A stretch of 28,775 nt of DNA from a virus. The first letter of the stretch is position 1; each line of letters starts with the position of its first letter. The translations under genes were made by a program, and so were the position numbers. Shown here piece by piece: positions 1 to 28,775 of this stretch. The stretch covers positions 1-28,775 of IMG/VR virus record IMGVR_UViG_3300010354_000441; one strand, written 5' to 3'. The notes under the pieces were generated by a model that saw only the letters and a program-made list of their open reading frames with translations, made no database searches and was not told the DNA's origin.

Positions 1-621
1 ATCAACACGTAGGTCTGTTACAGCACTGTTGGTACCAATTGTTACGCCATCAATCTCACCGCCAGCAATATCAACTTTACTGATAACTACTGAACCTGTG
101 CCGTCTGGGGTAATTGTAATGTTGCCATTACTGCCTTGAGCAATTGTAATAAATCCGCTATTTGTACCGTTATTGGTATTTAGGGTTATATTACCGGCAC
201 CAAATGTAGTAATTGTTGCAGCATTATTAGCTTCACCAATTTTAATTAGGTGAGAGCTTAGCTCAATTTCACCGCTGCCATTTGGCTGCAGCACTAAATT
301 GCCGTTAGTGTCTGTAGTACTAAGGGTATTGCCGTTTAAGTCTAAGTTGTCAACTTTTAGGTTATCAACTTTCTTATCGGCATCAACAATAATTGCACTG
401 GCAGCAGTTAGCGTACCTGCTGTATGATCCAACATGTCGGTAAAGAATTTACCGCCAATAACGTGAATATTATCTGCTGAACCATTGGTTTCATTGCCTG
501 AACCAATATACAGTTTATTTAAATCACTTGCCCAAATGTAGGCTAATTCGCCTGATCTTAGACCGCCCGCAGGTAAATTAACAGAAGTACCTGAGCGCTT
601 AATTCTAATAGTAGAAGCCAT
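1..621 (-). CDS. Tail fibre protein, N-terminal part (runs off left edge)
   Basis: The frame starts at ATG 621 and stays open for 207 codons to the window edge, so the C-terminus is missing. The start is preceded by an AGGA ribosome site about 7 bases upstream. The N-terminus (MASTIRIKRSGTS, then LRSGELAYIW and LYIGSG) is the opening seen in many phage tail fibre and hyaluronidase-like proteins, in which a short domain anchors the fibre to the tail. It is followed by low-complexity beta-rich sequence full of N, G, T and I (DLNGNTLSTTDTNGNLVLQ, GSGEIELSSHL), consistent with a trimeric beta-helical shaft. The receptor-binding end would lie beyond the window. It is the last visible gene of the leftward late unit that starts at the promoter at 1934. 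The family call is from motif recognition; the receptor is unknown. Confidence 0.8.
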   Translation of the reverse strand, partial: MASTIRIKRSGTSVNLPAGGLRSGELAYIWASDLNKLYIGSGNETNGSADNIHVIGGKFFTDMLDHTAGTLTAASAIIVDADKKVDNLKVDNLDLNGNTLSTTDTNGNLVLQPNGSGEIELSSHLIKIGEANNAATITTFGAGNITLNTNNGTNSGFITIAQGSNGNITITPDGTGSVVISKVDIAGGEIDGVTIGTNSAVTDLRVD

Positions 622-633
622 AGTTTTTCCTAT

Positions 634-894
634 TTAAAAAATTCCACCATCATAGTTTTGATTTTGCAAAGTAGTAGTAGACTTCCATAAATTTGTTGTG
701 GAACTGTACATTAAAACACTACCGTCTACTAGCTCAGTTAAGTCTACATCGCCCATTGTACTTATTCTACCGCTAGGTCCCATAATTCCGGTATAAATAA
801 TTTGTGGCTGAGTAACTGTGTCTACGATGGTGTTAACTGTGTCTGTTGTAACTACTACTGTGTTGTGTTTGTCTACAACAATTACATCAGTCAT
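634..894 (-). CDS. Small fibre-associated protein with short collagen-like segment
   Basis: This 86-residue protein has no catalytic motif. A valine/threonine-rich N-terminal half (residues 1-35) is followed by a short Gly-X-Y stretch (GIMGPSG), and the C-terminus has the pattern DGSVLMYSSTTNLW ... LQNQNYDGGIF. Short proteins ending in this kind of L-Y-x-x-x-x-x-x-W/F ... DGG motif occur beside tail fibre genes in many aquatic phages, so I infer a small virion or fibre-associated component. Its ATG overlaps the stop of the upstream gene in an ATGA arrangement (891-894), implying translational coupling, and the fibre gene starts 12 bases after its stop. Function is not established. Confidence 0.6.
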   Translation of the reverse strand: MTDVIVVDKHNTVVVTTDTVNTIVDTVTQPQIIYTGIMGPSGRISTMGDVDLTELVDGSVLMYSSTTNLWKSTTTLQNQNYDGGIF

Positions 895-1487
895 CTAGTT
901 ATCTCCTTTACTAAGGATAAACCTCCCACTAAGAAAGGAATAACTCTTCCAGTTAGTTCAAATAGTTCTACAGAGTATACTGCAGTTTCAAACGTAAATG
1001 CTTGAGTAACGCCTGCTGGAATTGTAATTGTTATAGTTTTGTTAGTATTATCTAATACTATTTGATTGTTAGCACTAGTAGCTTCATGTATAACTGTTGA
1101 GCTGTCTACAGTTTCGCGTATTTGCATACGGGCACTATAAATAGATAAATCTACAGGTTGATTATACTCCAGGATCCCTCCACTAGTATAGGTTGTATAA
1201 CCTGCGCTATTTATTTCGTTTACAGTAACTTGTGTGCCACTAATACCAGTTGCTACATAAAAAACATCTGAACTGGTATTAATTTCTTTCATACCCTGTA
1301 CACCAGTTACACGAAATCGCCAGCCTAAGGGAATGTTTGAATTAGTTGTTGTAGTTATAACACAAGGAGCGGTTTTAGAAATTGATTGAATAGGACTATA
1401 AACTTTTGTTTGAGATTCCCAACGATAAATTTCTTGAAATGTTGATCCTTGGTAAACTTTGTAGTTTAACTTAGCTGGTTGTTGCAT
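891..1487 (-). CDS. Fibre-region structural protein with E1-FCCH-like domain
   Basis: This 198-residue protein begins with a motif (LNYKVYQGSTFQEIYRWES) typical of phage baseplate or fibre-adaptor proteins. Residues about 35-108 follow the pattern of the small beta domain known as the ubiquitin-activating-enzyme FCCH-type domain, which recurs in phage structural proteins (APCVITTTTNSNIPLGWRF ... GVQGMKEIN ... YTTYTSGG). The C-terminal half (ARMQIRETVDSSTVIHEA ... LDNTNKTITITIPA) is beta-rich and resembles the N-terminal domain of upper baseplate proteins. I infer a structural adaptor at the tail tip or fibre. The gene overlaps the upstream membrane-protein gene by 17 bases and the next gene by 4, so the three are probably translated together. 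There is no sign of enzyme activity; the FCCH name is only a fold label. Confidence 0.6.
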   Translation of the reverse strand: MQQPAKLNYKVYQGSTFQEIYRWESQTKVYSPIQSISKTAPCVITTTTNSNIPLGWRFRVTGVQGMKEINTSSDVFYVATGISGTQVTVNEINSAGYTTYTSGGILEYNQPVDLSIYSARMQIRETVDSSTVIHEATSANNQIVLDNTNKTITITIPAGVTQAFTFETAVYSVELFELTGRVIPFLVGGLSLVKEITR

Positions 1488-1824
1488 TCTGAAGTACTCC
1501 TTCTTTTGCTAATCTTTTGAATATACCGACTTCATTGGTTAATGCAACTACCTCTACCTGTAATCTTTGATTTTCTATAGTAAGTTTCTCAAGCTCTCGA
1601 TTAAGAGCAATAATTTGTTCGTGAAGCCGGCCAAGTTCTAAACTTAGCTTTGTATTCTGCTCACCCATTCGCTCCAGCTCTCGGTGCATTATTTGAATAA
1701 TTCCTGACTCTGCTTGGGTTGCTTTCCAATTTTTTATTAGCTGCTGGATGCCAAAAAATGCGGCTACAACGGCTATAGCAATCATGCCCAATACTTGAAT
1801 CACGGATTCTGATATTTCTAACAT
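1471..1824 (-). CDS. Membrane-anchored coiled-coil protein (spanin- or holin-like candidate)
   Basis: This 117-residue protein has one clear hydrophobic helix at residues about 9-27 (VIQVLGMIAIAVVAAFFGI), then a long charged heptad-like region at about 42-106 rich in L, E, R, Q and N (LERMGEQNTKLSLELGRLHE). A short N-terminus, one membrane helix and a coiled coil is the architecture of inner-membrane spanins (Rz type) and of some small tail-proximal membrane proteins. No overlapping or embedded lipoprotein o-spanin frame was identified, so the spanin call is only a possibility. It is the first gene after a strong promoter (1934-1906), with GGAG about 9 bases before the ATG, so it heads its own late unit, as a lysis gene might. 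The lysin expected of a lysis cassette is not in the window. Confidence 0.45.
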   Translation of the reverse strand: MLEISESVIQVLGMIAIAVVAAFFGIQQLIKNWKATQAESGIIQIMHRELERMGEQNTKLSLELGRLHEQIIALNRELEKLTIENQRLQVEVVALTNEVGIFKRLAKEGVLQNATTS

Positions 1825-1905
1825 TTTTTATTTCTCCAATCCGTATAGTAGCCTAAATTGTTTGGCTCCTGAAAAATTTTGTTTGTAAAACGATTATTTT
1901 CAACT

Positions 1906-1934
1906 ATTGTAACATAAGAGCAGAAATTTGTCAA
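1906..1934 (-). promoter_or_regulatory. Sigma-70 promoter for the fibre/membrane-protein unit
   Basis: On the minus strand TTGACA (1934-1929) and TACAAT (1911-1906) are separated by exactly 17 bases. The match to consensus is 11 of 12. It lies 3 bases past the terminator stem at 1938-1974 and about 80 bases before the ATG at 1824. Confidence 0.8.
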
Positions 1935-1937
1935 TGT

Positions 1938-1974
1938 AAAAAATACCCGCCCTAGTTTAGGGTCGGGTATTTTT
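1938..1974 (-). terminator. Intrinsic terminator, probably bidirectional
   Basis: The minus-strand transcript would form a stem AAAAATACCCG/CGGGTATTTTT extended by CCCTA/TAGGG across a one-base bulge, with loop AAC and a following T run. The plus strand has the same A-stem-T layout, so it may work both ways. It follows the fibre-assembly chaperone gene and ends the tail unit that begins at the tape measure. Confidence 0.85.
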
Positions 1975-1994
1975 GTTTAAGAACTTAGTTAAAT

Positions 1995-2408
1995 TTAAGC
2001 AGGCTTATTTGGCCATGTTACTTGATAAGGAAATCTTGATTGACTAGTAATGTCTCTTAGTGCTTGTCTATAGGTATCCCATTGCTGTGCTTTTTCTGTA
2101 CCCATTGCTAGTCTTGCATCTGCTAATTGTGTCCAATCAGAACTGGCTAATAATTCATTTCTTTCGCTAACTATTTGATTGGTTAAAAGCTCTTTAATTT
2201 GTGAATCTGGTAATTTTGCTCGATCTTGTATTTGTCCAAATTCTCCACTAATTGCCATCTTAAATATTTCTTTGCCATGTGCTTCTGGGTCTAATGGAGA
2301 AGCTGTAAATGGTAATTCTTCATCAATTTCTTTAAATTTAACTATTAAATCAATTAAACTTTTATCTTTATTTGCCCACGTAGGGTTTTTTGCATATTCT
2401 AGATTCAT
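1995..2408 (-). CDS. Tail fibre assembly / phage tail assembly chaperone
   Basis: The 137-residue product ends with a pattern characteristic of the small tail-assembly chaperone family found behind fibre genes: RNELLASSDWTQLADARLA, then QQWDTYRQALRDI, then FPYQVTWP. In that family these proteins help fold or attach the distal fibre and are not in the finished virion. The N-terminal half (residues 1-60, WANKDKSLIDLIVKFKEID) is specific to this relative. The gene starts 9 bases after the stop of the fibre gene at 2418 and is followed by an intrinsic terminator, so it is the last gene of the tape-measure-to-fibre unit. Its position right after a fibre gene supports the call. Confidence 0.8.
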   Translation of the reverse strand: MNLEYAKNPTWANKDKSLIDLIVKFKEIDEELPFTASPLDPEAHGKEIFKMAISGEFGQIQDRAKLPDSQIKELLTNQIVSERNELLASSDWTQLADARLAMGTEKAQQWDTYRQALRDITSQSRFPYQVTWPNKPA

Positions 2409-2417
2409 ATATTTGCC

Positions 2418-4211
2418 TTAACTTATTCTTAGCCATAGAGATTGAGACCAGCCTGAAGATGGTATAAATCCCATTAATCTCCAAGTTCCTGATAGCCCAG
2501 TAGTATGTGCTCCTTGCCAAGCATCTCCATTACTACCATTAGGTTCATGATTTACACCGGCACTAGAGCCTTTCCATGTTCCGGCTGGGTATAAGTAACT
2601 TCCTGATAGTGTAATACCGGGTGTTTGAGCACCGGAAAATATAGTAGTATATGTAGGCGTATAGTATTCATAATATGCACCTGTTTCTGGATCAGTACCT
2701 GATATTAGTGTTTGACCAGTAAGTATTTGATAACTAGTACCGCAGTACATATATGTTCCGACTGCTCCTGCTGTTGTACTTGGTGTTGAAACATAATTTG
2801 TGTAGTTTCCACTATCAAGAATTACATAATTACCGCCTCTACTCCACCCGCCCGTACGTAGTTGATTATCAGTTCCAAGACCAAGATTAATTGCCCATGA
2901 ACCAGGTCTATGAAAACTCATCATTGCAGCACCGCCACCTTGACCGCGTACTTGTGGCCCGCCTTGGCCGCCATAGTCAATATTAGCGCCTGATACTGAG
3001 TACCCTAAACTTGATTGAGTTGATTCAAGATTTCCTGCACTATTTGCATAATTTACACTAAAATTTGATGGATTATATACATAATGATTGGATCCATCAT
3101 TACCGCCCCATAACCAATTTGGTTGACCATTCTGGCCGCTCCAATTAAAGGTCATTGCTGTACCGTTGCCACCGCCTTGCGAAAGTGTTGATGCTTTTGT
3201 AGCTAGTGTAGCATTTGTAGCATTTGTAGCATTTGTAGCATTTGTAGCATTTGTAGCATTTGTAGCAGTTCCAACTGTTAAACTACTAGCATTAACCCAA
3301 CTAGGCGCGCTGGTGCCGTTACTTTGTAATAACTGACCAGCACTGCCAGCAACTGTTGTAGTTAAGGTCGTACTACTACTTCCATAAGTTACACCACCTT
3401 GCGTAAATGCTCCAGTATTACCAGTACCACCGTAGTTATAGGCTATAGCATTACCATTCCATGTAGAACCAGTACTTAAAGTTTTACTAGTTAATGTTTG
3501 AGCTCCTGATATAGTTACTATTTCTACGCCATTAGCCTGTACTGTGCCGGCACCTTTAGACAGAAGATTTAAACTTACAAGAGCTTGATCTCCTTGAGCA
3601 CTTATTGCTACAGCATTACCACCAGTACTATTTGCTATTCTAATATAGTTTATAGCACTAGCAACACTATCAAACTCTAATATTTCGTTTCCATTTGGAT
3701 CCGCTATAAAACCTAAATCAGCAAATCTAGGGGCGGTTAAAGTTTTATTAGTTAGAGTGTCTGTTGTAGCCCTACCAACTAGAGTATCTGTACTAGTTGG
3801 TAGAGTTATTGTTCCAGTATTTGAAATTTGGCTAATCGTTGGCGAAGTAAGAGTTTTATTTGTTAGCGTTTGAGTAGCTGTTGTAGTAACTACAGCTGCA
3901 CCTCCCACTGTTGCTGAATTAAGTGTAGCGGCACCGGTAGTACTTAAAGTAGTAAATGCTCCGGTAGTTGGAGTTGTAGCCCCAACTGTTCCATTTATAT
4001 TTATTGTATAAGATGCAGCTAAGTCTGCCCAAGTAGTACCATTCCAAATTTTCCAGCGAAGAGCACTACTATCCCAACGAACAGCATTCGTTGGGATATT
4101 AGTTACAGATGCTACATCAAACATTCTAGCCATATCGTCTAGGCGAGCATCTAGTTCTGTTACAAAATTACTATAAGTACTTGTAACTGTAGGTAAATTA
4201 TGATCGGCCAT
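2418..4211 (-). CDS. Tail fibre / receptor-binding protein with tandem NAT repeat
   Basis: The 597-residue protein starts with a short adaptor region (residues 1-70, including ARMFDVAS and VRWDSSALRWKIWNGTTWADLA). It then has fibre-shaft repeats of the type TQTLTNKTLTSPT (about 112-125), TDTLTNKTLTAP (about 148-160) and AQTLTSKTLSTG (about 236-247), common in phage side fibres. Residues about 316-334 are Asn-Ala-Thr repeats from a perfect 9-bp tandem array. After about 345 the sequence is rich in G, N, W and Y (GQNGQPNWLWGGNDGSNHY), like fibre receptor domains. The end (SGTWRLMGF ... SLWLRIS) is the compact tip seen in many fibres. It lies between the tip protein and a fibre-assembly chaperone. 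The host receptor cannot be read from sequence. Confidence 0.8.
   Translation of the reverse strand: MADHNLPTVTSTYSNFVTELDARLDDMARMFDVASVTNIPTNAVRWDSSALRWKIWNGTTWADLAASYTININGTVGATTPTTGAFTTLSTTGAATLNSATVGGAAVVTTTATQTLTNKTLTSPTISQISNTGTITLPTSTDTLVGRATTDTLTNKTLTAPRFADLGFIADPNGNEILEFDSVASAINYIRIANSTGGNAVAISAQGDQALVSLNLLSKGAGTVQANGVEIVTISGAQTLTSKTLSTGSTWNGNAIAYNYGGTGNTGAFTQGGVTYGSSSTTLTTTVAGSAGQLLQSNGTSAPSWVNASSLTVGTATNATNATNATNATNATNATLATKASTLSQGGGNGTAMTFNWSGQNGQPNWLWGGNDGSNHYVYNPSNFSVNYANSAGNLESTQSSLGYSVSGANIDYGGQGGPQVRGQGGGAAMMSFHRPGSWAINLGLGTDNQLRTGGWSRGGNYVILDSGNYTNYVSTPSTTAGAVGTYMYCGTSYQILTGQTLISGTDPETGAYYEYYTPTYTTIFSGAQTPGITLSGSYLYPAGTWKGSSAGVNHEPNGSNGDAWQGAHTTGLSGTWRLMGFIPSSGWSQSLWLRIS
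3211..3264 (-). repeat. Six perfect 9-bp tandem repeats in fibre gene
   Basis: The plus-strand unit GCATTTGTA is repeated six times with no mismatch; in the minus-strand gene each unit encodes Asn-Ala-Thr. The flanks hold degenerate copies (GTAGCTAGT on one side, GCAGTTCCA on the other). As the unit is three codons, gain or loss keeps the frame and changes only shaft length. Confidence 0.95.
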
Positions 4212-4219
4212 GATTTTCC

Positions 4220-7200
4220 TTAATATCCTTCAATATACCATGATACAGGTACACTACCTAAAGCATTTCCTGCTGTATTAAAAGTTCTGATTTCCATAGA
4301 ATTAGGATAAAACTCTATAGTTCCTGAACTACCGTTTGATGCAGCTTGAACTGAGAATGTAAATACTGTTGTACTGGCTGCAGTTATTGTATAAATTTGT
4401 GATACAGGAACGGTTCCAGTTCCGGTAAATATTGCTCTAATTTTATATCCTGTTTTTAAATTATGCGCTTGTGTAGTGGTAACGGTACAAGCCCCACTAG
4501 TAACAGTATAAGTTCCTGATCTAGTAGCATCATAGAAGTTATAAACTGTTATTACGGCAGTAGTAGAACTTGCAGAAACCGCTATACTTGATATATCAAA
4601 AAATTCTTTTGTAAAATTAACGTCAGCAATACCTGATGCATTTGTAGTAGCATATCCACTATTATTTAATTTTGTAGTATCTAGTTTTACATATAGTTTT
4701 GTTAAACGGTATATATCACCAGCAGTTTGTTGTGTTACAGTTAATTCTACACGAATATATCTAAAGTTTTGTTGGGCTATTGTATATGGCGTATTTTGTC
4801 CAGCAGTTATCCAAGTTTGTGCATCGGAAGAAATCGCTACTGTATAGTTTAATTGAGGGTTACCACTTATTGCAGTTCCAAATATGTCTATAGTTATTTG
4901 TACTCCAGATTGAATAGTAGCTCCAAAATCAAATATTTCTCTAAAAGTCCCGGATGAGCTTCCAGGCTGAATATAAATTGGATAACCTGCATTTATCTGA
5001 CTTTGTGGACTAGACCAGTTACTACTTGTAAAATGTTGTGTCCAAGTTTCATTAGTATTAATTGGTAAAACTATAGTTTGAGTTTCTAAAATTGCATTTA
5101 TAAATCTTTGTTCTGGTGTTTCACTGGCATATAGGGAGGTAAATGCCCAGTTATCTCTAAGTGAAGTCTCTCCGCCAACAGTAGTAAAGTTTGTTTGAGT
5201 TATTCTTAATAAAACCCCATCAATTCCCTTTGCTGCTTCTGGAACTGTTATAGTTTTTAATGTCCATACATTTGCTGTTACATCTGTAGGAAGGGTAGTA
5301 TCCATTGTTTGCCAAATTGCACCATTATCAGTAGAATACTGTACTAATAAATTTTGATTCGTACTAGGCGCTTCTCCCCAACCAGTACCGCCTTCATTTA
5401 CATAGTAATAAATAGTTAATATATTAGATAAATTAACTTTTTGACTGGTTGTTATACGTCTAGGAAATGATGTACTAATACCTCCTGTAAAAACTCCTAT
5501 TCTTGTTTGACTACTTACTTGTGTAGTTGTAGACATTCCAGTTATAGTACTAGGAGTAGTTATATACGGAAACTGTGCAGTACTAAATGCTGTACTTGGT
5601 GCATCTATAACATAACTATCTCGATCATTTAAATCTATAATGAACGGATTTAGTAAACTTTGTTTTTCTGCAATAAATACATAATTTGGAGGTTCATTAA
5701 CTTCTTGAGTAATATAAATAGGATCACTTTCATTACCTTCTGTATCTACAACTACTATCCAGTATCTATAGACTCCGGGTATTTGTTCACTTATAGTTGT
5801 AAACGTACCATCTTTATCACCAATTAGAGTAGCCTGTGCCCAAGTATTTATTGCTGTTGTGCTCTTTTTTAGAGTAACGTGAGAAATTGGTAGTGTAGTT
5901 ATGCTAGGTAAGTTCCAATATAGTAACACATTGTTATCAATAACTTGAGCGCGATATTCGTTTTGAGATATAGTATTTGGTTTTTGTATATTTACAACAA
6001 CTGTTGCTGGTGCAGATTCATTACCGAGATCATCTATTACATAAATTGAAACAGTTACTGAACCTAACCAATTTGCGGGTAATGTAATAGACGTTGATTT
6101 AGTTTGTAAGTCTACAGTTTGTGTTTGCTGTGTTGTTTTATCTGTGTATTGATAGTATATTCTGTAACCATTTAAACCAAAAACTGGAGTAGCTTGGCTC
6201 CATTTTAGGGTGAATGTTGCTGATGTTAGACTTGTATCTTCAAATATAGGATTCTGAATACTTATTGTATTCTCAGGGGCTTGAACTGTATAACTTATAG
6301 TTGCTGATGTAGTACTATAACTATTTTCAATATCAAAAGTTTTTATATATGCTTCAAATGTTTGTCCGGGAGTCTTATTGGATAAATCAACAAATAATTT
6401 TGTTGCAGTACCTCTCCAAATTAATTCTTCATTATTAAAACTAAAATTTTGATTAATATTTCTAATTTCATAGCCGGCTATTGGTAATTGAGTAGTATCA
6501 ATTACTGGTTCGCTCCAAGTAAGTTCTATTCCTTTACCTACCGGTGTAATTGTTACACCACTAATATTAGGAGGTAAAGATTTTGTAAAACTTGTTGTAG
6601 TTGTGGCACTTTGATTATTATTAATATCAATAGTTATTATTTCTAGTATTACAGAACCAACCCACTCTGCAGATAATTGAATTGTTGGACTTATTGTTTC
6701 AAATTCAATCACTTTTTGAGCATTAGTTAATAGCGTATATGTAGCTTTAACTTTATATTGCTTTACTGGTAATCCACCTTGACTAATACTAGGTGCTTGC
6801 CAAGCAATAGTGGCTAAACTATTTGTTTTTGAGCTTTGAGCATAGCTTAGAGCTATAGAAGCGATTTGCACAGCATTAGGAGGAGCAACTGTAATACTAG
6901 TGGTTGCACTAATAGTACTATAAGTACCTAATACATCTCTGGCTCTAATATAAAAAGTGGTTGTTTGACCGGAGCTTGCTGGATCTAATATATAATTATT
7001 TCCTAAACCTTTAAATATGTATCCAGCAGTACCCCATCCAGTATTAGTTGGTCTAATTTCGTATTCTTTTAAATCTTGATCTGTTATTTCTGACCAAGTT
7101 AGTAATACTCTACCTGTTTGAGCAATTAATTGTGCACTAATACTTGCAACAGTGCTAGGAGCGCTTGTTTTTCCAATTACTTGATGAGTTACATATTCGG

Positions 7201-9340
7201 TCCAAGGGCCAAAAAATCCTTGATTACTTAAATATCGAGCACGAATTTTATAAGTATCTAAATCTCTAACATTATCAATTCTTGCGGAGCCTTTTGTAAT
7301 TAATTCTGTAAATCTAAATTGCGGAGTTGGTGAAGTACTTGTTGAAAAATCATATTCTACTTCTATGTGACTTACACTCTTTTCTATAGATACAGGATTT
7401 GTATAAGTAATTTCTATATTACTAATTAAATCTCCACCAGCTGTTCTTGTTAGTACTCGCTCATCACTTATAATATCTTTAAGTATAGGTTTGGTATTTA
7501 CAGTGTCTTGTAGGTTAACTGGTAATTTAGTAAAATTAACGTTATAGTTAACAGTAGGAAATTGAATAAATGTTGCTGCTGTATAAATTTCAGGACTATA
7601 ATCAGTTAGTGTTAATCTAGCAGTATAATTTGCTTGTGGTTCTATTGATAAAACTATTAGTTCTTGAACTACATTTGCTGATTCACCAATAATGAATAAA
7701 TCACCTTCACTTAATTGACCTGCAGCGACTGTACTTGATAAAGTAATATTAGTATATTCAGTAGTTACTGCTACTGTAAAAGTTCGTTCCACAGTTTGAT
7801 TAGTTTGAGTACGAACTAATATTTTATAAGTTTTTCCTAGTTCTAAATAAATTGGATTATCAACTATTACTGCTGTTACATTACTAGAACCATCTAGAGT
7901 TAAACTTTTAATTCGGCCAGTACCAATACCCCATCTAGGTACGTCGTGACTTACTCTAACTAAGTCTCCGCGATTGCAAACTAAGTACTCAATATCTGTG
8001 CTTAGAGTATATGTTTCTGGGCGTAATTTTAATTGGGCTAAATGCCAACGAGCATGTTTAGTAGCTAAGTTTTTTATAGTTACACCAGGTAGACTAATTT
8101 CTTCAATTACTTGTGCAGTTTGATCCGTATACCCAGTATTAGGAACTAAAACACTATCATCTTGATATCCTGCAGCTTCATTTCTAAAATTTATTCTAAA
8201 TGCGTGAGGTTGTCGTATTAATTGTTTAACAGACTCAAATCCCCAGCTGTTGTGAGGAGTAAAATATTGGCTAACCACAGTTCTAGGCTTATCAATAATT
8301 ACTGACCAGCGTCCGTCTATAAGTGTAGGTGATGCTCTGCCCGCTGCAGCAATTTCTTTTAGCAAGTCTAAAACACTAGTAATTTCAGTTATTACATTAT
8401 TATAAACAAATTGTTCTTGTACACAAAAAGTCCACCAAGCAGCTAGCTCAGTAAAATTAATTTTTGCGGACTCCTCTGTGGCTAGTACTCTGTAAGCATT
8501 TGCAGGGTGTGTAAGTACATGAAGAAATAAACTTGCAGGATTATTAGTAGGTTGTAATAAATCCCACTGCTGTGTTGTAGGATTATAGTCTCTACATATA
8601 CTAGTTATAAGGCCATTTATTCCCTCTAAATTACCATTTATATTTTTATTGCTAAGAATACTAATTGCTGTTTTAGCAATGGTGCATAGTGGAGGATTTA
8701 TAATTGGTGGAGTAGTGGTGCTGTATCCAGTAACGCTAAATAAAAATGATTTATTATAGCGTTTAAATTCTACTGGTTCTTCTTCACTATTAATAGTTGG
8801 TTCACCATTAGGTCTTAAATCTTCGTTACTGTAATTTGCAGAATTGCGTTTTATTTTTATTTTGTATCTGCTTGGCGGCACTTGTAGTTCTTCTACATAC
8901 GTGAAAGCGTCTTTACGTTTAAAATACGCCTCACCACTTCCACCAATGCTAATTCTACCACGACTTATACTAGGCGGAGTAAAAGATCCACTAGCTAATG
9001 AAAATACAGTTTCTCCGGTTGAATTAGTAGTCCAAGTTAGTGCCAATCCTTGAACATTTGAAAAGGTACTTCTAAAATCTTGATAAGTACCGGCAACAAC
9101 GCCTTGAGTACCGTACACACAAACTCTGTGTATTTCGTATGCATCAAGGGGTATTTCTGGTATTCTTAAAATATCAGTGCTTCCTGCGTCAATTAAACTT
9201 CCATAGCGTGTACCATAAATACTTTCTACTATGCCCTGAGAAGGTTCCTGATCTTTGTTATCAGTTGGAGCACCGTATACAAATTGAACACTATTATTTT
9301 TTAATACGCAAACGCGTACCCAACGATATAAAGAACTCAT
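4220..9340 (-). CDS. Large tail tip / central fibre protein (lambda J-like body)
   Basis: This 1706-residue protein is the largest in the window. Residues about 100-600 follow the body of lambda-J-type tip attachment proteins: PPSRYKIKIKR, SICRDYNPTTQQW, NPASLFLHVLTHPANAYR, LKEIAAAGRASPTLIDGRWSV and CNRGDLVRVSHDVPRWGI. From about residue 720 come several fibronectin-type-III-like repeats, each with a W and a late Y (VLLTWSEITDQDLKEYEI, ELTWSEPVIDT, VLLYWNLPSI). The C-terminal 400 residues hold galactose-binding-like and small beta modules. J proteins form the tail tip and touch the receptor. The J-type N-terminal domain is missing here and sits at the end of the previous gene (9372-10940). 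Start: ATG 9340 has AGGA 7 bases upstream, and a stop codon directly precedes it in frame. Confidence 0.85.
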   Translation of the reverse strand: MSSLYRWVRVCVLKNNSVQFVYGAPTDNKDQEPSQGIVESIYGTRYGSLIDAGSTDILRIPEIPLDAYEIHRVCVYGTQGVVAGTYQDFRSTFSNVQGLALTWTTNSTGETVFSLASGSFTPPSISRGRISIGGSGEAYFKRKDAFTYVEELQVPPSRYKIKIKRNSANYSNEDLRPNGEPTINSEEEPVEFKRYNKSFLFSVTGYSTTTPPIINPPLCTIAKTAISILSNKNINGNLEGINGLITSICRDYNPTTQQWDLLQPTNNPASLFLHVLTHPANAYRVLATEESAKINFTELAAWWTFCVQEQFVYNNVITEITSVLDLLKEIAAAGRASPTLIDGRWSVIIDKPRTVVSQYFTPHNSWGFESVKQLIRQPHAFRINFRNEAAGYQDDSVLVPNTGYTDQTAQVIEEISLPGVTIKNLATKHARWHLAQLKLRPETYTLSTDIEYLVCNRGDLVRVSHDVPRWGIGTGRIKSLTLDGSSNVTAVIVDNPIYLELGKTYKILVRTQTNQTVERTFTVAVTTEYTNITLSSTVAAGQLSEGDLFIIGESANVVQELIVLSIEPQANYTARLTLTDYSPEIYTAATFIQFPTVNYNVNFTKLPVNLQDTVNTKPILKDIISDERVLTRTAGGDLISNIEITYTNPVSIEKSVSHIEVEYDFSTSTSPTPQFRFTELITKGSARIDNVRDLDTYKIRARYLSNQGFFGPWTEYVTHQVIGKTSAPSTVASISAQLIAQTGRVLLTWSEITDQDLKEYEIRPTNTGWGTAGYIFKGLGNNYILDPASSGQTTTFYIRARDVLGTYSTISATTSITVAPPNAVQIASIALSYAQSSKTNSLATIAWQAPSISQGGLPVKQYKVKATYTLLTNAQKVIEFETISPTIQLSAEWVGSVILEIITIDINNNQSATTTTSFTKSLPPNISGVTITPVGKGIELTWSEPVIDTTQLPIAGYEIRNINQNFSFNNEELIWRGTATKLFVDLSNKTPGQTFEAYIKTFDIENSYSTTSATISYTVQAPENTISIQNPIFEDTSLTSATFTLKWSQATPVFGLNGYRIYYQYTDKTTQQTQTVDLQTKSTSITLPANWLGSVTVSIYVIDDLGNESAPATVVVNIQKPNTISQNEYRAQVIDNNVLLYWNLPSITTLPISHVTLKKSTTAINTWAQATLIGDKDGTFTTISEQIPGVYRYWIVVVDTEGNESDPIYITQEVNEPPNYVFIAEKQSLLNPFIIDLNDRDSYVIDAPSTAFSTAQFPYITTPSTITGMSTTTQVSSQTRIGVFTGGISTSFPRRITTSQKVNLSNILTIYYYVNEGGTGWGEAPSTNQNLLVQYSTDNGAIWQTMDTTLPTDVTANVWTLKTITVPEAAKGIDGVLLRITQTNFTTVGGETSLRDNWAFTSLYASETPEQRFINAILETQTIVLPINTNETWTQHFTSSNWSSPQSQINAGYPIYIQPGSSSGTFREIFDFGATIQSGVQITIDIFGTAISGNPQLNYTVAISSDAQTWITAGQNTPYTIAQQNFRYIRVELTVTQQTAGDIYRLTKLYVKLDTTKLNNSGYATTNASGIADVNFTKEFFDISSIAVSASSTTAVITVYNFYDATRSGTYTVTSGACTVTTTQAHNLKTGYKIRAIFTGTGTVPVSQIYTITAASTTVFTFSVQAASNGSSGTIEFYPNSMEIRTFNTAGNALGSVPVSWYIEGY

Positions 9341-9371
9341 TTATAATTCCTATATTAAATTATAAGGCTGC

Positions 9372-10940
9372 TTACTCACCACCACCATCACCGCCAGCAT
9401 TGCTACTATCCCAAGTATTATCTGTTATTGGTTGTAGGGGCGGAGGCATTACTTCTGTTTGAGCAACAATTTGTATTGTATTACTGTATTCAGGACCAGT
9501 AGGATCGCCATTTGCATCTATTGGTTGATAGGTATAATCAAAAACTGCTTGAGCAGCTGTAATATCTCCGCTGCCGTCACCACGTACTTTTACAACCCTT
9601 AAACCTTCTGGAAAATGCAGCCCTATTTTTAATTTATCAGATACTTGATCTAATATTATTGTATGTTCATTTAATAACACACTAGCATTAGTTTCGCCAT
9701 CAGCTTCTTCACTGCCGGCTTTTATATTTTGTAGTAAGACTGGATTACCAGTAACATACTGTTTTGTATCTGATTTATATATTTGATCAGTTTTGGAAAA
9801 GTTATCACCAGCACTGCCCGTATAAGTTTGTATGCTAGTAGTGCTATCAAAGCCTGTAAAATCATTTATAGATTTAGTGCCTATTTGAATATCTTCTACC
9901 AACAGGGGTCCAAAGCCCCAAGCAACTAAGCTATTTAGTCTGCTCTTGTTGGCATCTTCAAATTCTACTATTTGTTGTGCACCTAGTGGCGGAGTATATC
10001 TAATTTTTCCTAGTACTACTGGTATGGGGGCATAAGGCGTTGCCTGATTACTGCCGCCATTAAATAAATTAGCTGAAACTGGTTGGCCTGGATCGCTTGT
10101 TTTGGGTGTAACTACGGGGGCTATAGCATTAATTAGTGCCATGCCTGCTATATTTACAAGCATTGTTCCAGCTGCCGCATATCCTGCAGTAGCAGTAGTA
10201 ACAGTAACTCCTGTTACAGCACTTTGAATTTGTGCACCAACCGTGGGTCCCAAGTACAACGCGGACACAACAACTAGTGCAAGTAGTAAAAAGTTTCGAC
10301 TACTGCTACCTTTTACTAGACTGCGAAACTCTATTTTATCACCAGAATTAATTTTTCTAAGTGCAAAGTCTTTTTCTGGTATAAGGTCGCCATTAATAAA
10401 TACTAAACACTCTGTGTTAGTTTCGGTATAAATTGCGTACTTAGTTTTGATCTTATCAACTATTTCTTGAACAGTAGTAGTTTCAAGTATTTGTTCGCTA
10501 AATTGCTCACGTTTTAGTGGATGGGATAAACCTGTTAGTAGTGCATCGAACGATTCTTTGTACCTAAAAAATCCAGCAATTCTGCGGTTCCACTCCGCAC
10601 TATTTAATTTTTGAATAACTACTTGATCTACGCCTTCCATAGCGTGTATAAAGTAGTTAGCACCAACATATAAACCTAGGTGGCTTTCGTGACCAAGTAC
10701 TTTAAACAGTATAACATCACCGGGCTCTGGAGATTCTACCCGGTACCAGTTTTCTTTTTGCTGAGCTATAGTCTCCTGAATACCTAGGGTTACACCAGAT
10801 TCGTAGTATTCGCTAAAACTTGGCAGTTGAGTACCATACTGCTCGTTATAGATTAGACGAACTAATCCCCAGCAATCCACCCCGGTGCTGTCTCTGCCCT
10901 TATCTTTATAGGGTATGCCTACATATTTATTGTACCACAT
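9372..10940 (-). CDS. NlpC/P60 peptidase (K) + gpI-like + J N-terminal domain fusion
   Basis: This 522-residue protein joins three lambda tail-tip functions. Residues 1-130 are an NlpC/P60 cysteine peptidase like gpK: Cys23 in VDCWGLVRLIYN, His87 in HESHLGLYVG and a third polar position near His99, so the enzyme looks intact. Residues about 145-210 resemble the beta-grasp, ubiquitin-like part of gpI (TTVQEIVDKIKTKY ... FINGDLIPEKDF ... INSGDKIEF), followed by two hydrophobic segments (217-235, 253-276). Residues about 285-522 match the start of J proteins (ATPYAPIPVVLGKIRYTPP ... LVAWGFGPLLVEDIQIG) and end in a glycine-rich tail. In lambda K, I and J are separate genes. Its start overlaps the upstream stop by one base (TAATG); the J body follows after 31 bases. 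The peptidase probably helps the tip pass the cell wall or mature. Confidence 0.85.
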   Translation of the reverse strand: MWYNKYVGIPYKDKGRDSTGVDCWGLVRLIYNEQYGTQLPSFSEYYESGVTLGIQETIAQQKENWYRVESPEPGDVILFKVLGHESHLGLYVGANYFIHAMEGVDQVVIQKLNSAEWNRRIAGFFRYKESFDALLTGLSHPLKREQFSEQILETTTVQEIVDKIKTKYAIYTETNTECLVFINGDLIPEKDFALRKINSGDKIEFRSLVKGSSSRNFLLLALVVVSALYLGPTVGAQIQSAVTGVTVTTATAGYAAAGTMLVNIAGMALINAIAPVVTPKTSDPGQPVSANLFNGGSNQATPYAPIPVVLGKIRYTPPLGAQQIVEFEDANKSRLNSLVAWGFGPLLVEDIQIGTKSINDFTGFDSTTSIQTYTGSAGDNFSKTDQIYKSDTKQYVTGNPVLLQNIKAGSEEADGETNASVLLNEHTIILDQVSDKLKIGLHFPEGLRVVKVRGDGSGDITAAQAVFDYTYQPIDANGDPTGPEYSNTIQIVAQTEVMPPPLQPITDNTWDSSNAGGDGGGE

Positions 10941-11497
10941 TAGAATATTCCTGGAAAATATGCCGGTATAAATCTATATGCTGGAAACGGTTCAGTTGCA
11001 TAATCTATCATTTGTAAATCGGCAGTTACTTGTTGAGCGTTATAAGTAAAGTTAGTAATATAAAATCCTGTAAATGTAACTTCAGGAGTAACTGCCATAT
11101 TTGTTGTGTTATTATCCAATAGTGATCGTAAAACTAATTCTATTGTTACTTTAACAGGTCCAGTAATAGATCTAATAGTTTCTGTTAGCAAATAGGTCAC
11201 ATCAAATATAGTAAGAGTTGCTTTAGGAGCGCTGCTGTTATCATCATTAGGTAGAGTTATTTGTACGGGTAAAAACATATAGTCTTGACCCTTGTAAGTA
11301 ACTCCGTAGACTAGTGTGTTATCAACTCCATACAAGTCTGGATTATTATTTGTTAATCGTTTTGTGTAATTATCTGCTATATAGATAGGACTTTGTGCTG
11401 GGCTTTCTTGTGGTTCAAAAGTAAATAAAGCTATTAGTGAATCATCGCTTTCTACTGAAAAGAATGATCGTAAAGCTGCAGCAGAAATAGATCTCAT
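10940..11497 (-). CDS. DUF1833-family minor tail protein (lambda L position)
   Basis: The 185-residue protein has the layout of the DUF1833 tail family: an N-terminal SAAALRSFFSVESDD helix, a central beta region (YMFLPVQITLPNDD, TLTIFDVTYLLTETIRSI) and the ending EPFPAYRFIPAYFPGIF, which is nearly diagnostic. It sits where lambda has the minor tail protein L, between the M-like gene and the K/I/J gene, and probably forms part of the distal tail or tip complex. Lambda L binds an iron-sulphur cluster, but this protein has no cysteines, so it cannot do that. It overlaps the preceding gene by 4 bases and the next by 1, implying tight translational coupling. Confidence 0.8.
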   Translation of the reverse strand: MRSISAAALRSFFSVESDDSLIALFTFEPQESPAQSPIYIADNYTKRLTNNNPDLYGVDNTLVYGVTYKGQDYMFLPVQITLPNDDNSSAPKATLTIFDVTYLLTETIRSITGPVKVTIELVLRSLLDNNTTNMAVTPEVTFTGFYITNFTYNAQQVTADLQMIDYATEPFPAYRFIPAYFPGIF

Positions 11498-11871
11498 GGT
11501 AAAATCTCTAGTTGTAAGCCTATTTTATAATAGTCGGGGGCCACATACTGTAGGGTAAATAGCTGACCATCTTGCTGCGGCACTACACGTACTTCGCGCA
11601 TAACATATGTAGTGCCGCTGCTCAATCTGGGATGTGGGTAGCTAAAACGTAACACACCTTTTATTGTGGTTAGCAAAAATGTTTCTAGTGTATCTACTTG
11701 TGTTTTTGACAGTGTGTACTGAACATTTAGGGTTTGTGGCCTATTACTTCTGTATCGAACTTTTGCTGGTCCCGAATCCATAGGTGTTCGTATTACATTA
11801 ACACCTAGGGTTTCGGAATAGTTTCGTTCTGGATACTGTGGTAAAGATGGGGGCCATACTGGTACGGGCAT
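11494..11871 (-). CDS. Minor tail protein, gpM-like
   Basis: The 125-residue protein follows the family found just after the tape measure in lambda-type tails: an N-terminal PVWPPSLPQYP and YSETLGVNVIRTPMDSGPAKVR, a central VQYTLSKTQVDTLETF and a C-terminal FSYPHPRL ... QLEILP. It lies in the lambda M position, between the tape measure and the L/K/I/J tip genes, and is likely a structural distal-tail component. It starts one base after the tape-measure stop and overlaps the following gene by 4 bases. No catalytic motif is visible. Confidence 0.75.
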   Translation of the reverse strand: MPVPVWPPSLPQYPERNYSETLGVNVIRTPMDSGPAKVRYRSNRPQTLNVQYTLSKTQVDTLETFLLTTIKGVLRFSYPHPRLSSGTTYVMREVRVVPQQDGQLFTLQYVAPDYYKIGLQLEILP

Positions 11872-11872
11872 A

Positions 11873-14800
11873 TTATCTCCTTACCATACTTGGTTTAATA
11901 TTATAATTTGATCGCATAGTTTCTCGTACAGCACTGCCTGGTCTAGACATTTCACCTGCTACCATTTCGCCAATAGTAACCTCTATACGACGACGTCCAC
12001 GACTGTCTGTAACTTCTTCAGCGGTTGCTTGAGCTGTCGTATTGTTATTTATTACCACACTTACGTTTTGTTGTGGGCTTTCTGCACGAACTCCAAGGTT
12101 GCCGTTGCTATCGCGCTTTAGGGGCATAATGGCTTCGGGTCCTGCTTCACCCATTAGTCCAGTACCTTTGGCGAATTTAAATAAGGTTGGTTGTGCAACT
12201 ATTGAATTAGTAAACATGCCGCCTTTGGCAAATTTTTCAACACCATAATCAAAAGCAGCACCTTTAGCTTTAGCAAGAGGCGCATTATAAAGCCCTTCAA
12301 ATCCCGTTACTCCTGCTTGGCCAGGAGCTCCAGATAGTCCTGGACCCATCATTGGAAAAAGACTCATTAAGAAAGGTCTAGCAGCGGCCCACATTTGAAG
12401 AGTTTGTAGGCGTAGCTCATAGCGAGCAATATCACTAATTAAACTATCAAATAATTGACGACTAGAAAATTTACCTGTTTGCATCCAGTTGTATATTGAA
12501 TCAGCAAGATTTGAAAATAAACTTTCAAAAGCTTGTTCGTACGCTTTTTGTCTGTCACTTATTAAAACATCTAGGCTTAATCCTTGACGTTTTAAATCGT
12601 TAGTTTTTTGTATAAGCGCAATTTCGCGACCTGCTGCAGTTTCTGCATCTGCTCTGGTTTGAGCCCAAATTTGTAGCTGATCTTCGGTAACAGTAGCACC
12701 ACTTAATAATGCTTTTTCAATTTCAGCAGTAAGTTTAGCTTGTTTTTCTGCAACAGTATCTAGTACACGAGCACGTTCACCTTCTTGTTCTATATCTAGT
12801 TTGCGTAAATCTAGTACTAATTTTGTTTGTTTATACTGATCTTCTGTAAGATTATTTCTGCTGCGTTGAAACTCTAGTAACTGTAGTTGTTCTTCAACTG
12901 CTAATTCTTGTAGTCTTTGTCCAAACTGGCGTTCGTCTGCTGCACGTACACGAGTTTGTTGGTCTCTTTTTGCTCTAAGATCAATTACTTCTTGTTCTCT
13001 ACGAATTTCAGCAATTTTTGTTTCTTGAGCTTGTTTAGCGATTAAAAGATTTAATTCTTCTTGTCTAAATTTTACACTTGTTCTAAGACCTTGTACGGCT
13101 GCTGAATCTTCCTCATAACCAAGTCTAGTTAGCTCAGCCTCTCTACCTTTTAAATTAGCAATATCATTCTCTAAACTTCTACGAGCTTCTGCTTGTGTTA
13201 GTAGCTGTACTCTTTGATCTGCGGTTTGTTTTTCAAGTAGTTGCGCTTCTGATACTATATCTAAGTTAGATAGTAGTAGGGAGTTTAGTTCTTGAACATT
13301 TCTGTTTGAATCAAGCTCTCGCTTATACCCAAGTTCTCTTAGTTGATTGCGTTCTTTTTCTAGTGCAAATCCTCGCTCATAAACGGCTAAGTTTCTGCTA
13401 TCCTCAGTTTGTTGTCTTTTTTCGCGTTCGGCTATTGTTCTTTGTGCTCTTTGAATAGCAAATGCTTGTGCGCTTCCGGATAATTTACTTATTTCTTCTG
13501 AACCCATTTCACGACGAGTTCTTAGTGCATCTAGTACAAGTTGCAGTTCTGCCTGTTGTTGTGGGGCATTTTCTAGTTGTTCTCTTTGTAGTATACTTAA
13601 AGTTTCAGGAGCTTTAGCACGTAATTCTGCCGTTTCTCTGGCAAGAGTGTTTTGCTGCACTACTATACTATTATCTAATAATGTATCTGCTAAGTTTGCT
13701 GTTTCTTCTATTAGGCGTTGCTGTAAATCTAATTCTCTATTTTTTATATCAAAATTTATTTCAGCACTTCCTGGACCAGTAACTGCAGAAGTAATAGTTC
13801 GCAATACTTGTATACGACCTTGCTCTATAGCTTGATCTATACTAGATCTTAAAATATTAAGTCCTCGTACAATATTTTGTCTAAATTTTTCGGCAAACTC
13901 TTTTATAGCATCTTGAACAGCTTGAGCACTATACTCTGTTACTTTATCAAGACTAGCTTCTTGTTCCTTAATATTTCTTATTTCAGCTAAAAGTTTATTA
14001 GCTCTACTAAGTTGCTGGTTAACCATAAACCCCTGTAGGTTAGGGTCTACAGTTTGTATTCCTTCTTGGCCTTCTCTTAGCGGGATTTTCATTTGCGCTG
14101 ATTGTTGCATGACTTCAGCTAATCTTGCTTCTAGGGGCTCTCGTTGTCTTATTAGTTTTGCTCTTTCTCTCTCAACTACAAGCATTTGTTCACCTGCTTT
14201 AATAGCCTGTGCAGCTTGTTTAGATATTCCTTGGCCAGGTAAAAGTGAAAAAGCTGCTGCAGCTTTTTCTAGTTCTTTAAATCCTGCTACAACGGTATTC
14301 ATATCTTCGAAACTTTTTAATGCACTTACGGATGCACTTATTAAAGCGTTTGCAAATTTAGTTATAGGAGTTGTTTGTACAAAACTATTTTGTAATTCTT
14401 GACTAGCTGTAGTAAGTTCTTTAATACTTTCTTTTGTTTGCTGAGCTGCGGCACCTAAATTTCTAGTTAGCCGAACACCGGGCTCAAGAGCTGCTTGACC
14501 AGCTTTTGCAGCACCACTAACATCCTTGCTAGATTCTATGGCGCGTTGAATGCTTTCTTTAGAAACTTCTTGTATATTTAGAACATCTTTTAACTTATTA
14601 ATAGCCGTAGTTTTTATTGCACCTTCTGGAATTGCATCAATTTGTGCAATCCAATTTTGAGCAACTTGATTAGCAAAATCCTGACTTACACTTTGACCAA
14701 ATAAACCAAGTATACTTTGTTTTACTTTGTCCCAAGTACCTTGATTAGCTAGTATGTCTGTAAATTTTGTAGTTAAAGCATCTATTCTGTCAGATAGTTC

Positions 14801-16636
14801 GCCAATAGCAGTTCCAGTTGCAGCTAAAGATTCTGTAGAAATGGTTTGATTGTAAAGTTTAAGAGTATTTATAGAATTTCTTACTGTAGATTCATTTAGT
14901 TCTACTTCTTGGGTAAACTCTTGCATTTGTTTGCCAGTTTTACTCAACCAACTGTCTATAAGTGCAAAAGCAGCTGCAGCGACTGCGGCGACTTGACCCC
15001 AAACCCCAAATGCTCTTAAAAATATTCCTGCCTGTGTGGTTAGTGCTGCAAATGTTCCACCAACTCGTGAACGAAATCTGTCCCAGCCACTTAGTGTTTG
15101 ACTACTGCTAACTTCTCGATTTAGCTCTGATAGGCCATAGCGTAGACCGCCTGCTTCAACATTTTCACCTATTCTAGATAAAATACCTAGCCTTTCTGCG
15201 CGGGAACTAGCTCTTTGAGATATACGCTGACGAGCACGTTCGCCAATAGGTATGCCTTCACGATCAATTTCTTCTTCGACTTTTTGCTGTGCTTGATTAA
15301 GATTTCTTCTAGCAGCTAAAATACCCAGCAGTTCTGTTTTTACATCGCGTAGAGCAAGCGCTTGTAGTTTGGTTTGATCAGTACCTATCTTATCTAGTCT
15401 GTTTATTTCACGTTGAATACTGGGTAATTCTTTTCTAATTGTAGCAGTATCAACAGCACCAATATCTTGAGCCCCTCTAAGAAATGCATAGGTTTTAGTA
15501 CCGCGTTTTTCAAAAAAGGTTTTATCAATATCTGCCATAGTTTTACGACTATTGGCATATGCTTGTTCTGCTTGAGTAAGTTGTTGTTTAAATCCTGGTA
15601 CATTAAATTTTGCTTCTACTTTAGCAGCACCGATTTCCCCAAATGCTTGAGTAATCATTTGTGCGCGACGCTTGGCATCATCAGCACTAGCAGCTAGCTC
15701 TGATCTCCAAGATACTAGTGCGGGAATTGCCATTTTTGTTAGTTTGCCAGCAATTAAGGCAAGTGCACCTGCTAGTAGTAAACTATTATTTGCAAATACA
15801 CTAGTAATTGGTATAAGTACTTTATTTATTAGTTCTAGTGCAGATTGAGTTAAGTTTTTAATAGAAGCTTCAAGCTGATTATACGGATTAACAGGTATAT
15901 TAATTTGACCAAACTTTTGTGCACCTTCTTCAAGAACTGCATTTGCAAAAGCTTGACGACGTTCAAAGTCTGTTAGTGTGCTCGCAGTCTTACCAATCTT
16001 TCTAGCATACTCTTCTGTGGCCGGACCGATTTTTGTAAAAATACCAAGTTCGTCTAGTAATTCAGGCTCTAGTTTTGTTATACCGCGAGTTAGACGATTT
16101 ACAGCATCACTTAAGTCTATACCAAGAGCTTGAGATGCTTTTTTGGCAACATCACCTAGTTTTAAAAATTGAGCTCCCGATAAGCCGGCACTAGTAGCTT
16201 TAGCAGCACTTTGTGCAGCATCGCGAAAACTAATAGCATTATCGGTAGCGGCCGCAAATTGTTTGGCTAGTGTGCCTAGCGCAATACCACTACTTGCACC
16301 CAGCTGATCTAAGCCGCGAACAATATTAGTAGTATCTGCGGCCTGTTTAAGAGCATTAAACGCGCTAACGGCTGCAAAAGTATTGGCAGCAACTGTAGCG
16401 TATATGCGAACTAATCCACCAAGACCTTGTGCTTGATTTGCAAAGTCTCGGGCAGTTGCTCCAGTTGCACCCATGGCCCCTCGAGCACGACCATACTCAA
16501 TATTTTGAGCAGCAGCAGTAGTTACTTTGGCCCTATCAGCCTTATCAAGCTCACGGTTTAAATCTTGAGCTTGTCGTGTTTGCTGTCGTATATTTGAGTT
16601 TAGTCTTAATTCAAAATTGATTGTATTACCAGCCAT
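11873..16636 (-). CDS. Tail tape measure protein
   Basis: The 1587-residue protein is mainly long charged helix, rich in Q, E, A, R and L, with hydrophobic patches near residues 80-105, 275-305 and 535-565, as expected for a protein that fills the tail tube and enters the host membrane. Near the C-terminus, FAKGTGLMGEAGPEAIMPLK matches the signature of lambda gpH-type tape measures. By the usual rule of about 0.15 nm per residue the tail would be near 240 nm. Start: an ATG exists upstream at 16681, but the promoter -10 box (16677-16672) lies inside that extension. ATG 16636 has TTGGAG 5 bases upstream and gives the more normal MAGNTINFELRLN, so I chose it. It is the first gene after that promoter. 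Confidence 0.95.
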   Translation of the reverse strand: MAGNTINFELRLNSNIRQQTRQAQDLNRELDKADRAKVTTAAAQNIEYGRARGAMGATGATARDFANQAQGLGGLVRIYATVAANTFAAVSAFNALKQAADTTNIVRGLDQLGASSGIALGTLAKQFAAATDNAISFRDAAQSAAKATSAGLSGAQFLKLGDVAKKASQALGIDLSDAVNRLTRGITKLEPELLDELGIFTKIGPATEEYARKIGKTASTLTDFERRQAFANAVLEEGAQKFGQINIPVNPYNQLEASIKNLTQSALELINKVLIPITSVFANNSLLLAGALALIAGKLTKMAIPALVSWRSELAASADDAKRRAQMITQAFGEIGAAKVEAKFNVPGFKQQLTQAEQAYANSRKTMADIDKTFFEKRGTKTYAFLRGAQDIGAVDTATIRKELPSIQREINRLDKIGTDQTKLQALALRDVKTELLGILAARRNLNQAQQKVEEEIDREGIPIGERARQRISQRASSRAERLGILSRIGENVEAGGLRYGLSELNREVSSSQTLSGWDRFRSRVGGTFAALTTQAGIFLRAFGVWGQVAAVAAAAFALIDSWLSKTGKQMQEFTQEVELNESTVRNSINTLKLYNQTISTESLAATGTAIGELSDRIDALTTKFTDILANQGTWDKVKQSILGLFGQSVSQDFANQVAQNWIAQIDAIPEGAIKTTAINKLKDVLNIQEVSKESIQRAIESSKDVSGAAKAGQAALEPGVRLTRNLGAAAQQTKESIKELTTASQELQNSFVQTTPITKFANALISASVSALKSFEDMNTVVAGFKELEKAAAAFSLLPGQGISKQAAQAIKAGEQMLVVERERAKLIRQREPLEARLAEVMQQSAQMKIPLREGQEGIQTVDPNLQGFMVNQQLSRANKLLAEIRNIKEQEASLDKVTEYSAQAVQDAIKEFAEKFRQNIVRGLNILRSSIDQAIEQGRIQVLRTITSAVTGPGSAEINFDIKNRELDLQQRLIEETANLADTLLDNSIVVQQNTLARETAELRAKAPETLSILQREQLENAPQQQAELQLVLDALRTRREMGSEEISKLSGSAQAFAIQRAQRTIAEREKRQQTEDSRNLAVYERGFALEKERNQLRELGYKRELDSNRNVQELNSLLLSNLDIVSEAQLLEKQTADQRVQLLTQAEARRSLENDIANLKGREAELTRLGYEEDSAAVQGLRTSVKFRQEELNLLIAKQAQETKIAEIRREQEVIDLRAKRDQQTRVRAADERQFGQRLQELAVEEQLQLLEFQRSRNNLTEDQYKQTKLVLDLRKLDIEQEGERARVLDTVAEKQAKLTAEIEKALLSGATVTEDQLQIWAQTRADAETAAGREIALIQKTNDLKRQGLSLDVLISDRQKAYEQAFESLFSNLADSIYNWMQTGKFSSRQLFDSLISDIARYELRLQTLQMWAAARPFLMSLFPMMGPGLSGAPGQAGVTGFEGLYNAPLAKAKGAAFDYGVEKFAKGGMFTNSIVAQPTLFKFAKGTGLMGEAGPEAIMPLKRDSNGNLGVRAESPQQNVSVVINNNTTAQATAEEVTDSRGRRRIEVTIGEMVAGEMSRPGSAVRETMRSNYNIKPSMVRR

Positions 16637-16671
16637 GGTTTCTCCAAGACTTATTTTAATCGTGTACACCA

Positions 16672-16700
16672 ATTGTAACACAAAGGCATAGTTTTGTCAA
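16672..16700 (-). promoter_or_regulatory. Sigma-70 promoter for tape measure unit
   Basis: On the minus strand TTGACA (16700-16695) and TACAAT (16677-16672) are separated by 17 bases, the same boxes and spacing as the promoter at 1934. Transcription would begin near 16665, about 30 bases before ATG 16636. It lies just downstream of the terminator at 16718-16752. Confidence 0.8.
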
Positions 16701-16717
16701 TACAAAAATTTTTATAG

Positions 16718-16752
16718 ATAAAAAAACCTGCTAAGATTTACTTAGCAGGTTT
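16718..16752 (-). terminator. Intrinsic terminator after tail chaperone genes
   Basis: The minus-strand RNA has a perfect 12-bp stem AAACCTGCTAAG/CTTAGCAGGTTT with a 5-base loop, continuing into a run of seven T in all. The GT stop codon (16740-16738) lies in the loop. It separates the chaperone unit from the tape measure unit. Confidence 0.9.
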
Positions 16753-17121
16753 ATTGTTTTGTTGCTTATTAGCTTCTGTTTGACGTATTCTGTCAATAGT
16801 TTTAACTAGAGAAATAATTACTGGTCTATCTTCTGGTTCTACTTGCGATACATCAAGCATTTCTGTAATACCTATTAGGCTTTTTCCTAAGTATATTCCG
16901 TTAAAGGTATCCCACTCGTCGCGTAAGAGCCCATAAACATGAAAAGCTTGCTGTACTTCTGCACAAAAATCCTCAAACTCTACAGGAATATTTTCCTCTA
17001 GTGGCTCGTCGCCCATCAGTTCACACAGCTCAAAGTACCCATCACGAGTCATTCCTACTTGTAAGTTTTGAAGATAGTTTTGTATATCTTTTTCAGCAGT
17101 AGTTATTTGCTCTTTGAAAAG
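16738..17121 (-). CDS. Tail assembly chaperone GT extension (made by -1 frameshift)
   Basis: In lambda-type phages the T segment is made only as a G-T fusion by programmed -1 frameshifting; it recruits the tail tube and tape measure and is absent from the virion. Here the T frame is open upstream of its first ATG (17052) past the slippery site at 17127-17121, and it lies in the -1 frame relative to G. Slippage gives a junction reading LGN then LFKEQITTAEKD and a fusion of about 258 residues. The T body has YFELCELMGDEP and FCAEVQQAFHVY, the pattern of such T domains. Starting separately at 17052 is unlikely: GGA sits directly against the ATG with no usable spacing. The stop lies within the terminator hairpin. 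Confidence 0.85.
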   Translation of the reverse strand, partial: LFKEQITTAEKDIQNYLQNLQVGMTRDGYFELCELMGDEPLEENIPVEFEDFCAEVQQAFHVYGLLRDEWDTFNGIYLGKSLIGITEMLDVSQVEPEDRPVIISLVKTIDRIRQTEANKQQNNKPAK

Positions 17122-17513
17122 TTTCCCAAGTCGTTTACTTGCTCAGTAATGTAGGCATCAAAATTACTAGAGTTTTTCATTAAGAAAAGAGCATTTTCTT
17201 GGGTATATTCTAAAACATCTTCTGGGTCGTGATCGCCTAGCTCAACAGGAGCAAGTTGTTCTAGATATCGCAATTTAAGTCCGCTCCAACCACGAATTGC
17301 TGTTTGTACATACAAATCCAAGAATAAATCTTCATTAAATTCTTCTTGTGGTTGACGGTTTTTAAAAGTAGTTTTGGTAGACTTTTTTCTAATATTGAGT
17401 AAAGTTTCGCGGCTTAAAAAAGATAGTTGAATTTTAAAATCTGGCATGCCAGGATATTCTACTTCGATTTCTTTTGAGGGCACTAACAGGGATTTAAGGG
17501 AAAGATTAGACAT
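17103..17513 (-). CDS. Tail assembly chaperone G
   Basis: The 136-residue protein lies between the major tail protein and the tape measure, where lambda G and the equivalent chaperones of other siphophages are found. It has FKIQLSFLSRETLLNIRKK, a mid-region DLYVQTAIRGWSGLKLRYL, and ends in FSKSK. This central region, with a W-x-G-L-K motif and an acidic stretch after it, is common in G-type chaperones. It is made in excess over the GT form and coats the tape measure before the tube assembles. Just before its stop lies the heptamer G GGA AAC in the right frame for slippage, leading into the T frame. The identity is firm from context and frameshift together. Confidence 0.9.
   Translation of the reverse strand: MSNLSLKSLLVPSKEIEVEYPGMPDFKIQLSFLSRETLLNIRKKSTKTTFKNRQPQEEFNEDLFLDLYVQTAIRGWSGLKLRYLEQLAPVELGDHDPEDVLEYTQENALFLMKNSSNFDAYITEQVNDLGNFSKSK
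17121..17127 (-). other. Programmed -1 frameshift slippery site G GGA AAC
   Basis: In the G frame the codons read TTG GGA AAC, so the heptamer G GGA AAC is phased as X XXY YYZ. Slipping back one base re-pairs on GGG AAA and enters the open T frame at CTT. It differs by one base from the lambda G/GT site G GGA AAG. Confidence 0.88.
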
Positions 17514-17536
17514 GTGAACCTTATTAAGTTTAGAAA

Positions 17537-17564
17537 CGGGAAAACTAATTGCTTAGTTTTCCCG
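17537..17564 (-). terminator. Hairpin after major tail protein gene (attenuator-like)
   Basis: Perfect 12-bp arms, CGGGAAAACTAA and TTAGTTTTCCCG, with a 4-base loop. On the minus strand the stem is followed by only TTTCT rather than a long T run, so partial termination or 3' end protection is more likely than full termination. Confidence 0.6.
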
Positions 17565-17575
17565 GTAAAAGTTTA

Positions 17576-18727
17576 TTAAGCGTTAGTTGTAAAATAGCCA
17601 ACTGTAAGTTCGTTTGCAGCACTAATATCAAATGCGTTACTTGTGGCGCCTTGAGCTGTAAAGTTAATTGTGGTAGAAACAACCTGCTCAGTGTTAACGC
17701 TAGGAATTGCTAGCACTACGCTTGGCATTGTTAATTCTACGCGAGTAGCTGTTGAAGCACTGCCACCTACAATAATCTTTAAGTAATACTGTGGGTCAAC
17801 ATCAGTAGCGCTGTCTGTTAGTAACTGGCTAATTAAACCAGCACTATTACCACTACCTGTACGTAAGTAGCAGTTTAAAGTGCCAGTAATTGAACGAGTA
17901 CCAGTAAAGTAAGTAGCGGGCTGATTAACCATGCCTAAGTTAGCAGGCATTAAGTATGTTACATTATTATTAATGGTTAAGGAGCCGCCTGTTAAAGCTA
18001 TAGCAAAAGTAGGAGTACCAGTTCCATCACCTTCTGCACCTTCATCTAGCTCAATAGTACTCAATTTATTAGCAATAAATGGCGCAGTAGTATCTTTTGC
18101 TTTTACTGTACCAGCAAGACTTCCGCTAATTGTAAGACTACCACCGCTAGGAACACTTATTGTAGGAGTAGTAATTTGTCTGAGAATTCTTCCTTGACCA
18201 GACCACTGAGCGCTGGCAATTGCATCTAAGCCAAAATCAATAACGCACTGGGTTAAAACGCAATCATCTACAACATAGGTAGTACCATCAAGCACAAAAA
18301 TTAAACCAAACTTTTGTAGCTGATGCTTATTAGAATTTGCTAAACTAACAGTGGCGGAACTAGCTCCTTCTACCCAAGCGGCTGTTCCAGTACCTATGGC
18401 TGCATCAGAAAACATAGCATTCCACAAAACACTTTCTTCTGCTGTGATATTTGTGCCGCCGTCTGCTGGGCGCATGTATGTGGTAAATGAAAAGTCAACT
18501 GGATCTAGGGCTGTGTTAAACTGACGCTGACCACGAACAGGTGTAGCACCTGCTTCATTTAGGGTAACTGTTTCGGTAGTAGTATTTTGCGAAAAGCTCA
18601 TACCATCTAAAACTTGAATTTCTCTAGTATTAGCTGGTAGAAATCCACTAGCTGCAACTACACCGGTTGTTGCCCCAACGTTAGTAGTAAAAAATACTCT
18701 AGCGTTACGAATTAAATTAAAACTCAT
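17576..18727 (-). CDS. Major tail protein
   Basis: The 383-residue protein is beta-rich, low in cysteine, and rich in T, S, G and A, as tail-tube proteins are. It begins MSFNLIRNARVFFTTN and has IQVLDGMSFSQNTTTETVTL, then FNTALDPVDFSFTTYMRP, then ESVLWNAMFSD, the arrangement typical of this tube-protein family. It lies between the tail terminator and chaperone G, the canonical place for the tube gene. AGAGGA lies 7 bases before the ATG, a strong ribosome site fitting a protein needed in hundreds of copies. A hairpin follows the gene. Residues about 185-270 (PSGGSLTISGSLAG ... TIELDEGAEGD) could be an inserted domain; I cannot assign it. Confidence 0.85.
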   Translation of the reverse strand: MSFNLIRNARVFFTTNVGATTGVVAASGFLPANTREIQVLDGMSFSQNTTTETVTLNEAGATPVRGQRQFNTALDPVDFSFTTYMRPADGGTNITAEESVLWNAMFSDAAIGTGTAAWVEGASSATVSLANSNKHQLQKFGLIFVLDGTTYVVDDCVLTQCVIDFGLDAIASAQWSGQGRILRQITTPTISVPSGGSLTISGSLAGTVKAKDTTAPFIANKLSTIELDEGAEGDGTGTPTFAIALTGGSLTINNNVTYLMPANLGMVNQPATYFTGTRSITGTLNCYLRTGSGNSAGLISQLLTDSATDVDPQYYLKIIVGGSASTATRVELTMPSVVLAIPSVNTEQVVSTTINFTAQGATSNAFDISAANELTVGYFTTNA

Positions 18728-18799
18728 AGTATATTCCTCTGTGTTTTGGCCACCTCAGTGTAACTAGATATTTATCTGTTTTTACTGTTCGCGACCGGA

Positions 18800-19237
18800 T
18801 TAGGCTGCTGCTTGATATCTTACTTGTAAGTTTATCTCGCCTATAGCATATGGAGCTAAAAGCCCTTCATCTGTGGTAATTGATGTTATTAAGATTTCTG
18901 TAGTCTCTTCTTGACCACTATAAACTAATCTACGATTTGAATCTATACATAATTCAATATCGGCTAATAACTGCTCTAGTTCTTGTTGCGAATCTTCTCC
19001 GCGACAGTAGGCCTTTAAACTTAAGTTAAGCATACCCCATGCAAATTCACCGGGCAGGTACTCACGCATTTCCATGCCTGGTGTAATATATATGCTAGGA
19101 AAGTCTTGTATTTCATCCCAGAATTTTAATTTGGCGTAACTATTGCCATAGATATTAGTCTGATATGGCGCTTCACCTGTAAGAGTATCTTGTAAAAGTT
19201 TAGCAAGGGCTTCAGTAATTTTTCTGCGCTTTGTCAT
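18800..19237 (-). CDS. Tail terminator protein (gpU-like)
   Basis: The 145-residue protein has the size and context of tail terminators, which cap the tail tube before head joining. Features include RKITEALAKLLQDTL at the N-terminus, FPSIYITPGMEMREYLPG in the middle, LNLSLKAYCRGEDS, a helix EQLLADIELCIDS, and a final beta strand IGEINLQVRYQ. This helix-strand pattern is shared by gpU/gp10-type terminators. It overlaps the upstream gene by 4 bases and is followed, after 72 bases, by the major tail protein. No promoter was found in that gap. Confidence 0.75.
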   Translation of the reverse strand: MTKRRKITEALAKLLQDTLTGEAPYQTNIYGNSYAKLKFWDEIQDFPSIYITPGMEMREYLPGEFAWGMLNLSLKAYCRGEDSQQELEQLLADIELCIDSNRRLVYSGQEETTEILITSITTDEGLLAPYAIGEINLQVRYQAAA

Positions 19238-20841
19238 ATTAACACAGCCCTCATTCTGGTAATCATTTGTTGTTGTAAGATCTCGCGAATTGACCTAGAT
19301 ATAAGCAATTTAGGGTCTCGAGATCTTGGGTATTCTTGTTGGCCTCCGGCACTAAAGGTTGCATATGGATACTTCATGTAAGTATAGTACGCACTAATTA
19401 TACCTTCACGGCCTTGAGTAAGCTGCTCAACTTTAGCACTTTGAGCAAATCTACCAGTTCTGTAGTTTAATACATCTGTGCTGCTGCCAGTACCCATATT
19501 TTGACGAATTTGTTGATGTAATAAACTATTTATAATATTTTGTAATCTTGTTAAGTTTTCTTCAACAACTAAAGGTTCAGGAGCTGATTTTACCTTTTGT
19601 TTAGACTTTCTAGGTAAAACATCCTTTTTTGTTTTTGCCTTAATAAATCCTGAAAGAACTGGTGTAGTTTTTGTTGATTTACTTGTATTACTATTAGTTC
19701 TTTTTTGTTTAAACTGCTGTACTGGTTCGCCTTTTATAGCTTGAACTATATTGTACAACATATAATCTATAGGACTGGGAGACCCTCTACCTGTAGAAAT
19801 ATTCTTAAGTATACCAGCACCTAGTCTAGTTCTACCTAAACTTTTAAATTGTTCTGCTAGTTTAGTTAATACTTGTTTTGGTAAGCCTAACTTAACTCTT
19901 TTTTCTAGTATAGAACCTTTTCGTTGATTAATAACTGAATTTTCAAAAGTTACTACATTTCCGCCAACTGAAACAAATAAACTCATAAAGCCATCAGAAA
20001 AATCTTTAGTTATTTCTATTGATATTTCTGTTTGTCTTGTTTCTTGTAAAAATTGCGTTGTTGCTTGATTAAGTTTTTCAACAGGATCTGTTCCTGCATT
20101 ACTATCGTTAACTACATCAAAAATAATTTGTAATAATTTAGGACTATTAAATTGAAGCTTATATTCGTCTGGACCAGACTTATAAATAGTGCTGGTGTGT
20201 CCAAAGTTTAGTGCACTACCTATTGTTAAACCATCAGATAAAGTATTTCCTACTTTACGTTTAGTATGCTTTTCTAGTAAGGGTGTAAAAATATTTTTTA
20301 TTGAATCAAATGTAGGAAAAAGAAAATATTTTCTGTCTATACTAGATAAATCCGTTAACTCCATCAATTTATTAAACAAAAGCCCAACATTTTTTAGCAG
20401 TTGTCCTGGAGGGGAATTGCTAACTATATTCTGTAATTCATTTTGTAAAGCTATACTATTTTGCTTTTCAGCCTGTATAGATAAGTCCGATGTGGAACTA
20501 ATTATTATCTCTATTAATAATTCTGCTTCTTCTGGAGTTAAATAGATTTCGTCATAGTCCGAGTCTACTGGTTTATAATCTGAGCCTATAATTTCTTTTA
20601 AGCTTTTGGGCAAATCTCGATACTTTTTTAATTCATTACGAATATTCTTATAGTCTATAATTAATAAACTAGGAAATTTAGCATCTACAATTTGTCTAAA
20701 ATCTAATTTTTTTCGTTCGTAAAGCCTTAAATCTTCTTCAGTTTTATTTGTAGCTTTATTAATTGTAGTACCTAAACTATTTAATAGTTCGGAACCTAGA
20801 TTTTTTATAAAAGGAACATTTGCAAACTGATTTATAGGCAT
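19234..20841 (-). CDS. Neck / tail-completion-like protein with long unknown N-terminal region
   Basis: At 535 residues this is far longer than the 110-170 residue head-tail joining proteins usual at this position. Only the C-terminal 90 residues look familiar: YRTGRFAQSAKVEQ, YYTYMKYPYATFSAGG, RSRDPKLLISRSIREIL, the pattern of neck/completion proteins. Residues 1-370 are highly charged, rich in K, N, I and L, without a recognised fold. Residues about 375-430 are a lysine-rich low-complexity linker (KQKRTNSNTSKSTK, LPRKSKQKVKS). It shares one base with the upstream connector stop (20841) and overlaps the terminator gene by 4. Base composition is more AT-rich than both neighbours. I infer a virion neck component carrying an extra domain; the function of that domain is unknown. 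Confidence 0.6.
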   Translation of the reverse strand: MPINQFANVPFIKNLGSELLNSLGTTINKATNKTEEDLRLYERKKLDFRQIVDAKFPSLLIIDYKNIRNELKKYRDLPKSLKEIIGSDYKPVDSDYDEIYLTPEEAELLIEIIISSTSDLSIQAEKQNSIALQNELQNIVSNSPPGQLLKNVGLLFNKLMELTDLSSIDRKYFLFPTFDSIKNIFTPLLEKHTKRKVGNTLSDGLTIGSALNFGHTSTIYKSGPDEYKLQFNSPKLLQIIFDVVNDSNAGTDPVEKLNQATTQFLQETRQTEISIEITKDFSDGFMSLFVSVGGNVVTFENSVINQRKGSILEKRVKLGLPKQVLTKLAEQFKSLGRTRLGAGILKNISTGRGSPSPIDYMLYNIVQAIKGEPVQQFKQKRTNSNTSKSTKTTPVLSGFIKAKTKKDVLPRKSKQKVKSAPEPLVVEENLTRLQNIINSLLHQQIRQNMGTGSSTDVLNYRTGRFAQSAKVEQLTQGREGIISAYYTYMKYPYATFSAGGQQEYPRSRDPKLLISRSIREILQQQMITRMRAVLI

Positions 20842-21410
20842 TATTGATAGTCCGACATGTAGAGGTCAAACACGCGACGTATATGTGCTGGTAGGCTCGA
20901 AGTTTGAATATACTCAATTTGCGTACTATTAGTACCAGCTGCTTTAGTAGACTTTACTGATGCTTCATTATCCTTGTAGTAGGTAAGCAAGTCCATAGAA
21001 GCAACTTTTAAATCTTCAGGTACAGTTTCGTAACCAGCAAAATAGGTAATCTTGTAACCGCGAATTAGTTGTTCAAATTTACCACTAGCATGTAAGCTAA
21101 CTATATCGTTGCCGTCTTGTACCCAATCAGTAAACTTTACTAGTGCTGTATAAGTTTTTCCATAGTCTTTGCTTTGTTGTACACTAGCTACACTAATTAC
21201 TGGAATTTCTGCAAGTACTATTCTATCAAATCCGCCTGGATTGTATTCTACTAGCGGATCGTTTACATAGTCTATAAATGTACGCTTGCAGTAGGTTTTG
21301 GCAAACTGTGACACTTTGGGAATTAAACTATCAATTTGATCATCAGAATTTGCGCTAGTAATTCCCTTATACGCTTTATATTCTTGTCTTGTAAATAAGT
21401 TTAATCCCAT
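20841..21410 (-). CDS. Head-tail connector / adaptor (gp6-like)
   Basis: The 189-residue protein has the helical N-terminus of head-completion adaptors (FTRQEYKAYKGITSAN, then DDQIDSLIPKVSQFAKTYCKR), a central beta-hairpin region (LAEIPVISVASVQQS), a strand with GYKITYFAGYETVPEDLK, and a C-terminal helix (LPAHIRRVFDLYMSDY). This order matches the adaptor that binds under the portal in HK97-like heads. It follows the capsid gene and precedes the neck-like protein, as expected. Its ribosome site is GGGAG about 6 bases before the ATG. Confidence 0.8.
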   Translation of the reverse strand: MGLNLFTRQEYKAYKGITSANSDDQIDSLIPKVSQFAKTYCKRTFIDYVNDPLVEYNPGGFDRIVLAEIPVISVASVQQSKDYGKTYTALVKFTDWVQDGNDIVSLHASGKFEQLIRGYKITYFAGYETVPEDLKVASMDLLTYYKDNEASVKSTKAAGTNSTQIEYIQTSSLPAHIRRVFDLYMSDYQ

Positions 21411-21430
21411 GATTTCTCCCTGTGTTTCCG

Positions 21431-21454
21431 GGCTAGGCTCTAGTGAACCTAGCC
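21431..21454 (-). repeat. Hairpin between capsid and connector genes (distal)
   Basis: Arms GGCTAGG and CCTAGCC with a 10-base loop. It is the second of two hairpins in the 89-base gap after the capsid gene. It has no T run, so mRNA folding or protection is more likely than termination. Confidence 0.5.
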
Positions 21455-21458
21455 AAGA

Positions 21459-21481
21459 AACAGGACTTCTAGAGTCCTGTT
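21459..21481 (-). terminator. Hairpin after capsid gene (weak terminator/attenuator)
   Basis: Perfect 9-bp arms AACAGGACT and AGTCCTGTT with a 5-base loop. On the minus strand the stem runs into TTTCTT. Its layout matches the hairpin after the major tail protein, suggesting partial termination after a highly expressed gene. Confidence 0.6.
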
Positions 21482-21499
21482 AGTTCCCATCCCTGAGAA

Positions 21500-23425
21500 T
21501 TAGGCTACATAACGTAGAGCACTTACGCCCTGACCGTAGTTAGTAGTTACCTGAGTCATACCAGTGCGTAGGCTGGCAACCATTACACGACGCTGAGTTT
21601 CAACTAAGTCGTCGGTATCAACGCGTAGACCACGCTGATTACCAACTAGGAAGTTAGCAGGTGCAAAGCAGATTGCTCCAACTGCAGTAGCTGCTTTATC
21701 AGCAAACTCACCGCTTACTAGAACGGGAGTATTTGCAACTGCACCAATTTGACCAGTTAAGAGAGTAGCACGATCGCCAACTTTATCAACTGTTAGGAAG
21801 TTGTCGTCGTCTAGTAGATCGTAGTAACCATCTGTGGAGACGATATAAACTAGCTCGCTAGGATCTAGACCCCAGACACCTACGTCACGACGTAGTTCGC
21901 GTAGTTTAGCAACTGTTAGCTTAGCATTGTCGCTAATATCTAGTGTGACTGCGCTGCTTGCGTCATAGGTTGCAAGACCTTGAACGGGATCTGCACCAGC
22001 ACCAGCACCACGTAGCATTGCGCGATCAACTGCACGAGCAACGCGACGAACCATTGCGTCACGAATAACAGGCATAATTGCTAGGAGAGCATCTTCTTCT
22101 TCTTCAAAAGCTACATACTCGTTGGTAGCAACTTTGTATGCGTTAAGAGTGATCTCTTTGAGAAGGTGAGTAGCGTTGCCACCAGCGCTGTTTGAAGTAC
22201 CAAACTGATTATTCTGAACCCAAGTTGCAACACCGGCTTCTGGATTAACAGGAATAGTCATTACGTTAGTTTGCATTGCAATACTACGAATAGTAGGAGC
22301 AACAACTAGACGACGGCGAACTTCGTTTTCCATGCTTAGGCTAACTTCTAGTTCCCAAGTTGCGCTAGGAACGTGTGCACCGTATTTTTGTACTAGTTCA
22401 CGACCTAGACGAGTGCTGTCGATTGCCTTACCACTCATTTTGGCTAGTAAAACTGCCTTTTCTTTGTCGGCATAGCTCATTTCGCTGGCTTTGCCATCAA
22501 CGAATTGCATTTTGCTTTTCTGAACAGCTTCTAGCTCTTGAGCTTTCTCTTTAAGAGCAGCCTCTAGACCAGCGATAACGCTCTTGGTTGTATCTGCTTG
22601 CTCTTGGAAGCGCTTTTCTACTTCGGCTAGTAGCTTTTCAGCACCAGTTTCAGTGGGGGTAACAGCAGCAACAGCCTTAGCGATACGATCTTGTAGATCG
22701 CGCTCGGCTTGTTCGCGAGCAGCTTTTTCTGCTTGCTCACGTGCTTGTTCTTCTTTGATAGCCTTAGCTGCTTGTTGAGCTGCGTCTTGAGCAGTTTTAG
22801 CTAATAGTTCTTTAAGTTCTTTAGGATCCATGTTCCATTCCTCTGTTTTAATGCCATCTGCTTCATTGGCGAGCTCTAGCCCTTTAGCTGATTCGCTCGT
22901 GTTTGCAAATTGCTGGATAAACTCTTTGTACTCCAAGTCGGAGTTAAATGCTTTTGAAAGGTTAAAAAGTGTATTTTGATTTGCAGGTACCGAAACTACT
23001 GAAATTTCATGTAGCTCTAAGTCTTTGACTAGGAAAACTTCTGCGGCAGTATTATATTCCGCATCTTTAATTCTAAATCCAACTGAAAATGCTGTTAATA
23101 CTTCGTCTTTGATAAGTTGATAAACTTTTTCCGCAGCTTTAGAAATTCTTGCCTTAATCCACAATCCTTTTTCGTCCACTTTATGCTGTGTCATACGGCC
23201 CACAGGTTGATTATGGTCATGAAATGCAAGGATTACTGGATTTTTCAAGTAGTTTTCTAAACCTTTTTGCCACACAGAACTAGGAATTACATCGCCGTGT
23301 CGATCTACATCTGTGGTAGATGCGTATCCGGCAATTTCTACAACTCCGTCATCCTGATCTGCTGGTAGCGGTTCAGCTTTAGTAAAGACGCTGTTTATAT
23401 ACAGAATCTTATTTTTGTCTACCAT
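21500..23425 (-). CDS. Prohead protease - scaffold - major capsid protein fusion
   Basis: One 641-residue frame carries three HK97 functions. Residues 1-160 are an S78-type prohead protease: IAGYASTTDVDRHGDVI, catalytic His in LAFHDHNQPVGRM (His69 or His71), Ser114 in LTAFSVGFRI, then HEISVVSVPAN (139-149). Residues about 199-305 are a helical, A/E/Q/K-rich scaffold (delta domain). From about 365 is the HK97-fold capsid protein (VVAPTIRSIAMQTNVMTIPV, IRDAMVRRVARAVDRAML, a C-terminal RVMVASLRTG). Normally protease and capsid are separate genes. An internal ATG at 22831 with a strong ribosome site could give a separate 443-residue scaffold-capsid, while full translation gives a small amount of fused protease that could cut itself free. 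The gene starts 11 bases after the portal stop. Confidence 0.93.
   Translation of the reverse strand: MVDKNKILYINSVFTKAEPLPADQDDGVVEIAGYASTTDVDRHGDVIPSSVWQKGLENYLKNPVILAFHDHNQPVGRMTQHKVDEKGLWIKARISKAAEKVYQLIKDEVLTAFSVGFRIKDAEYNTAAEVFLVKDLELHEISVVSVPANQNTLFNLSKAFNSDLEYKEFIQQFANTSESAKGLELANEADGIKTEEWNMDPKELKELLAKTAQDAAQQAAKAIKEEQAREQAEKAAREQAERDLQDRIAKAVAAVTPTETGAEKLLAEVEKRFQEQADTTKSVIAGLEAALKEKAQELEAVQKSKMQFVDGKASEMSYADKEKAVLLAKMSGKAIDSTRLGRELVQKYGAHVPSATWELEVSLSMENEVRRRLVVAPTIRSIAMQTNVMTIPVNPEAGVATWVQNNQFGTSNSAGGNATHLLKEITLNAYKVATNEYVAFEEEEDALLAIMPVIRDAMVRRVARAVDRAMLRGAGAGADPVQGLATYDASSAVTLDISDNAKLTVAKLRELRRDVGVWGLDPSELVYIVSTDGYYDLLDDDNFLTVDKVGDRATLLTGQIGAVANTPVLVSGEFADKAATAVGAICFAPANFLVGNQRGLRVDTDDLVETQRRVMVASLRTGMTQVTTNYGQGVSALRYVA
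22829..22844 (-). promoter_or_regulatory. Internal ribosome site and start for capsid-only product
   Basis: On the minus strand AGAGGA (22844-22839), a 7-base spacer and ATG (22831-22829) lie inside the protease-capsid frame. The start is codon 199 (MDPKELKELL), exactly where the scaffold domain begins. The motif and spacing equal those before the major tail protein. Confidence 0.75.
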
Positions 23426-23436
23426 AACATCCTCTT

Positions 23437-24615
23437 TTATTCTCCATCTGCAGGCCTACCGCCCTGAGAAGGATTTGCTGCACTACCAGCAATGTTAGCT
23501 GGAATTCGTAATGTGTCTGCTCCGTCTAAGCGCTCGTAGCGTAGTTCTTGGCGAGCCTCGTTGGGAGTAATAATACCGCCGTTAACTAGTGTTGCGTGAT
23601 AACTGGCAATATCTTTAATATCTGGTTGCAGTGCTGACACCGACTGGGTAATTGCTTCTACATCGTACCCAAAGTAACGCTCAACCGCACTTACATAACT
23701 TCTAATAATTGGTAGTACTGTTTCTAAGTAGAATAAGCGCAAGTTAGGGGCTATGTTAGCGTTGTTGCCACCCATGAGTAGTATAGGCGGTACTCCCAGT
23801 GCTTGCAGGATCTTTTCTTGATGAGTTTTTATGCTCTGATCAAAATCCATTTCCTTAAAGCTGGTATCCGTAATCTTTTGTGGCTTTAGTCCACTATCCA
23901 GGATAACTGGACGACGACCCCCAACCTTAGGATTGTACTTTTGTTGCCAGTATTGAATTGTACGCTCTTTGGCTACGGTTGATAGTGTATTCTCGGTTGT
24001 AAGCACCATGCCAAACACAGCACCGTTTTCAAAGAAACTATCCTGAAACTGCTCCATGTTGTAGAGTGTGCGTACACTACGCTTTGCTGACTCCAACCTG
24101 GAACTGCCACGATAAATGCTTTGCGAGCTTATATCTTTAAACGAAAACACATCCTGCTCACGAAACTCCACCAACCCATTATAGAGATAACCACGAATAA
24201 ACGTACGCTCATCGGTGAGTATTTCTATTTTCGAAGCGGGCAGGTGGTAGAGAAACGCACCATCATAGTACACAAAGGCGTTACCCTCAAGTACAAAATC
24301 TGTGAATATGTTTTTACGAAAATCTTGTGCTGATTGATAGGGGTTGGGTCTGTGATTAAGCAAGCTGGTTAGCTGCTTTTGACGAGTGCCCACCACAATA
24401 CCTTCAGCAATCTTGTCTTTTACGTCGTAGTCCAAGCCAGCACACGCACTAACAATAAGGCCAACCCCACGGTTGACCATTTCAACACGCTCAAAAGCTT
24501 GGATATAACTAAGCTCTTGATCAGTTGTGACGCGAGTACCGGCCTCTTGTGCTATACGCACTTGAGCTGGATTTAGCTTCTCGCGGACCCAGCTCCTAAA
24601 ATCTTTTAACCACAT
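23437..24615 (-). CDS. Portal protein, HK97 family
   Basis: The 392-residue protein has the landmarks of the HK97-type portal family: an N-terminal helix and linker, YIQAFERVEMVNRGVGLIVS (residues 37-56), LLNHRPNPYQSAQDFRKNI (85-103), FVLEGNAFVYYD, the QDSFFENGAVFGMVL region, and the tunnel-helix segment ILQALGVPPILLMGG. Portals form the dodecameric DNA channel at one vertex and the docking site for terminase. It lies between the HNH nuclease and the protease-capsid fusion, the standard HK97 order. The length is near the shorter end of the family, but no domain is visibly lost. Confidence 0.93.
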   Translation of the reverse strand: MWLKDFRSWVREKLNPAQVRIAQEAGTRVTTDQELSYIQAFERVEMVNRGVGLIVSACAGLDYDVKDKIAEGIVVGTRQKQLTSLLNHRPNPYQSAQDFRKNIFTDFVLEGNAFVYYDGAFLYHLPASKIEILTDERTFIRGYLYNGLVEFREQDVFSFKDISSQSIYRGSSRLESAKRSVRTLYNMEQFQDSFFENGAVFGMVLTTENTLSTVAKERTIQYWQQKYNPKVGGRRPVILDSGLKPQKITDTSFKEMDFDQSIKTHQEKILQALGVPPILLMGGNNANIAPNLRLFYLETVLPIIRSYVSAVERYFGYDVEAITQSVSALQPDIKDIASYHATLVNGGIITPNEARQELRYERLDGADTLRIPANIAGSAANPSQGGRPADGE

Positions 24616-24623
24616 AATAACCT

Positions 24624-25055
24624 CTAGGTAAAATTGCTAAACCAAGAACCATAGCTAGGGGTTTTCTGTGCTACTTCTAGTCCAGTTTGTTTGTCGCGTT
24701 GTATTTCCAGCCAGCGTGTTTGACGCGAAGCTGTAGTTAACCCAGGCGCTTTGCCAAATACTTGGTGCAGTCTGACATGGTGCCCATTGCACAGTGTATA
24801 AACTGCCACATAGAGCTCGTGGTGATGCGATTCAATAAACCTATCACGGTGCTCTAGGACTAGTTCATCAGTATCTAGGACAAGACCCTGTTCCCTGCAC
24901 CACCGTTCTAGTAACAGGGTTACTGAATGGGTATGATGCAGCTCAAGATCCTGCTGGGTTCCACAAACAAAACAACTAGATTGCTTCTCATAGGCCCCCT
25001 TGGCCCTGTCCCTGATCCACTTTACGGGGATTCGCTTTTGAGTGTTTTTTGCCAT
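24624..25055 (-). CDS. HNH endonuclease of the packaging module
   Basis: The 143-residue protein has the HNH-nuclease metal and active-site layout: Cys28 and Cys31 (CFVCGT), LELHHTHS with His40-His41, and CNGHHVRLH with Cys89, Asn90 and His92-93/97. HNH proteins beside terminase and portal genes in HK97-like phages work with terminase in cutting DNA at cohesive ends, so this one probably does so too. Start: an upstream in-frame ATG at 25082 would place the promoter -10 box inside the gene, so I chose ATG 25055 (MAKNTQKRIPVK). That start lies only about 2 bases after the predicted transcript start and lacks a ribosome site. The portal gene follows after 8 bases. Confidence 0.88.
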   Translation of the reverse strand: MAKNTQKRIPVKWIRDRAKGAYEKQSSCFVCGTQQDLELHHTHSVTLLLERWCREQGLVLDTDELVLEHRDRFIESHHHELYVAVYTLCNGHHVRLHQVFGKAPGLTTASRQTRWLEIQRDKQTGLEVAQKTPSYGSWFSNFT

Positions 25056-25064
25056 AATTTTAGT

Positions 25065-25093
25065 ATTATACCACCAGACCACAAAAACGTCAA
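25065..25093 (-). promoter_or_regulatory. Sigma-70 promoter for HNH-portal-capsid unit
   Basis: On the minus strand TTGACG (25093-25088) and TATAAT (25070-25065) are separated by 17 bases. ATG 25055 lies 9 bases past the -10 box, leaving room for almost no 5' leader. Confidence 0.75.
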
Positions 25094-25126
25094 TGTAGTA
25101 ATTTTACAACCCTTAGAATTCTTAAC

Positions 25127-25155
25127 TTGAAAACCCGCAGCTCTTATGTTATAAT
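25127..25155 (+). promoter_or_regulatory. Candidate antisense promoter facing terL
   Basis: On the plus strand TTGAAA (25127-25132) and TATAAT (25150-25155) are separated by 17 bases. It is divergent from the HNH promoter in the same 102-base gap and would transcribe into the 3' end of terL in antisense. No rightward gene is present for it to serve. Confidence 0.5.
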
Positions 25156-25157
25156 AA

Positions 25158-26471
25158 TTATCTAGTAAACGAGTAAAGACAATACCGTAAGGCATCCATA
25201 AGGTGTGAGTACTTGTCATGCTTAGGTTTTTCACGAGTTAGTCCCTCGCGATCGTCCCACTTGTACTGATTAAGTGCTTCGATAGTTTTGGTGCAACCCG
25301 GATCTACTAGTAATTTACCTTGATCTACTAGTGTTTGCACATATGCAATGCCTGGTAAGACATCTTTACGAGCACGCACAGTGGGAATATCGTACTGGTA
25401 GGCAAGGTCTTGGGCAAACTGTGCTGCTGCCGAATCTATAAAGATCAGCTCGATGCCAAACTCCTCGGCTAGTGCACGAATTTGCTGGGCATGCTGGGCA
25501 GTAGTTTGTTCAGCAGCCTCGTACTCACGCACAACCCAGAACCTGTCCCTACCCGCATCCTCAACATCCGGCAGGTATGCTACCACTACGAAGGCTGTGG
25601 GATCGCGGTAGCCGGGGTCGCAGCCAGCTAAGAACTGTGTACTACCATCCTCGGCCAACTTGGAGTCCCACGCTTGAATGGATTCGTCCCGTAACTCATA
25701 AATCTGACCCTCAAATGTAGTGAATGAGGCAAGGTATTCCTGCTCAAACTCCTGCTTTGACATCGACCGGCGGGCTTCCTCAATGTCTTTTAAACTCATA
25801 CGGGGATTTTCCTCGTAGTCTGCCCAGAGGGAGCACCATTCAGGAAAGTCTGGTGAGAAACCACGATCCCAGAACCTGCTAAACCAGTTCTGCTTGCCGC
25901 GGGGGGTGCTAATAAATATAGCTTTAGCGTCTACACGATCTAGTGTGGGTCGGAGCTGTACATTAAACGCCTCCTCGCCGCCGTCGCCTAGAGCCGCCTC
26001 GTCGAAAAGGATTAGCTGGTACGAGCGTCCAACGGTGGAATCCACGGTGCTCAGTGAACCCATACGCACGGTCGAACCGTTTGACAACTCAATTACACGA
26101 TCTTTTAGGTTGTCGCGTTCTACCTCCAGTTCAAAGTGCTTGATAAACTTGCGTTGTAGTTCAAAACTAATGCTGGACAAGTTGTAGTTGGGAGAGATGA
26201 CCAAGACATTGCAGCCGGGCACTAGTGAAACCAGCTGGGCAATTATGTTGGCTATGTAGGTTTTACCTAAACGTCGGGCTAGGGCTGCTACCACAAAACG
26301 GTAACGTGGATTGTTGATGGCATTGATTAGTGCCAGTTGCGCACTATTTAGCTGAGACCATGCTCCTACCAGCTTAAGATAATTTTCAACCGGCAGTTTG
26401 ATAAATCGGCTTTCTAGTGGAAATTCCTGCAGGTGTTCCCACTCTACATCACTACGGGAGACTTTAAGCAA
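25158..26471 (-). CDS. terL: Terminase large subunit
   Basis: The 437-residue protein has both halves of the packaging motor. The ATPase half shows a Walker A at about 65-71 (ARRLGKT), a Walker B with catalytic acid at 153-158 (LILFDE) and the coupling motif STP (188-190). The C-terminal RNase-H-like nuclease shows Asp285 in AGCDPGYRDP, Asp346 in LIFIDSAAAQ and Asp426 in HLMDALRY. The length is standard and no key residue is missing. It drives DNA into the prohead and cuts the concatemer. It overlaps terS by 8 bases; the HNH and portal genes follow after a 102-base gap that holds two divergent promoters. Confidence 0.96.
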   Translation of the reverse strand: MLKVSRSDVEWEHLQEFPLESRFIKLPVENYLKLVGAWSQLNSAQLALINAINNPRYRFVVAALARRLGKTYIANIIAQLVSLVPGCNVLVISPNYNLSSISFELQRKFIKHFELEVERDNLKDRVIELSNGSTVRMGSLSTVDSTVGRSYQLILFDEAALGDGGEEAFNVQLRPTLDRVDAKAIFISTPRGKQNWFSRFWDRGFSPDFPEWCSLWADYEENPRMSLKDIEEARRSMSKQEFEQEYLASFTTFEGQIYELRDESIQAWDSKLAEDGSTQFLAGCDPGYRDPTAFVVVAYLPDVEDAGRDRFWVVREYEAAEQTTAQHAQQIRALAEEFGIELIFIDSAAAQFAQDLAYQYDIPTVRARKDVLPGIAYVQTLVDQGKLLVDPGCTKTIEALNQYKWDDREGLTREKPKHDKYSHLMDALRYCLYSFTR

Positions 26472-26931
26472 GACGGTCTCCTAGGAGCTTTTGTAGCAAC
26501 TGACCATAGCGTGTGCCATCACCAAGCTCGTTAATCTGCACGTTAACCTGATTTTGGGGTCCACCTGACCTTAACTTCTCCAGCTTTAACTCCAGTTCAA
26601 GCTGCTCCATGGTCATGCGATGGCTGAGCTGCAACAACTCAGCAATGTCTTTGCCCGAACCAGTTTGTGACTCCTCCAACTCCTGAAATTTTTGCTGGAG
26701 CACGGCGTCCATGGCCTGTCGCATCCGGAATCGGTTGTTAAAGCCTAAATCAAAGAAAACTTGGTTAATGTATGACTTCACATCAGGCCGACGTAAGATG
26801 GTTTGCACTGATTGAGGGTCTAGGCCCAGCTGGTCGGCTGTGGCGCGGGTGTCTTGTGTTTGTAGGTAGCAGTTGGCTACCTCTAGGTATTCCGGGGCAA
26901 TTTGAATGGTTTCGGCGGGCAGGGTATTCAT
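26464..26931 (-). CDS. terS: Terminase small subunit
   Basis: The 155-residue protein lies directly upstream of terL and overlaps it by 8 bases. Residues about 25-55 form a likely helix-turn-helix (TRATADQLGLDPQSVQTILR), the DNA-recognition part of small terminases. Residues 60-140 are helical with heptad spacing (MTMEQLELELKLEKLRSGG), consistent with the ring-forming oligomerisation domain. It would choose the packaging site, expected in the intergenic region just upstream (26932-27200). It is the first gene of the leftward late region, served by a promoter at 26983 and possibly another at 27081. Confidence 0.85.
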   Translation of the reverse strand: MNTLPAETIQIAPEYLEVANCYLQTQDTRATADQLGLDPQSVQTILRRPDVKSYINQVFFDLGFNNRFRMRQAMDAVLQQKFQELEESQTGSGKDIAELLQLSHRMTMEQLELELKLEKLRSGGPQNQVNVQINELGDGTRYGQLLQKLLGDRLA

Positions 26932-26954
26932 GGGTGGTTCCAGTAATTTTTATA

Positions 26955-26983
26955 AGTGTAGCACATGGGCAGGGGTTTGTCAA
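26955..26983 (-). promoter_or_regulatory. Sigma-70 promoter for terS-terL
   Basis: On the minus strand TTGACA (26983-26978) and TACACT (26960-26955) are separated by 17 bases, with the -10 box 23 bases before ATG 26931. It belongs to the same class as the promoters at 1934 and 16700. Confidence 0.75.
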
Positions 26984-27013
26984 CGCCAAAATTTTTGTTT
27001 GGTAAAAATACTT

Positions 27014-27036
27014 GGGTGGGCCGCGTGTGGGTGGGC
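27014..27036. repeat. Direct repeat GGGTGGGC x2 upstream of terS
   Basis: GGGTGGGC occurs at 27014-27021 and 27029-27036, a 15-base period, in a GC-rich island (CCGCGTGT between the copies) set in AT-rich sequence upstream of terS. The place suits a packaging or cohesive-end site with small-terminase binding sites, but nothing in the sequence proves it. Confidence 0.35.
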
Positions 27037-27051
27037 GCTACGAAATCTACT

Positions 27052-27081
27052 ATTATACAGTCAAAAAACCGCCCCTGTCAA
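27052..27081 (-). promoter_or_regulatory. Leftward promoter of module A (distal promoter for terS)
   Basis: On the minus strand TTGACA (27081-27076) and TATAAT (27057-27052) are separated by 18 bases. It lies about 98 bases upstream of the terS promoter and faces the late genes. Equivalents with the same spacing occur in modules B and C. Confidence 0.65.
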
Positions 27082-27092
27082 GTACCCTGCAT

Positions 27093-27140
27093 CATTGTAT
27101 TTTTTAATGGGCTTGGCGTGGCCCATTAAAAAATACAATG
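27093..27140. repeat. Large palindrome, module A
   Basis: Perfect 20-bp arms, CATTGTATTTTTTAATGGGC and its complement, around an 8-base loop (TTGGCGTG). It lies between the leftward and rightward promoters. The T run comes before and the A run after the GC part on either strand, so it is not laid out as an intrinsic terminator. A protein-binding or cruciform site is more likely. Confidence 0.85.
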
Positions 27141-27144
27141 GGCT

Positions 27145-27188
27145 ACCACCACAATTTTAGTTGCAATTTTTTGGTGGTGCTGTATAAT
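27145..27188 (+). promoter_or_regulatory. Rightward promoter with straddling inverted repeat, module A
   Basis: TTGCAA (27161-27166) and TATAAT (27183-27188) are 16 bases apart. The inverted repeat ACCACC (27145-27150) / GGTGGT (27173-27178) spans the -35 box, an operator-like arrangement. It drives the genes at 27223 and 27363. Confidence 0.7.
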
Positions 27189-27222
27189 TCTTTACATGGA
27201 CAAACAACACGGAGCAAGCGAA

Positions 27223-27360
27223 ATGAACGAATACCTGTACCGGATGAACGAGGATGAGATCGAACTGTATCACCTCGACATGGAGCGTAGCTACGAAGAT
27301 CCTAGCTATGAACTCGATAGCATCAACGCCGAACTTCAACAGCTTGCACAAGGGGAATAA
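27223..27360 (+). CDS. Small acidic protein, unknown (45 aa)
   Basis: This 45-residue protein (MNEYLYRMNEDEIELYHLD ... ELQQLAQGE) is strongly acidic, helical and has no cysteine or membrane segment. Start: ATG 27223 has GGAG 8 bases upstream. An in-frame ATG at 27196 exists, but it lies almost on the predicted transcript start, and the matching stretch in module B reads as a conserved 5' leader. The next gene begins 2 bases after its stop, and the end of this gene supplies that gene's ribosome site (AAGGGGAA). Small acidic early proteins in phages often bind host proteins, but no function can be assigned here. Confidence 0.7.
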   Translation: MNEYLYRMNEDEIELYHLDMERSYEDPSYELDSINAELQQLAQGE

Positions 27361-27362
27361 AC

Positions 27363-27638
27363 ATGGATCAAGTTATCACCTGCCCGATCGAAGCCGCTTA
27401 CCAGCGTATGCGTGCTAAACAGCGTGCCAAGGATGAAGCATATAGCCGCTGGATCAGGGAGCAGGAAGCTGCCCGGATCGCGACGCTTGATCGCGATGCC
27501 CTGCGCGCTGAACTCTCACAGCTTCAGGCTCGGCTCGATCCCGAGTATGCGATGAGCGATGACTACACGTTCTGGTGCAAGCAGCGAGATATGCGCTCCA
27601 GGATTGCCACGATCGAGCGCGATCTGGCAGCAGCATAA
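27363..27638 (+). CDS. Small helical protein, unknown (91 aa)
   Basis: This 91-residue protein is rich in A, R, E, Q and D and almost wholly helical by eye. An N-terminal basic helix (AAYQRMRAKQRAKDEAYSRW, residues 11-30) is followed by a coiled-coil-like pattern (LDRDALRAELSQLQARLDP) and a C-terminal helix (MRSRIATIERDLAAA). Two isolated cysteines (8 and 72) do not make a metal site. The ribosome site AGGGGA lies in the last codons of the upstream gene, 2 bases away, so the pair is co-translated. Base composition is more GC-rich than in the tail genes. No family is recognised. Confidence 0.75.
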   Translation: MDQVITCPIEAAYQRMRAKQRAKDEAYSRWIREQEAARIATLDRDALRAELSQLQARLDPEYAMSDDYTFWCKQRDMRSRIATIERDLAAA

Positions 27639-27645
27639 GCAAGAT

Positions 27646-27668
27646 GCCATGTTGCGGTGCAACATGGC
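27646..27668 (+). repeat. Hairpin at end of first small-gene pair
   Basis: Perfect 10-bp arms, GCCATGTTGC and GCAACATGGC, with loop GGT, 7 bases after the stop codon. No T run follows, so it may be a weak terminator or an mRNA 3' end stabiliser. A related hairpin sits at the same place in module C. Confidence 0.65.
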
Positions 27669-27674
27669 GGCGCC

Positions 27675-27695
27675 AAAATTATAGCATATAATTTT
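27675..27695. repeat. AT-rich palindrome overlapping leftward promoter, module B
   Basis: AAAATTATA and TATAATTTT around GCA. The left arm contains the -10 box of the leftward promoter (27683-27678). Module C has the matching CCAAATTTTAT/ATAAAATTTGG at 28281-28305. Confidence 0.7.
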
Positions 27696-27707
27696 TGCCC
27701 GTGTCAA
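27678..27707 (-). promoter_or_regulatory. Leftward promoter of module B (antisense to small genes)
   Basis: On the minus strand TTGACA (27707-27702) and TATAAT (27683-27678) are separated by 18 bases. It would transcribe back through the 91- and 45-residue genes in antisense. Confidence 0.55.
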
Positions 27708-27718
27708 GCCATTTCATC

Positions 27719-27764
27719 ATTGTATTTTTTAATCGGGTTGCCCTGGTCGATTAAAAAATACAAT
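27719..27764. repeat. Large palindrome, module B
   Basis: Perfect 17-bp arms, ATTGTATTTTTTAATCG and CGATTAAAAAATACAAT, around a 12-base loop. The outer 14 bases match module A exactly, while the inner part and loop differ but still pair, as if the structure is kept under selection. Confidence 0.85.
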
Positions 27765-27769
27765 AAGCC

Positions 27770-27813
27770 ACCACCACAATTTTAGTTGCGCTTTTCTGGT
27801 GGTCATGTATAAT
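27770..27813 (+). promoter_or_regulatory. Rightward promoter with straddling inverted repeat, module B
   Basis: TTGCGC (27786-27791) and TATAAT (27808-27813) are 16 bases apart. ACCACC (27770-27775) and GGTGGT (27798-27803) flank the -35 box with the same 22-base separation as in module A. It drives the genes at 27848 and 28056. The 5' leader after it is nearly identical to that of module A. Confidence 0.7.
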
Positions 27814-27847
27814 TCTCTACATGGACAACAAACACGGAGCAAACAAG

Positions 27848-28036
27848 ATGAGCGACTATCAAATCTGGATCGAAAAGCGCGCGGCTAAACTGGCTGAGTT
27901 TATGAAGGCTAACGACATGACGACGACGATGCTGGTCGAAGCGGTTGTCGAATTGTGCGCGCAGCAAGGCATTGATGCTGGCGATCGGGTCGAAGCCGAG
28001 ATGACCTACGCCGAATGGCGCAAGGAAGCAAAATAA
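27848..28036 (+). CDS. Small helical protein, unknown (62 aa)
   Basis: This 62-residue protein (MSDYQIWIEKRAAKLAEFMK ... MTYAEWRKEAK) is predicted to be all helix. The stretch LAEFMKANDMTTTMLVEAVV could pack as a helix-turn-helix or a small helical bundle, but no family is recognised. Start: ATG 27848 has GGAG 8 bases upstream. An in-frame ATG at 27821 would add 9 residues, but that stretch matches the 5' leader of module A and lies within bases of the predicted transcript start. It is the first gene of the module B pair; the next starts 19 bases after its stop. Confidence 0.7.
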   Translation: MSDYQIWIEKRAAKLAEFMKANDMTTTMLVEAVVELCAQQGIDAGDRVEAEMTYAEWRKEAK

Positions 28037-28055
28037 ATACTCTGGAGTAACTGAA

Positions 28056-28229
28056 ATGGAATACTTGGAACGTGCGGTTCGATACGCTGAGGCGCGTGGC
28101 GACGAAGCTCTTTTCGCTGAAATCTATGGTATGTTGCGTCAAGGTGGAAGCGTAGAGGATAGCGTCTGGGAAGCTTTGCGTTATATTTATAACGCATATG
28201 TGGCAGATATGCTGCTGGATTTTCAGTAA
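28056..28229 (+). CDS. Small protein, unknown (57 aa)
   Basis: This 57-residue frame (MEYLERAVRYAEARGDEALF ... NAYVADMLLDFQ) is mostly amphipathic helix with many A, E, Y and L and no cysteine. It has a clear ribosome site (GGAG 8 bases before the ATG), the same spacing as its neighbours, and codon use like theirs, so I take it as real although short. It forms a pair with the gene at 27848. A hairpin follows 11 bases after its stop. Function is unknown. Confidence 0.65.
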   Translation: MEYLERAVRYAEARGDEALFAEIYGMLRQGGSVEDSVWEALRYIYNAYVADMLLDFQ

Positions 28230-28240
28230 GCAAATGCCAT

Positions 28241-28272
28241 GCTGCGCTGCAACGGCTATGTTGCGGCGCAGC
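28241..28272 (+). repeat. Hairpin at end of second small-gene pair
   Basis: GCTGCGCTGCAA and TTGCGGCGCAGC pair over 12 bases with one G-U pair and an 8-base loop. No T run follows. It has the same place and role as the hairpin at 27646-27668 but a different sequence. Confidence 0.6.
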
Positions 28273-28280
28273 AACTGGCG

Positions 28281-28305
28281 CCAAATTTTATCATATAAAA
28301 TTTGG
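28281..28305. repeat. AT-rich palindrome overlapping leftward promoter, module C
   Basis: Perfect 11-bp arms, CCAAATTTTAT and ATAAAATTTGG, around CAT. It covers the -10 box of the leftward promoter and is preceded by GGCG, as in module B. Confidence 0.7.
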
Positions 28306-28314
28306 GCTTGTCAA
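28285..28314 (-). promoter_or_regulatory. Leftward promoter of module C (antisense to small genes)
   Basis: On the minus strand TTGACA (28314-28309) and TAAAAT (28290-28285) are separated by 18 bases. It faces back into the 57- and 62-residue genes. Confidence 0.5.
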
Positions 28315-28325
28315 GCATTTTCGTC

Positions 28326-28371
28326 ATTGTATTTTTTTATGGGCGTGTCCAAGTCAATTAAAAAATACAAT
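28326..28371. repeat. Large palindrome, module C (partly decayed)
   Basis: The outer 12 bases pair (ATTGTATTTTTT and AAAAAATACAAT) as in modules A and B, but the inner part no longer pairs well. The arm-to-arm span is the same 46 bases as in module B. Confidence 0.7.
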
Positions 28372-28378
28372 CACACCT

Positions 28379-28409
28379 GGCTTGCAAAATACTGGCAAGC
28401 CTGTATAAT
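28379..28409 (+). promoter_or_regulatory. Rightward promoter with a different inverted repeat, module C
   Basis: TTGCAA (28382-28387) and TATAAT (28404-28409) are 16 bases apart, as in A and B. The inverted repeat is GGCTTGC (28379-28385) / GCAAGCC (28395-28401) with a 9-base gap, unrelated to the ACCACC/GGTGGT of the other two. It drives the genes at 28441 and 28593. Confidence 0.65.
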
Positions 28410-28440
28410 CGTTTTTGTGGTAACCAATGAGGGCAACGAA

Positions 28441-28596
28441 ATGAAAACCTTCCATGTGTATTACAGGCTCGGAACTCGCAAGGGTATGATTACCCTTAAA
28501 GCCCTGAGCCACAAGGATGCGGAAGCTCGGGCTAAACTCTGGTACAATGACGCTTTCGTGCTTGCTGCTGTTGGTGAAAAGGGGTCAGAAGAATGA
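28441..28596 (+). CDS. Small protein, unknown (51 aa)
   Basis: This 51-residue protein (MKTFHVYYRLGTRKGMITLK ... AAVGEKGSEE) has a beta-beta-alpha look: two strands (residues 1-8 and 14-20), a helix (SHKDAEARAKLWY, 23-35) and a strand (DAFVLAAVG). Short phage proteins with this order are common and mostly uncharacterised. Start: ATG 28441 has GAGG about 10 bases upstream; an earlier ATG at 28427 is out of frame and closes after four codons. The stop overlaps the next start in an ATGA arrangement. Confidence 0.7.
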   Translation: MKTFHVYYRLGTRKGMITLKALSHKDAEARAKLWYNDAFVLAAVGEKGSEE

Positions 28597-28775
28597 GGAA
28601 CTTTGCTGGAATGTTTATGCTCATGGTTTGCATTGTGGGCCTGATGGGAATCGTTGGAGGGCTTGACCGTGTGCAGACTGGCGTGGAATGGCTGATGGTT
28701 GCCTACTGGACGGTTTGCCTGTTTATTTCGGGCTTTGCTGGTGTGGGCTTGCTTGTTGATTCGGATCGTGATACA
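28593..28775 (+). CDS. Small membrane protein, C-terminus beyond window
   Basis: The frame opens at ATG 28593, overlapping the upstream TGA, and is still open at the edge after 61 codons. It has two hydrophobic helices: residues about 5-23 (AGMFMLMVCIVGLMGIVGG) and about 35-54 (WLMVAYWTVCLFISGFAGVG), joined by a short polar loop (LDRVQTGVE), then VDSDRD. This hairpin topology suits a small inner-membrane protein, possibly acting on the host envelope, but no family is recognised. AAAAGGGG upstream serves as ribosome site. A holin is possible from topology alone, but it is far from the other late genes and on the opposite strand. Confidence 0.6.
   Translation, partial: MRNFAGMFMLMVCIVGLMGIVGGLDRVQTGVEWLMVAYWTVCLFISGFAGVGLLVDSDRDT

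Follow-up and report, generated by a model that had tools for sequence, protein, structure and literature searches.

A family of intergenic promoter and palindrome cassettes near the terminase of T5-like phages, with predicted host-protein sites in relatives

The start-associated sequences of mycobacteriophages are short, conserved ribosome-site motifs, located directly at start codons, that recur upstream of small genes. T4-like phages carry promoter/stem-loop cassettes, the PeSLs (Arbiol 2010; Comeau 2014; both as cited in PMC4503421). In phages of Alphaproteobacteria, binding and regulation have been demonstrated at sites for one regulator, CtrA (PMC9437464). The injection stop signal of T5 itself is described (PMC13250531) as combining repeats with palindromes and DnaA boxes that are believed to adopt structures or to attract components of the host; the terminal repeat/injection stop region compared here is AY543070, positions 9140-10149.

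The window that we analyzed comprises 28.8 kb (28,775 bases) of T5-like phage DNA, with terminase, portal, prohead protease, and capsid genes of the T5 type (tblastn E values of 1e-128, 1e-85, 1e-44, and 1e-23, respectively). It contains repeated cassettes that share with the mycobacteriophage sequences repeated motifs 5' of small genes but differ in having an antisense promoter and a swappable operator slot, which the latter are not known to have; the likeness proposed in a preliminary description of the locus is loose, and the PeSLs appear closer in function. Like the PeSLs, as the citing paper presents them, the cassettes are intergenic and repeated, join a boundary of the upstream unit to a new forward promoter, and are tied to the gain and loss of small genes, here in one case. 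Unlike the PeSLs of that account, they sit in a T5-like phage (terminase, portal, capsid) rather than among T4-like early promoters, scans found no intrinsic terminator for the preceding unit in two window copies, and the cassette has a backward consensus promoter and interchangeable palindromes that are predicted protein sites. As in the CtrA-site phages, host-regulator sites are dense and localized at phage promoters, here in relatives and not in the window; in contrast to them, several predicted site types are found in one cassette scheme. With the T5 stop region, the cassettes share a T5-like genome, the same terminase side, and palindromes and repeats in noncoding DNA; however, T5 has a single such region, whereas the cassettes occur at many junctions and DnaA boxes are not enriched.

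The preliminary description had reported a three-copy module in one order, and a pattern scan of the whole window bears this out. TTGACA-N18-TAWAAT occurs exactly three times, always on the minus strand, and TTGCNN-N16-TATAAT exactly three times, always on the plus strand; each copy has a leftward promoter, a ATTGTATTTTTT palindrome, and a rightward promoter, and there are no further copies in the window. The anatomy, as read directly from the sequence, is as follows (palindromes P1 to P3 in rightward order; promoters predicted):

27052-27081, minus strand: leftward sigma70 promoter of copy 1, TTGACA-N18-TATAAT, toward the terminase small subunit (pattern and score)
27094-27139, no strand: P3 of copy 1, ATTGTATTTTTT...AAAAAATACAAT, 46 bp, near-perfect (sequence, folding)
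27145-27178, no strand: inverted repeat ACCACCA...TGGTGGT over the rightward -35 box of copy 1, also in copy 2 by duplication
27161-27188, plus strand: rightward promoter of copy 1, TTGCAA-N16-TATAAT (pattern and scan)
27189-27222, plus strand: leader of copy 1 with GGAG (sequence)
27223-27360, plus strand: small gene with SD-led start, reading frame open from 27196 (homologue, 79%, in L006)
27363-27638, plus strand: small gene, 91 aa, without confident family (reading frame, family searches)
27646-27668, no strand: P1 of copy 2, GCCATGTTGC-GGT-GCAACATGGC, flush with GGCGCC (sequence, folding)
27669-27674, no strand: GGCGCC constant box of copy 2, at the predicted leftward start site (copy comparison)
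27675-27695, no strand: P2 of copy 2, AAAATTATA-GCA-TATAATTTT; the leftward -10 box forms its left arm, and its loop supplies the extended -10 TG
27678-27707, minus strand: leftward (antisense) consensus promoter of copy 2, extended -10 (pattern and scan)
27719-27764, no strand: P3 of copy 2, 46 bp (sequence)
27786-27813, plus strand: rightward promoter of copy 2, TTGCGC-N16-TATAAT (pattern)
27848-28036, plus strand: small gene, reading frame of 71 aa from 27821 (83% in L005)
28056-28229, plus strand: small gene, 57 aa, without confident family (reading frame, family searches)
28241-28272, no strand: P1 of copy 3, 13-bp arms with one T.G (sequence, folding)
28277-28282, no strand: GGCGCC constant box of copy 3 (sequence)
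28283-28305, no strand: P2 of copy 3, ATTTTA/TAAAAT type (sequence)
28285-28314, minus strand: leftward (antisense) promoter of copy 3, TTGACA-N18-TAAAAT with TG (pattern and scan)
28326-28371, no strand: P3 of copy 3, 46 bp, imperfect center (sequence, folding)
28382-28409, plus strand: rightward promoter of copy 3, TTGCAA-N16-TATAAT (pattern and scan)
28441-28596, plus strand: small gene downstream of copy 3, 51 aa (reading frame)

The copies are less uniform than had been thought. The leftward promoter lies 12, 11, and 11 bases from P3 in copies 1, 2, and 3, not about 16, and the distance from P3 to the rightward -35 box (21, 21, and 10 bases) contradicts spacings kept to within one base. 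A GGAG leader is present in copies 1 and 2, with GAGGGCAACG in its place in copy 3; likewise, copies 1 and 2 carry the inverted repeat spanning the -35 box, while the arms in copy 3 (TTGC..GCAA) are unrelated and, judged by eye, such a repeat is not general in relatives. With 85% identity over 144 nt, copies 1 and 2 are recent duplicates, so their agreement in part reflects shared ancestry. Copy 1 is different in kind: it lies at the divergent terminase junction, its leftward promoter points at the terminase genes, which run divergently, and it lacks the GGCGCC and -10 palindrome of copies 2 and 3, whose leftward promoters point back into rightward genes. The three leftward promoters score 12, 12, and 11 of 12, with an extended -10 TG in copies 2 and 3, and the window scan returned eight sigma70-like sites against 2.9 in shuffles; the element fits a predicted sigma70 promoter, for which TTGACA and TATAAT boxes spaced by 16 to 18 bases and an optional TGn are expected. 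By eye, the leftward hexamers of copy 1 are not kept in the relative G001, which has TGGACA/TATAGA. Overlooked earlier were two GC-rich palindromes, one next to copy 2 (27646-27668) and one next to copy 3 (28241-28272), and the palindrome containing the leftward -10 box.

Beyond the window, further copies are found in many relatives, as a repeated cassette would predict: GGCGCC plus the -10 palindrome, a pattern that does not require a -35 box, matched uncultured phage DNA in at least 119 stretches. The P2 pattern had only three, chance-like matches in 257 Gb of prokaryote genomes, and GenBank phages held neither DNA similar to the cassette region of the window nor a full-length match to the 39-nt element (the full P2 element). 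Among the matches listed, TTGACA, which was not selected for, lies exactly 18 bases from the -10 box in 104 of 116 distinct copies; in a separate scan, which required TGTCAA, the offset from GGCGCC varies from 1 to 3 and N18 is kept in 30 of 35 copies. The arms of P2 covary (111 A..T and 10 T..A pairs), with no non-complementary pair among 121. The leftward promoter with its palindromic -10 box is the widespread constant of the family. The CATTGTATTTTTT palindrome, around which the module was first described, is not the defining part and is confined to near relatives: an exact P3 search in 22 relatives found none, and a degenerate scan of viral contigs was also empty, so P3 is local. Both neighboring genes are rightward in 93 of about 100 copies; consequently, there is no gene for the leftward promoter to serve, and it points toward the upstream gene's 3' end. 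The earlier picture of divergent promoters under common control is misleading for copies 2 and 3 and for relatives.

The association with pairs of tiny genes is supported by G001: at the homologous place, where in the window a gene pair lies between two modules, G001 lacks the whole pair and has a single module. This one case suggests that shared cassette sequence may double as a joint for the gain and loss of gene pairs. The small genes of the window had no confident family in Pfam or PHROGs. P1 is interchangeable, with differing sites at the same gene junctions among relatives. It abuts GGCGCC with pronounced dyad symmetry (median score of 10 versus 5 when shuffled; 9 or more in 67 of 95 versus 0).

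The cassettes are confined to one zone. A related terminase is encoded on all 20 carrier contigs tested, and mapped copies lie within about 9 kb of it in a single orientation; in the 98- to 104-kb genomes G009, its near-identical G006, G015, and G019, all recognized motifs are within 6.5 kb of terS. A1 adjoins terS in G022, a dmp-like gene is present in seven records, and both genes fall inside the zone wherever mapped. Judging from synteny and these two homologues only, the zone is probably the counterpart of the first-entering, pre-early DNA of T5.

In an unbiased count, the recurrent palindromes beside GGCGCC in relatives include canonical parS, the Fur box, and the SlmA site. Against permuted half-sites, distinct contexts numbered 21 versus 0.02 for parS, 9 versus 0 for Pseudomonas-type parS, 11 versus 0.01 for the Fur box, 22 versus 0.26 for the SlmA site, and 22 versus 0.24 for GTTACA-N4-GTTACA; for sigma54, 31 were observed, with one high control value of 24. 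Between them, the P1 and middle slots of relatives' cassettes frequently hold canonical host-type sites (ParB parS sites, Fur boxes, SlmA sites, and sigma54 promoters), and such sites are confined to the zone near the terminase. LexA, CRP, FNR, DnaA, and PhoB sites are not enriched, and about a third of P1 sites fall outside all classes used. The window has none of the named host sites, and we know of no nameable regulator that matches its P1 (TGTTGC..GCAACA) or P3.

With moderate confidence, we interpret the window elements as members of a family of PeSL-like insulator and promoter cassettes at the boundaries of small co-directional units, with P1 and P2 as proposed protein sites at the DNA level. 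Read rightward, the cassette consists of the upstream gene end, P1, GGCGCC, P2, a middle slot (P3 in the window, other sites in relatives), a predicted forward sigma70 promoter, a ribosome site, and the next gene; P2 includes the extended -10 box of a predicted sigma70 promoter that is close to consensus and faces backwards. RNA polymerase held at P2, together with a protein on P1 beside the predicted start site, would keep the upstream operon from being read through and would also gate the backward promoter, and the forward promoter would restart transcription. Since canonical host sites are frequent in the P1 and middle slots of relatives, the block would come from host proteins and could vary with host state. 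More tentatively, a virulent lineage may build swappable cassettes from sites for host nucleoid, division, and metal regulators (ParB, SlmA, Fur, and the sigma54 polymerase) plus a backward promoter at the boundaries of its first-entering DNA, in which case early transcription or DNA entry would be gated by the host proteins that occupy the sites. If host proteins do act there, these phages would read or exploit many of them by way of exchangeable sites within a single small zone, offering a handle on early transcription class switching in T5-like phages and on what halts and resumes their DNA entry. Small genes would also be exchanged through the cassette as a modular joint, as they are with the PeSLs of T4-like phages, but with protein sites replacing terminators.

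Alternatively, the three palindromes could act as RNA hairpins that end or stabilize the 3' ends of rightward mRNAs, in PeSL fashion, the backward promoter being incidental. All three fold strongly as RNA (single-strand folding z-scores of -7.7, -5.5, and -4.3), their arms run symmetrically past the protein cores, and copies mostly lie 30 to 150 bases beyond stop codons. We nevertheless consider this unlikely. Simple scans found no intrinsic terminator ahead of window copies 2 and 3 and a rightward one near only 31 of 113 copies; TTGACA at exactly N18 would have no use in a hairpin; the parS, Fur, and SlmA cores are exact; P3 is upstream of both promoters; and mismatches of the G.U type show no strand bias, albeit in a small sample. 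An Rfam search returned only sub-threshold eukaryotic microRNA matches to one palindrome.

A somewhat less likely proposal is that the backward promoters drive genuine antisense units, which would shut down every pre-early operon at a later stage of infection. So strong a promoter, nearly always reading against the upstream gene in the late-gene direction, could function through antisense transcription rather than blocked polymerase; yet in part of the family such transcripts would be shortened by P1, which follows directly, and by the leftward terminators seen in 30 of 113 copies (15 of 111 in the control). It is improbable that the sites are decoys by which the first-entering DNA titrates ParB, SlmA, Fur, and the sigma54 polymerase and so upsets the cell division, iron regulation, or transcription of the host. 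G009 does have a tandem block about 5.0 to 5.4 kb right of terS in which several sigma54-type promoters, a Fur box, and three SlmA-type sites follow one another without an obvious intervening gene. Each genome, however, has only about six cassettes and roughly 20 sites, and the sites are set at exact positions beside promoters, a precision that titration does not require. More doubtful still is that palindromes and bound host proteins, as a counterpart of the T5 stop signal, pause or halt the DNA while it enters in two steps. The makeup of the T5 signal and the position of the zone beside terS, where relatives have A1 or dmp-like genes, would suit such a role; the fixed promoter layout at many gene junctions rather than one place, and the lack of DnaA enrichment, argue against it. 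Finally, a functionless selfish or mobile palindromic repeat, to which the many similar-armed copies within one genome might point, is very hard to reconcile with copies that are nearly always intergenic, in one orientation and one zone, with fixed promoter geometry and coordinated arm changes.

Matches to the T5 terminase, portal, prohead protease and capsid are each present in this 28,775-base virus record, and a related terminase is found in 29 loci among viral contigs, some of them in records of 97-104 kb. The structural genes run leftward (one contains, at 3188-3279, a tandem repeat of a 9-base unit encoding an Ala-Thr-Asn run), and the small genes run rightward from 27196 on. The relevant features are:

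25158-26471, minus strand: large terminase gene, 47-49% identity to T5-like phages of Vibrio, Salmonella and Serratia
27052-27081, 27678-27707 and 28285-28314, leftward: TTGACA-N18-TAWAAT promoters
27094-27139, 27719-27764 and 28326-28371: palindromes of copies 1 to 3
27161-27188, 27786-27813 and 28382-28409, rightward: TTGCNN-N16-TATAAT promoters

All three motif sets claimed in the preliminary description are present, each without further occurrences in the window. The constant spacing it proposed holds between leftward promoter and palindrome, at 12, 11 and 11 bases instead of about 16, but not between palindrome and rightward promoter (21, 21 and 10), copy 3 thus being shorter on its right side. 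Copy 1 shares 85% identity with copy 2 across 144 bases, so that their agreement partly reflects descent. Copy 1 also stands apart: its leftward promoter points at the terminase genes and lacks both GGCGCC and the -10 palindrome, and sequence comparison shows its hexamers altered in a related record, G001, to TGGACA/TATAGA. Three other leftward TTGACA-N17 promoters (1906-1934, 16672-16700 and 26955-26983, minus; -10 TTACAAT/TACACT) lie within a 43-nt direct repeat and are likely a late-gene promoter family.

By Blast, the piece most widely conserved among relatives is 27669-27708, comprising GGCGCC, a palindrome (P2, which holds the leftward -10) and TGTCAAG. The pattern GGCGCCN{1,3}ATTWTANCATAWAAT, of which the -35 box is not part, recovered at least 119 stretches from viral contigs. 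Among the matches listed, TTGACA lies exactly 18 bases from the -10 in 104 of 116 distinct copies; both W positions are complementary in 121 of 121 copies listed (A..T in 111, T..A in 10), a complementarity that was unselected, since the pattern imposed nothing on either position. Scanning 257 Gb of prokaryote genomes gave three matches to the P2 pattern, and GenBank phages gave no full match to the element. The N18 constancy, the complementary W pairs and the near-absence outside the lineage argue, at the level of sequence, that the constant element is a sigma70 promoter of this phage lineage, with an extended -10 (TGN) that is part of the palindrome; the TG is not independent evidence, because NCA in the search pattern fixes it.

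Each of 20 carrier contigs examined encodes a terminase with 57-75% identity to that of the window, and the mapped elements lie about 1.5-9 kb beyond it, all in one orientation. Among classifiable copies, about 93 of 100 lie between two rightward genes, so that the leftward promoter is aimed backwards at the upstream gene's end, a median of 64 bases away. In G009, the near-identical G006, G015 and G019 (98-104 kb), all recognized motifs lie within 6.5 kb of the terminase small subunit gene, terS. T5 A1 adjoins terS in the distant relative G022, and a dmp-like gene, found in seven records, falls within this small-gene zone wherever mapped; in T5, the terminal repeat carrying dmp, A1 and A2 starts about 3 kb past the terminase genes. 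From the position of the zone, its A1- and dmp-like genes and the T5 layout, we infer that it is pre-early, first-entering DNA. The zone also encodes a PQ-loop (SWEET-like) membrane protein (locus L050, 9722-9988). The terminase gene of G025 (94286-95611) is interrupted by two in-frame TAG codons, possibly reflecting amber recoding or sequence errors.

GGCGCC is adjoined, often flush, by a second palindrome, P1, whose sequence varies from copy to copy. Its median dyad score is 10, against 5 in shuffles, and reaches at least 9 in 67 of 95 copies versus none shuffled. Palindromes were counted without bias over 2.0 Mb of DNA, in loci selected by P2 or terminase and not by host-type sites. P2 with its variants and a TAGGGG palindrome ranked higher than other recurrent palindromes, among them GTTTCAC/GTGAAAC, GTTCCAC/GTGGAAC, AAGTGAG-2-CTCACTT and TGAGAAT-1-ATTCTCA, the last equal to a Fur box. 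The first is the core of chromosomal parS and the second its Pseudomonas form (PMC5450999); AAGTGAG-2-CTCACTT matches the SlmA consensus AAGTAAGTGAGCGCTCACTTACGT (PMC12693692). Redundant loci and the counting of both strands inflate raw site numbers; enrichment was assessed in distinct contexts, near-identical ones removed, against 100 permuted half-sites. This gave 21 contexts versus 0.02 for the parS core, 9 versus 0 for the Pseudomonas form, 11 versus 0.01 for the Fur box, 22 versus 0.26 for SlmA, 22 versus 0.24 for GTTACA-N4-GTTACA, and 31 versus 1.7 for sigma54-type sites, for which one permutation reached 24; LexA, CRP and FNR sites showed no enrichment in the same comparison. Syntenic junctions carry different sites between relatives: that after the dmp-like gene has a Zur/parS-like dyad in G009 and G004 and an SlmA-like one in G001 and G015. 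The window has none of the named host sites; its P1 is TGTTGC..GCAACA, of a family present in many relatives. In G009 (locus L034, 4642-4966), about 5.0-5.4 kb from terS, three SlmA-type sites stand in tandem in an apparently non-coding block, which also carries one Fur box, one GTTACA-N4-GTTACA site and several sigma54-type promoters. An HTH family weakly similar to T5 D5-like regulators (L050, 10352-10678, and L034 paralogues) has several members per genome in the same zone, and these proteins are candidates for binding the palindromes.

An intrinsic terminator precedes the module in 31 of 113 copies, and none was found before window copies 2 and 3. Polymerase arriving from the upstream unit would meet a near-consensus promoter facing it, with a putative protein site at that promoter's start; this arrangement would stop read-through, and the forward promoter would restart transcription past the block. 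We prefer this roadblock-and-restart reading, at roughly even odds. The palindromes may instead act as RNA hairpins; their mismatch types favor neither strand, which, in the few cases available, fits DNA sites. Alternatively, the backward promoters may serve antisense silencing, the sites may be decoys, or the palindromes may serve as DNA-entry stops.

Host-regulator sites within phage promoters have a precedent in CtrA (PMC9437464). The promoter/stem-loop (PeSL) cassettes of T4-like phages likewise combine a unit boundary with a promoter and shuffle genes; however, the present cassette generally lacks their intrinsic terminator and its setting is not T4-like, and we therefore do not call the cassette PeSL. 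No paper in the open-licence literature searched describes an antisense promoter combined with swappable types of site and a T5-like pre-early zone. Gene gain or loss is suggested by G001, where one module is followed by a 71-aa gene; at the homologous place in the window, two modules flank two extra genes. The G001 module resembles window copy 1 at its left and copies 1 and 2 at its right, as would be expected from recombination between modules, in either direction of change.
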